64,000 nucleotides of DNA from Anthostomella pinea (Eukaryota > Ascomycota > Sordariomycetes > Xylariales > Xylariaceae). Where the stretch lies: NCBI GenBank assembly GCA_963556695.1, contig CAUWAG010000008.1:1860001-1924000 (forward strand), given 5' to 3'. Within the stretch, counting starts at the first letter, position 1, and the number at the start of each line of letters is the position of its first letter. This document shows positions 1 to 64,000 of this stretch, piece by piece. Under the pieces are notes generated by a model that worked only from the letters and a program-made list of their open reading frames with translations, was not told the origin of the DNA and searched no databases. The position numbers were made by a program, and so were the translations under genes.

Positions 1-199
1 TCGTCGCTTTCAAGCGGAAGACGTGTTAGACTGCTGGCGTTAGCCCAGGTTGCTACTCTTGCCGTAAGGGGGGTGGTCGGCGATCCCTCCTGCCTATATC
101 ACCAGCATCCATTGCTTCATTGGGAATAACGTCGCGGTCCTGACAGGACATAGTTGGGTATTAGTCATTGGAACATTCTATCATTTGGTATCAACAAGA

Positions 200-2077
200 C
201 TATACTTCACCCACGGCATCCGCAGCCCCTCCCATGATGTTGCCCGAAGAGTTGACCGCGCTACGGTATTCGCCACGGACAACATCCGTCACCCACGTTC
301 CACGGGGCTTGAGCATGACCTGGCAGGGCGCCGGCTCCGTCATGAAGCCCGTCACGACCATGTCCATGGGATCCACGTCATGCACGCGCTCGAAGTCAAA
401 TGCCCACAGCATACTGGCGACCTGCATGAAGCTGCTGTCGAGCGCAACCCGCCTGCCCATGCAGCTGCGCCGGCCCTGGCCAAACACAGGCAGGGGCAGC
501 GAAGTCCGCAGCTCGCCCTGGCGTGCCGCCGCCGCCGGATCCTCGGGCCCCTGCATATCGCACCCGTCCAGCCAGCGCTCCGGCGCGAACGCGTCGAGGG
601 ACGCCAGGGCGGGATCGAAGACCGCGGCGTCCCGGCCGATGAACCAGGCGTTGGCGAACACGGTCGCCCCCTTGGCGATCCGAGTGCCCTTGTAGTCGTC
701 CGCCTTATCGGCGCGCCGGGGAATGCTCCCCGGCGAGATGGGCCGCCAGCGCATCAGCTCGGAGACTATGCCGTCTATGTAGGGCATGGCGGCGCGGTCT
801 GCAAAGGTGGGCATGCGCTCGCGTCCTACGACGGCGTCTAAGACCGAGTGCGCGCGCGATATGAAGCCCGGGTTCGCCGTGATGGCGGCGACGAAGAGCC
901 AGAGTAGCGCCCGCGGGCTCGTTTCCATCCCCCCTTGGATGGAAGTAGCCAGCATGAAGGCCAGGTCGACGTCCGGCACCTTGTCGGCGCCAGCGTACTT
1001 GGCGGCTACGTTTCGCGCCTGCTTGGTGGCGTTCCAGCCCGGTGCCTTGTCTCCCGCCTCCAGTAGCCGCATGTACAGCCGTGTCTGCTCGGCGTAGAAG
1101 CGGTCGGCGGCGTGGCGCCAGGGCGACAGCGCCGCCGGCAGGTAGCGCAGGGCCGGGATGAAATCTGGCAGGCCCGGGTTAGCGGCTGTGTGGGTTACTC
1201 TCTCCTGGACGTGGACGATCTCGTGGAACAGCGGGTCGTCGGACGTGGCCACGCGGATACCGTAGTGCAGCGTCAGGATGATGCTGGCCTGCGTGCGCTC
1301 GAGCAGCGTGTAGATGTCGGTGCTCGCGACGACGCGCCCACTGCTGTCCCTGGCGAGTTCTAGCAGCTCCTTGACGAGTTGCTTACACTCGAGCTCCATG
1401 ATGGGCTGGTACCGCGGCGCGGCAACGGCACCCAAGCTGGGAGACAAAATGCGGTGGTGGAGTTTGAGATGTTTTGCTATAAGTCAGTATCCACCAAGAC
1501 ACGTTCCGTTCGTTCTCGGTCGAGCCACGTACCTCGTCTATGTCGTGCATCACTATGGAAAATGGTAGTCAGTTTTTACTCATTCTAGACAATTTAGCGA
1601 GGTGCAAGCATTCCGGATGCATGTGTTGAGAGCAGTTGCTCTCGAGACAGGCTCAAATAAGAAATCATTTCCTCCTGAGACATGTCCAAAAAGGGGAACA
1701 AACAACTCCAGAAACTACTGACGGGTGAATTTGGACTGGCCCCGCGCGGCGCCGGTGATCATCTCGATGCTTACGGAGCCGGGCCGGTTGCTGTACCATG
1801 CGCTGCACTGGCTGAGAAGCTCCGTCGCCGCCTCGGCCGTGTTGATGACGACAAGGGGTACAATGCCAAACAGCTTCGGCGTAGCGATTGCGCCCTTCTC
1901 TTTGGACCAGGCATCCCAGCGCAGAAGCGGCTTCTCTATGGGCGATCTGTACAGGTCCCCGATGATGGGCAACTTCAAGAGTGTTTTCTTGCCAGTCGAC
2001 CTGCGCCCTGACGCCACATAGAGGCCGAAGACGAGCGTGAGCAAGCCTAAAACGACGACGTTGGACGTGTCTCCCAT
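200..2077 (-). CDS. Cytochrome P450 monooxygenase, microsomal type
   Basis: Heme-thiolate monooxygenase; the substrate cannot be told. A frame-consistent model has three exons: 2077-1719, a 20-nt microexon 1552-1533, and 1476-200, giving 551 aa. The N-terminus has a single membrane anchor (residues about 5-25) followed by a basic, proline-containing hinge. The last exon carries an I-helix segment (GGMETS), ExxR (ELMRW), PERW, and the heme motif FGQGRRSCMG with the ligand cysteine near residue 465. The length is near the family norm (about 500-540). The segment ILSPSLGAVAAP after the splice is typical of fungal P450s related to O-methylsterigmatocystin oxidoreductase and CYP monooxygenases of secondary metabolism. 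The microexon model spaces the C-helix correctly but lacks the usual WxxxR, so this stretch may be mis-modelled or degenerate. No biosynthetic core gene lies next to it in the window. Confidence 0.8.
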
Positions 2078-2292
2078 TGTGCTTGTGCCGAAGACGCCAC
2101 AATGATAGCAATCCTATCCCTCGATGTTCGGAAGTACAGAAAGAATTCCTCCAACGGACGAACCGTGACACAACAGGAATCTACCGAAGAAAAGGGCAAG
2201 AATGGCAATCTGCATGGCTCGGTGTTGATGCCAAGGGCTTGGATAGTGGTATACCACCCCTGCTTCCCCAGCTCCACGGCCCCCCTTTTCTA

Positions 2293-2999
2293 CTGCCATT
2301 CTCAAGCAGAGTGTCCAGCCTGACTAAGCATTTTACACACACACACACACAATTATAAGCTGGCATCGACTACGATAAAAGTACGTTTTTTAACGATCAC
2401 GCTTTTAAATCAAGGTCGCATATGTCAACCGTGTATGTACCAATAGGCTTAGATCGTACCTATTGGTACATACACGGTTGACATATGCGACCTTGATTTA
2501 AAAGCGTGATCGTTAAAAAACGTACTTTTATCGTAGTTGTTAAAAAATATCGAGGTTTAAAATATCGACCTAGTAATAACGACGATGAAAGTACGATTTA
2601 CAATCGTAACGCTTTTAAATCAACGTTATAAATACCGATCTAATTATATATTAATAGGTACGGCTTAAAGCTATTAATACATATACATATCGATATACAC
2701 GACGTTTTAATGGTATTAACAACGTTAAATACCGTACTTTTATCGTTATTATTTAACGATGTTAACTACATAACCATGCTACTACATTTTTAAAACAACG
2801 TCGCATATATTATTACGTCAATATATTAATAGCCTTAAATTATAGCTAGAAATACATGTACGCAATAACATATGCGACGTCGGCGTGAGAGCGTTATCGT
2901 CACAAAACGTACTTTTTGGCTGTCTGCCGCCAGCTCAACTTTGTGTGTGTGTGTACAGAAAGTTGATGTGGGGCTGGACACTCGGCTTAAGAACGGCAG
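2293..2999. mobile_element. Non-autonomous TIR transposon (MITE-like, TA target site)
   Basis: Terminal inverted repeats of about 130 bp (2293-2424 and 2869-2999) align end to end, starting CTGCC and sharing GAGTGTCCAGCC, a CA/GT microsatellite, AGTACGTTTT and TCGCATATG. They are roughly three-quarters identical by eye. The element is flanked on both sides by TA (2291-2292, 3000-3001), the target duplication of the Tc1/mariner superfamily. The interior is AT-rich and has no coding capacity. Many left/right differences are transitions towards A/T in the left copy, as expected of repeat-induced point mutation (RIP). The superfamily assignment rests only on TA and TIRs. Confidence 0.75.
2369..2537. 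repeat. Perfect 79-bp palindrome with 11-nt spacer
   Basis: Left arm 2369-2447 and right arm 2459-2537 are exact reverse complements over 79 bp, separated by 11 nt. The left arm overlaps the inner part of the left TIR of the surrounding element. Diverged copies of the same module, sharing AAAGTACG and CGCTTTTAAATCAA, recur near 2577-2630, and in inverse orientation near 2728-2760 and 2869-2914. It could extrude as a cruciform. Confidence 0.95.
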
Positions 3000-3477
3000 T
3001 AGACCCTTTGAGGCATGCAATACGCGTACGATGGACCGTCTAAGCGCCGACACGTCCCGGCACCTCGGGTGCCCAATTTCGGTATCATAATTCCACGAAT
3101 AGCGACATACAGTTCTGCAGCAGTTTTCGCAACGCACATGTCAGTTGCTTTCCTACGACGATCGTCTCTTTGCAATTGGCCTGTGCCGCACACCGAGATG
3201 GCCACGATCCCGACGGCGTGGTACCGAGATGACGGACGAATGCATCGCGGTGTTTGCGCGCATGCAAGGTACCGTTATAGTTATACCGGCCGGCCATGAA
3301 CACAAGCTCCCAGCAATGGGCATACCTTTCAGCCTCTAAGCCGCTGAACGTCAGCAGTACCAAATCAAACAGCCACTGCATCGGTGTTTATAATAGGACC
3401 ATGGTGATCGGTCTCAACTTTCCGTTGTTTCTTCTGGTTTCGTTTGACCTGCCTACGCTTTCTCCATATCTTTTACC

Positions 3478-4883
3478 ATGGCAGCCACGTTCCCTATCGT
3501 CACAAGCGCACAGCGCTCTGTGTTCGCTGTCGCCATAATTTTCGCCATTCTGCCGTTCATTGCGGTGGTTCTACGACTCGCAGCTCACAGAGTCGCCCAT
3601 AGAAAACTCGATTCAAGCGACTACTTCATCGTGGCGGCTGCAGTATGTAGCGCTCCCTGCCATTGTGTTAGCTTGTCTTCGTGGCGGTCAGGACTTACCA
3701 CCATCTGCATAGGTCCTCGCTGTCTCTCTAGAAGCCATCAGCATCACCGGTTCGTGGCCCTTGGCATGAACCCTACGTGTAGGAGCTGAGACGGGGGCTT
3801 GAGCTGAAACTGACAGGTGTTATGCATGGTGGTATCGGCTACGGACATGTATGGATATAGCGGCGGAGTATGGGATGGAACCGATAACGAAACTGCTCAA
3901 GGTCAGCATCCGAGGCCCTTAACTCTCACATTGAATTCCAGGCTCCTGACGATCTTCGCAGCTGGTAATTCCTCTTCAGCTTACATGGGCGCTTAGCCTG
4001 AGCTGCACGAAGATCTCCATCTTGTTGCTGTACATGCACGTATTCCCGGTCACGGCGCTGATCTGGACGGCACGCGCTACCATCGTCATCATTATCATGT
4101 GGGCGACGGCCACGATCCTTGCCGGGTTACTGATTTGCAAGCCCCTTGCCTTCAACTGGGACCAGACGATTCCCGGAGGTAGCTGCGGCGACCAGGTCTT
4201 GTCTTTCACCATCACGGGCATCGTCAACCTGATCACTGACATCATGGCTTTGGCGCTGCCGCTGCCGTTCCTCTTCCAGCTGCAGATGAAGCTGTACAAG
4301 AAGGTGGTGCTGATGTGCGTCTTCAGCTTGGGTTTCTTGTGAGTGTCTACCCTTCCGGCTCCCGTACTCGTCTCTTCCTCTTCGAGGCCGGGCCGTTCTC
4401 CCAAGACTTGGGGCCAACGTCCGCACTCACAGAACCTGCGTCGTCAGCGGCTTCCGGATCAAGACGCTCAACACAATGGACTTCGCCGACATCACGTATT
4501 CAATCCCACAAGCCAACATCTTCAGCGGCCTCGAACCGAGCGTCGGTGTCAATCTGGTTTGTGTGCCGCTACTGCGGCCGCTTTTCGGTCGTTCTGGGTA
4601 TTCGAGCTCAGGCACGGCGAATTATAAAGGCGGAAGCGGTTCGGGCATGGTGCCCGGGACCATTGGCAAGGGCAGCAGATTGTTCGAGCCGCTGTCGGAC
4701 GGCTCGAGTCAGTACCGCCTGCGTCCTGTCGGCCCCAAGTACGGCGCCACAATCACGACCACGGAACAGCCCGGTACCGGGGCCACCAGGCACAGCGAGG
4801 ACAGTCATAGCCACGGAAGCGATCCGGCTGGGGACCGGGATAGTAAGGGGATTATGGTTACTCACGAATGGAATGTCTCATAG
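3478..4883 (+). CDS. SAT4/Pth11-type rhodopsin-domain integral membrane protein, possibly disrupted
   Basis: Member of the large fungal family of seven-helix membrane proteins (rhodopsin/SAT4 domain, related to Pth11-like receptors); the ligand is unknown. Visible exons are 3478-3642 (TM1, TM2 start), about 3713-3741, about 3823-3845 (VMHGGIGYGH), 3976-4338 (TKISILLLY, then TM4-TM5 with the CGD loop cysteine), and 4433-4883 (FRIKTLN, then TM7 NIFSGLEPSVGVNLVC and the conserved LLRPLF, followed by a Ser/Gly-rich cytoplasmic tail). The stretch 3846-3975 encodes family-like pieces (MDIAAEYGMEPITKLLK, LLTIFAAG) in different frames with no clean splice between them. In-frame splicing 3845 to 3976 is possible but drops about 25 residues including much of TM3. 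The family call is firm; intactness is doubtful. Confidence 0.65.
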
Positions 4884-5520
4884 GTAGCTAGCCCTCTGGT
4901 ACTTATTAATAATTATAAAAGTAGCTTGCATGCTGAGTAAATAGTAAATGACATGAATTCGTTTTATATACTTGAGACTCTGTGTCGGATTTTTCTGAAT
5001 CGTATTAAAGCTTCAATTGAAAGAAAGGCATGGGGAGGGTATTGGCGGTGCGGGCTGAGCAGCTTGTCGCTGAACAAAATGTCCTCGGTACCACTGTCAA
5101 GGGGGCCTTTTTCTTCCGAGGAGGCACTCCTCAATTGCACCAATTCACTGTGCCTATATCCATGGCGGGCTGGGAGCAGAGTCAACAGTGTAAAGAACTG
5201 ACGAAGGCGTCCATCGCGGCTGGTCGAAACGGTCGCAAAAGCAAAGGGTATCAATTGACCTGCGTAGGACCAATGCCAAAAGGTCTGAATGACTACCTTG
5301 GGTAAAGTGTTGAGACTTTAGATGACAAGGCATCTCAGTGTCACCAAACTGGCGGACCTCTTGACGCAGCCACATGAAACAGGAATGGGGCATCAAAACG
5401 TATTGACTCAATATAGCACTTGAACTAGGAACTTCTCCCGTTTCTGGAAAGGATGGGAGAGTGTATACCCAGAATTTTAGTCGGCGCAGAAGCCATGACA
5501 TAACTTAAGACTAAGCCAAT
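4884..5520. other. Intergenic, convergent 3' flanks
   Basis: This lies between the stops of the SAT4-type gene (+) and the GH16-like gene (-). Short open frames here show no family resemblance and no splice support. AT-rich patches at 4890-4940 look like 3' untranslated or polyadenylation sequence. Nothing else was seen. Confidence 0.5.
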
Positions 5521-6690
5521 CTACCAAAACAACAACGCCATAGACAGCAAGGGTATCCAAAAACCAACCGTGCCGAATAGGCGCACGTAGCCTAGCACCC
5601 CTGAAGCGCCGCCTTGAAGCAACACCGGAGTCCCTATCTTCGTCGTGTCGTCCATGCTACAGACGTTGACGCAAGAAGCTTCAGCTCTCCTCTCGATACG
5701 TTCTAAGGATTCGCCTTCACCGCGCTTGTCTGTCGTCTTCGCTGACCCCGTCGAGTTGTACACGAGCTCGATCCATTGCACTTGGAGGTATGCTTCATTC
5801 CCAACACTCATATTTCCACTCCAGACGCCACCATCAGACCACGCGTTGAAAATGACCATGCTAGGATCTCTGGGGGTTTGGAACTCGATCGAGGCCACAC
5901 TCTCGCCGTCGACATACCACGTGGTGCTCGATGGGTTCCAATCCATTCGGTAGACGGCCCACTCAGTCCAATCCAAGTGCCCCGGATTCGACACATTCCT
6001 GGTGGATGCCGGAATGTCCGAACCTTGAGAGGTATATGAGGGTTGATTCGTGTACTGGACAACGTTTGGCGGATCCATCGTCCTTATCTCAAGATCCGAC
6101 TCTTGTACGTGGGTCAACTGGGTAGGATCGCCAGAATCTTTGTATGTGAACATGGCTGTGACGGCCCCTGGGGCGCCGATCGTTCTGGCGTACATGCGGA
6201 CCGAGGCGTAATGATACGCCTGCGAGATAGATTCAAACTCGGAAGCCGACTGGTAGTCTTCCAGTCTCAACGTTCTCATGGTCATGAAGGTGTCAGATGC
6301 CGGACTCGCGTCTGTATTGTTCTCGATGTAGATGTTATTGGGCGAGTTGACCATCAAGATAGGGGCAGTTCCCGCATCAACCGAATCGCTATTGTTCCAT
6401 GACTGCACTCCCCAATATTCGGTCCAATCATCCGAGAGGAAGTAGTCGCTGGTCGCTAGAGCTTGACTGCTATCGTAAGGGTCTGCGATCGGGCCAGGCA
6501 CGTCCGCGTATTGTGATAATGACCGAAAGTCAAAGAACTTATGTGTAGTGAAATAGTTCGAACTGCTCGCATTGGTGAGGTAACAATCGCATCGATTATC
6601 ACTAGTCTCGGGAAAGGCGATGACGATCCAGGGGAAGAGGGTAAAGAGACTCAAGATCAGCTTTTGTAGGGAGTGTCGATGAGGCGTCAT
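5521..6690 (-). CDS. GH16-like secreted, GPI-anchored glycosidase
   Basis: Single-exon 389-aa protein starting at the ATG at 6690. A signal peptide spans about residues 8-25 (ILSLFTLFPWIVIAF), a cysteine pair follows, and then a concanavalin-like beta-sandwich. ESDLEIR near residue 200 matches the GH16 catalytic signature ExDxE, where the two glutamates act as nucleophile and acid/base. The later DWTEWAVYRMDWNPSSTTW, TWYVDG and MVIFNAWSDGG stretches match the sheet following it in GH16 endo-beta-glucanase/transglycosylase proteins. The C-terminus has a spacer with KR sites and a hydrophobic tail (about residues 365-389) with a small-residue site (GGASG), which suggests GPI anchoring. The likely role is cleaving or remodelling beta-glucan at the cell surface. 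The exact substrate is not determinable. Confidence 0.85.
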   Translation of the reverse strand: MTPHRHSLQKLILSLFTLFPWIVIAFPETSDNRCDCYLTNASSSNYFTTHKFFDFRSLSQYADVPGPIADPYDSSQALATSDYFLSDDWTEYWGVQSWNNSDSVDAGTAPILMVNSPNNIYIENNTDASPASDTFMTMRTLRLEDYQSASEFESISQAYHYASVRMYARTIGAPGAVTAMFTYKDSGDPTQLTHVQESDLEIRTMDPPNVVQYTNQPSYTSQGSDIPASTRNVSNPGHLDWTEWAVYRMDWNPSSTTWYVDGESVASIEFQTPRDPSMVIFNAWSDGGVWSGNMSVGNEAYLQVQWIELVYNSTGSAKTTDKRGEGESLERIERRAEASCVNVCSMDDTTKIGTPVLLQGGASGVLGYVRLFGTVGFWIPLLSMALLFW

Positions 6691-8288
6691 GGCTCCCAGG
6701 TTGTGGTGGCTGTCAACTCAGTCCAGGTACACTGCGCAGCACTCCACGTGATGCCAAAGCATTGGCTTTCAGAAGAACAAGGAACATAAAGCGATCATTT
6801 GGTACAGAACTCTGTCACAGCGTCTTATATTCGGCCAAGCATCTGCCTTCGGTCGAGTGCTGAAAACTGAGGCTGGAAACTTCCAGGACCAAAAGTGGGA
6901 CAAAAAGTAGCTCATATATGGCACTGACCGATCCAACCACCAAATGCAGGTAGACCGTAGCGGAAGGAGAGACACGAACGCCTCTTCGCAGGGCCGAGTC
7001 TCCGTATGTGGTCTTGGTGCGGAGGACGGGGCTGTTAAAGGCACTGCTAGTGCTACTCAAGACACGAAAATAGCAGGTTCCCTTCCCAAGACCAGGGACG
7101 AAAGGGCTCGTTGAGGCATCCCGAGGTCGTGGTCGCTGCTGCCTGCTGGCCAGTTAGGCAGCCTATTTGCAGAATTTATCCGGCGATCCGTCTGTTGGGT
7201 AAATGGTGGCGTTGGGAGGTAACCGGTAACACCTGAGCTTGGAGACGCTGTTGGAGCTAAGCCACGTAATACACCTTCAGCCGTGAGCCTGTATGGGACA
7301 TCTGGATGATGCAGTGGACGACGAATATGTGCAAAGCTGGACAAACCCGATGGTGGGCACAATGGAGCCAATCAAGCATGTTGCCAAAGCCTCATGGCAT
7401 CTTGCGCGACCCTGCTTTGGGTTGTAATGTAACAACGGCAACCAGCAGTGCTTCAAGGCACCTCCGATGTGCAGCTGTGGCCGGGCAAAGAAGACGCCAG
7501 CCTATTTGAGCAGGCGAAATATCCGAATGGTGTGCTCTTTCAATGCGAGCAGCTGCACCTGGACAACGCCACTTGGCGTGGCGCAATGGCGCAATGCAGG
7601 ACCCCATGGAATATTGGAAATATCCCCATCCTGATGAAACCAAGGAGGCATTGAACTTGAAAGTGGACCAACGAACGGTGTTCCAGCCGGGCGGCTACGG
7701 ACAAAGCGTGTGTCTCACGATAGTCCGCCAAGAACGGGGAGAGTGGCCCTGGTGTATGCAGTTGGTATCGAACATTGCAAACCACCGCGGCTGGGAGACA
7801 GGAAATTGAACGGATGGTGTGGCAGGCCAGCAAGATGTGGTGGTAGGTTGGCAATGGAGCCGGCTCAAAGTCATGGAAATGAAGATGGGCCTGGGACGAA
7901 CTTCACAAGCCACCTGCGCACCTATAGCATCGCCCCGTTAGGAGCATACACGTGCAGTCCAGTGCAGGTGGCTGGCCGTGACGGCGTGGGGAGTGGAGTC
8001 CCATACAGGCTCTGCCGGGGTTTACCCGCGTGCCGATAACCGATAACACACCTCGAGAAGCGAAAGACATCTGCAACCTTGGGACTTTGACGATGCATCA
8101 CTCCACCCTTCTTTGACGGTTTGACCTGGGCCTGTCTCAGGATCTGTTCACCTGCAACTGACGACCACACTGTTATAAGCCCAATCGCCGCGCCCTCATC
8201 AGCCAGCATGTATCCTTCCAACGCCCAATCTCCGCCTCACTCGTAGACGCTTGCAATAACCATTTCTTAGACTCTGAATCTTCGCAAC
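6691..8288. other. Divergent intergenic region, no gene seen
   Basis: 1.6 kb between the starts of the GH16-like gene (-) and the WW-domain gene (+). It contains several short overlapping open frames without recognisable domains, signal peptides or splice-consistent partners. It presumably holds both promoters. No repeat or RNA gene was found by eye. Confidence 0.4.
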
Positions 8289-9155
8289 ATGCCCTCAAAA
8301 CCTACATCACCCGGGCCGTCTGATGTGACCGCCGATCTGCCGAAGGGTAGCAGCAGCACCTCAGACGAGCCCCTGCCAGCACAAGATCCGACGACCCAAG
8401 CTGCAGATCATGATGACCATGCTGCGATCAAGCCAGCTGCTGGTAGCGAGGACCACGCGCGGGACTCCTCATCGTCATCGTCATCGTCATCGTCATCCCC
8501 GAGCTCGCAAGAATCTGGCGAAGCATCACCTGTAGACCCAGCCGACGCTGCCTCGAATGCGCCTCCCTTTCCAAACGAGCCTCCACCTGCTACAGAAGAC
8601 GATGGATGGGACTTCCATTGGGATGCGTCGCACCAAGCGTACTTCTTCCACAACCGCATCACCAACGAGTCTACATGGGAAAACCCCCGACAGTCCAAGA
8701 GCAACCCAGCCGCCAGTCAGAATACACAACTTCAAACTCCGCCTACCACCGCCGCCCTCCCCCCAAATGAAGAACTTCCTGCAGGTGGTTACAACCCAGC
8801 CATCCACGGCGATTACGACCCGAATGCCTGGTATGCCCAGAAGGCCGACGTGAGCGTTGGGCAACAGCCGACAGTAGATTCAGCAGCTGCATATGCCGCA
8901 ATGGGTTCCTTCAATCGCTTCACTGGCCGATGGCAGGGCGCCGATCAAGATCCGGAACGTCATACCGATGAAGCAAAATCAAAGCGGCAAATGAACGCTT
9001 TCTTTGATGTCGATGCTGCAGCAAATTCACATGATGGCCGCAGTCTCAAAGCTGAGCGATCTGGGAAGAAGCCAAGCAAGTCGGAATTGAAGCAGTTCAA
9101 GGAGAAGCGCCGGGCAAAGAAGGAGGAGAGACGGAGAGCATGGCTGAGAGACTAG
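8289..9155 (+). CDS. WW-domain protein
   Basis: Single-exon 288-aa protein. The first about 95 residues are low-complexity and acidic/serine-rich, including a run of serines encoded by TCA/TCG triplets at 8468-8500. One WW domain follows at about residues 98-130 (DGWDFHWDASHQAYFFHNR, then STWENP), with both signature tryptophans and the closing proline. After a linker comes a conserved-looking block FNRFTGRWQG, then a strongly basic C-terminus (KKPSKSELKQFKEKRRAKKEERRR), which is a plausible nuclear localisation or RNA-binding tail. WW domains bind proline-rich ligands. The basic tail suggests a nuclear, perhaps splicing-related adaptor, but that is inference. Confidence 0.85.
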   Translation: MPSKPTSPGPSDVTADLPKGSSSTSDEPLPAQDPTTQAADHDDHAAIKPAAGSEDHARDSSSSSSSSSSSPSSQESGEASPVDPADAASNAPPFPNEPPPATEDDGWDFHWDASHQAYFFHNRITNESTWENPRQSKSNPAASQNTQLQTPPTTAALPPNEELPAGGYNPAIHGDYDPNAWYAQKADVSVGQQPTVDSAAAYAAMGSFNRFTGRWQGADQDPERHTDEAKSKRQMNAFFDVDAAANSHDGRSLKAERSGKKPSKSELKQFKEKRRAKKEERRRAWLRD

Positions 9156-10007
9156 GTGTACATCTGATTTTTGGGAAAGGACTTTTGCGATTGACTACCT
9201 TTGCTACTACCATGGCTTGCCAATCACTGACCGGACCTGGATAGCTGCATGATGCATATGGGCAGGCGTTGTTGGTTGGCGATTTACTACAGGAATCCAA
9301 GCCGCGGGTGCTGCGTGGAGCATTACCCGGAACAGCATGTGGAGGATCGGTAAGAGACCTTTGCATGCTGCAGGGCATCCGGGAACCGGTTTGAATACCG
9401 ATCATTGGTTGAGTCGAGCCGGAGATCTGGAAACACCTTCCCAACTTGCATAGTTGACGAGAATACCCCCACGATTGTATATGTAGAGAATAAGCTGGCC
9501 GTTTGCTACAATAGAGCAAACACATACATGATGATCCGCGAGCACGTACTTGGGAATTCATCATTTGTTTAATGTACCTATCTACCATCATATACCTACA
9601 CTGTACGTGCCAAAAAGACGAATCGCCTCTCCCTCTCCACGTTGTGCTTTGTGTACTTTGTGAACTATCGACTAGGTACACTTATGTGAAATGGCTATAT
9701 GCTTGGAATATCATCGTTGAAACAACCACCCCATCTACATACGGTTCACCAGGGCGTCCGACGTCTTTCCACGGGAGAATATCGGTCAGGACGCTAGGAG
9801 ACAGTTTTTTTGCTTCTCAGACACAGCGAGTTGAATCACGTTTTAACTTTTCGCACATTCATTTAGATAGGCACTGGGCATGTCTTCTATCTCATTTTAC
9901 CCGGGACAACGAACCACCACAATGCTCAATGCACCGAATTGACCGAATGCCCCTTCGCCACCACCTCCATTACACATACTCGGCTACGGACCCTACTGGT
10001 CACCCTC
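9156..10007. other. Convergent 3' intergenic region
   Basis: 852 nt between the 3' ends of the WW-domain gene (+) and RIX1 (-). Open frames here lack family features. AT-rich stretches at 9470-9600 are compatible with 3' ends. No RNA gene or repeat was seen. Confidence 0.4.
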
Positions 10008-12417
10008 TCACTCTTCCGCGTCGCCGTCGCCGTCGTCGTCGTCGTCATCATCATCCGAATCTGAGTCGAGTTCCATATTCAGATGCACACTCTCGTCATC
10101 ACTTTCGTCATCCTCCCCCAGACCGGCAACGACCATGCCAGCTTGGCTGGCTGTATGCAGACTAGCCGCCGCATTGTCCGATGTCGACGTGCTCATAGTG
10201 TCGATCTCGACCCGCTTCGATGTAGTGATGTCCGCCTCTGCATCCTCGCTCTTCCGCTTGAGCGGGAGTGTGGGTGCAGGTTGCACAACGGTAACCGCCT
10301 CAGTCCTAACCACCATCTCTGATGGCTGTGTGAAGAAGGGCGATGGGATGGGACCTGCGGTCCGCATTGGGGCGGGGCTTGGTGCTTTGGGTCGTTCGAC
10401 TGCCTCCGGAGCATTGAAGCCTGAGCTCAGAACCGAGTCCTCGAGTGGCTGGCCGAACGAGAAACCGTTCGTCATTGGCTTCACCTCGGGCTCGTCGTCA
10501 TCTTCCATGATCATGTCGTCGTCCTCGACGTCCATGAAGTCTCCGGTCTTTCCGGTTGCTAGCGGTCTGAAGTTGAAGCGCAATATTTCAACGCTTTGGT
10601 CCTGGGGGAACTGGCGAGTCAAGTAAGGCAGGATGACCTGCAGCGTGCGCCCACTTCGATCTCTTGCGGGTTGCAGGACACTGGCTACTTGTGCGTCCTT
10701 GTTTCGTGACAGTATGGCAGTCTTCAACATCTGCGATCGGAGTGAAGAGGGGAGATACTGCCGCGGGACGTGGCTGAAGAGAGCGGTCAATAGCTCCTCA
10801 GCTGCCAGAAGATGCTCTGCATCTAGCGTGACAGAGACGTGCTCATCTTCTGCTTTGTTGGGGAGGAACGCATCGGCATTCTGAGTGAGTGTCTTCGGGT
10901 TTGACCCGTTCTGTGTAGCAGCTGGTGGTTTGGGACGCTTGAGGTGACCTGCAGCGCCCAGGAGGTCGCGACAGCAAGACTTGACCATGAGGCTCAGACC
11001 CTCAACAGTGATCTTGCCCATTGTTGGCCCGCAAAGGCACAGTAACTCCTTAACCAACAAAAATGCTACCGACCGAACTTGAGGTAAACGGTAGCTCGAC
11101 CCGAACATCCTCAGTACCTGTTCAAGTGACTCCTGGGCCATGGGAACGAAGTTCCTCCCTAACCGCTGGACCATGACGTGTAAAAGTCGCATTATAGCAA
11201 TCTGAATGTCAGGGAATACCGACCACAGTTCGTCTCTCTCTTCCCTGCCGACGGCCGCATTCATTTGGACGGATTCGAACTTCTCCTTTCTAAGCGAAGG
11301 CGGCATGATTGAGGATACCCGGGCCGTGAGATCGACAATGGCGCTGACGGGGATGCTCACAGAGGTTTTGGTGCGGCAACGTAGATAATCAGCAACGAGA
11401 TCGAGCAGCCCAATCATTCTCTCACTGCCAGCTTGTACACCAACCCAAGGTGGCAAGTGCTCTGCGTTTCCACCGCCCCCATGAGGTTCGAGGTCGAAAT
11501 TTACCGACTGATGAGTGTAGCCCGATGTTGATTCCCAGCTCTCATTGATGGCCCGAAAAACTTGATCCGCTGTCGAGTGGACCGTTCGAACAGACGCCTC
11601 GATGCTCTTGATCCATTCCGTAGAATCTCCGCCCTTCGGAGCTGTCATGTGCAGTCGTATTGTCAGCCGCCGACTGCTCTCCCGCAAGGTAGAGGGAACC
11701 AACACGCTGTCCGAGATGGTTGGCGCTGAAAATGGTCGAGCATCGGCTCTGAACTTTCCAGCGAAGGGACGAAAGGTCGTAGGATAGAGTGGGACCAGAG
11801 TCGACACTGCCTCGAAGATAGTTTCAATGAGGCTGTAGGGGGGTTTGGGAGCTTTGCTGGAGGCCGGCGGCGTCAAAATCTGCAGGCAAGCCTTTGCGAA
11901 TGTAGGCAAAGTATCACTCGCGATCTCTCGTACTAATGTCGGGAACCCATGCATCAAGACGTAGATCTTGGTCAAAGTCATAAGGCACAAGTCCTTCGTG
12001 GGCGCCGGATCCTTTCTCTGCTCCGTGTCAGCGGCCGTGGTTGTCATGATGCGAGTGGATTTGTAGACTCACCTGGAGAATAGAGAGTATTCCGCGCACC
12101 CACCTCTCAGATGCCCGGAGACACTCCCAGCCACCACTTTCAATGACGGCTTTGACTAACACGACACCGACAAAGTGACCTTGTACAGTTCTACCTTCGA
12201 GGAGTGTGGTTATCTGGGTTTTCAGCTTGTTCACCAGTTGAGCTGCTTCCGAAGCACCTTCTGCGGCCTTGGACTCCTGTGGCCTTGACAAGGGCTCCTG
12301 GCAGCGAAATACATCTTTGAGTAGTCTTGGCAATAGGGATGGTAGTTGCTCTACCTTTGTCGACGTCAATCTTCGACAGATGCTTCGAAGCTCTGGCGGT
12401 AGCGTTACAAGAGCCAT
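10008..12417 (-). CDS. RIX1: Pre-rRNA-processing protein RIX1
   Basis: Component of the Rix1-Ipi1-Ipi3 complex, which acts with the Rea1/Midasin ATPase in ITS2 processing and late maturation and export of pre-60S particles in the nucleus. Exon 1 is 12417-12073 and exon 2 is 12017-10008, with a GTGAGT donor and CAG acceptor; the product is 784 aa. The start ATG at 12417 gives MALVTLPPELRSICRRL, the typical Rix1 N-terminus; an upstream in-frame ATG at 12462 is less likely. The body is helical/HEAT-like. The C-terminal third is disordered, with a lysine-rich KRKSEDAEAD motif, and ends in a polyaspartate/glutamate tail encoded by a GTC/ATC trinucleotide tract at 10018-10062, as usual for the family. 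It is divergent from YPP1. Confidence 0.9.
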
Positions 12418-13185
12418 GGTAATGCGTGCCTGGATTGTAGAATTGACACACTCTGAAAACAACCGGACGGACGACTACACAGAGTGCCGTGGCGGGAGAA
12501 GTTACTCTTATGACTTCACACGACGCCCGCCGCGTATCTTACAAGTCGATGATCGTCAGGTACTGACTGACTGGTGAAGTTGCAGCCGCAGCTCGAGCTA
12601 ATTCGGTTTCGGGTACCACCGAACTTGAGAATATTCAAATTGGTCCCGAGGCTCGGTAGGAAGAGGGATGGAGAAACAAAGGTGAAAACGACTCCGGCGC
12701 AACGTGATATGTCAACACGGATATATATGCACTGTTGAACTTTTTGAAGATTTTCAGAAGCTAAAGATGGGCCCCCTGCAACATTGATGGACATCGAAAT
12801 GGGGCTGGCCAACGTGGCTGTTACCTCACTAGGTAATTAAGTATCTTAGCTGCATAGGCTGTTAGTTTATTCCACTTACGAGGCTTTTGGCTTAGAGCAT
12901 TCAGCGACGTAGGTTACCCCCTGCGCTAGCTGGCTGGCCCGTCGAATGCAAGGATGCGGACAATTGGTTGATTGCCAGCTTCAGCCGCGACAGAAATTAC
13001 CCAACATTGAGCAGCACCTGGTGACGACGACGACCCTCCCACCGTGATTGCCGCCTGACTATGAGTCTATGACCCAAGACCTGCACCATTCCATACTCGA
13101 GATGCCATTCAGGAATCCAATTGAGCAGCCGGTCGCGTAGTTTGCTCAAGGCTCGGGTCGATCGAGGTGGAGAGCAGCCGCCACA
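12418..13185. other. Bidirectional promoter region RIX1/YPP1
   Basis: 768 nt separate the start codons of RIX1 (-) and the YPP1-like gene (+). No coding capacity with family resemblance is seen. A TATATATGC stretch lies at 12721-12730. Otherwise no defined site was recognised. Confidence 0.45.
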
Positions 13186-16100
13186 ATGAGCGTGCGTGGC
13201 TACCCCATCTGCCCCTATCTTCTTCACGTGTGCTGTGTGCTGTCGCATACGTGCTAACCTACCGCGCTGCAGAAACCAACGAAAGCAGAGCTATATCTGG
13301 GCCGCCTGGAGGATGCAAGATGCGAAGGGAACTGGGATGAAGTGCCCGAGTTGGTGCGCAAGGTCCGCAAGCATACTAGTGACCGGGAATGTACGTTTCT
13401 GACGGCAGCTCCTTTTGTGCGAGGATCCGAGACTGACAGCTTCACCATAGGCCTTGCAACAACAGCCGAAACCGAATTCGCCATTATAAAGGCTTCCCAG
13501 AAGCAGAGACCCGAGTCGAAGTCCGCGACCGCCGTTTCGCCCACAGACCTAGACGTTGCACACCTGCTACCCAAACTACACGATGCATTCGAGGGCGAAA
13601 ACGCATATGACCAAGACAAGTTTCAGGCTCAAGTCTGCGCAGGATGGCTGCATTGGACTGTGGGCGAATACGAACTTGCCGAGGCACGGCTACCTCAGAA
13701 CCTGGAAAACCAGCTCGCCCAACTGGAGCAGTCCGGCGACCTATCAGAATGGACGAGGGTATGTTTCTTGAAAGCCGCGTATCTGAAGGCCAACTGCCTA
13801 TCGCGGAGCAATAAGACGGTCGGAGCACTGGCCGTATTCGAATCGGCCTCGGTTTCCTTGTCGCATGTCTGGACAGGACAGCAAGGTCGCAAACAGCTGC
13901 AATTCTGGTCCGAGCTTTTCCTCACCGAGTGGTGTATGCTCCACGCCCAGGCTCTGGAGAGAGGAGAGAAAAGTCTCGAGGATGCCAACTCGTTGTCTCC
14001 CTTCCGTTCGTGGGCGAAGTACTGGGAAGTGTCTAAGGCTCAAGGGCCTCCTCATCTTGGTGGCTTCGGCTTTCGAGGGGCCGTCCCTAGAAGAAGAGTC
14101 TGGAACGAATACTACGCTGCCATTTCGGGTATTCTCCAGCAGGATTTACCATACCCGACGGGAAATGTCAGTGCAGTGACCAACGAGGCCTCAGCGCGGA
14201 ACCAGCTCAGAATGGAGTTGAAGAAAGTTGAGGCCGTCTATGAAGGTCTTCTCCTCAGCGAAACGTCTTTCCCTCGAGCCGAAGAGGAGAGGGAGGACGT
14301 GGAAAACTTCGTATCTGCTGTGATGAGCAACTGGAGTATTCTGAGTGGACGCGATTGGCATCAGAACGACCTGGGGCCTGGTGGCAAAGAGGGTCTCAGC
14401 CGCGGGGTATTAGACATCCTATATCGGGCCGCGACGAAGACTTTCCATTCGACGGCCATTCTGCGAGATCTTTTCACGGTCCATCTTTCAGTTGCCGAGT
14501 TCGACCTAGCTTTTCATGCCCTTGACTCATATATGGAAATCGTCAAAAAAGGAAAGGCTCGGGTGGACAAGACGGGCCACCCTGAGCCGAGCCTTGACGA
14601 TGATGCTACAGTCCTGGAGACAATATCCCAGGCGATCACGGCCCTGTGCAAATACGGATTTCGAGATGCTGCTGAAAAGGCACGGGACCTGGGTGTTGAG
14701 TTGGAGAACATGCTTCAAAGTCTGCCAACGCCGCTCTCTAATGACACCGATGGCATTCCGACCCTGGACGAGGAGAATGGTGATGGTGTCATCCTTCACC
14801 CGAGGATACCTGCTCGCGTATATGGGCTGTCATGGCAAGCCATTGGTCTTTCACAAGCACAGTGGTCTCGGACAACGTATGATGCATCTGAAAGGAATGA
14901 AATCCAGGCGAAAGCTATACGAAGTTTGCGGAAGTCACTATCACCAGAGAATGGCAATCCCACCGACGTTAGGACTCTCTTCACCCTTGGCCTCTTATTG
15001 GCGGAGCAGAGGGAGTTGAATGCAGCCATTGACATTCTGAAGGCCGCGTTGATGTCTAACAAGAATTCTGAAGTACAGGTCCTCGGAACTGGGTTGTACT
15101 GGCGGGAAAGATCGCTGATTCCTCTCTGGCACCTACTTGCGCTTCTCCTGAGCGCTGAACAAGACTTCGTTACGGCCGCTCGCGCTTGCGAGGGAGCGTT
15201 CGAGCAGTTTGAGGATCCTGCGGTTTTGTTCGGGGCGCAGAACTTGGAGGGCACCTTTCGGAGTGAACACCTTAATGAGGCGGAAGCTCAGGAAGGGAAG
15301 TCCCCTGCGGATAGTCTCGTCGATCAGATGGACGACCTCGAAAAGGAGGGTATAGTTGAAGTCAAGATGACACAGCTCGCTCTTCTGGAACTTTTGGAAG
15401 GGCCCGAGGTGGCAGTCAACGCAAGTCACGAACTGCTTGTCCTCTATATGCGCTTGTTTGGGAGTATGCAGCCCCGTGCTCCTGTTACAGCCCAGAAGTC
15501 TGCATTAGATGTGCCGAAAAGTTCAGCCGGGACGTTTAGAACTATGAGGGGAAGCATATTCGGCCATAAATCCGAGAAAAGCTCACGCTTCTCAAGACGA
15601 GGCAGTGTTATAGGAAGTGAGAAGCCCGCGCCGGTCTCGGAAAGATCTCTGACTTCGCAAACCGCCGTCAGCAACTCTAGTACAGCTCCCACCATACATG
15701 TCACGAAGGAAAACGGCGATACTGGAGATTCTCGTCAATCCACCAGGTCAGCGAGCACTCGCGGGCGACGTAGTGATTCGACCCGACGAGGAAGCTTGAA
15801 GAAGAGAGATAGCAGCGCCCAGCAACAGCGTCGGGCCGTCAGCAGTGATGGCGCACCTCATGAGACGACGGTAGTGGACGGCGAGCCTTTCTTCACCCCG
15901 ATGGGAGATGGATCAGCCAATGAGCGGCCGGATTTCTTTGCTTGGAGTAGCAGGAACGACATTTCGAGTCAACAATCTTTCTCAAGAGGCCGTGGGCTAC
16001 TGCGATTCGACTCATCTGTCTCTTCCGTCATGGGGTCCGCGACGGGCTCCGACGTACCAGTCCTGGATTCGCTGTCGTCCCCCAACCCTTTACCCACGAT

Positions 16101-17041
16101 ACAATTCCCGGAGGATCAAGTCAAGCGCCAGAGACATACTATTCTCATCAAAGTATGGTTAATGATAGCTTCGTTCTATCGGCGCGCCAAGCTGTATAGT
16201 GATGCCAAGAGTGCGATCAATGAAGCCAAGAAGTTGGTGGACAATCTAGAAATCGAGATTGCCAAAGATTCAAGCGGTGCTCTGACGTCGCGAAATCCAG
16301 GCTGGGGTGGGAAGAAGTGTGTCGAGGAGCTTTGGGGTGACGTACGCACTGAGGTGAGAGTTCTCGGCCCATGAGAAAGTAATGCCACTAACACCAAACT
16401 AGATGGGCGTTCTAGCTGTCGCTGAAAGCACACCTTACTTAGCGAGAGCTTACTTTGAGGAAGCCTTGATGCACTACCCAGATCACCCATCCGCTATTGT
16501 TGGGCTATCAAATATCCTGCTGGACGTTAATGATGAAGTGCTCCTACCCCCGCCTTCTATACCTAGCATCCAGTTGCCTGACGGGGATCCGCTTGTCCCG
16601 GAATGCACGAGTCCTACCGCCAAAACATATCCGGACAAGCCACAAAGGGGAGGACCGACATTACCTACCTCACCATTAGGGCTCGGCGGCAATGGACGCG
16701 ACAAATCAGCGGCAGCAACACGAAGTAGAAAACTCATCCCATCGCATAAGCCAGCAGGCCTGCCAGTCACAGAAGAGCTGCCGGCCCCTCACAAGGCAGT
16801 CTCATTACCCCTTGTTGATCGACTTGCTGCTCGGGACAGGGCCTATGGGCTCTTGTCCGGCCTTACTCAATTAGGCACGGGCTGGAATTTTTCAGACGCT
16901 TGGTTTGCTCTGGCTAGAGCACACGAAGAGAGTGGGCAACCAGACAAGGCTAAGGAGGCGCTTTGGCGGTGCGTAGAGCTCGAGGAAGCAATGGGGGTGC
17001 GCGATTGGAATTCCGTCGGTGTCAATGGCTACGTGCTCTAG
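13186..17041 (+). CDS. YPP1: YPP1/TTC7-family TPR protein (PI4-kinase complex)
   Basis: Fungal Ypp1 (human TTC7) is a TPR scaffold that, with Efr3, recruits the PI4-kinase Stt4 to the plasma membrane and supports endocytic cargo transport. The model has four exons: 13186-13191 (ATGAGC only, Met-Ser), 13273-13390, 13451-16353 and 16403-17041. All junctions keep frame, giving 1221 aa. The N-terminus reads KPTKAELYLGRLEDARCEGN, as in the family. TPR-like helices cover about residues 60-630 (for example CAGWLHWTVGEYELAEARL, ARACEGAFEQF). A basic Ser/Thr-rich linker follows at about 690-880 (RRGSVIGS, SRFSRRG), and the C-terminal TPRs (YFEEALMHYPDHPSAIVGLS, WFALARAHEESGQPDKAKEA) close the protein. 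The linker has many Arg-x-x-Ser sites, so phospho-regulation is plausible. Confidence 0.88.
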
Positions 17042-17709
17042 CCTATGCATTGTTCATAAGAGTGACACGAAACACGTCCTGCGGTGTCCGATCCTAATCC
17101 GAACATAAGAGGGCATCGGAGGAACGCATGCCACTGTTTCTTCTGGAATCTGACGCAGCAACAAGCGCCATTCTCCACAGGGGTGTAACCGATCATTGAT
17201 ACCCTTCATGTTCATAATTGAATCTTTGGGCATATTACATAGTAACACATATACTCAACTTGGCAGCTGTTTCCCTGGTGAAGTGCTTATTGATTAAGGG
17301 CCCTGTGGTCAACGCGAGATCATCGCTCAAGGCGATACCTATTGATAGTCAACCTAACCCCCTATTGTTTCGGTTGTTCTAGATCAGAGACATTTGGACC
17401 CAAAAGGGGAAGCCACTCGAATTTAAGGAGCATGGCAGTCGCATTGGAGCTGCACAGTGCCCACTAGTGTTTTCGACCATGCTCACACGTGATGGGGGGG
17501 TTTCCACCTCTACCTCTTTCCTCTCGCGTCTGGAATCTCATCCAACGTCGACCACTCATACGTAAACAACTCAATCTCTTTCTCGTATATATACCCGTAC
17601 AGGCAATTCAATGAACCTGCCATAACCAGGAACCCCAATTGACGGGAGAAGTGGTGAAGACATCATTTCCCAATCTTGAGTTCGATTTCACAGCGCCCCA
17701 CCAAGCATC
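17042..17709. other. YPP1 3' flank and methyltransferase promoter
   Basis: 668 nt with no gene seen. GTATATATAC at 17585-17594 is a plausible TATA element about 120 nt before the downstream start codon, preceded by a pyrimidine-rich stretch. A G7 run occurs near 17494. Confidence 0.45.
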
Positions 17710-18677
<968 letters not shown>

Positions 18678-18836
18678 TTACAATGCTTGACGCGAACATT
18701 GGGCCTAACTATACGATATGACCATGACCGTTCCACCGTGACTACGCATGCGACTCTGATGATTTTACGTGACCGGGTAGGTTTTGCTTTGCCCGTTTTC
18801 CCCAACGTCTCACTGCTTTCTCGTCCGTCCGCCTTC

Positions 18837-20046
18837 TTAGTTGTCCATCTTGAACTCGAACGGATCCAGTCCCCTGACCCCCACATCAACCCGATACAAC
18901 GCGCCGCTCAGCTCGACCGCTTCCTCAGGGCCCTCGCCCTTCTCCATGCTGGCCGTAGTGATGAACAGCTCAGTGCCAACGAACTGCACACAGGTGATAT
19001 TTTGGGTAGGCAGGTTGACCTGCCCCACGAGCGCGCCTGCAGGGCTGATCTTGAGCACGCGCGACTCGCCGTACACGGCGTGCCACATGTACCCCTCGAC
19101 GTCGACGCGAAAGCCGTCGGGCTCCCCGGGGCCCTCGTGCCGGTAGAAGACGCGCTCGTTGGACAGGCCACCGTCTGAGAGTGCGTAGTCCCACGCGTAG
19201 ACGGTGCGCTCCGTCGAGTGCGTGAAGTACATGGTCTTGTTGTCCGGCGACCAGCCCACCGAGTTGGGGATCGTGACGGGGTGTCGCATCGACTGCGCCG
19301 CTGTGCGCGTGCCAGTGAAGAGGTAGAGGTGGCCTAGGTTTTCGTGCGTTAGTGCGCGTTGTAGATTTTTAGTTTATCATTTAGAATGGGGATTCAAGGA
19401 GGTCTCGCTCTTGCGTCTTTGGAATAGTTCTTCCAGAGAAGGTCTTTCCGGCGCGCCACGTGACGAAAACTTGTCATCTCATGGAAGCCCAGCTCAACCA
19501 TGAGAAGACCGGAAACGTGATCTGTTCTGATCTTCAAACATCTAGTGTATTGCCCTTCCACTGAGTCCATATCCATAAAGGAAAAGCCTCCATTCATTCT
19601 TTACCTTCGGCCTGGAGATGAAGCCCAATATCCGACATGGTGCCCAGCCAGAAGCGTCCATGGGGATCGACAGCGCCGTCGTTGCCGCGCAGCCTCTCAT
19701 TGTCGACACCGCTGGCGAAGCGGGCGACGTACTCGTAGGTGCCGGCGCGGCGGTCCAGCACGGCGATGCCGTACTTGGCGCCGATCAGGATCCGGTCGCG
19801 CGGGTCGATACCGGCGATGTCGGCGGTGACCGACACGGGCGTGTCGAGCTGGATTGTGATCAGCGAGCCCGGCCCCGCGTCCAGCGAAACGGCGTGCACG
19901 CGCTGCTTCTTGATGTCGACGAAGCGCACGCTGTTGGTCGCCGCCTCGTAGTACGGGCCCTCGCCCAGCCCGCAGTGCGGGTGCACGTACGGCTCCGTGA
20001 CGTGCCACTGCTGGAGGGCTGGTTTGGTGGTGGCCGAGGAAGACAT
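18837..20046 (-). CDS. SMP-30/regucalcin/gluconolactonase-family hydrolase
   Basis: Six-bladed beta-propeller metalloenzyme family that hydrolyses sugar lactones or related esters. Exon 1 is 20046-19605 and exon 2 is 19333-18837, joining in phase to give 312 aa, typical for the family. The metal-binding residues are present: Glu in GLGEGPYY (about residue 28), Asn in TIPNSVGWSPD and Asp in EPDGFRVDVEG. Also present are NDGAVDPHGRFWLGTM and YGESRVLKISPAG. No signal peptide is seen, so it is probably cytosolic. The intron of about 270 nt is long for this window. Whether the substrate is gluconolactone or another lactone cannot be read from sequence. Confidence 0.9.
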
Positions 20047-23000
20047 CTTGGGCGGCGGTGGTCTTTTGCTGTATGATCGATCGGCTTAATAAAGTTGGAC
20101 GAGGCGTGAGCTGGTGCTTCTGCCCTCTTGTCGTTGTCGTTGTGAAGTCGACACGCTCGTTAGGTTCTAGGTAACACTGAGCTCCGTCCCGAATCGGTGG
20201 GGGGATGCTCTTGGGTTGCGGGACTCGGTTCGGATCGTCTTCCGATATAGCACAGCCAGCAGACTTCGTAAATTGTCACACACGTTCGCTCACTGAACAC
20301 TTCAATTGCGTCGCCTACTGGCGAGTGGCGACTTCACGATGGCGCGTGAACAAAAGGCCTTTTAAACATGCGACATTGATGGTTTTTAATGTATTTCAGG
20401 CAAACGCGGGCCTCATAGCCGTTGATGCTATATGCAGTTCCTCCGTCCAATGCACCCGGTCGGCGTTTTCGGCCTAAAGGCGCCGTCGCGTCTTGAGCGG
20501 CGGCTATTCACCTCTTCGCTTGCCGCGTTGGAGAGTGCACATGGACCGTTCGTCATAGCGGTTGGCTGGTTGACAGGTCCTCTCTGTCTGCCTGCCTCTG
20601 TTGCAAGTAAAGGCGGGATGAGACGAGAGTCGCTCTAAGAAGGAGCTCAGATGATACTGCCGATGGTGAAGCGCGCTAAACAGGCGCGATTGAATCCTCA
20701 CGAGCTGTCGACTGCAATATCAGCATGAGGACTCATGCGGCGTGCTTTGGAAAAGAAGGGAAGTTTGAAGGCCGACCCGCGAACGGTCAAAAAGCAGCTA
20801 CCTACCTACACCTAACCTTCCTGTCAGTGAGGTAGCGATGCTCATATGATTCCTGGAAGCTAGTGAATGACACCTGTGGTGCATTGGCGAGGCGAAGTCG
20901 TGCGCATGCAGAGCGAAAGAAGCGTACCCAAACGACTTCAGACCGCCTTGCATCGGCCGCGCAGCAGCGGTTTGGCAGGTTGGTGAAGCCGGCCGCCTCC
21001 CCATTGGCACGACCCGCGCTTCACCGCCCAATAGCTACTGTGACGAAGATCGCATCGGGAATGCTTCTGCTTTGGTGACCGCTTCCAGAAAGAAGGGTGG
21101 GCAGACTCGTGCAGACTTGTCCACATTCGCTCGCGAGGTGCATGATGAGGCCCTCGACGTATGATGGATATGGATATGCAGCCTGTACATGTGGCAGCAG
21201 TGTCGTGTCGGTGAAGGCTCCCCGTGCCAATAAAGCTTCTCCTGCCATGCTGCCCCGTGGATGCGACGGCTTCAGGTCTGCACGCGTCATGCGCCATGTT
21301 CTAAACACGCACGCCCTCTGTGTAGCTATATCGGAGGCGGTTAGTTGGGCTGGGCTCGTCGGGTACGATGGGTTTCGAGGCCATTGAGGATTGCACTATT
21401 GATCGAAAGGAATAACCAGGCAGACTTTCGTGCCGTCCCGTAGTGTGACCACTGACAGGCCGGTCCCTCCTCGCCGCCGCCGCCGCCGCTGCCCGCCCGC
21501 CCGCCGCCGGCGGTCAGCGAGGCGAGCCACGACGCACATGATCTCCAACAAATGCGGGTATGGCTGCCGACATCTCACAGGCAGACAGGCTGCCACGAGA
21601 AGAAATCACAAAAGCAGAAGCTAACGATCGCGTGCGGAATGCAGCAGTTCGCTCCACTTCATTTTCTCCGTGGGTTATTCGAATCCGTGCCACGCAGGGA
21701 TAGAGTGTGACGGCCACGGCGATCTTTATGAGCTTATTCGAGCCCGTCTTCAGTGCACTTCACTGTTCACAATCCTGCGAAGTCCAGCACTAAAAGTACT
21801 GTGGTAATTCGCAGCACGGACTGGGTCTGGGATGCGAGATTAATGATACCATCTCGCCAAGCCGAGAGGAAGAATATGGCGCTGACGAAACACGAGGTAT
21901 TATTACCCGAAACTACTAGTCCGTGGAAGAGACCTGACCCCGTGGCATGATTTGTTGGCTCGAGGTCGATGGCAATATCGCCCGCGGAACAATGATCAGC
22001 TGGCTGCTGTGTGTGGCAAGTGGCAAGTAGGCAGGCGCTTTGCTTCACACGGTGAGACCGGTCTCCTGGGCCCTCCCACCCTGGCTGCGGCGCGGCTGGC
22101 AATTGCTCTTGAATCCATAGTTCCATCCTCCATGGCCGCATGGGTGGTCGCGCAATTCCATATTCTGATGATGATTCATCTGGCGGCGGTGGACATGACG
22201 AAAGTGCGAGAAGTGACAGCTCCCCTTGACGAACCCATGCGTGGCCCATGGATGAAGCACTGCCCATCACCGTGGACCCTTGTTCCCCAAGCGAGGGAGA
22301 TCACAAGCGAGGCTGCAGTCTGCAGTCATTCCTTAGCTGCAGCAGCGTTCTGCATGCCATAGCTCTCAGATTCTGCGTAGGGTCCGTAGGGTCCGTAGGG
22401 TCCGATCAAGATACGGCAGTCCGGATTGCTGGGTTGAGTCGATAGATTGAGCGCTGTGGGATTGAGATTTCCTTCAGCTTCTAGCCTGCTTCCAGGCTCG
22501 TCCCCTGCGCTCTACTTAATAAGAATAAGCGCCTGGTGGATAGCTGCAGAGATTGATCATTGATCAACCGATATTAGCTGGACAGCTAGACCGTATGTAG
22601 TTGACCTAGGGGACGGGCCGGGGAGGTTGATCAGACGGCCTTCGCGTGTCTTCCTAGAGTCTGTCCATTGCCCGGCCGAGTCTTTCAGTACATACCTTTT
22701 GCCTAGTTTCTTGCCCACAGCGTTGAAGGTGAGGGAGTCTGGGAGAAACTGCTGGACATAGGCAACTATAAGACGAATAAATGGTCCCCAAGCTCAACAG
22801 CATGGCATTGGGCAGCGAAGAACCAGCTCACCTCACAGTGCTTCAGGATGTACGTATCATGTCGAAGTTTCCACTGACCGGGGATCTCACTGATGGCTTC
22901 ATTAGAATTATTACGGGTAGCTACCCGTGTCATGTCCTGCTGTCCAACGGCGTCATCTTATTCTGTTAGTGGCGTGTGGTCGCTTACCGCCACTGCAACC

Positions 23001-26000
23001 TGGGTTTGATTACAGCGATGATTGGTCTGGGCTGTCTGGTCAGGGCGCACCAGAGTGACCAGGCGTTCTTCTGAAGAGATCCGGAGAACCCACTACCTCG
23101 TGTTTGGGTAGCATCATCATGCAAGCACGGTCCTTTGTAAGTCTTATGCTGGCTGGCCTGTCGAATGCCGCCACCTCTGTTGAAGATAGGTCCGAGTTAG
23201 GGCAGAGGGAACGTGACGTGTACCACAGGAGCATTCTTTGCAGCGCCGTCTAGTGTGACGCTGTACATGTGATGCTGGTGACGGAATATTGCTTTCGTTA
23301 TCCAATGTCTCGGACCTTGTTCCTGGATTGAAAATCCAACATGGTATTTTCAGACGGCGTGATGAATCTGATGATCCAGGGGCAGGCTTATTAAAAGCAA
23401 ATTACGACCAGGGACAGGACTACCCGAGCGAGATACTTGCAATGTGCATGCCGGTCGATAGCTCCCAGGACTCAGGCAGCCAGGCTCAGCATCCCCACTG
23501 TTTCTTTCTCGAAGGCACAGTGTCAGCGACACAATGCACCTCGCATCGTCAACCCTCTCGCCGGATATCAGGCTTTCATCGGAACCTGGAGCAGAACCTG
23601 GAACCGTGATAAGGTGGTCAGTGGTCGATGTGACAGTAACAGTGACCACCAGATGCGACTTATCTGTCGGGACGAGGCAATAAGCGAGGCTGGCACCAGG
23701 GAAAGGCCATGCACGAAATATGACAGATATGACAGCTGTGTCTGGCAGGATTTCCAGTGTCCACCTCGCTATTTTCGTCATATTTCGTGATGGCGGCTGA
23801 CCAGCCCTGCCCTGGACTGCCAGACTGCCTGAGCGTTTCGAAACACTGCCTCGTTTTGAGAAGTCTCCGTCGCCAGTTGACGGCCATAGCCCTGCCATCC
23901 GCGTGTCGGCTACGCCAGACGCGGTTTAGAGCGTGACACTCGCACCCAAGCTGTTGGGTTGATGGAATCGAAACAGAATCCCTGCGCTGACGGGGGTGCA
24001 CCACCAAACATGGACAGGCGAGGGACAGAGAGGCAGGGGGCCGGGGGGAAGGGCCTGCTGCTGTGGCATAATCTTGCGCCGAAAGATCAACATGTTCCTC
24101 GAGGCCGCATACCTGGCCGCAGATATGGTCGGATGGCACATACTGTCACGGTCGACCAGGGCCTGATGGTGTATACCTACATGCGCATGGCCGCAATGCC
24201 GTGGCCCAACTTCCGGAAAGGTTACCTACATGCAGTGCCTCGCAGTGCGGCCGTGCTTCGTCGGACGAGTCGCTTTCGATGGTGATACATATACCTAGTA
24301 GAGGATGAAGAAAATGGACTGGGCTATGGAGTACCGTAGTTTCTGTGCAGTTTGATAATTGATTCGGAGTCCCCATACTTAGCGTCAGTGGCTTGCGCGC
24401 GGACAGTGTGGGGATTGCTCCTCCAGCTTCATCTAGCTGTGGCTTGATACCTCCTTATCTCTGATAAGCCCACTTTAGAAGCTGATTGAGGCTGGTGGTC
24501 TCCTATACCCACGTAAGCCACTGCCGCCAAGCAGGGGCACTCGAAATCAACTTCCACAAAAAATACGGTATCATCCTTTCTCTCTCTCTTGTGCCGCACT
24601 TCTCGCCTACCAAGGAAGAAAAGCAGATGAGTCGAATCGTCCAGGATCCATGAGGTAGCGTTGCCGTTTATACGGTTCATGTCGCAAGTCTGGCTCTGTA
24701 TCCTTATTCCGAAAAGCCTCCTTGGCGGTGAAGTTTTGGCTATTTCTTGGCCATGGCATCACCCTTCGCTCGCTGCTGCAGGTACTCCAGGATCGACAGG
24801 CCGCTTTGGCTGGGGTCTCCGTCAGGGTTTTCATCCAGCATTGCGCCCCGCAGTCTGCAGATGCCTGCCTGTCTCTGCCTGCGTCGGCGATCCTCCTGCC
24901 GCCCTGTTGCCAGTTGCTTATTACGCTGACGCTGGCTGGCAGGCAGGGCCCTGATGCGACACCGCTCTGGCGTTGGGCTGGAATCAGGAATCAGTATCAC
25001 TTCCCAACAGGGTGTTATTGGTACCTGATGGCTTGGAGGTGCCATGCATGCTACGTAGCGTAAACAACTAACAACTAACCAAGTAAAGCAACCACAGAAC
25101 GAACCTGGGAAACGACTGTCTAGACTGTACAGAGCTGCCTGGTAGAGACAGGGTTGCGACAGGCCTGTTCGCCAGTCTTGATTGAAGTCGTATTGCTAAT
25201 AACAGCAGGAGATGAACCTCACATGGCCCATGGGAGGACTTGGGAGTTGGAGAGTCGAGACCGAGACTGTCGGCCACACAGCCCCGGGCTTCCTCTCGCC
25301 CACTCGAACTTTTCTAGTTGAGCAACTCATCATAACTACTTATCAGCTGGATGCACTGTAGCCAAGTCTCAAGACCCACGACCCACGACCCACGACCCAA
25401 GCAGTCAAGGGGGGTTTTCCGCTTTCCGCGGCTGCGGATGAACCGAACGTTCGCTTGCTGGTGGATTCGCACTAGGGCGACCGTCTTGTCCCGCTGTTGT
25501 GCAGTTGTACGGAGTATCGTGGTATTTCGATCGTGACCCTGGCGCCTGGCTGCCCACTCACTGACCTACGACGAACACCTGTTTCCTCCCACGGACTGAC
25601 CGGGAACGCACTGTATGTATGTATGTAGGTATGAGCTGGCGCGCATGTATATGAAGCTCGTCATAACTTCATAACCGCTGCTTGGTCCCTCTGCCCACCA
25701 CCTATGACTCGCATCATTCTGCACGCGAAGCGACCAGCACAACTCCGCAGAGATGGGAACAACCTCAGAAGGATTCCACTAGCCACGTAGGCAGTGCTGG
25801 TATCTCTCACACCGGTCCCGTCTGTGCACAACCGATTTGTAGCTTATGTCTCTTTAGAGAAATGATACATAGCATGCTCGCCACGATGGTTTCCCCCATG
25901 TTGCTTTTGTCGGCAGGATCGACTATTGGCCAGCATCGTGTTACTTGTCGAGGTGGCTGCCATATGGCATATGTGAGGCGGTAGAACCTAGGAGGTTGAG

Positions 26001-27678
26001 GTGGTTCGGGATGTGTCGCCCGAACTATCTCCTGCGTCTTCGGGTTGGTCGCTGAATAGCCGCCCTCAGCCTTTGGGGTCCCCGGGGGGGTGAGACCTTA
26101 TGTTCCGCGTGCCCCTCCAGCTACAGATGTCAGACGTTGCCTGAGTTAGTATGTCAACACTTGGACAGCTGCGAAGATATTCACATCTCGCAACGGCTTT
26201 ATGGTAATGTAAGATTTGGTCTCCATGTTCTTCAACTCCCACAATCTCGCAGCAGCAGTCTCAAAAAGCAACATGCCATGGGGTTACTCAGCACTGAACT
26301 TATGACCCCCAACATATGGCATCCATAGTATGGGTTCCAGCCTCTAAGCCCTGTCGGTCAGTCCCAACGCAAGCCTGAACAAGGGTAAGGGGCCCCTGGA
26401 GTTTTCTGCACCCCGGCTGCCGTCCCAAAACCACCCCCATGTCCGCTCCACCCCTTGTATGATCACACACCCTTTCGATGATAACAACGGGCATGGGGAG
26501 CTTAGGTACGTGATGCCAAGGATGGAAAGAAGAGGGAAATTTCGAAAAGAAGAGGCTTTGCTTGTGGAAGCTAGTCCAGCGGGCAACTTATCTCACTCAG
26601 GTCTGCTATATCGGACTACTCAACCGTACCTCTGCCATCATCTGCTCTCTACAGCTTGACGAAGCATACTGATCCAGCGAACAAAGCGCTGAGCTTACCG
26701 CTTCCGAGGCGATACCTGGTCATACAACGACTTTCTGACCTACACCGACTTGAACTCTCCGGAAATACTTCTTAGACCATCTCGCCGCTAGCTCCTTTCC
26801 CGTCGACTTTCTCAGGGTGTATTCGACTCCAGACCCCGGACCAAGCGTAACACTGTGGCTATTGCCTGCCGTTCAGATCACAGGGGCTCTAGCGTGGGTA
26901 GGCTTTCTCAGCCATTCATTACGCAGGGCTTCAGATCAGGGTCGTGACTGGTCCGCTTTATTGATCCCATCTGTACTGGTCACAACCACACCTTCCTGTG
27001 ATTTGGTACAGTTCCAGTTGGGCAGTACAAGTTAGCTGATATCTCCGAGCCGCCGCCTGTCTGGAACCGCTGGCCAGACGTCTTCTACCTTTCTGTCTTT
27101 GCGCCTTCTAGACGTACAGCTTCGGAACTGGAACCGGTCAGAACTCGATATTACCACCAATCTACGACCACACCTGAACCAGCTCAGAGTAGCTTGACAA
27201 GAATTTCTCAGCACATAGCTAAGAAGCTTTCCCATAACCAGTGGGTTGGAACGACACATAGCAACTCTTCACATCGAGTATAACCTGGATACTGGTGAAG
27301 GAGAGGAGGGCAAGTATCAGGTCAAACCAACGATCCGCCTACAGTCTTTCCCGCAACATCGACAACAGAAACCACGCTATATCAGTCACATCAAGCATAC
27401 GCCATTATCCCGGCCGCCAGTCCATCGCAGTGGCGGTCCAAGATCCTCGTCATCGGCAAGCCCCTCAGCAACCACCTTCTCGCACTAACAGTACCGTGGT
27501 CGTGGGATACCAACCGAGTCGTCAAGGCAGGAAGGAGTGGGCGTGCTGCAGACAGCGTGGAGATCCGTCAGATAGTAGTACAGCAAAGAAAGAAACTGAA
27601 CAGTGTCAAGCTGCAACTGGTAGAGTTGGTCAATGTCTGGGTCCTCAGGACCACCAGCGAGTAGGGGAACAGGCTTCG
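20047..27678. other. Long gene-poor region upstream of the bZIP gene
   Basis: About 7.6 kb in which no open frame shows a recognisable domain, signal peptide or splice-consistent partner. Short repeats include three copies of the 9-mer GTAGGGTCC at 22377-22403, three and a half copies of GACCCAC at 25373-25400, a GTAT run at 25613-25627, and a 13-bp inverted repeat CACGAAATATGAC at 23712-23724/23777-23789. The GC-rich tract 21470-21515 is compositional. The last part, about 27000-27678, is probably the leader of the bZIP mRNA. Non-coding RNAs cannot be excluded. Confidence 0.4.
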
Positions 27679-29430
27679 ATGTCGCAGTGGGATCCTGCGC
27701 GCCGATCTGCTTCTCCTCGGACTTCAACATCCCCCACGGGCACCAATACCTCACGAGACTCTCATCAGCCAGGACATCGAGGAGGTGGCGGCCAGCAAGA
27801 TGACAGGTCTCTGGGAGACACCAGTATCCCACGAACCAATGGAGAAGACACGCAGTCATACCCATACCGGGGACTCGGTGTTCACAACATACTCAATCCC
27901 TCCGAGGCACAATCAACAACAGCACGCCGGCGAAACGAAACCAACACATCGGCTCCTAACACACCCGGTCCAGTACCTAACTTGAGTCCAACCGCACCAC
28001 GGCCATTCTCATTTCATGGCCAAGTCATGGGGGGTCAACGACAGCAAAACCCAACGCCCGGAGGCCCACCGGCGCTGGCACCACTTTCTACGGCTCGCGG
28101 CTCTCCCGGTCCATTCCAGCCATTTCCTGCGATGGCAGCGACGAGACGGATCTTGACACCAAGATCACCTCGGTCTAGCAGCGGAGGACAGGGCCCATCA
28201 TTTCGCACGCCAACTCCCCAGCAAGCGCCGTACTTCCCCGTTACGCTTCCAGAATCAAGTAGGGCCTTTCACCATGACTCTGGTACATCTGTGCGGCCAG
28301 AGCACCAGCCGAGGCCGGGGGGCACGCCATCTCTGCGGCCACAGCTTGGAAGGGTTGACAGTACTGGGGGCGGGCCACCAACAAGCCTTCCCCCGTTGGC
28401 GACACCGACACGGCCTCCGTCACAGCCGGGTTCTGTGCAAGCCAACGCACCAGCGCACCAAAGACCGCAACAGCCCCCAGGGGGGCTCAGCCAACAAGTA
28501 CAGCAGCAACGCAGTTTCGCTTCGACCTCACCGTACACGAGCGGTTTTCCACCAAACAACAGGAGCTTCCCCCCTCATCTTCCACCAAATGACCCAAGAT
28601 GGTCAGGGGGCTACGGACACGGACACCCCCTACAGGAAGGCGGGGGTGGAGCAAGAGGAATGCCAGGTTCGGAAGGGCACGCTGCTTTCCAAATTGCCCC
28701 GACCCAAGGCGATAATATCATCGTACCGATAGAGATGTACCAGGGCTCGAAGCAGGCGGACGAGAAGCGCCAGCGAAATGCAGGAGCGTCTGCGCGGTTT
28801 CGGCAGCGGAAAAAGGACAGGGAAGTACAACAGGCTATCAACATCCAGAAGCTGGAGGCTCAGAACCGCGAAGTCGAAAAGAGACTGCAAGATGCAGAGG
28901 CCGAGCGCGACAGATACCGTGCGGAGCGCGATCGGCTCCGCGACATCGTGTACCGGACGCCTGGGACCAGCGAACTCGCTTTCCAGGGACCCCCGAGCCC
29001 TAACTCGGCCAGAAGCGGTGGCTCCTTCGCGGAGAGGAGCCCCCTCGTGCCTGCTACTAGACCGCCGACGTCGATGCCTATACAGCAGTACGGAGCCGCC
29101 GATCCGACAACGGGCGAGAGGGCATCTCGGCGGCGGAGGACAGATTCTCAGCTGGAATACTCCTCTCATGCATATGGTTCGACTCCCAGTACGCTCCCGC
29201 CGATCCACCAACCCAGTTACCCGACAACCCTCTCGCAGCCAGGAACGCCATCGGCAGGGGCGCCTCCGAGACTCCCGCCGTTGCGATCCGACCCGCCTTC
29301 CGGGACACCTACGACCGCACCCTCGGCCACGAACACACCCGTGCAAGGCTACACACCGTTCAAAAGAGAACCCTACGAGTCCGGATGGGCGACACGGCCC
29401 AGCGGCCCCCACGATCCCGGCCAGCGCTAA
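27679..29430 (+). CDS. bZIP transcription factor
   Basis: 583-aa nuclear regulator. The ATG at 27679 (MSQWDPARRS) was chosen because the open frame upstream has no ATG and reads like leader sequence. The N-terminal about 355 residues are Pro/Ser/Gln-rich and disordered (activation-type). The basic region KRQRNAGASARFRQRKKDRE at about 361-381 carries the bZIP NxxxSxRxR signature, followed by a leucine-zipper/coiled-coil (INIQKLEAQNREVEKRL, ERDRYRAERDRLRDIV) to about residue 430. A Pro-rich tail ends with VQGYTPFKREPYESGW. The basic region resembles a conserved Pezizomycotina bZIP subgroup rather than Gcn4/CpcA or Cys3/MetR by eye. The regulon is unknown. The unusually long upstream non-coding space suggests complex control. 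Confidence 0.88.
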   Translation: MSQWDPARRSASPRTSTSPTGTNTSRDSHQPGHRGGGGQQDDRSLGDTSIPRTNGEDTQSYPYRGLGVHNILNPSEAQSTTARRRNETNTSAPNTPGPVPNLSPTAPRPFSFHGQVMGGQRQQNPTPGGPPALAPLSTARGSPGPFQPFPAMAATRRILTPRSPRSSSGGQGPSFRTPTPQQAPYFPVTLPESSRAFHHDSGTSVRPEHQPRPGGTPSLRPQLGRVDSTGGGPPTSLPPLATPTRPPSQPGSVQANAPAHQRPQQPPGGLSQQVQQQRSFASTSPYTSGFPPNNRSFPPHLPPNDPRWSGGYGHGHPLQEGGGGARGMPGSEGHAAFQIAPTQGDNIIVPIEMYQGSKQADEKRQRNAGASARFRQRKKDREVQQAINIQKLEAQNREVEKRLQDAEAERDRYRAERDRLRDIVYRTPGTSELAFQGPPSPNSARSGGSFAERSPLVPATRPPTSMPIQQYGAADPTTGERASRRRRTDSQLEYSSHAYGSTPSTLPPIHQPSYPTTLSQPGTPSAGAPPRLPPLRSDPPSGTPTTAPSATNTPVQGYTPFKREPYESGWATRPSGPHDPGQR

Positions 29431-32400
29431 GCACGACGAAGTCGACTCGAAACGGGCCATCACCTCACACTCAACTCTACTTCCCTTCGTCATATGAATC
29501 AATCATATACGTTCTCACCATCTACTCATCCTTTTAATACTCGTTTCCATCTCTCGCTGCATCCCGCTCACGGTGACCTGGAGCCACTGTTGAGGGGACA
29601 TTATATAATCCAGGGGGGGGAATCGGATACCACGGCTACTAGACATTTCTTCGCATAGATCGGGCAACCGACAGTACTTTCGGACGGACGTTCGGGGGAG
29701 GGGACCTTAAAATGAGGAATATATTGCCTTTGTTTTTCTTGCTTGCAGAAGGTGTCTTGATCGAAATACAGGGACAAGACAGGACACACTACGGGATCCC
29801 AGCACCGGAAGACGTGATTGCGCAAGCCAGGCAGACAGAAGAGCCTCCGCGTCTTCTTCCCGACTCATCGAACATCTCCTTTGTCGCTATCGAACATACC
29901 TACCTATATATCCGTTTTCCGGTCCATCGTTTACTATACCTATTTGCTAGCTGGAGTACATATTCAAAAGGCGCGTGCGTGTGTTACTCGGCTGATTTAC
30001 ATTCACCCCACTGGAAAATGGGAGCACAGCGGCTGGCCTGAAGCTGGTGTTTCGGTGTTTGTTTTTCGTGTTTCTGATCTCCTTTCCCCCCCTATTGCGC
30101 TTTGTGTTTCGGTTGAGATATTGGGCTTTGGGCGGCGGCACATCTTGGTACCAGAATGCGAATCATCAGATTGCGGGGTTCTTTTTTTTTTTTTTGGGAT
30201 TTGGCTATATAAGTTATACACTAGCTCGGGATACCTCAATATCCGCGGTTCGCTCAAGCGAAGGACGAGCACGAAGAGAAGGGGAGGGCGCTGGATAGTC
30301 ATTATGTTGAGGGTCAACGTCCCTTGAAGCTACGTGTAATAACTAGACACGGAGACTCTTTGACACACCCTCGATCATATCAAGCGAGTGGCTAAGATTG
30401 CCCATAAGATGGAGGCATGCAGGCACCAGCTGACAGCTTGGAAGAGACGGGTACCTAGTAGGGCTGACATGCCCAAGATATTAAAGCTTGGAGCTTATAT
30501 GAGCAATCAAATCACCATTCTTATAATATCAGTATTCAGCATTTGCATACGATCACCTGCATGTCATGGATAAGCAGGAGACAGGGTCATAGGCATTGAG
30601 ATTGCTGGGGTTGCTGCACGGGTGGCCTGGTTATCCAAGAGTCTAGGCGTAAGGACAACACCGGCACGAGTGTCGCAGAAGAGCAGCCGCCTAGTGGCAT
30701 CCAAGTGTTTCTCCTCCTGTCCTGGTTTCTTCCTCCAAAAGCGCCACGGTTCACCATTAGCACTTTGAAGAAGTTTTGTCTCAAGCCAAAACATCCACTC
30801 ACATCAGATATCAGTCGTGCGTTAGCCAGGGTCCGAACCAGCACCTAGACAGAATGTTGACTGTCATAGCAGCTATCATGTAGTTGCTAGGTCGCAAGAG
30901 ATGTCCAGCTCGTGGCTGCCGGTCACCACATGGAGCAAAGGAGTTGGTGCGCCTTTGAGATAGGCACGCTTACTCGATTGTTGGTTTAGCGGGAACAAAA
31001 ACAGGCATAAGCAGCGGTTGACAGCCCACGATCTTGCCTGGTGCTTCTTTTCAAAATGAATAAGTAACTTCCAGGTACAACTCACTTTGCGGGATATTAC
31101 AGCAGGCCTACAGACCTTCTACTTAGCAAGCTTGGGCATACACTCTACAGGTAGCGAATCAATCAGTCCGCTACCAACAACCGCAATTGATGCATTGACA
31201 TCTTCTACCAAAAGCGCTGCTTCTATACGTGTAGGTATGCTGACAGGTGTTAGCAGGACTGAACCACAAGAAGCGTGCACCATTGACTATGGTACCTGCT
31301 CATCGGCTGTGTTTGCAGGTTCATTGTTAGCGATTCAGGAGGTCAAGACGTATGTAGTATTCATTGCGTACAGAAGGAAAAGGGGTGGGAAGTAAGCCAG
31401 GAGACATGTTAGGCTCAACAAAAATATATGAACCCATCCTACTTGCTCACCTCTTATGCTATGGAACTTGGAAGGAGTTGTGATCATGGAAATCAGTCAA
31501 ACGTTGTGATACAGCAATTGAGGTTAATGCAAAAAATAGGCAAAATAGTAGGTCACACCGAGGATCGAACTCGGAACCTTGTCCGAATCTCGGAGAGGAC
31601 TGTGAAGGACATGCTAGAGTATTTGTTAGTATGTAGTATGATTAGGCATAATGATTGTTGACTTACTCATAACCATTAGACCATGCGACCGTGGTAAAAT
31701 TTCCTTTATGTGTAATCATGTACCGTACCGCTACCGGAGAGGTCGTGGGGCAACTGTCGGTCTCACTTCTAAGGCGCCGGGGCTACGCGCAGACCCATTC
31801 AATGCCGGATTCTCCGAGAAAAGCCGAGGCACAGAGCACGGATGGCTGCAGGCCACTCTGGTTCCACGGATTGCTTACATCACCTTGGTGAATTCCATCC
31901 GATCACGAAGACATGTGTCTGTTGAGAAGAACCTTTAATCCAGAGTCAGGAGATGAAAGGGTTTTGCGGAGTTTTCGTCTTACCAGACATGTGGTTGAAA
32001 GGACAATATGCATGGTCGCCTGAGCCGAAGGGATGTTCCAGGAGTGACTGACTGGGAGAACCACCCACAGAACGGCTCTATCGCCAATCAACGGCAGACT
32101 TCGTTCCCAATTTCATCTCTTCTGGTCTTCTCCTGGAGCAATAGATGGTAGTGCCCCTTTTAAAGACATCGTCTCTCTAGTATGTAGCTTGTGTTGCCTT
32201 CCAAGAGCTGCCGTATTGAGGTTTGTGCCTCCAAGAGAGACAGACAGTGCTGCCGTAGGTGTCCGGCCATCCTACAGAAAGGCCATACTGGAAAGCAGGC
32301 AGCTCGGTGCTATACCATTAGAGCCACGAAGTGTATTGGGCGTGTTTACTACTATATGTTGCGACCAGGTGCTATCAGTTTGAAGCTCAGCGCACACATG

Positions 32401-33891
32401 GGGCGGATGTTCGGCCGACTGGCAACTGCATACCAACTCCAAGCATGCAGCTGGAGAAGACTCATGCACCTGACGACGATCGAATGGTGAAAACGAATTT
32501 GAATGATAGAGGTCAAATGGTGATTGAGTTGTGGCAAACCAACCTGTTTAGGTAGGTTGTTATGTGATGCTTCCCGGCCCCGCTCCGGAAACAGTACCGC
32601 TTTTCCTCCCCGAGCATATGCATGAGTGACCACATTTTCCCACAGGATATCGAGTTTTATTGACCATGGTGTGGTTTGTGACATGTCGCTAACTGAAAGT
32701 CCTTGGGCAGAGTAGGACCGGCCAGTAAACTCATCGAGAGAACGTTGGAGAGCTTCGCGAAGACGATGATGACTACTGCAGCGATTCAGTCATGCTTTAG
32801 TATACCAAGATCTGACGTGGTCCTGAACTTTTGGAATATGTCGGCATTACGCTAAAAAGTCCATGACATTGATGATCTCGGCATAAGATTACCTGGCAAG
32901 TGTGATTTCTCTCAGTGACATGGTCTTCAGCTATCCAGTCACAATCACCAACGCCGCCACAGCCCAGGTTCACAGCATAACCTAGTGTAGATACGTGAGG
33001 TTGCTTGCGGAAGGGGCTCTCACAGTATTCTTTCTGCTGGGTTCATCACTCTTTAACTATGACTCTAGCAATGGTCCCTTTACACAGGGGGCGGGTTCAC
33101 GCTCTGGAGTGACGGATGTCATGTCAATCAGGTAAATCATAACGCAAGAAGAGAAATATGTCGTCCTCTTTATCTCAGCCACTGACACAAACGTCCCCAG
33201 TCCTGTTCATATGGGGATACTAGCAATATTCGCTTGTCTCGTATTCCCAAAGTGTACTCCGGAGGGGCGGCCGTGCAACCGGGCGGGCGGGTACGCATTC
33301 CATCGGTCGGTGAACTCGCTCTGCGAATGACGGGGCGAAGCTGGGCAGTCGGCATTGGCATACCTACGCCTCGTGCGGCTTCCCGAGTCTCTGGGCTGCG
33401 ACAGCGATGGGTGAAACCATCGATGTGAGCGGGGGCAAGTACACATCTGCACGCGGGTATATCATATATGGCCAGGCTGCTCAATCATGTAGAAATTCGA
33501 ATGACCAGTACATGCGAGGGTGTGTCAAGTGGAAAATGAAGAGTGGGTGTCAATATCGCAGCCTCACGACAGTTCCATTCGTGGATGATAGGCAGGAAAG
33601 CAAGGCCAGCACACAACGTCTTGCCTCACTGCGGCGTTGGCACAGTCCAATCGAGAGGCACATAGTATGCGTGCACAGCCCCGATCTTTGAGATGTTGGT
33701 TCGCAGCACCGTCATCTCATTGGACAATATGCACGTTTCGTCCCGGGCCGCAGTGATACAGGGGGGTCGTCCCACATCCTCGGCGCTTACACGCCGTCGA
33801 GATGTCTTCACGCTCGCATAGAGCCTGAAAAGCCATCTTGTCTTGGAAATGGATTCGGGGCTTCAAGTTCAACTGGATCTTCCAAACCGAC
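29431..33891. other. Gene-poor region around a tRNA gene
   Basis: About 4.4 kb between the bZIP and HET genes. Apart from the tRNA-Val gene at 31551-31690 no gene is supported. It has a T-rich run at 30181-30197 and a G8 run near 29612. Open frames such as 29818-30327, 31087-31395 and 33170-33484 have no recognisable features. A tRNA 5'-half-like sequence on the minus strand near 32317-32335 is treated as chance or relic. Confidence 0.4.
31551..31690 (-). tRNA. tRNA-Val(CAC) with a 15-nt canonical intron and a 53-nt D-arm insertion
   Basis: Read on the minus strand from 31690. The acceptor GGTCGCA pairs with TGTGACC (one G-T wobble); the A-box is TGGTCTAATGG; the anticodon stem TGTCC pairs with GGACA; the loop reads TTCACA then C, so the anticodon is CAC (Val); the T-arm is CCGAG-TTCGATC-CTCGG. 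There are 15 extra nt at position 37/38, the normal nuclear tRNA intron site. A further 53 nt lie between positions 24 and 25 (31614-31666); they begin GTAAGT, contain ACTAAC and end CTAG. Removing them restores the D-stem pairing GTC/GAC. T-runs follow 3' of the gene (TTTT at about 5 nt, then TTTTTT), fitting Pol III termination. A functional gene is likely; the status of the D-arm insert is the open question. Confidence 0.85.
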
Positions 33892-36357
33892 ATGACCGAT
33901 TACGACAACATCTACGAAGATATACTGAGTCGGTCCGACGGGCCTTGCTTCCGACTGCTGACTCTACTTCCCGCACAGGGCTCGAAAGCGGATAGTATAG
34001 CCTTCTACGAAGACTCGGATTCAGATAACGACGAGTACGAAACCGCCGAACATGGGTTCGCCAATCCCGAAGGCTCTGAGCTGGTCTTTCCAAAGGGGCA
34101 TTCTGGGGTACGACCAGGACGCAACAAAGAGGCAGTGCCGACAGGCATCGAGGTTGAACTTTCCTTACACCCGTTTGATAATTGCCCTGAATATGAGGCC
34201 CTCTCGTATACTTGGGGCGACGAGGCTGGACAGAAGTACATTTTGGAGTGCAATGGATACAGGTTCATTGCGCTGAAGAACCTGATCAACGCTCTCCTGG
34301 CACTTCGTCTTCCTGACCGGCCACGGACATTGTGGATCGACGCTATCTGTATCAACCAGAGAAACGAGCCTTGCGCGCTGGACGAGCGTGGGAAGCAAGT
34401 TGCTATGATGCACCGTATATACGGCAGGGGGATACGGACAGTTGTGTGGTTGGGGGCGGCCAACGAAGACAACTTCTCACCAGCATTCCAAGGCGATAGC
34501 GTCGCTGCCGTCGCATCCGCGTCCAACCGGATGAGCGTCATGCCTTTGATTCTCAGGGAGTTCGTGGCTTCCACGGAGGAACTTCTTTCCTTGTTTATCG
34601 ACACTCTCGTGACAGACCCCGACAAGCTTTGGCGGGACAACAGCGGAGTCCAGTCAAAGTGGGCAGACAAGTCAGCTATGATCCGTCGCGCAGCTATAGC
34701 TGTGAAAAACGACTGGGACCACAGGGTTGGGGGAGATCCACGCGACATCGACCTGGATACTATTGTGAGAGGGTTTATGCCGAAGGACATGTCAGATTGG
34801 CTTCGCACTGCCAGCAGGAAGTTGTTACTGATGCCGAAGCAACGCGATACTCTCCTGACCAGTATCGCAACATGGGGTTCCTGGCGTCTTGCAGTGCCCA
34901 ACATTCTAAGCAGAGAGTGGTGGAGTAGGAAGTGGATAATCCAGGAGGTATGTCTTTCGCCAGAGGTGATCGTCCTCTGTGGTGACATAAGCTTCGGGCT
35001 GGACTTTCTCTTCCTGGCTATGGTAATGTACTCCATCTTTGCGGACAAAAAGCAGTTTCGTGGCCACTTACCTCCATCATGGTCTCTCTTGGAAGTGATG
35101 GAGTATAGAAACTTATACCAGCATCACGATGGGGCACCTCTTCCCAGCCTCTCGCATTTGCTGCAGAGATTTCGCTCCTCCGACGCAAAGAACCCTCTCG
35201 ACCACGTGTACGCATTGATGGGGCTCGTTTCTTCCTCTGAGCTCGCCGCCTTGAGCGATGCAGACTGTAAGCCCAACTACAGTGCTGGTATGACAGTTTC
35301 GAAATGCTACATCAACAGTGCTCGTGCCATCTCGACCACTTCAGACAACCTAGATATGTTCGCGTTCCTCCACCGGCACAACCGACTGACGTCAACATCG
35401 GTGGCCGACGCTTTACCTTCCTGGGTACCGAACTGGGCCGTGAAGATAAGAGACCAGAAACTTCCAACACATGGAATTGAATCGACAAACACCATGGGAA
35501 CAAGTCCGCTTTTCACCGCGTGTGGCAACTGCCAAAGCTGGACGCCCTCTGTCGAACGTGATCGAACTTTGATTATATCCGGCTATGTCGCGGATACTAT
35601 AATTGAAGTAGTCTCTCGTTCAATGCCGTCCATGAGCGATGCTTTGGCGAGACTGTTCGGCGACGATATCTTTGAAACTATCGAACACGAAGAGGGCGCC
35701 CCGGGAGGGTTGATGGATATGATGGCGGTTGCCTGGGGAGGGATGACGGATATAATGGCCCGGATAGGCGATTTTGTCGGCACCTTCATCGAGTGGGAGG
35801 AATTTGCTCTGTCAAGGACGACGTCCTATCCCACTGGCGAGGAAGTCCGTCGGGTGTTCTGCGCGGTGCGTTGTTACGGGCATATGCCCGCAGGACCAGA
35901 GGCGGCATTCCAAGCTTTCGAAGAATACATGGATGCGTTTAGCGTGGTCCGGCGCGTATACAGCCTGACTTTATCGTCGAAGCGACCATCACTCAAGTTC
36001 TCCAAGAGTCGCACTGGCGAGGAGCTGCCAGAACCATCGAAGATGCGCAAGGCACTTGTTGCGACAGCATTTCCCAGCTTGAAGAGACAGGCGAGGATGT
36101 CAAAATTCAATGCCATGCAGATGCTTACGATTGGACGAAAATTGGCGTGGACAAGAAAGGGATTCCTTGCTCTGGTACCTGAAGTCACCCAGACTGGAGA
36201 TAGTATCGTGCTCTGCAAGGGAAGCAGATTGCCATTACTCATGAGCCAAAGCCGGCAAACCAAGCAGTGGGAAGTCTTTGAGCCATGTTACGTGCACGGA
36301 ATAATGCGCGGAGAGGCATGGGACGAGACCTTGTGTAGAAGGATGGAGGTGATATGA
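33892..36357 (+). CDS. HET-domain protein (heterokaryon incompatibility family)
   Basis: 821-aa single-exon protein starting at the ATG at 33892; the frame is open a little further upstream but without ATG. The HET domain begins with YEALSYTWGDEAG at about residues 100-112, then LWIDAICINQRNEP at about 147 and MMHRIYGRGIRTVVWLG. Later come SREWWSRKWIIQEVCLSPEVIVLCGD and KNPLDHVYALMGLVSS, the usual order in this family. The C-terminal part is the variable region, with the end motif RKGFLALVPEVTQTGDSI typical of large HET proteins. HET proteins trigger or transduce non-self recognition and cell death in filamentous ascomycetes. The partner is unknown. A short out-of-frame ATG at 33850 precedes and overlaps the start. 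Confidence 0.9.
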   Translation: MTDYDNIYEDILSRSDGPCFRLLTLLPAQGSKADSIAFYEDSDSDNDEYETAEHGFANPEGSELVFPKGHSGVRPGRNKEAVPTGIEVELSLHPFDNCPEYEALSYTWGDEAGQKYILECNGYRFIALKNLINALLALRLPDRPRTLWIDAICINQRNEPCALDERGKQVAMMHRIYGRGIRTVVWLGAANEDNFSPAFQGDSVAAVASASNRMSVMPLILREFVASTEELLSLFIDTLVTDPDKLWRDNSGVQSKWADKSAMIRRAAIAVKNDWDHRVGGDPRDIDLDTIVRGFMPKDMSDWLRTASRKLLLMPKQRDTLLTSIATWGSWRLAVPNILSREWWSRKWIIQEVCLSPEVIVLCGDISFGLDFLFLAMVMYSIFADKKQFRGHLPPSWSLLEVMEYRNLYQHHDGAPLPSLSHLLQRFRSSDAKNPLDHVYALMGLVSSSELAALSDADCKPNYSAGMTVSKCYINSARAISTTSDNLDMFAFLHRHNRLTSTSVADALPSWVPNWAVKIRDQKLPTHGIESTNTMGTSPLFTACGNCQSWTPSVERDRTLIISGYVADTIIEVVSRSMPSMSDALARLFGDDIFETIEHEEGAPGGLMDMMAVAWGGMTDIMARIGDFVGTFIEWEEFALSRTTSYPTGEEVRRVFCAVRCYGHMPAGPEAAFQAFEEYMDAFSVVRRVYSLTLSSKRPSLKFSKSRTGEELPEPSKMRKALVATAFPSLKRQARMSKFNAMQMLTIGRKLAWTRKGFLALVPEVTQTGDSIVLCKGSRLPLLMSQSRQTKQWEVFEPCYVHGIMRGEAWDETLCRRMEVI

Positions 36358-36651
36358 TTGAGGTTGAGGCGAATTATGCGATACAGAGCTTGGTGTGTAA
36401 GTTCTACGGGATTACAGTCAAGCACCGCCACAATCTGTTCTTGCCACATCGATGCTAGCAAAGTAGTAAGCTATGTGTACATCTACTCATGCCCAAAGCG
36501 ATGGTGAAGTTTCCGCCGCAGTTGGTACAGTTGACGTGTTTCTCGGCGCCGCGTAATATTAGTTATCAATGAGCTACTATCTAATATCTACAAACACGCT
36601 CGTTCTTCTATATACAAGTGAAGCAAACAGCTTCCGAGTCCAGTTCACCGT

Positions 36652-37988
36652 CTAATGCTCTCCATTCTTATCCTTCCTCCCGCAAACACTATGGAAATCC
36701 CCATACCTCTCCACCCTCTCCTCAATTACCCCCCTAAACTCCCCAAACGGACAACTAGCCCCCGGTCCGCTCTGACAAGTCGGGATAGGTCTCGGAGCAC
36801 TATTGGCCATGAAGCGCACGTACTCCCCCTCCATACCCGGATACCCCGAAGAATCACAGCTCAATTTCTCCATCCCCACGCTTCCAGGCTCGGGTCCAAT
36901 TTATCCGATTCAGGGGGAATTCTTCGGCGGAGTTTGAGGAGGAGTTGAAGAGGCCCAGGGCTGTGGCCACGAAGGGTGGGACTTCGCGGTGAGTGAAGCT
37001 TAGGAAAAGCCTCTGGTCCGCGGGCCAGCCTTCCTGGGCGCTTTTTGATCGTTGTTGTTCGCCATCGAAGCTGAAGAATAAAGCGCTCTGCGCAGCCAAC
37101 CAGGGAGTTCCTAAGTACGGTGAGAGGGGGTTCAATGGTCCAACCATGTGAGCGTAGCGAAGATCCCAAGCGTATTCGTAAGCCATCCATTTTAGCATCT
37201 GTGAAGACGCCGCAGAGGGGACTGCGTTTCCCGTCGATTGCGGAGGCGTAGCCGCATAGCTGTTGCATTCCCACGATATCGTTATCGCTCAATTTGACCG
37301 GCACAAGAGCTCCCAGCCTCGCAGCGACCTTCGGAGCATAATTGCTCACAAACGTAGCCATCTCATCCTTCCCAGGCTCCTTAGTAAAAGCCGGGCAAGA
37401 CTTATGCGGGATCAGGGAGTCCATACTCCCATTATGATCGTGCAAAATCCGAACTACCTCTATCTCGTCCGCGTGCGGGAAAGCTCGGACAAATGCTTTG
37501 GCTGTGTCATAGGTCCGGGATTTCTTGTCCGCCAGAATTTTCTGCGTGGTGGGGACCAAGTCGGGGTAGCGGGCGAGAAGGTGTTTGCCGACTTTATAGG
37601 CATCGCCAGCTCCGGAAGGTGTGATTTCTTCGAGTTTGTCGGTCGGGATTGGGGAGTGCCATTTGTTTAGGAACTCTAGGGGGCCTGTCCAGCCGGATCG
37701 GTGATTCTCTAGCTTCTCCAGAAAGGGCTCGATGTACACCTCATAGTCATCGTCGTTGGCGTAGATGGCCGCATGTCTGATCAAGTATGAGGCAGCCGTG
37801 ACATTGCAGCCTTCTGGTGTGGCGTTGTTTAGGCCGAAGCCGACAGCATCGAAGTAAGGGGAGATGCCGGGGAGATGGAGTAGCTCATCAAATTGGTAGC
37901 CTTGGCTGTGGTCTTGTGGCTGTAAGGGGACCTGACTTAGCGCCCAGGAGGCGCTTGCAAACAGCGTTGTTCTCCTCCAGAGTAGCAT
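36652..37988 (-). pseudogene. Histidine acid phosphatase (phytase/MINPP-like), disrupted
   Basis: Secreted histidine-phosphatase family, acting on phosphomonoesters or inositol phosphates. A signal peptide at 37988 (MLLWRRTTLFASASWALS) is followed by LIRHAAIYAND, the family variant of RHGxRxP. Reading frame 1 runs to about 37195 (SPLCGVFTDA). Homology then continues one frame over (KWMAYEYAWDLRYAHMVGPLNP, FLSFTHREVPPFVATALGLF) to about 36865, and then a third frame carries GMEKLSCDSSGYPGMEGEYVR to the stop at 36652. The first shift lies in an A4 run (TTTT at 37190-37193 on +). The second sits where about 10 residues between RAWK and GMEKLSC appear deleted. No GT-AG intron fits either site. 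A sequencing error could explain the first break but not easily the second. Confidence 0.75.
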
Positions 37989-38878
37989 CCCGGCGGTTCA
38001 ATGGCTCAGTATCTGTTTCTGGTCAATGCTACATGATAGATGAACGCAAGACACTCCCACAAGCACGGAAGAGAAAAGAGAACGGTAGTCCGTATTTGGC
38101 AAAATACATAGAGATCGTGCTATGCACGACGCGGTAGTCCCAAGCATCGCGCCAGTCGCTCCAGTAGTAGCGGCGCACGTCGTTCGTGATCGCATGCAGG
38201 GATTCACATGGCTAAGGTAAGGTAAGCTCAAAGCACCGCCACAATCCATATTCTTTGCCACACTGAGGCCGCTTATGTTTGGAGCCATGACACAACGCGC
38301 CACAATGCAAGCATCCCATAGCTTCGTCCAATCATATTACAACCTCGGGTATGCTCCTTCCCCAAAGCGGGCTGGGCCGGGACTTGTGGGACGGGAAAGG
38401 GTTGACATCATCGCCAGTTTCCAAGCTTGAGCTGGTCGGCCGGCTTTTGAATCTTGATGCGTCAGGGGGTTCGTTCGCTGGCACCACAAAACCTGAAATG
38501 ACAAGACTTACGTATCTGGAGGTTTTAGCAGGCTCAACCGTCGTCACGGGGCCGGGTGTCTGGGAAACAATACAATCTCTTTACCTCCAATACTCTTACC
38601 TCCCCCCGTTTTGCTGTCGTGACCACCGTGAGACTTGCACCTCCGTAGAGCGCGCCTTCTGAAACGACCCAAGATCTCGTGCTTGCCAATCGCGCCCTTT
38701 CCCGTTCGTCAACGAGGCCGCCCACTAGCAGTAGCAGTGTCTCTGACGCTCAACACACAGAACCGTCAATAAAACCCTTGCAACCAGTCTTCTCTAACCA
38801 CTAGCTTTTCCCGTTCGCAAGTCTCAATCTTCATTCCTAGTTCTCTCACCTAACTGCCGCATCCACAAGCATCTCGAG
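37989..38878. other. Divergent intergenic region
   Basis: 890 nt between the start of the phosphatase (-) and the DUF4112-like gene (+). No supported coding sequence. The last about 120 nt are C/T-rich, typical of a fungal core promoter and leader. Confidence 0.4.
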
Positions 38879-39897
38879 ATGGCTGGTTACGTTGGGAAAT
38901 TCGTGACCAACAAGATCCTTGGAGAGACCCTCCAGAACAAGTTCGGAGTAGAGGTGAGCACATGGTTCTCCTACGCCATCCCAGAAGCATACGGCGTGGC
39001 TCGATGAACACTTGATCGTGGATGGTTAGACTCACGCGCAACCCTAGGATCCATACTTCGAGACGGTCCCCGCGACACGACTTGATGGCAAACCCTCCCG
39101 TTCGAAAACCAAGAAGATCCACAAGGCCATACCACCTGGCTTATCCGAACACGATGCGAACATTCTGAACAAGGTTAAGAGAAGGGCCTACAGGCTAGAT
39201 ATGGCCTTTGGCAGTTTCATGGGCCTGAAGCTTGGTTGGGGTAGCATAATCGGCATCTTCCCTGTGTGAGTTATTGGGCTCTGTGCAAACCATAAACTAT
39301 GAACAGACCGACTGATTTGTCCACAACAGTGCGGGCGATATCGCTGATGGGTTGTTGGCCATGTTGGTCGTTCGCACAGCCCAGCAGATCGAGGGCGGGC
39401 TCCCATTTGACGTGAAGCTCATGATGTATTTCTGGGTCATACTGGATCTTATCATTGGAGCGGTACCAATCCTTGGCGACATCGGCGATGCCCTGATTCT
39501 CGCCAATACCCGTAATGCCGCTGCTCTCGAAAAACATCTTCGTAAGAAGGGCATGAAGAACCTCCAGGCCAGTGGTTTACCGGTTCCTGACGTTGATCCC
39601 AGCGACCCGGCCGAATTCGATCGGTTCCACAGCTCGGGGTCGCCTACATCCTCGCAACCTGCCCGGCACGATAAGGTCCCTGCTGGCCGAACACGAGATG
39701 ATACCCCCCAATCGAGTGGTGTTGCCGCTGCGCCAGCTCAACCACCGCGACCCGCGCAGGCGAAGGTCCGCGCCGATCGGCAAGGCGGTTCCGGCGGAGG
39801 CTTCTTCGGCTTCGGCGGCAAGAAGTCTCGGCCCGCTGATATTGAAGCGGGAACGGCCGGCCAAACCGCCACTGCAAAGCAAAGCCGACGGGGTTAG
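38879..39897 (+). CDS. DUF4112-family membrane-associated protein
   Basis: Exons 38879-38953, 39048-39265 and 39330-39897 join in frame to 286 aa. The middle is the DUF4112 domain: YRLDMAFGSFMGLKLGWGSI, then GIFPVAGDIADGLLAMLVVR and MMYFWVILDLIIGAVPILGD, with the two PxxGD-type repeats (FPVAGD, VPILGD) typical of this family, and two hydrophobic segments. The C-terminal third is low-complexity and basic, rich in Pro/Gly/Ser (GGSGGGFFGFGGKK). Function is unknown in the family. The hydrophobic hairpins suggest membrane association. Confidence 0.85.
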
Positions 39898-40622
39898 TGG
39901 TCTCGTCGTGGTGATGCTGTAGGGCAGGCTGGTTCTGCAGCAGAACATGTCTAAGTTGGACTGATATTCTTAAGTTGGAGAGGGTCTGTAATGATGCTAC
40001 GTATGAGATCATGACTTTGGTTACTTCGCATGGTTGGGACGACGCTTGGGACGCAGTTGATTGTTGGTGTTTTGGAGGTATGACACAGGCGAATAATGGA
40101 AGAGTGTTGTTGTATGAGTGATACCAACATTGATCTGTTAGAATCAGAGTAGATTAATAAACTTGCAATCGGCAAACCGCTTGCCCATCCCATACCACTC
40201 AGTGGGTTTCGGGGTAGGCCCATATCTTCAACACTGAATATGACAGGATGGTGGCACTTGTAGGCAACTTGACAACTAGGCAGATCCGGGTTATTCTAGG
40301 CTTGACCAGTATATACTGGTAGGCAACATATGCATGCAGGTGTTGATACCTGCACGAGACATAGTCTATGGAATATGCGCGAGCCAGGAGGGTATTAGAA
40401 CTGCATGTGGCATGATGGTAACTAACATCGAGATCGAATATCGCACTCTGTAGATGACTGCCGGGCAAGCAGCAAGCAACAAGCAGCAAGTTTGAGTCAC
40501 TTGCTATCCCCACCAGTTGACCTGTGTAGTCTCCAGTGCTGGAGTATAATAATTAGTAACATGAAGGTATGAAAGAGATTCGCTTTGTCAAAGATTGTCC
40601 TCGATGACGAATTATTCATTAC
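39898..40622. other. Intergenic region upstream of the RNR2 promoter
   Basis: About 720 nt with no supported gene; it contains the 3' flank of the DUF4112-like gene. A short CAAGCAGCAAGCAACAAGCAG-like direct repeat lies near 40466-40490. Confidence 0.4.
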
Positions 40623-41152
40623 ACGCGTCTACATCAGTCCAGACGCGTCAGACTTAGTGCTTCAGCCCATGCCCCTTCAGGCCCGTGTTTATCAGATCAA
40701 ACAAATTGTCGGCTCGCATCAGGATCGCGATAGCGCCGAGAATCCCTGCTCCCTGTTGTCGGACACGCCTCAAGCGTGCGCGAAGCAACCGAGAAAGCCG
40801 CATTCCAGTGCTAAAGAGGTAAAGTGGTGGAGGGTCTGGAGCCGAACCCCTGTCCGACGCGTGAGAAAAGAAGTGGCGGGGCACTTTGTTCGCGTTGTCC
40901 TGCCAGTCGCGCGTCCCAAAGCTGGTGGTCTGTGCACGTGACCTGGCGCGAAGAACGCCATTTAAAAGTCCTGGGCCCGGCCTGTCCCAAACACGCTCTC
41001 AGTCAACACCACCCATCACAACCACTTCAGTCCGACCTTTGACACGACAACACGCGTGAATCTTCTGTTCTTTTTCCAATCCCACATAGCAGTTGCCTTC
41101 CTCTTCACAACAGTACCCCTCCAATTCTCGTTCGACCTCACCCTACCTCACA
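40623..41152 (+). promoter_or_regulatory. RNR2 promoter with MCB (ACGCGT) boxes
   Basis: Exact ACGCGT hexamers occur at 40623-40628, 40643-40648, 40857-40862 and 41052-41057, plus a near match CGCGCGT near 40905. ACGCGT is the MluI cell-cycle box bound by MBF (Mbp1/Res-type) factors, which drive S-phase genes including ribonucleotide reductase in yeasts. A C/T-rich core promoter and leader precede the ATG at 41153. Confidence 0.75.
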
Positions 41153-42553
41153 ATGGCATCCGAGATCACTCCCTCCAAGAAGGTACATGACATCAACACC
41201 TCTCCAGGCTGTCCCTCCACTGTGGTCATTGACTAACGCGTTCTTTCTGTGCAGGCTGCCTCTGCCATGGAATCCCTCAAGATGGAGTCACCCATCAAGA
41301 AGCTCGACTTCAACGCTGCCGGCAAAGAGAACGCGCCTTTCGATGCTGCTGTCGAGAACCTTGCCACCGAGATCGAATCACACAAGCCCACAGCCGAGAA
41401 GGTCCAAGAGCAGACAGCGACAAAGGCCGTGGCTCCCACAATCAAGCCCGAGGAGGCCGACGAGCCCCTCCTACAAGAGAACCCCAACCGATTCGTCTTG
41501 TTCCCCATCAAGTACCACGAGGTGAGTGACGCGTATTGAACGCGTAAAGTGGATTCTCGACGCGACCTTGGCTAACCACCCATTCCACAACAGATCTGGC
41601 AGATGTACAAGAAGGCCGAGGCGTCTTTCTGGACTGCCGAAGAGATTGACCTGTCCAAGGATCTCCACGACTGGAACAACCGCATCAACGACGACGAGAA
41701 ATACTTCATCTCCCACATCCTTGCTTTCTTCGCCGCGTCGGATGGCATTGTCAACGAGAATCTTGTCGAGCGATTCAGTGGAGAGGTCCAAATCCCTGAG
41801 GCTCGATGCTTCTACGGATTCCAGATCATGATGGAGAACATCCACTCTGAGACATACTCCCTGCTCATCGACACCTACATCAAGGAGCCTTCCCAGAAGA
41901 CCTACCTCTTCAACGCTATTGACACCATCCCGGCTATCCGAAAGAAGGCTGACTGGGCTCTGCGATGGATCACCGACAAGAACTCCACCTTTGCCCAACG
42001 CCTGATTGCCTTTGCTGCTGTCGAGGGTATCTTCTTCAGCGGTGCCTTCGCCTCTATCTTCTGGCTCAAGAAGCGAGGTCTGATGCCCGGTCTCACCTTC
42101 TCGAACGAGCTCATCTCGCGTGACGAGGGTCTACACACCGACTTTGCCTGCCTGCTGTTCTCGCACCTGAAGAACCGCCCTAGCAAGGAGGTTGTCCAGA
42201 AGGTCATCACCGACGCCGTCGAGATTGAGCAAGAGTTCTTGACCGAGGCTCTGCCCTGCGCCCTGCTCGGCATGAACGCCAACCTGATGAAGCAGTACAT
42301 CGAGTTCGTTGCCGACCGCCTCCTCCTCGCCCTCGGCAACGACAAGGTCTACAAGGCCACCAACCCCTTCGATTTCATGGAGAACATCTCGCTCGGTGGC
42401 AAGACCAACTTCTTCGAGAAGCGTGTTGGTGAATACCAGAAGGCTGGTGTCATGAACAGCACCAAGAAGAACGTCTCGAATGACGACACGGCAGCGCCAA
42501 TAGAGAGCACAAACGAGAACGGCGGAGACTTCGCCTTCGATGAGGACTTTTGA
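41153..42553 (+). CDS. RNR2: Ribonucleoside-diphosphate reductase small subunit (R2)
   Basis: Class Ia R2 subunit. Its diiron-tyrosyl radical powers reduction of ribonucleotides to deoxyribonucleotides by the large subunit. Exons are 41153-41182, 41255-41521 and 41594-42553, giving 418 aa. After an about 80-residue regulatory N-terminus comes [20 protein letters not shown]. Iron-ligand regions are [40 protein letters not shown] and [20 protein letters not shown], with [14 protein letters not shown] after them. The C-terminus ends FAFDEDF, the acidic/aromatic tail that docks on the large subunit. Two further ACGCGT motifs lie in intron 2 (41529-41534, 41540-41545) and one in intron 1 (41236-41241), suggesting cell-cycle control beyond the promoter. 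Confidence 0.96.
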
Positions 42554-43381
42554 GTCTATCGCCGCCCGTGCTCGTTCTGTTTCTGCTGTTGGTCTTTACT
42601 CGCAGCATTCGATACCCCTCTTCTCACTAGTGCTGCCGTTGTGCATATTGGACCTGTTTCGCGGCACAGTCCCCCCTCATTTGCATGGCATGGCATGCAC
42701 TATACGACAACTATAGACCAGAAGTTTCGCGAGCAAACCGACGGTTTTCGGCCGGCCAGACCTGCTGTCTGGTATAGATCCTGGCTTGGTTGAGCCTGTA
42801 CTTTTTTCTCACTTCTGTTGGGTCGTCTCCAACACCCTTTCTCCTCTCATCTCTCGCGCGGGGCATTGCCATTCACGGCGTTTTAGGTGTTGGTTGGTCG
42901 GTGGTGGTGCTGTTGCTGCCGCCTCTTCCGGCGAGAAGTATAGGTACATTGGCTTGTTCAGCAGGCGGCTTGCTTGTCGGAAATGACGACCACTTGGGGT
43001 CATGGTGGGTGGGAAAACGACTTGACGCATGGATATGGAAGGTGTACTTGTAAATACTACATTTGGAGATAACGCAAGATGATGATTCAGAACAAACTTA
43101 GAACAAACCCATGTCTTCCTTCCGATTGACTTGATTGTTGGGTTTTATTTCACTGCGCGATCTAGTCCTGGGCGCCTTGCTAAGGTAGTCTGCAGTGTGA
43201 GTCTCCCAAGCACGTAGCCATGAAATTGGTCTAGAGTCTCCCTCCCATATCACTCGCTCTAGATGCCACGATCTCCGACGTCATGCCATTCCACGACACT
43301 GCATGCCGCTTGTAGAACGTTTTCATCTCCCGTCCCATCATGCCTTTCATATCACAGCGATCTCCTCAACCATTCACTCTT
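42554..43381. other. Convergent 3' intergenic region
   Basis: 828 nt between the stops of RNR2 (+) and the SRP9/SRP21 gene (-). No supported gene or RNA was seen. Part of it is RNR2 3' untranslated sequence. Confidence 0.4.
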
Positions 43382-44177
43382 TCACTTCTTCCCCTTCTTC
43401 TTCTTCCCCTTACCAACACCACCGCCACCACCACCACTCTGCTGCCCCTGTCCCTGCCCCTGTCCTCCTTTCCCGGCCGTAGTCGCCGGCTCACTCTTCT
43501 TCTCCTTCTCCTCCACCACCACCGCGGCCTCTCCTCCTCCCTCGGTAGCGACAGGGGCATCCGCCATAACCGCATCCCTCCCCTCGGGCTCCGGCAGCGC
43601 CGCCATGCGCCGGCCCAGTTGGCCCAGACTGAGGATCAGCCGCGAGACCTCGGCCGCCTTGGTGGTTTTGTACTTGAGCGTCGTGCCCGAGTGGGGATCG
43701 AAGGTCTTGAGGGTTAGGAAGCCGCGCGGGGGCTTGGTTGTGGTTGATGTGGTGGTTGTCGTGGGTTCGGATTCTTGTTGCGCCTTTAAGCGCTTGAGGT
43801 CGCGGGCGCGTCTGCGTGCGGAGGAGGCGGTTATGTGATATTTGGTTGTTATGCGGGTCTGTGAGGAGGGAAGTGGTCAGTTGTTCGGTTGTTTAGTTGA
43901 CTGGGGAGGTTTGGTTGGTAGGATGAGGGAGGGAGGGAGGTAGGTAAGGGAGGTGAGGTAGGTAATCAAATGGGTAGGTGATAGACATGGAAGAAGGCTC
44001 ATGAGAGACTGGCGGGAGGACCACGGGATATGTCGCACGGCAGCAGCGCAACAGCAGCACATGGAGCAATCATTGGGTTGTTCGCAGATTGGGAACGGAA
44101 CGTACGGTGCTAGGTCGCGCCTCAAGCAGCAGCGCGGACTGGCGCAGCCATTCCTGGCTGGTATCGTAGTAGGGCAT
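43382..44177 (-). CDS. SRP21: Signal recognition particle SRP9/SRP21 subunit
   Basis: RNA-binding subunit of the SRP Alu domain, involved in elongation arrest during co-translational targeting to the ER. Exon 1 is 44177-44106 (MPYYDTSQEWLRQSALLLEA) and exon 2 is 43858-43382, joined across a 247-nt intron; the product is 182 aa. RITTKYHI follows the junction. The SRP9 core resumes with FLTLKTFDPHSGTTLKYKTT and KAAEVSRLILSLGQLGRRMA, matching the family. Between the two is a basic, threonine-rich insert. After the core is an about 70-residue tail ending in a Gly/Gln/Lys tract (GGGGGGVGKGKKKKGKK). The length is closer to yeast Srp21 than to the about 86-aa animal SRP9, as usual for ascomycetes. 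Confidence 0.87.
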
Positions 44178-44955
44178 CGTGATGGGAGTGGAGGCGGAGG
44201 CGGGCACCCAGACCAGACTTGCAGGTTTGCGATGCAGATGATGAAAGTGGCCGACGGCGCGCGCGCGATCAGTCAGCCCGGCTGTGATGATGTGATGTCG
44301 ATACCTCGTACGTGGTATTTGGTAAATGCGTTCGAAACGGTGTGCTTGGCAGGGCGCGCGGGCGGCGTAAGTCGGCGGCGTTGTCGTTGATATGGTTGTA
44401 TGTGGTACTGTTGAGAGGATGCCTGGATTTTGGACATTCCTCGACCAGTGATGCAGCTGAGGAGGTGGTGGGTGGGTGGGGCTGAAGCTCCAACAAAATC
44501 GCGGGGGAGCTCTAATAACTTCTCAAATCTGGTGATGGTTGCGACTGATCGGAATTCAGTACCCATTCAACAGAGCCGTAGCTCACCATTAGCAGAAAGA
44601 AAAAGAAAATCATGGGTATCATCTCAAGTTTGATCTATCCATGTGTACCATTTAAAACAGTCCCTCCCTTTTAGGCGCCATTGATGCAATATGGGGGTAT
44701 CTTGTTCCAGCAAAGCCAAACCACCACTACCAACACCATTTCTCCTCTCTTCACCTGCCTCTCACTTACTCTCATATCCCACTTTGGACTTATGGAGAAG
44801 AGTGCAAGTTATCTCACACGCAAGGTGCCCGGAAGACCACCAAACTGCCGCATAATGTGCTGTATGTGGGTTTGTCCACTGCCACTGCCACTGTTTTCCT
44901 GTATAGTATCACCATCGACGTCCACGGTCTCATCATCCTCATCATCCGACGCGGC
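44178..44955. other. Intergenic region between SRP9/SRP21 and SWD2
   Basis: 778 nt containing the promoter of the SRP9/SRP21 gene and the 3' flank of SWD2 (both -). No supported coding sequence or RNA gene was seen. Confidence 0.4.
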
Positions 44956-46413
44956 CTACGCATGCGGATCAGGTACCCAGAACACCACATCCTGGTCGGC
45001 CGTCGCGAAGAAGTTGAACCGCGGGTTGAAGCAGACGACGGCCGCCTCCCTGGGATCCTCGATCGTGTGCAGCGGGTCCATCACCTTGTTCTCGTCCGAC
45101 TGGCCCAGCGTGTCCCACACCACGACGCCCTTCTTCGTCCCGCCGATGACATACCTGCCGTCCTGCGTGAAGCAGCAGTCCCCGCTGCCCTCGACGTTGA
45201 CACCGCTCCAGCCGCCGTTCATCGTGAACTCCTCGCCGGCTGCCAGTCTGCTGGTCCCGCCGTGTTCGGGCTTCCGCAGGTACGCCTTGAGGCTGCCGTT
45301 GAACGAGTCCAGGAGGAAGTGTCCGCTGCCTTTTGTGCCTACCAAGATCGTCCGACCGTCGTTTGCAAATTCGAGCTTCGTCCAGCCCTTCAGTACGAAA
45401 TTGGCGTCCGCCGCGCCGCCAGCCTCCAGCACGTCAAATGTCGAGAATGGCGCCTTGTCAAAGTTGCGATGGTCGTAGAGCAGCACTTGCCCGCTGGATG
45501 GCGATGCCACGGCGAAGATCTGTCCGCTTGGGTCATATGCCGCGAGGTAGGGCGTGTTTAGATATAAGATACCCGTCGCATTCTTGGTCCCCGCATTCCA
45601 TAACCGTACCGTGTTATCTTTGCCACATGATATGAAATCGTCATTACCAGGATGCATCGCTAGACAAGTGACGGCCGCCTCGTGGCCCTCGAAGTATCGT
45701 ATGAATGCATTGTCGTGCGTCGTGAGGTATCTGATCGCGTCTGCCTCCCACCAAATATCAACCAAGGCCTCCACAGTGGGCACGTAGCTTCAGAAAAGCT
45801 ATTGGGAATGCTAACCATTCTGTTTTGTGCTCGCATAGATGATGCTCGAGCTGTTCCGTGTAAACTTGGCCAGCTTCACGCCGTACTTCTTGCTCAGCAG
45901 TTGCTTATCATGCCGGCCGTCGCGCACTTTGTAGATCTGGATCGTCTCGTCGCTCTCGGAGGTCATGAGCAGCTCGCCGGGGTCGTCGAAGTCGAGGCTG
46001 AGGACGTGGGGTTGTGGGCGGTTGTCTTTGGTGTCATTGCGCTTGAACAGCTGTGAGGGGTCAGAACAGCTGTCTACTCTGGTTTTCTCTTCTTGTCCTC
46101 GCTGTGCTTTGTCGGCTTCTTGCTTGCGTAACCGCGCGACTGGCTTGGGGTGGGCTGTGGATACTTGGCCAGGCAGCTCGGATGCAGCAGTCGGGACTGA
46201 AGCAGCAGCGAAGGAGAGATCACAGTGATGAAAGGATGGTCTGATGAGAGAGGGTACCTTTGTAGGTCTAAAGTGGGCGATGACATCCGGCACTACCGAC
46301 GTACTCGGAAGGCTGCTACCCAGTGTACGTGTTATGTTCAGCGAGGTAGACGGGGTGCCGTTGGCGGGGGACGAGGCATCGGTAGGGTCGAGGTCCATAG
46401 GCGTTGATGCCAT
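44956..46413 (-). CDS. SWD2: COMPASS/CPF subunit Swd2 (WDR82-like WD40 protein)
   Basis: WD40 propeller shared by the Set1/COMPASS H3K4 methyltransferase and the cleavage-polyadenylation factor in yeast; nuclear. Exons are 46413-46258, 46050-45816 and 45740-44956, frame-consistent, giving 391 aa. After an about 45-residue acidic/Ser-rich N-terminus comes VIAHFRPTKLFKRND, then blades LSLDFDDPGELLMTSESDET, HDNAFIRYFEGHEAAVTCLA, DDFISCGKDNTVRLW, AAYDPSGQIFAVASPSS, CCFTQDGRYVIGGTKKG and FNPRFNFFATADQDVVFW. The order and the HDNxxIRYFxGHxxxV signature are diagnostic of Swd2/WDR82. The first intron is about 207 nt. Confidence 0.93.
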
Positions 46414-47151
46414 GTTGGTGGATATTTGGGGGAAAGGATGCCGCGCAAGTAGATAGCTTTATTCAAGGGTATTGGCGAGTGTGCAGAGAGACCATACAAG
46501 ACGGTGCATGAATGTGAATGATGTTGTGGGAGTCCATTGGCCTTGTTGATCGCAGGTCTGGAATTTAGAGAGGGAGCAGACAACTTTGAAGCAGGACAAC
46601 CTGGGGCGGTCCAATTGGTCCAATTCCAGCTGAAATTCGACGTAGCTCTCGACGGCTAGTTGTGGGGTCATATTACTAGCCTGGCTATGAACTCAAGCTT
46701 GCAGGTGGTTGAAGTCAGGACTCAGGGGTCGAGAGAGCTGCTGTGTCTGGCCACGTGCATACCTTGCGACAGGACGTGATTTATATATATGCAAGACCGT
46801 AGCCTGATTGTTTGGGTATCTGGGATGGCATATTATGATCCTCAGGCCGTAGATACTAAAGTTCCAATGTCCGCACCATCTTAATCCCATGGTATGGACC
46901 CCCTAACCTAGAGCGAAAGGCTCGTTTGCCCAGCTGTCCTTGCCTCTGTACAAGAGAATTAAGCCGTCTCAAGGCTTCGCTAAGCTCTTTGAGACAAGTC
47001 CACGGTACCACCTACCTAGGTATACAAAAGGACCAATAAGTAATCAACCTCTCTAGTAACACCACCCATGCAGGCCGGTCTTCAGTGAGACCAAGCTCCC
47101 TCCGTACGCCGGAAAGCATCCATGTCGTATGTCGCAAGTAAACATCCGATT
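46414..47151. other. Intergenic region between SWD2 and the GT90 gene
   Basis: 738 nt with the SWD2 promoter and the 3' flank of the glycosyltransferase (both -). No supported gene was seen. Confidence 0.4.
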
Positions 47152-49107
47152 TTATACTGGCGGTGGTTGGCGGTCGGCTATGACCTTTTCCTTCTCCGGC
47201 TCTGTCGCCTTCGTGCCGAAGGAGAAGCCAATGTTGTTCCGGTCGTCATCTACGACTCGACCGTATCTGCCTCATATTAGCTTGCGCGAACGACGTTGAA
47301 GTTTATTAGAGACTCACTCTAAAAGCAGCCTGAAGAACCAGACCTCCATATCCTCATGTCTTAGCACCTTGTTGGCCCAGTCACTCTGCTGATTGGCCAG
47401 CCGCTCAGCCTCCTTCCTTCCAAGGTCGCTATCGCCGAAGAATCTCACCGCCTCGAGCCAATCATCGCCCTGGAGACTGAGAGGGATGTAATGCGCCCAT
47501 GGTTTCAGCCATTCGAGATGCCACTCCCGGAAGATGGCCCACTTATACACCAGACTCTTGCTCTTGAGGAAGGCATAGAACCGGCCACTGAAGGCGTTTC
47601 CGTCGATATCGAGCAGGTACTTGTACTTCCATGCGTCCTGCTGCTCGACGTGCCCTTTGAGTGTGAAGAACTCTTTTTGTGCCGCACAATCGCCGGGATC
47701 GCACTGTCCTACGCCCGAGAAATACACGTCCATCAACTCCTTAAAGTCGCCTCGCGGGACCATCTTCGTCTCCCACTTCTGGTCGCTGTCGGTCCCAGCA
47801 TTGACGAGGATCTTGGCGTTGTCTGCTGCATTGATCTTCTGCACGAACCGCTGTCGGTGTTGTCGCCGCCACCCGCCATTCCTGCTGAAGCCGCCCGTTG
47901 TGGAGCCCCGCCAGTAAAACCTGTCCTCCTTTGCGCCCCATTCAGTGTCCTTCTCCTTGTCATAGCTGACCTTCTCATACCAGTACCAGGGTGACGGGTA
48001 GAGTATGTCCGAGAAGGAGGATATCTTCGATTGCGAGAAGATGGGAAAGAGATCATGCACTATGTTGAAGGCGTTTGGTCGGTCGAAGAACCCAAACGTC
48101 GAGCTCAGGGTTGGAGAGTAGCAGATGTCGGACATGGCCGTGACGTTGTAGATGAAACCCAGGTCTCCGAGGCCGTATTTCGATAGGTCGTCCTTCCTCT
48201 CGTCTTCCTCCAGTCCTCGCGCGGGGCTCTCTGGCGGGCACGATAACCTCGAATGCGTCCATGTCGGCTGGTGAGCAAACACGTTGAACCGTGTTAGTTT
48301 GCTTTCCTCGAACCTTGTCCCGTCATTCAGGCCTTTGGGCTTCGCTGTGAACTCGTTCCTCGGTTTCAGGTATGAGTTCGCGGCGGGCATGTTGATCTCC
48401 TTGGCCCTCTTGACCAGTCTCGTTAAATCGTCATATGACACCACGACTCTAGACTCGTCGTGCAAGTTGAAGCACAGATCCATATCAGGGAGCCACTTGA
48501 GGAACTTGCCCATCATGCCCGCCGTAGCCTCTCGCTGCCACTCTCCTCCTCCCTGAATGTGTGTGATCTTGCCACCGCGGATCTGGATCCCCAGAAGCGC
48601 ATTGTCAAATCCCAACGCCTCCTTGGCCCGCTCCCGTATCGTCGCGGGCTTCAGCCCCCAGAAGGGCGTCATCGACTCGTATATCATGTCGAATTCGTCG
48701 ACTAACTGCACCCCCTTGGCCTGTGCAAACTCGAACCACTTATTGAAGTTGGGTGGGGGCGGTATGCCATAGCGTCGACGGTACTCGGCGACAGCCTCGT
48801 CGAGGTTCCTCGACTGTGCAGCCTTCGTGGCCTCGAGTTGGGTCTCAGCGTCTGTTATGAGATGCCATATCGGGTGGGAGCCCGCGGGCGCTGGCTTCGG
48901 CTGGGGGTCGAACGGCTCGGGAGGAGGGAGCGGCGGCGCCTTGAGTACGTCTCCCCTGCCAGCTCCATCGTGGTAGCCCCAGTGCGCCTTGCGGTCTGTT
49001 TTGAGGCTCGAGACGTTGGTGCCGGACGGGCCTAGACGCAGGATACTAATGAGGCAGATGAGGATGAAGACGACGCCGCCGGTGAGTATGATCTGGCGCG
49101 GCCTCAT
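47152..49107 (-). CDS. GT90/CAP10-family glycosyltransferase
   Basis: Type II Golgi membrane glycosyltransferase of the CAP10/GT90 family (beta-xylosyltransferase or related). Exon 1 is 49107-47318 and exon 2 is 47266-47152, joined in frame across a 51-nt intron to 634 aa. Without the second exon the frame stops right at the donor, and the spliced LLLEYGRVVDDDRNN matches the family C-terminus. TM anchor at residues 8-25 (LTGGVVFILICLISIL). CAP10 features are EDRFYWRGSTTGG, RQRFVQKINAADNAKILVN and KYKYLLDIDGNAFSGRFYAF, with LKSKSLVYKW and HYIPLSLQGDD following. The acceptor and donor sugars are unknown. The likely role is in cell-wall or extracellular glycans. Confidence 0.92.
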
Positions 49108-49963
49108 TGCTCACGACGATTCGGCGGCGTGGGGGGTGCTCGGTAGCGTCGTCGATTGAGGCTTCTGAGCGTCGGGTGGGTGCGGTATCGGTACTGACAT
49201 TGGGCCTCCCGTCTCGACAAAAGAAAAGAAGACGGTATCTGGGCGATCTGAGACTGCTGTGGGTCGTGAAGTAGTGTGTTTTGGCTGTTTCAATGTTTGC
49301 AAACCGGCAGTTGCTGCAACTTGCATGCAAGAGGTCAGGAGTGGCCATGCCTGCCGTCACCCGTGCCTTGATTTCGGCCCAGTCAATCCACCCAATCAGA
49401 AGTCAGTGAGCGTACTCGTCATACGCCCTGCCGTCTAGGTACGCGTCTCTCATCTATGGACAGCAAGCATTCATGAAATTCTCCATATGACCTCTGTCAT
49501 CCCCTTTACAGTGCAGACACCGAAATGTTGTGGCATTCTACCTGTCGCTCTGACTTGTTTATTGTTACACGGCATGTCGGCATTAGGCGCATCTAAAATC
49601 TGACAGGAACCGCAGTTGCACGCCCTCGTGCGGCACTGTCACATGGAGCAGTGCAGGTGCCAAGCCGCTTAACTGACGCCGCAAAATCAGAACCAGAACG
49701 GTACATGCAGGTCGTCAATTCTGAGAGCACCGCGTTTGCTCTCACGATTCACGGTGCACGGATAGGATTGGATTCTTGGACTAGGTGCAGTGTAGGACTG
49801 GACTTGGGTAGCATTTTGTGGTATCGTGGTATCATGGTTTTGGTTCATTTGGCTAGAATCTCAAGCACGAAGCCGGTCATTATCCATTATCACCCAACGC
49901 CCGTAAATGCTCAGTCCTCAGTCCCTTCCCTTCCACTCTTGTATTTTTGTCTTGTCGCATCGT
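49108..49963. other. Intergenic region between the GT90 gene and uS8 gene
   Basis: 856 nt with the GT90 promoter (-) and the uS8 3' flank (-). No supported gene was seen. Confidence 0.4.
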
Positions 49964-50605
49964 TTAGTAGAAGAAACCGATGACTTTGCCAGCGACGTGC
50001 TTTCTTCGGGCCTCCTCGTGATCCATGATACCGGCCGACGTGGTCAGGATGATGTAGCCGAACTGACGCGAGGGCAACAGCTTGACAACCCACTTCTCGA
50101 GGTGGGCCAGACGGACGTTGTACCGGGGGGAGATGACACCAGTCTTGTTGATGCGGCCGTTCAGCTGGACGACAATCTTGCCGGATCGGTGGTCGTCAAC
50201 TTCCTCGAATTCACCGATGTAGCCTATAGTTAATGGTTAGTTGGTTGTAGCGAAAGACTAAACGTCAAGACTTCATGTGGATATATCAGAGAAACGTGTA
50301 AGATTCCTTCGCCTGCAAAACATCGATCTATCGGCAACTTAAAAGACTTCGGTCGTAGGGTGGTTGAGACAGTCGTCCAGTTATCATGCCGAAGGGGCAA
50401 AGGGGCAAGAGTCCAGCGAGGGAGAGAAAAAAGGGAGAGGCGGTGACGGGGATGGAGACGCAGCACACATACCCTTCTTCTGCATCACAGTCAAGAACTT
50501 GACGATGACCTTGGAGCTAGGTCGGATCAAGACCTGTCGCTTTCCGGCCTTCTCGGCGTTGTTGATGGCGTTGAGCGCATCACTCAGAACGGAAGTCTTG
50601 ACCAT
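49964..50605 (-). CDS. RPS22: 40S ribosomal protein uS8 (S22/S15a)
   Basis: Small-subunit ribosomal protein. Exon 1 is 50605-50473 and exon 2 is 50223-49964, giving 130 aa, the exact length conserved in eukaryotes. [40 protein letters not shown] and [23 protein letters not shown] sequence (here [19 protein letters not shown]) are unmistakable. The intron is 249 nt. It is divergent from the eS12 gene, with 823 nt between start codons. Confidence 0.98.
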
Positions 50606-51428
50606 CTTGGCGGTTGTGGTAGGAGATTCTCAGATCGTTCGGGAAGGAAGTGAGGTATCTGCAGGTTGCGGTACATAGTTAGCCTCCAGAAGCCGTGAGC
50701 ATGGAGAGTGCCCTCTTCATCGCGGAGATGAAGTAGGGTTCTGCCCGCTCAGTACTGGAGAGGAGAAGCGTATCGCAAGGACCACCAGACCGGGCTGTGG
50801 CCACAGACGCCCATAGCGACCGGCGGACGTATAACAGCAGCAGCGAGATCTGGGATCCTGGATTGCTCTCCTCTGGCTTCTTGAAGGGCGCACCGGGGGA
50901 TGCTGGCTCAATCCATATTGATCCTATTGCGATTCCACATACCTCAATTGTTGTCGTGGGCGACGATGTAAAGTTGTCTGGTGGTCGACTTGGTCCGCTG
51001 TGGTGGTTGTGAAGTCAAGAGGGAGTGGAGGAGCTGGTGCAAACTGTCGAGGTAAGAAAATGTTCGTGAGCTCCACAGCTGGGATTGGGTTTTCGGGTAA
51101 AATTGCTCTGGTGGGCGTGGGCAGCTGGCGGCCGTGCTTTGGGAGGGACTGAGCTGGCTACCAGTCCGCCACCATCTGCTACGGGGTGGCAGCTGGGTGA
51201 ATGCCGGCAACTAACCCTAAGCGATACACAAATGAGTGCGCTAGTGGGCCAATCCCACTGCGCCTGTGTGCTCCAAGCCTCAATTGCCAGACAGCTTCTC
51301 GTCGATACCCGAACGAAACAATTTCTAGATCTTCGCACGACTATCCCACCTTCCACCACAACTCACCAACATCTCTACCAGCTGCCAGTACACTCTTCGA
51401 GGATCGAACCGGTATCACACAATTCACG
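50606..51428. promoter_or_regulatory. Shared promoter region of uS8 and eS12 with outward telobox motifs
   Basis: TAGGGTT at 50734-50740 (AACCCTA on the uS8 strand, about 130 nt before its ATG) and AACCCTAA at 51213-51220 (about 210 nt before the eS12 ATG). Both are in the same orientation relative to their own gene. Telobox (AACCCTA) elements bound by Tbf1-like proteins occur in ribosomal-protein promoters of many ascomycetes. Parts of this region may be untranslated leader. Confidence 0.6.
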
Positions 51429-52123
51429 ATGGTATGTTCGCATTACTTCCGCAGCTTTTGGCTTGGTTGCGCCGAGTGCAGCGTTTGCAATCATTGCATG
51501 CGGCTCGTCCCCTCATGCCCACGCGCGGGTCTGCCTGCTCGCCTGCCCGCCCACGCCTCCTCGACTGTGCGCATGCGCTGCAATGGATATACAGCTAACG
51601 ATGCCCTTCTTCATCTCTAGTCGGACGTAGAAGAGAACAACGCACCCGAAGCTCCCGAGGAGGTCGAAGTCTCCGCCGATGCCTCCAAGGGTCAGATGTC
51701 CGTTCTGGACGCCCTCAAGGGTGTCTTGAAGCTCGCTCTGATGCACGATGGACTTGCACGAGGTCTCCGCGAAGCGTCTAAGGCCCTCGACCGCCGCCAA
51801 GCTCACATGTGCGTCTTGAACGAGTCGTGCGAGGAGGAGGCCTACAAGAAGCTGGTCATTGCCCTGTGCTCCGAGCACAAGATTCCCCTGATCAAGGTCC
51901 CCGACGGAAAGCAATTGGGCGAGTGGGCTGGTCTCTGTGAGTTGTCCCCGGTATGCGGTGCACCTCGCCCTGTGTCATACTAATATACGCATAATTAGGT
52001 GTCTTGGACCGGGAAGGCAACGCGCGCAAGGTTGTCAACTGCTCGTGTGTCGTCGTCAAGGACTGGGGTGAGGAGTCGACCGAGCGATCTATTCTCCTCA
52101 ACTACTTCCAGACCGAGCAGTAA
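51429..52123 (+). CDS. RPS12: 40S ribosomal protein eS12
   Basis: Small-subunit ribosomal protein of the L7Ae fold. Exon 1 is only the ATG (51429-51431), followed at once by GTATGT. Exon 2 is 51621-51936 and exon 3 is 51999-52123; the product is 147 aa. The sequence has an acidic N-terminus ([20 protein letters not shown]), then [20 protein letters not shown], then [20 protein letters not shown], and ends [20 protein letters not shown], all typical of eS12. An intron directly after the start codon is common in fungal ribosomal-protein genes. Confidence 0.97.
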
Positions 52124-52356
52124 GGGATCTCAAACGGCGTTGCGTAGGGATATAGACTGCGGGGGACTGGTATTCGGACCATCATCTGCAAATCCTTCGG
52201 ATGTACTCTAGGTCATCAGCTGGCATAGGTGCTGGAGGAGGAGGAACTCATATAGCATCGGGATCAAGGAAAAGCTGCATGAACAACCCAGAATCTTTGC
52301 TGTCACGGCATGTCACCTAACTCTTCCCATTGCCTCCCATGATTGCGGTTTTCCTC

Positions 52357-52891
52357 TCAACCTCTAGCCTCCACCAAAATTAGATGGTATCCTTCCTTGG
52401 TGGTGGCCTGTCCCACATATGCCTTTGGTTTGACTCCATTGCTGCCAGGTTTGTCCGAGCTCACTTCGATGCTGTAGACCACTTGCTCGAATGCCGGTTC
52501 CCAGAATCCTTTTGGCTGTTCGCCTAGAAAACCGCCTGGTACTGTCAGTGCATGCACGCATAGTATTTGTTTGTGGGAATTCCACCTACCTGATCTTGCC
52601 TTATCCTCACTGTATTGCTTAGCCAAGTCCTTGAAGTTGTCCGTTGTTGGGTTTGCATTCCACAAGGCCAGCACTTCCTCTTTCTTTGAGAACTTCGTGC
52701 ACTGTTTCAATGTCAGATATTCGCGGAAACGTAGGAGTTTCAACCCTAAAACTCACAAGTATGTGTCGGACGCGAGCCTTCTGGCCTCCTCCTTTCGACG
52801 GAGCCTTCTTCTCTTGCTCCTGAGGCCCCTTCACGCCTTTCCCACCAGCTCCATTCTTGCCAGTATTACTGGTCTTCTTTTTAGCACCCAT
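52357..52891 (-). CDS. Parvulin-type peptidyl-prolyl isomerase (Par14-like)
   Basis: Exons 52891-52757, 52701-52590 and 52535-52357 give 141 aa, near human PIN4/Par14 (131 aa). A basic, Gly/Lys-rich N-terminus (GAKKKTSNTGKNGAGGKG) probably mediates nuclear/nucleolar location or DNA binding. The rotamase domain starts ARVRHILCTKFSKKEEVL and continues FKDLAKQYSEDKARSGGFLG, FWEPAFEQVVYSIE and TTKEGYHLILVEARG. It lacks a WW domain, unlike Ess1/Pin1. Par14 has been linked to pre-ribosome processing. The gene is convergent with eS12, with 233 nt between stops. Confidence 0.9.
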
Positions 52892-53893
52892 TGTGCGACT
52901 TGATAAGACGAGGTGATCGCCGGGTTGCAATATCGGAGTGAATTCGTCAGTTCAGACTGAATTTGTATGAGTCCGAGTTGAGGAGCCAAATAGCGAGCGT
53001 GGGGTCAAGACCCCGCCATACAAAGTTCTCCTCTCAAATCGGGGGAAGGGGCTTTCGCCTCTGCGAGATTTCAGCCAATTCCGTGACACTTTCCAAATTG
53101 CATCCACGCAGTGACGTGACCAGACGACTGCCACCCTCGTCTTTCGCTCAGTAGAGCCCCAAACCCAGTGGGCTTCTCCATGGCCATACACATCGAGTGA
53201 TTGCGGCATTTCTGAGTGGTTTGTCCTGGTTTGTCGTGCTTTCGGCTGTTTGCCATGAATCTTGTGCCCGGGCACAACCACCACGATATGGAAGCGACTG
53301 TATACGATGAGCGCGCCTCACAGCCTTGCAGCCTTGAGCAGTATCGCACTTCGGGGCCCAGCGCTGTGGTACGTCGGTCTGTTCCCCATGTGCAAAACAG
53401 GGGTGGTCGGCGGCTGCGCTGGCCAATGACAACAAGGTCGCTGCCCTCACTTATGCTTGTTGGTGTCGCATGTGCACTACTCGCCTTCCCCTCGATTCAT
53501 GACAGCTGGATCCATTCTTCGTTCCCCTGTTTCTAAAGTTAGGCGCCATTGGGACGCGTGAGCGTGGTGCGTACCAAGCGTGGAAGTATTCCAGTAACAT
53601 CCGACATCATTGCGGCGAGCGCAGAAATACTGACAGATGGACTTGCGATCATGGAGACTCCGCCTATTCGAAGCGCCTCAAGCATGGACGGCGATTCCGC
53701 CCCCGTCTCCTCGGTCGGGCACTTGAATGTCAGTAGATACTTCCCTCTTCAATAGGATACGCAACGGGACTGGTGCTTGTGTCCCAAGTCTTCCTTGGAA
53801 CCGGCAGCGTTGAGTTCGCTTTGTGTATCACCTCGAAACATATTGCTGACCTTCTTCTTCATCCAGGATATACCGTCTCAAAACCAACTCGAT
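52892..53893. other. Intergenic region before the HET block
   Basis: 1.0 kb between the parvulin start (-) and the disrupted HET gene (+). Open frames here show no recognisable features. It marks the change from conserved to accessory genes. Confidence 0.4.
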
Positions 53894-56291
53894 ATGTTGG
53901 AGCTGACAACCTCCTTTATCTGCCAGCAGTGTCGTGAAATGGAGCTTTCATCTCGGTTCCACGACTTCAAAGAAGAGCAGGGCAGAGCGCACCCCATGTT
54001 TATAACTAATAGGACAGGTCTTGACCCAGATTGTGCCCTGTGTCAGCTTTTCGCTGCCAAGGTGCACCCTGATACCTGCAAGGAGATGTTCTATTCTGAT
54101 ATCCTATGGCAGCTGCGGTCTTTCAGCACACGATACGGGTCTGTGGATGACCACGCAATGAGACTGTTCAGGCAAATCCCAGTTTTTCATACTGCACAGC
54201 GGGACTGGTGACCGCGATTACCACAAGGCTATCGATAGCGATATCTACTACTCAGACGGACTCTTGGTGTTTGCCTTGACAGAGGATGTAAGGAACGTCC
54301 TTTCTGGGCCTGGGACAAAGGACGAGACAACCGACGAGGTAGCACCAACGCGATTCATAAAAGATCGCTACGACCCAGAATTGATAAAAAGATGGATATA
54401 GCTGTCGGCTGAGGGCCAAAACTCCAATCTTGAAGACTCTGATGATGAAGAGGAGGAAGAGGAGGAACACCTTCTCGAAGATGATGAACTCTCCACGACT
54501 GAGTCGTCCAACGCAGATGAGAATTCGTCTGATGACGAGTCCTGGCCCGAGCGCGAGAACCGACCATACGGTGGTTCTGTGGAGGTCGGTTATATCAAGG
54601 TGATTGATTGCGAGACGTTCGAGGTCGTGGGACGAACGAACACCATGAAGTATGTTGCTCTAAGCTACACTTGGAACTTGGCAAACGGTGACATGGTGTC
54701 GCTGCGTAGTAACGGCACAGGATCACCCACGGCTCCAAACAGTAAGGCGCTTCCGCCTCTGATACCCAGGGTCGTTCATGACGCCATGACGGTGGTCACG
54801 GAGATTGGCCACCGCTATCTCTGGGTTGACCAGTTCTGTATCAACCAAGCGCTCAAGGAAGAGGTGGCCGACCATGTCTCGCGAATGGATCTGATCTACT
54901 CCGCTGCCGACCTGACTCTAATTGCCGCAAGCTCGAAAGGAGCACTACCGGGTGTGGGTAGTACGCCCAGAATATGTCAACAGGTCCTCAATATCAGCGG
55001 ATCAGATGATAAGGAGCATCCAGTACAGAGCGGGATGACTCTGTTCACGGCTCCTCCTCCGACTGCGACCTTCATCGAGCAAACAGCCTGGTACACCCGA
55101 GGCTGGTGTTTTCAAGAGGCGATACTTTCGCCTCGACGTTTATACTTCACAGATCGCGAGATGTTGTTCGAAGCCGAAGGTGTAAGCTGCAGCGATTCGT
55201 TCCCGGAACCGCACTGGGTGCTGAATGATCAATTCCGCGTCTACGATGAAGATGCGTCGCTGACAACGACACGGTCGTGGATCCATCGCCTTCCCCGTTG
55301 GCGCATGGATAACCAGTACGGGCTGGGCCACCCATGCGGGCTCTTTTGGGCGGAACTCAATTTCTACTTGGAGCTGCTCGGCCACTCCAGCGTCAAGGAT
55401 CTGACCATACAGTCTGACGCCATTCGCGCATTTCAGGGGGCCATGAAGGCGTTTTCCCGAGCAGATCCCAACTTCTCGGTCTACCAAGGCATACCTGCCT
55501 TACACATCCCTGAGCACATTCTTCAACGCCGATCGACAGAAGTGCAAGAGAAGTTACGAGATTTCCAGAAGATGGTCTTCGTCCTTGCACTAAGCTGGAT
55601 GTTCAGTGATATTCCCGATCTTCCGACTTACAACAGGAACCCAATTCGGCGTCCCGATTTCCCGTCTTGGAGTTGGGCGGGCTGGACAGAAGCGACTTAT
55701 TTCCGTCGCCCAGGAGCAGCTTTCGACGGGTCGGATTTCGTTCCGGCTATAGACGTTCAGGCCGTAGAGAGCGGCACTGGCAAGGTGGTTGACTGGGAAT
55801 TTGCACCGATCCACTTCGCCGATGAGCTCGAGGAAGCGAAGTTCCTGATCGGCGAAGGCATCATTGTCCCCAGAAGCGCGTTTATGCTCGGATCAGTCTG
55901 GTACAAACTGTCTGATGATGATAAGAATGGCCCTTACCGCATGATGTGGCACATGGGCAGGTTCCTCGCAGATGTCAACGAGCAGTCTGAGCAACTCCTC
56001 AGCCAACACATGGACGACGGCACGTGGGCCTGTCTGGCGCTGAACGAAAACAGCCGGGCCACTCGGGCAGAGCTCATGATCGTCAGTTGGGAGGTCGATG
56101 AGCGCGAGATGATTTACAAGGGCCGAGTCCTGAAAACGTGCTCGCGGGTCGGTTTGGTGACACTCAAGTGGCAAGCCGTTGATGTCAAATGCAAGCGCGT
56201 TCCCGGAGAGGACGGGTTCCGTCTAGAGAGGCAAACTCTAGAGTCGAGGTTCATCGACTGCTACGATACTTTGGAAAGAGTGCAATTTTGA
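53894..56291 (+). pseudogene. HET-domain gene with a frame break and an in-frame stop
   Basis: The N-terminal part starts at 53894 (MLELTTSFICQQCREMELS) with the cysteine-rich N-terminus of many HET proteins (DPDCALCQLFA). That frame ends at 54211. Homologous-looking sequence continues in another frame from about 54178 (QFFILHSGTGDRDYHK), meets a TAG at 54399-54401 (KRWI then stop), and continues in the same frame through an acidic Glu/Asp-rich linker into the HET domain. The domain reads YVALSYTWN, YLWVDQFCINQALKEEVADH and LIYSAADLTLIAASSKGALPG, with WYTRGWCFQEAILSPRRLYF and FPSWSWAGW later. An intact 570-aa frame starts at the ATG at 54579 and could still encode the HET domain alone. Atypical introns (for example GTAGCA to ATAG over 63 nt) could also bypass the stop. 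Confidence 0.7.
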
Positions 56292-56599
56292 CTCGGATAA
56301 GTTGCCATGACTTACAATAAATACTAAACTTCTTCCACTAGAGAGAAATCTCCCCTACTTCGTCTGGGCCTGTCTATACTTATATACAGAAGTGGTGGTT
56401 TTGTGCGGTGTTTCAGTACTATCTAACCAAGCTCTGCCTATAGGAACCTCGTCGTCGCTCGCTTCTCTGACAGCTTGGCGAGACCTCCAGCTTGGCTAGC
56501 TTGAAGCTTGCTAACTGTATCGCACGGGCATTCAGAACACAGATCAGCAGGCAAAATCTGAGGCCTTTGGAATTTTCTGGCATCGACTCTGGGCACGAC

Positions 56600-57480
56600 C
56601 GATCACTTGAACACAATCGAGTTGCTGAACAATCTGTATCATAAATGTCCTTTCTTCGGTCCCGTGCACCCCAGCATAGGTAGGAAGTTACCGCCCATGC
56701 CTAAATCTAGGTATTTGCTGGGAATTAACCACAATCACCAGGTAGTGTTTCCTTCGTGGAGCTGGGCGTGCTGGAAAATCTTGCCGGGCTTTCTGAGCCA
56801 GTCTGCCGACCCTGGCTGGATACTCGGGCTGAAGCTACAGGGCGTCGAGGGCATGAGAGGACAGTGTGTCCGTAGGCCGATGCACCAGACTTCGCGCAGG
56901 GCCTCGACCAGCCCAGGTGTCTAATCGGCGAGGCCAAACTGGTAGACATCGACGAGATCATACCCAAGTCCACATGGCGGGAATTTACAGACCACGAGAA
57001 AGCGCACGTCGTCAAAAGGTGGCGAATCAGCAGCTGGAGCGCGAGCGCGGTTCAGCCCCGTCCTTTCGGAAATGTGCACGCTGCCGACGGAATCGAGGCC
57101 ATCCAGCACACACATGACGGCTCCTGGGCTTGTCTGACGATGCGTTTGATCTGGGACGAGCACCGCAATACCTGCAATGCGAAGTTGCCCGTGGTCTCTT
57201 GGGAGGCGGACGAGGAACCCAGGTCTTATGGGAGGCGGCAGCTGCGGACGTGTTCTCGTGTTGGCCTGCTCGACATCTTCCGCAAAGCCATTGTAGATGA
57301 GCGCGGATCGGACTTCGTCACTGAGGGCTATGGTGCTCTTCGCAAGACACGTTTTAGACTGGATAGGGCCTTGTCATGCTCTCTGGAAGGACCATGCCTC
57401 TTCCAGGGGCATTGCACGACACTTTCTGGGTCTTCCGTGGAAAGTAAGAAGGGTCTAGGATCGTTACCGCCGCTAGCGTA
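56600..57480 (+). pseudogene. Decayed C-terminal fragment of a HET paralogue
   Basis: Pieces in different frames match the C-terminal half of the preceding HET gene in order: VVFPSWSWACW (versus FPSWSWAGW), CLIGEAKLVDIDEIIPKSTW (versus FLIGEGIIVPRSAF), HDGSWACLTM (versus DDGTWACLAL), LPVVSWEADE (versus LMIVSWEVDE) and RTCSRVGLLDI (versus KTCSRVGLVTL). No N-terminal HET domain is present. It looks like a tandem duplicate truncated at its 5' end, with at least one frame break near 56870-56920. Confidence 0.75.
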
Positions 57481-57715
57481 GGCACCCCCTACGTCTACTT
57501 GCCGAGAATTGACCAAACTCATCGGGCAGGGTATTGATGAGGCCTATCCATATCCAGGTGGCCCAAAATGGAACGGTGAAACTCTGGTGCATGACAAGCC
57601 ATCGCAATGAATGCTTCTCCGCCGGGTTGATTAGGGAACTGGGCAAGAGCATGGATCCAGGGGCTGCCATGTGAGTATAATTAATCATCACTGTAACACA
57701 TTGTAGACGACACCC

Positions 57716-59332
57716 TTAGACGGCGACAACGCCTTCATCGACCCGTCTGGTCTCTAGTGATTTCACTACAACCTGCTCTTCAATCTCACTGATGCCATGC
57801 CCATCGTCGATCTCCGAGTGTTTACTATCACGTGTTAGCACAACGTCCTCTAACCAGTCCTGCTTGCTGACGTACCCATCTCTAAACAGAATGCGAACAA
57901 CCTGTGTCATGATCACCAAGCAAACGACCATGGACGCGGAGAACACGTATCCCTTGGGAAACCTCGGCGCCTCCACGGTCGGATACACGAAGAGCGGGAT
58001 CCAGGCATTGGTCGAAGTAGCAATGGCCGTCATCAAGATCAGCGCCAGCGCGCGCTCCTCGATACTATCCTTCATAATGATGTTTGCCCAGCCATACAGC
58101 ACGGAAGAAACGGCGACGGAAGAATAGCTTACGCTGAACGCGAACCATTTGGCTGCTTCCGGCACGTCCCAGATGGCAAGGATGACGAGGCCGGTAAAAT
58201 TGACTGCCGAGGCGAGAGTTATGGCGGCGGCGCGTCCGATCCACAGGTCGGCACTGAAGTTGATGAAGAGGACGAAGAAGATGCCTAATGCTGGACTGAC
58301 CGTGCCGAGTTGGTTCATCGTTGCTGTGTCGAACCGGTGGAGGCTCTTGATCCAGAGCAGGAATGCCGCGCTGTTGGCATCGGTGTTGAAGAAGAAAACA
58401 TCCCACAAGACCAAGGCATAGAATCGCCAGCTGGTGAAGATACGCCTAAGGAGATGGAGAGAGAATGGTGTGCTTTGGACTCTGGCGCCAGCTCTTTCCA
58501 GTCGCGACCGTGCCAGCTGGAGCTCGGAGTCCGTGATGACGAAACGGTGTGGCTTGGCTGGCGTGCCGGGCCAGACAAAGTAGCCGATGAGGGCGAGAGG
58601 CAATGTTATGACGGCGTTGATGACGAATAGCCATCTCCAGCCTGATAGCCCATGCCGGCCGTCAAGGTATGTCGTGGCAGCAGATTGCAGTAACCCAGCA
58701 GTGAGCGTTCCGAGTGTGAGACCGACGTAGAAGATGCCCCCACGACGGCCAATCTCGTCGCTTCTATACCAGCTGCCGAGCACAAAATGTACTCCTGGAA
58801 AGTAACTAGCCTAAAAAGTCAAAGTCAATACCTCTTCTGATCGTTTTGGACCGAGATGAGAAGCTGACCTCGAAAAGAGACACCAAGAAACGATATGCCA
58901 TGATTTCGCCATAGCTCTGGGCTCGGTATTGCAGAAGCGTGAAGATGCCCCAACCAAGATCGAGAGTCAGAACCAAAAGATGCATTGGTAGGCGGGGGAA
59001 CAGGTAGATGAATGGCAGTAAACCGACCACATTTCCAACTACGAATATTGTCTGGAATTGCACGAGTTCGTTGCCATTGAAGCCGAGCTCCTCCGACATA
59101 CCAGAGACGTAGGCATTGTCTAGGTACCTTGGGTTAGCATGTGCTGTACCATAACTTTTATTTGTACGAGGAACGGAGTAAACGCACTTATATTTGACTG
59201 GTCGATGTATTTGACCCAGTAAAGGATACAGGCATAGGGGACTATCAAGAGGTCGAGCTTCGCGATGAGCTTCTTTTCTTCTGGTGAGTCCGTCGGAGAG
59301 TACCATTGGCACCACCGTCTTCCCATTGCCAT
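57716..59332 (-). CDS. MFS transporter, allantoate-permease (Dal5)-like
   Basis: Twelve-helix major facilitator of the anion:cation symporter type (Dal5/Tna1/vitamin transporter group). Exons are 59332-59188, 59119-58869 and 58810-57716, frame-consistent, giving 496 aa. EEKKLIAKLDLLIVPYACIL and the spliced YIDQSNINNAYVSGMSEELG are signatures of this family, followed by GNVVGLLPFIYLFPRLP, FPGVHFVLGSWYRSDEIGRR and GLSGWRWLFVINAVITLPLA. The C-terminus is cytosolic and acidic. The start ATG at 59332 (MAMGRRW) gives a usual N-terminal length. The substrate is likely a small carboxylate or vitamin; the specific one is unknown. Confidence 0.9.
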
Positions 59333-59836
59333 GTTCGTTCGTGTAGGAGTATAGATAGATTGTTTTGACAGGCTGGGCCACTCGGCAAGTAGCTTGATGT
59401 TGAAGTAACGGCATCGTGGCTATATACATCACCATGTCGGTTGAGTCCCTGCAAGTCGTCAATCATGGTGTTGATCACACCACTAACAAGCAAACTCGAT
59501 CACGTAGCCTTAAGACCTATCACTATCTGCAGTCTCTCCGCTCTGGTGCCTTGGGGTTGGAAGCGAAGAGGCGTAACCCATGACTAGGCCCCGCTGCAAT
59601 GATGCCATCTGCATTGTAATCTCGCAACCACCGCAGTCCATCGGCTACGTTGCATCTCCAGCTTCGTGTTAAAGAACCCACCGGATTGTGCGGCCATCAG
59701 CAGGCCAACCATAGGGGGAAAATGATGACTTGTTGTGCTGCAGGGAGCTGTAGTACTGATCAGGCGTGGAAGCCCTGTATATATCACGTTCCATGTTTCC
59801 TGACAGCGGCTATTTGTCACATGTCATAAATGTAGT
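59333..59836. other. Intergenic region between two MFS genes
   Basis: 504 nt holding the promoter of the Dal5-like gene and the 3' flank of the DHA1 gene (both -). No supported gene was seen. Confidence 0.4.
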
Positions 59837-61604
59837 CTAGACCTTGGTTACTTCAGTTTCCTTTTCAGCGTCCTTCGCTTCCCTCCTTTTCCTCTGTGTC
59901 TCCCTCCAGCTGCTGCCCTTGAAAAAGATAAGCCACAGACAAGGCGTGAACGCCAACCAGACCCCGGAGATGAAGATACCCATCCACCCCACCCCGATCT
60001 TATTGATAAGCAACGGAGCCACCGCCGTACCCCCCGCGCTGAAAAGACACCTGAACAGATTGTTCGCCGCAGTGGCCGTGGCAGGCGTGTCCTGGTGCGT
60101 GTCGACGATCAGCGTGTTCATGCCCTGCAGGGCGCCACTGAAAAAGAGCCCCTGGAAGAACAAGGCGACCTCGATACCAGCCAGGCTGGTCTGGGACTCC
60201 ATGGTCCAAGCATAGGCCAGGACGGTGCCGCAAGAGACATAGATCATAGGGATGGAGATCTCGAGGCGGATGCGCTCGATGGGGAAGAGTTCTATGCTCT
60301 GCTGTTTGGCTAACTCGAGGGATATGCCCAGCTTGCGGCTGTGCCGGCGGAAGTTCCAGTCGAAAAGCTGTCCGGCGGTGAACCGCGAGACCAGGGAGCC
60401 GAAGCCTAGCGGTAGGTAGCATAGACCGACTTTGACGGAGTCCAATCCGAAACGGCTGGCGAGTTGTTCGCTGAGGGTCGTCATGACCATCTGTCACACA
60501 AGTCAGTACGTCCATCCATCTGATCTATTTCAGTTGCACACTCACGAAATAACCGGCATATAAGATAGCTCCGCAGCCCAAAGTGATGCCCCCTTCAGGC
60601 TCGAGCAGAATCTTGAGTGCACTGAACGGATTAGGTCGCCTTCTCGGCTTCGTAATCGTTTCCATCCTCTCCTGGTGAACGTGCGTGGTACCCTTCCTGG
60701 CACGCCACCACTGCATCAGAGTAAGGTTCCATTTCTGGGGCCGCACGGATCCGTTACCCACGACGGCACGACACGTCTCGGGCACGAAACAGAGCAAGAC
60801 GATCAGCATGGTGCCGCCGAATGCCAGGAGGAACCAGAAGATACTGTGCCAGCCTGCGTACCCGTTCAGCAGTCCGCCAAACACCGGTCCGAGCGCGGGC
60901 CCAAGTGACATGCCGAGCGACGTCCATCCGATGTAGCTTCCCCTCTCCGCCCTCGTCACCATGTCACTCACTACTGCGGATCCCAAAGCAATGGTAGCAG
61001 AGCTACCGGCCGACTGCACACAGCGCAGGACTAGGAGGGCAGGGTAACTCCACTGCAGAGCCAGGGCGAGGTTTGCGACGAGATAGATGCCCAGAGACAC
61101 CATGTAAGCCGGCCGCCTGCCGCGCGTATCGGCCAGCGAGGCGATTACTGAAGGCGCCAGCCCCTGGAAGATCTGGTACGTGGTGATGGTAAGGTTGACG
61201 AGCGAGATGCTCACTCCGAGATCCTTGGATATGTCGTTCAGGGCCGGCAGATAGACGGATCCCGTCAAGGGGCTGATGACGCCGATGAAGGAGGCGCTCA
61301 AGAGCATCAGCCGCTTCTGATTCAGCGTCAAGACGGTGTAGGGCGCCTCATCGCTGGCGGCAGCACCATCTTGCTCTTGCTTGGTCCGGCCGTCGTCGTC
61401 GTCATGGCTGCTGGGTTCGTTGGCTTCTATCGCGTCGGCCGCGACATCATCCGTGTTGGTGGGAAGCTCTTGGCTAGGGTTCCCGGAAAATGCTTGGCCG
61501 TGGGGGTCGTCTGGAGAATGGTCCCCTGTCTCCTCCCGAGAGGAACGGGACGGCGCCGTCTTGGCAGCCAAGACCCCGGCGCTGGCCCCTTTCTTGTCCT
61601 CCAT
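59837..61604 (-). CDS. MFS multidrug transporter (DHA1 family)
   Basis: Drug:H+ antiporter-1 type facilitator. Exon 1 is 61604-60546 and exon 2 is 60490-59837, with a 55-nt intron, giving 570 aa. The ATG at 61604 (MEDKKGASAG) was chosen; further upstream the frame has no ATG. A long hydrophilic N-terminus with acidic runs (EPSSHDDDDGRTKQEQDGAA) precedes TM1. Visible motifs are motif A between TM2 and TM3 (SLADTRGRRPAY), motif C in TM5 (LGPALGPVFGG) and SVYLPALNDISKDLGVS in TM1, typical of the Qdr/Flr subgroup. It is likely a plasma-membrane exporter of toxic compounds. It is tandem with, but not closely similar to, the Dal5-like gene. Confidence 0.92.
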
Positions 61605-62040
61605 GTTGATTAAACGAGTGTTTTGGATTTTGGGATCCAATAGGAAGACACTCTCTAAAACAATTGGTATGACAAAGACGCCTGGTGAGACATATCACTA
61701 CAAAATTGTAAGGTGCAGTGTTATATATGTTCGGAAGTCCGTTGTACTCCCCCAAACCGAAGCCGTAGCCGAAGCCGAAGCCGCGAAGCCGCGTCGGCTC
61801 CGGGCAAGATCTCACTGCAGGAAAGTTGCGCGAAGACAACAGGGATCCGAGTGCAGATCCTATCACAATTTCTTCTTTCAACACTGGTGCTTACGTTCCT
61901 GTTACGAATCTTCAGTGCTTCAGCTGCAGGATAATGATACACCAGACTTTATTCGTATAGCCTATAGGTTCTATCGATGTGTTTGTTCAGTCCATTCTGG
62001 GTATCAACACGCCTCAACACGCCTTGTTCAACGACACCAA
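61605..62040. other. Intergenic region with a GAAGCC-type simple repeat
   Basis: 436 nt between the SRA/YDG gene stop (-) and the DHA1 start (-). A hexanucleotide-like GAAGCC/GTAGCC repeat lies at about 61757-61795. The region presumably includes the DHA1 promoter. Confidence 0.5.
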
Positions 62041-63588
62041 TCACAGAGGCGGCCCCCCCTGCCACGAGAAAGAGGCTCGGAACGCACACACCCGTCTCCA
62101 CTCCTCACGATCGACCTTATCCTCCTGCCTCGTCAGCTTCCACTCCAGGTAGTTCGAATCTCCCTGGAGTATCTTGATCTTGTCCCCCTCGAGCTTCTCG
62201 TACAGGTTCCAGTCGTCCAGTTGTGACGGTTTGGGGACCCCCCTGATCTCGTCGAACGACTTCTGGTCGGGAACGCGCTCCATCGTCAGTTCGAGGCGGT
62301 ACGTGTTGGTCTTGTCGTCTAGCTTGCAGCCGTATTGCTTGATGGTGAAGCTGCATGCGGTTAGGTACGCCGAACTGCACGCCGAGCTCCACGCAAAAGG
62401 GGGGGTTGTTAAACTTACAGTCCATCATATCTGACACCGGCTTGAGGCGCAAATATGCTCTTCAGTCGGTACCCCCGAAGGATCCGGATCTGGCGCCCTA
62501 CTTGCGAGATCAAGGCGATGTGCATGTCGGAGGAGCGTCCCTCACGGATATACTTGACCGTATTAGTCCGGATCAGTTCTTCCCAGCCCGTCAAAAGAGG
62601 GAGGGTTGTGCTGCCGTATCGTCCCTTGGTCGGCATCTCGAGCGAGCTACCAACAATGCCATCTCGTTCGGCGCATGTGATATTCAACCACCAGCTGAAC
62701 TCCGTTAGCCCATATCACTTCTATGCCGGCGGAGACGAGTCAACACTCACTGCCCCGCCTCATACTGCAGGTTACCTTCGAGCTCGGAGATCGGATCGCT
62801 CATCTTGGTCTCCCACTTGCTTACGTCGTACGTCAAGGAGTTGTTGAACGAGACATCCTTCAGCCGGCCGCCCTTCACGAGTATCGCACACCGGTGCTGG
62901 TCCATCATGAAGAACTGCTCGCGGAAGCGCCGCCGCCAGATGCGCTGCAGGCTCTTGGCATGCGACACGTCGACGCGGAACCGCAGCGGCAGGTCCGCCG
63001 TGAAGCTGGCGACCTTGACCATCTCGGCGAACGCCAGCAGCTCGGCCAGCAGCTTGTCGAGGCGGGCGAACTCGATGGCCTCGAAGTCCAACGTCGGCTG
63101 CTTACGCTCCTCGTCCTTCAGGACCGCCTCGAGGAAGCTGCTCAGTCGCTCCGCCTCGGGCCCGACTGCGTTGTCCTTCCGCAGAGAGGCCCGCACTGAG
63201 TCGGAGAGCTCCAATAGGGCTTTCTGGTCCCAGTCGAGGTCGAACGACTCGTTCGAGGCCAGAGACTCTGTGGAATGGCCTGCGGAACAACCTTAGTCCC
63301 TTTGATGTGAGATCAAGTCTGAGCACCAGTCCTCACCTCTTGGAGAAGGCGAGCGCCTACCGAAGGGTAGCCCGCCGCTTCCGTCAAAACTGAAATGCTT
63401 TATCGTGGGACTGAAGACCTTGATGGTGGTCAGTTTACGTGCGTACCACTTGCATGCTTACGACTGACATTGGTTAGTGACCGCCTGCTGAAAAACGACC
63501 GGTCCTGACCATCGTCGCTGAATTGGAGGGGCTTCGGCTTGAGACGGGTGCTGTAATTGTATAACGCGTCTTTTAGGAGCATACTCAT
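62041..63588 (-). CDS. SRA/YDG-domain protein
   Basis: Five exons (63588-63469, 63418-63337, 63279-62751, 62694-62419, 62350-62041) join in frame to 438 aa. The second half carries features of the SRA (SET- and RING-associated, YDG) domain. These are LEGNLQYEAGHWWLNITCAE, RDGIVGS, LPLLTG and VGRQIRILRGYRLKS, then the eponymous AGVRYDGLFTI, followed by YRLELTMER. SRA domains flip out and recognise modified cytosine in DNA (UHRF1, SUVH proteins). No RING, PHD or SET domain is present. The N-terminal about 220 residues are helical and charged (LDFDAIEF-like, RIWRRRFREQFFMMDQHRC) and not recognised. The start ATG at 63588 (MSMLLKDALYNYSTRL) is tentative; more 5' exons could lie towards the window end. 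Confidence 0.75.
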
Positions 63589-64000
63589 CGTGCCCAGTGA
63601 GTACGCTCTCCGTGAGCCGTTCGTCCCTATGCAGGGTAACAATCTGCGTGAGAGAGTAAACAGTCGGATCTACCGTAGCCGCCGGCTTTCGAGTTCGGAA
63701 CACACTCGGTTGGGCCCATGCAGAAACAGAATGAACAATGGTGATTCGATAGCACTGATGTCGATACTCATGATTGCTTAGGTATGTGGCCACGAAGTCG
63801 AGCGCCCGGACTCGGGACTCGGCGAGTCGAAGACAAAGAAAGGTTGCCTCGGTCCGATGTCATGGTGTGCGGCGTATGGTGTTGGAACAAAGGGTACTCG
63901 CGGTCGAGGCGCGACCTCCCAGATAACAAAAGAATGTTCAGATGCGGGCAACAGCGACTGGTCGTGATTTCGCCTGGAGCCTTGTGACATCAGCCTTCTC
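63589..64000. other. Window end, upstream of the SRA/YDG gene
   Basis: 412 nt. Short open frames on both strands show no recognisable family. It may contain the promoter or additional 5' exons of the SRA/YDG gene. Confidence 0.35.

Follow-up and report, generated by a model that had tools for sequence, protein, structure and literature searches.

A 53-nt insert in the D-arm of a nuclear tRNA-Val(CAC) gene of Anthostomella pinea (Xylariaceae) is most likely, judging from its sequence, a U2-type spliceosomal intron residing in a working tRNA gene. The gene is located on contig 6 of the assembly (53.7 Mb, 16 contigs) within a stretch of 64,000 nt that was analysed as a whole, in the following called the window. 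The genome was assembled from Nanopore reads of ~80x with a BUSCO value of 98%, and tRNAscan-SE assigned 199 tRNA genes to it (PMC10763133). Besides the tRNA gene the window encodes RIX1, the small subunit of ribonucleotide reductase and an MFS transporter (protein matches to A. pinea entries of 100%, 99% and 100%, respectively), whereby the nearest relatives of RIX1 are found in Camillea and Biscogniauxia (64-67%). An original prediction made from the letters had proposed a spliceosomal intron, possibly gained by reverse splicing. The spliceosomal reading is supported by a second gene with a drifted insert, by the fact that no uninterrupted copy was found, by putative introns in a U6 locus and by the match to four mRNA introns of the window.

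A summary of the gene is given in Table 1. Direct reading of the letters reproduces, with their coordinates, all arms of a Val(CAC) tRNA, the 15-nt insert at position 37/38 and the 53-nt insert at position 24/25, as predicted before. Likewise, the larger insert opens with GTAAGT and closes with CTAG, and the T-runs regarded as suited to Pol III termination are present after the gene as T4 and T6. The ACTAAC motif was also predicted properly, while the distance of ~14 nt to the end of the insert has to be corrected: the hexamer starts 17 nt ahead of the end, with 12 nt remaining after the branch A.

Table 1. Features of the interrupted tRNA-Val(CAC) gene in the window (positions refer to the window; second gene, paralogue on contig 14)
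Feature	Position	Strand	Basis
tRNA-Val(CAC) gene, 140 nt including two inserts	31551..31690	minus	letters; ARAGORN Val(cac) without D-arm insert; 72-nt minimum-energy cloverleaf
Exon 1, 24 nt, tRNA positions 1-24: 5' strand of acceptor, A box, D-arm through A24	31667..31690	minus	letters; same in second gene
D-arm insert, 53 nt, between 24 and 25, read as U2-type spliceosomal intron	31614..31666	minus	GTAAGT...ACTAAC...CTAG; drifted counterpart in second gene
5' splice site GTAAGT (putative)	31661..31666	minus	GTGAGT in second gene; fits fungal GTRWGT (PMC5832005, available text)
Branch-point motif ACTAAC, predicted branch A 31626, 12 nt to insert end	31625..31630	minus	unchanged in second gene; fits RCTRAY, 6-36 nt (PMC5832005, available text)
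3' splice site TAG (putative)	31614..31616	minus	unchanged in second gene
Exon 2, 13 nt, positions 25-37, anticodon CAC	31601..31613	minus	letters; same in second gene
Canonical 37/38 tRNA intron, 15 nt	31586..31600	minus	letters; ARAGORN i(38,15); other 15-nt sequence in second gene
Exon 3, 35 nt, positions 38-72, T-arm and B box	31551..31585	minus	letters; same in second gene
Pol III-type T-runs past the gene: TTTT 31545-31542, TTTTTT 31536-31531	31531..31545	minus	letters; T6 at matching place after second gene

The precise removal of the 53 nt was expected to restore the D-stem, and indeed three D-stem pairs (G10-C25, T11-A24 and C12-G23, i.e. GTC/GAC) form again. They are restored solely by a GT...AG excision. 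The ends of the insert are unable to slide since its first base is G where the next exon has C, and its last base is G where the preceding exon has A. Hence the cut that restores the D-stem is at the same time the exact GT...AG excision.

The original prediction suggested a comparison with other Val(CAC) copies of the genome. A 3'-end pattern search revealed a single further copy, located on contig 14 (2414028-2414173), which is interrupted too. Its 72-nt tRNA body is identical to that of the window gene. It carries a 59-nt insert at the same position (24/25) and a 15-nt intron at 37/38 with a sequence different from that of the window gene. The aligned D-arm inserts share 43/53 bases and are further distinguished by one 6-nt indel. 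The donor reads GTAAGT in the window gene and GTGAGT in the second gene, while the two inserts agree in ACTAACA, in CTAG and in the distance of 12 nt from the branch A to the end. The upstream flanks show a weak local match, and the short trailers with T6 look related. The two genes are to be seen as paralogues and not as independent events, and the insertion is probably older than the duplication of the Val(CAC) gene.

A simple independent model with the rate of change seen in the insert gives a chance of ~2.9e-7 that all 72 exon bases stay unchanged. Between the two inserts the splice signals are conserved at 16/17 positions vs 27/36 in the remaining insert, which is not significant (Fisher p 0.14). 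Hence it is the signal match itself, not signal conservation, that carries the argument. Gene conversion could keep the exons alike, yet only if it halted at either edge of the insert. The sequence pattern is most simply read as selection that acts on the tRNA bodies but not on most of the insert.

This comparison bears on an alternative that had been named in the original prediction, a dead tRNA copy that received a random insertion. In its favour, insertions in the D- or T-arm of eukaryotic tRNA genes reportedly affect, for the most part, a single member of a large synonymous set and are thus supposed to mark pseudogenes (PMC4090602, available text). In A. pinea, however, the insert is present in both Val(CAC) genes found, an uninterrupted gene was not found, and the cloverleaf and the promoter boxes are intact. 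Moreover the two genes differ in inserts and flanks but not in their exons, and exons that stay unchanged while inserts drift argue against a dead copy. A tRNA pseudogene would typically show a decaying body next to an intact synonymous gene elsewhere; here identical bodies are found beside drifted inserts, and no uninterrupted copy came up. With the two-gene comparison and the lack of a found uninterrupted gene both opposing it, we consider a dead copy very unlikely.

An uninterrupted Val(CAC) gene was not found by five genome searches, by which a very divergent body could be missed. The joined-exon 21-mer has 0 places in the genome with up to 3 mismatches. A search with the 5' half, again with ≤3 mismatches, returned just two places, namely the two Val(CAC) genes, and BLAST of the joined form against the genome matched solely these two, in pieces. 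A 16-mer spanning insert end and anticodon occurs exactly only in the two Val(CAC) genes, with 2 further places at one mismatch vs 3 for the control. The 3'-end pattern has 16 places vs 10 in its control; 2 are exact, both Val(CAC). The other 14/16 differ by at least 5 mismatches in 17 from the A-box half in a scripted test of all 16 and do not resemble Val(CAC); nine of the 16 were also inspected by eye. A yeast-based Val(AAC) pattern has a single place in the genome, with 2 mismatches, which is no better than its reversed control. Beyond the genome, Val(CAC) patterns were found neither in prokaryote contigs (exact search) nor in viral contigs (exact and gapped search), as expected for a fungal gene.

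The insert signals were evaluated against published fungal consensus sequences. According to the available text of a study surveying U3 introns across fungi, GTRWGT accounts for nearly two thirds of the canonical donors, and fungal introns have an RCTRAY branch motif 6-36 nt from the acceptor, with an average of 15 nt in U3 (PMC5832005). Both D-arm inserts contain a GTRWGT donor, an RCTRAY branch within 6-36 nt and a YAG acceptor. All three signals in place were obtained in 0/400,000 base-shuffles for each insert, and the product of the separate signal frequencies is 6.6e-8 for the window gene and 2.8e-7 for the second gene.

Within the window (64 kb, both strands) the pattern GTRAGT..ACTAACA..YAG has a sole match, the tRNA insert (20 shuffles: mean 0.05, max 1). 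The strict pattern GTRAGT..CTAAC..YAG occurs at 4 places, one of which is an intron of the ribonucleotide reductase gene (20 shuffles: mean 0.8, max 2). A looser intron pattern with 28 places (shuffle mean 18.8, max 28, n=20) says little, as the count equals the shuffle maximum. Four mRNA introns of 55, 72, 72 and 55 nt were placed in three genes of the window with the help of annotated A. pinea proteins, which are gene predictions. They exhibit GTGAGT in 3/4, CTRAC in 4/4 and CAG in 4/4 cases. The lengths of the D-arm inserts (53 and 59 nt) are comparable to these annotated mRNA introns (55-72 nt) and to the inferred U6 introns described below (49-55 nt).

The insert could instead be a non-canonical tRNA intron that is cut by the tRNA endonuclease and sealed by ligase as in Cyanidioschyzon merolae, the GT-AG signals being coincidental. 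Eukaryotic D-stem introns do exist, and the tRNA-Ile(UAU) of C. merolae is reported to have introns in the D-arm, the anticodon arm and the T-arm (PMC9602550, available text). Furthermore the endonuclease would process this RNA in any case, given the canonical 37/38 intron of the Val(CAC) gene. The chance of the three spliceosomal signals is ~1e-7 per insert, however, and they are present in both drifted copies. The junctions were also inspected for a strict bulge-helix-bulge, defined as a central helix of 4 bp and two flanking helices with at least 2 of 3 pairs each. Such a motif was found at 0 insert junctions in either gene vs 634/5000 random places. This result is not decisive and the control is weak, because the canonical 37/38 sites of the same genes reach just 3/4 central pairs and fail too. 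The non-canonical endonuclease intron, likewise an alternative of the original prediction, hence lacks strict bulge-helix-bulge support in a test that the canonical sites do not pass either. Taking the splice signals into account we judge it improbable.

The insert might also stem from a mobile element or an introner-like event and sit in the tRNA by chance; this would concern its origin only, since an introner origin is compatible with a spliceosomal intron. Its short length, its defined insertion point and its twofold presence are in line with such an event. On the other hand, no target-site duplication is seen at the insert, and the two paralogues carry it at an identical tRNA position. When the complete second gene was compared with the genome by BLAST (E up to 10), just the two Val(CAC) genes were matched, so that relatives of the insert elsewhere are not detectable by this search; the many similar genome copies typical of introner-like elements are not seen. 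A mobile element with target duplication had been named as the finding that would speak against a spliceosomal intron, and neither a duplication nor further detectable copies emerged. A chance insertion of this kind therefore has hardly any likelihood in our view.

Two other kinds of excision were considered and rejected. For a group I or II intron the insert is too short, and the window has no Rfam match. Ire1-type cleavage seems unlikely, as visual inspection of the junctions did not reveal its loop motif.

The secondary structure of the tRNA and its precursors was predicted in silico. With both inserts out, the minimum-energy structure of the 72-nt form is a cloverleaf, whereas the centroid lacks the D-stem. 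The precursors of 140 nt and 146 nt do not adopt a cloverleaf by minimum energy. The same is true for the two 87-nt forms in which the D-arm insert is out and the 37/38 intron is kept. The D-arm insert alone does not fold (0 kcal/mol). Taken together with the intact A and B boxes and the T-run after the gene, the full cloverleaf of the 72-nt form provides the sequence features expected of a functional nuclear tRNA-Val(CAC).

ARAGORN reports no tRNA in the window and calls neither precursor, and the Rfam tRNA model at its gathering threshold has no match in the window and matches neither Val(CAC) gene. Without the D-arm insert the window gene is recognised by ARAGORN as tRNA-Val(cac) with a 15-nt intron, and the 72-nt form as tRNA-Val(cac). 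The second gene without its D-arm insert is mislabelled as Thr(cgt). The available text on tRNAscan-SE 2.0 describes how non-canonical introns are sought in archaeal tRNAs (PMC8450103), so that fungal genes of this kind could escape routine annotation. As ARAGORN and the Rfam tRNA model are both silent on the precursors, some caution is advisable whenever tRNA finders are used, since they can miss such genes.

Based on this analysis the only Val(CAC) tRNA of A. pinea is probably made solely by means of two successive machineries, the spliceosome first and the tRNA endonuclease second, a reading we hold with less certainty than that of the insert as spliceosomal intron. Pol III would transcribe the gene from the A and B boxes, both of which lie outside the insert. 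The gap between these boxes is 101 nt in the window gene and 107 nt in the second gene. This is long, yet within the tolerance of Pol III. GTRAGT and ACTAAC would then serve as recognition sites for U1, U2 and U6, and A24 would be linked to C25. This excision alone would restore the D-stem and hence the tRNA body from which the fungal endonuclease is thought to measure. The spliceosome would probably act first, and the ordinary tRNA endonuclease would then remove the 15-nt intron at 37/38. We assume this order because the insert breaks the D-arm, which the fungal endonuclease is reported to contact through Sen54 (PMC4090602, available text). It rests on the reported contact, as the minimum-energy folds of the 87-nt forms, having no cloverleaf, give no help here.

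U6 is a product of Pol III, and its introns have reportedly been the subject of a study by Canzler et al. in 2016. A search for U6 in the A. pinea genome revealed four places (L030, L031, L032 and L033). L032, located on contig 16, agrees in its core with 28/28 letters of the Rfam consensus if intron 1 is left out, while L030, L031 and L033 have 3, 6 and 5 core mismatches, respectively. The apparent exon 1 of L032, GATACAGAG, is followed by an intron of 49 nt (GTAATA..CTGAC..CTAG). The apparent exon 2, AAGATTAGC...GATGACAC, precedes an intron of 55 nt (GTATGT..ACTAAT..ACAG), and the apparent exon 3, GCTCAATCAAAGA, one of 53 nt (GTAAGC..TCTAAC..TTAG), after which exon 4 opens with GAAGC. The signals of L032 comprise GTRWGT in 1/3 donors and RCTRAY in 2/3 branches; the tRNA inserts fit the consensus better. 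The intronless U6-like L030 scores highest with the Rfam U6 model (65.5 bits) and is the sole one above the cut-off, compared to 39.9 bits for L032 with the introns in. L032 is consequently a candidate, not an established, working U6, given that Rfam ranks L030 highest. If L032 works, A. pinea would, by its sequence, already route one Pol III RNA through the spliceosome. Counted from the start of exon 4 of L032, a B-box-like element, GGTTCGAACC, is located 142 nt downstream.

Several known systems resemble parts of the Val(CAC) gene. The introns of fungal U6 snRNA and U3 snoRNA come closest in that a short GT-AG intron with the fungal branch motif is placed in a small structured RNA. In contrast to these, the host in A. 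pinea is a tRNA which also has an endonuclease-type intron and would need two machineries, and the insert breaks the D-stem. U3 is described as made by Pol III, and as of 2017 frequent interruption by introns was, among small structured RNAs, known for U3 and U6 only (PMC5832005, available text).

D-arm introns of C. merolae and of algal nucleomorph tRNAs likewise represent an extra intron beside the one in the anticodon loop (PMC9602550 and PMC4090602, available texts). In C. merolae the introns of the D- and T-arm are assumed to be removed ahead of the one in the anticodon arm, by a machinery other than the spliceosome, and show bulge-helix-bulge motifs (PMC9602550, available text). The A. 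pinea insert differs by having no such motif in strict form, but GT-AG ends and a branch motif. The canonical nuclear tRNA introns are located at 37/38. The 15-nt insert of Val(CAC) is one of these, from which the D-arm insert at 24/25 differs by its spliceosomal signals.

Spliceosomal processing of non-coding RNA is not without precedent. In ascomycetes spliceosomal introns occur in rRNA, on which the spliceosome acts, but rRNA is not a tRNA. The same likeness and the same difference apply to fungal telomerase RNA, another substrate of the spliceosome; in S. pombe it undergoes the equivalent of the first step of splicing, by which a 3' end is formed (PMC4299874, available text).

Among the matches listed in searches of open-licence papers, a collection without most subscription papers, none pointed to a tRNA gene with a spliceosomal intron. 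What is new, as far as the letters tell, is the spliceosomal-type intron in a tRNA, while spliceosomal introns in other small Pol III RNAs are already known. If true, a spliceosomal intron would have been encountered in a nuclear tRNA for the first time, and the decoding of GTG would be tied to the activity of the spliceosome. It would further imply that spliceosome assembly on a tRNA precursor made by Pol III, and subsequent release from it, are possible, and that a spliceosomal intron can occupy every found copy of a decoding tRNA. Introns of tRNA and mRNA are taught as separate, the former being assigned to endonuclease and ligase and the latter to the spliceosome; a tRNA dependent on both would bridge them. 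The gene would moreover offer a test bed for the gain of spliceosomal introns outside mRNA genes as well as for the order in which a tRNA is folded, spliced and modified.

Other tRNA loci of the genome were surveyed as well. The exact B box GGTTCGAATCC occurs at 330 places in the genome vs 14 for the reversed control. The survey set consisted of 120 loci, i.e. 99 regions derived from the first 100 listed B-box places and 21 regions from a tRNA-family search in which 63 of 2100 candidates were scored. Among these 120 loci, which cover the first 100 of the 330 B-box places, no third tRNA with a GTRNGT..CTRAY..YAG cassette was found. Within this set such a cassette before the T-arm is present only in the two Val(CAC) loci and in L089, the match of the latter being upstream of its tRNA. 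By script 61 loci were classed as tRNA-like SINE, 31 as tRNA-like body and 28 as neither. By eye, L125, L131 and L135 from the 31 tRNA-like loci seem to be SINE variants, and the 28 unclassed loci include the tRNA genes L088 and L089 together with the SINE pieces L073, L106 and L126.

Judged by its sequence, a U6 snRNA gene of A. pinea (L032) apparently carries three mRNA-type introns of 49, 55 and 53 nt. A B-box-like sequence, GGTTCGAACC, lies 142 nt downstream of the start of its last exon. Three further loci from the genome-wide U6 search (L030, L031 and L033) are diverged U6-like sequences, all without introns, which may be either retrocopies or diverged genes. The highest Rfam score among the U6-like loci belongs to L030, which is preceded by a tandem repeat with a unit of ~20 bp.

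Exact matches to the B box number 330, and the first 100 of these lie in 99 fetched regions, 61 of which are occupied by a tRNA-like SINE (GGCCGTATGGCGCAATGGTCAAATGCGC...GGTTCGAATCCTGC). Within each group of same-tRNA copies the tRNA bodies are near-identical, while the canonical anticodon-loop introns vary in sequence or presence. Hence the bodies are kept and these introns drift.

Loci fetched from the A. pinea genome
Feature	Loci	Position
U6 snRNA gene	L032	contig 16:2508026 onward (L032 from 1501)
tRNA-like SINE	L036, L037, L039 and 58 more among those fetched	
Same-tRNA copies	L068/L118	
Same-tRNA copies	L079/L084/L085/L090/L092	
Same-tRNA copies	L086/L087	

Among the matches listed in the tRNA-family search, clusters of mitochondrial look occur on contigs 1, 2, 9, 13, 15 and 16. 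Such clusters reappear on several contigs with the same scores, which suggests that these putative mitochondrial tRNA clusters stem from recent mitochondrial insertions or assembly joins.
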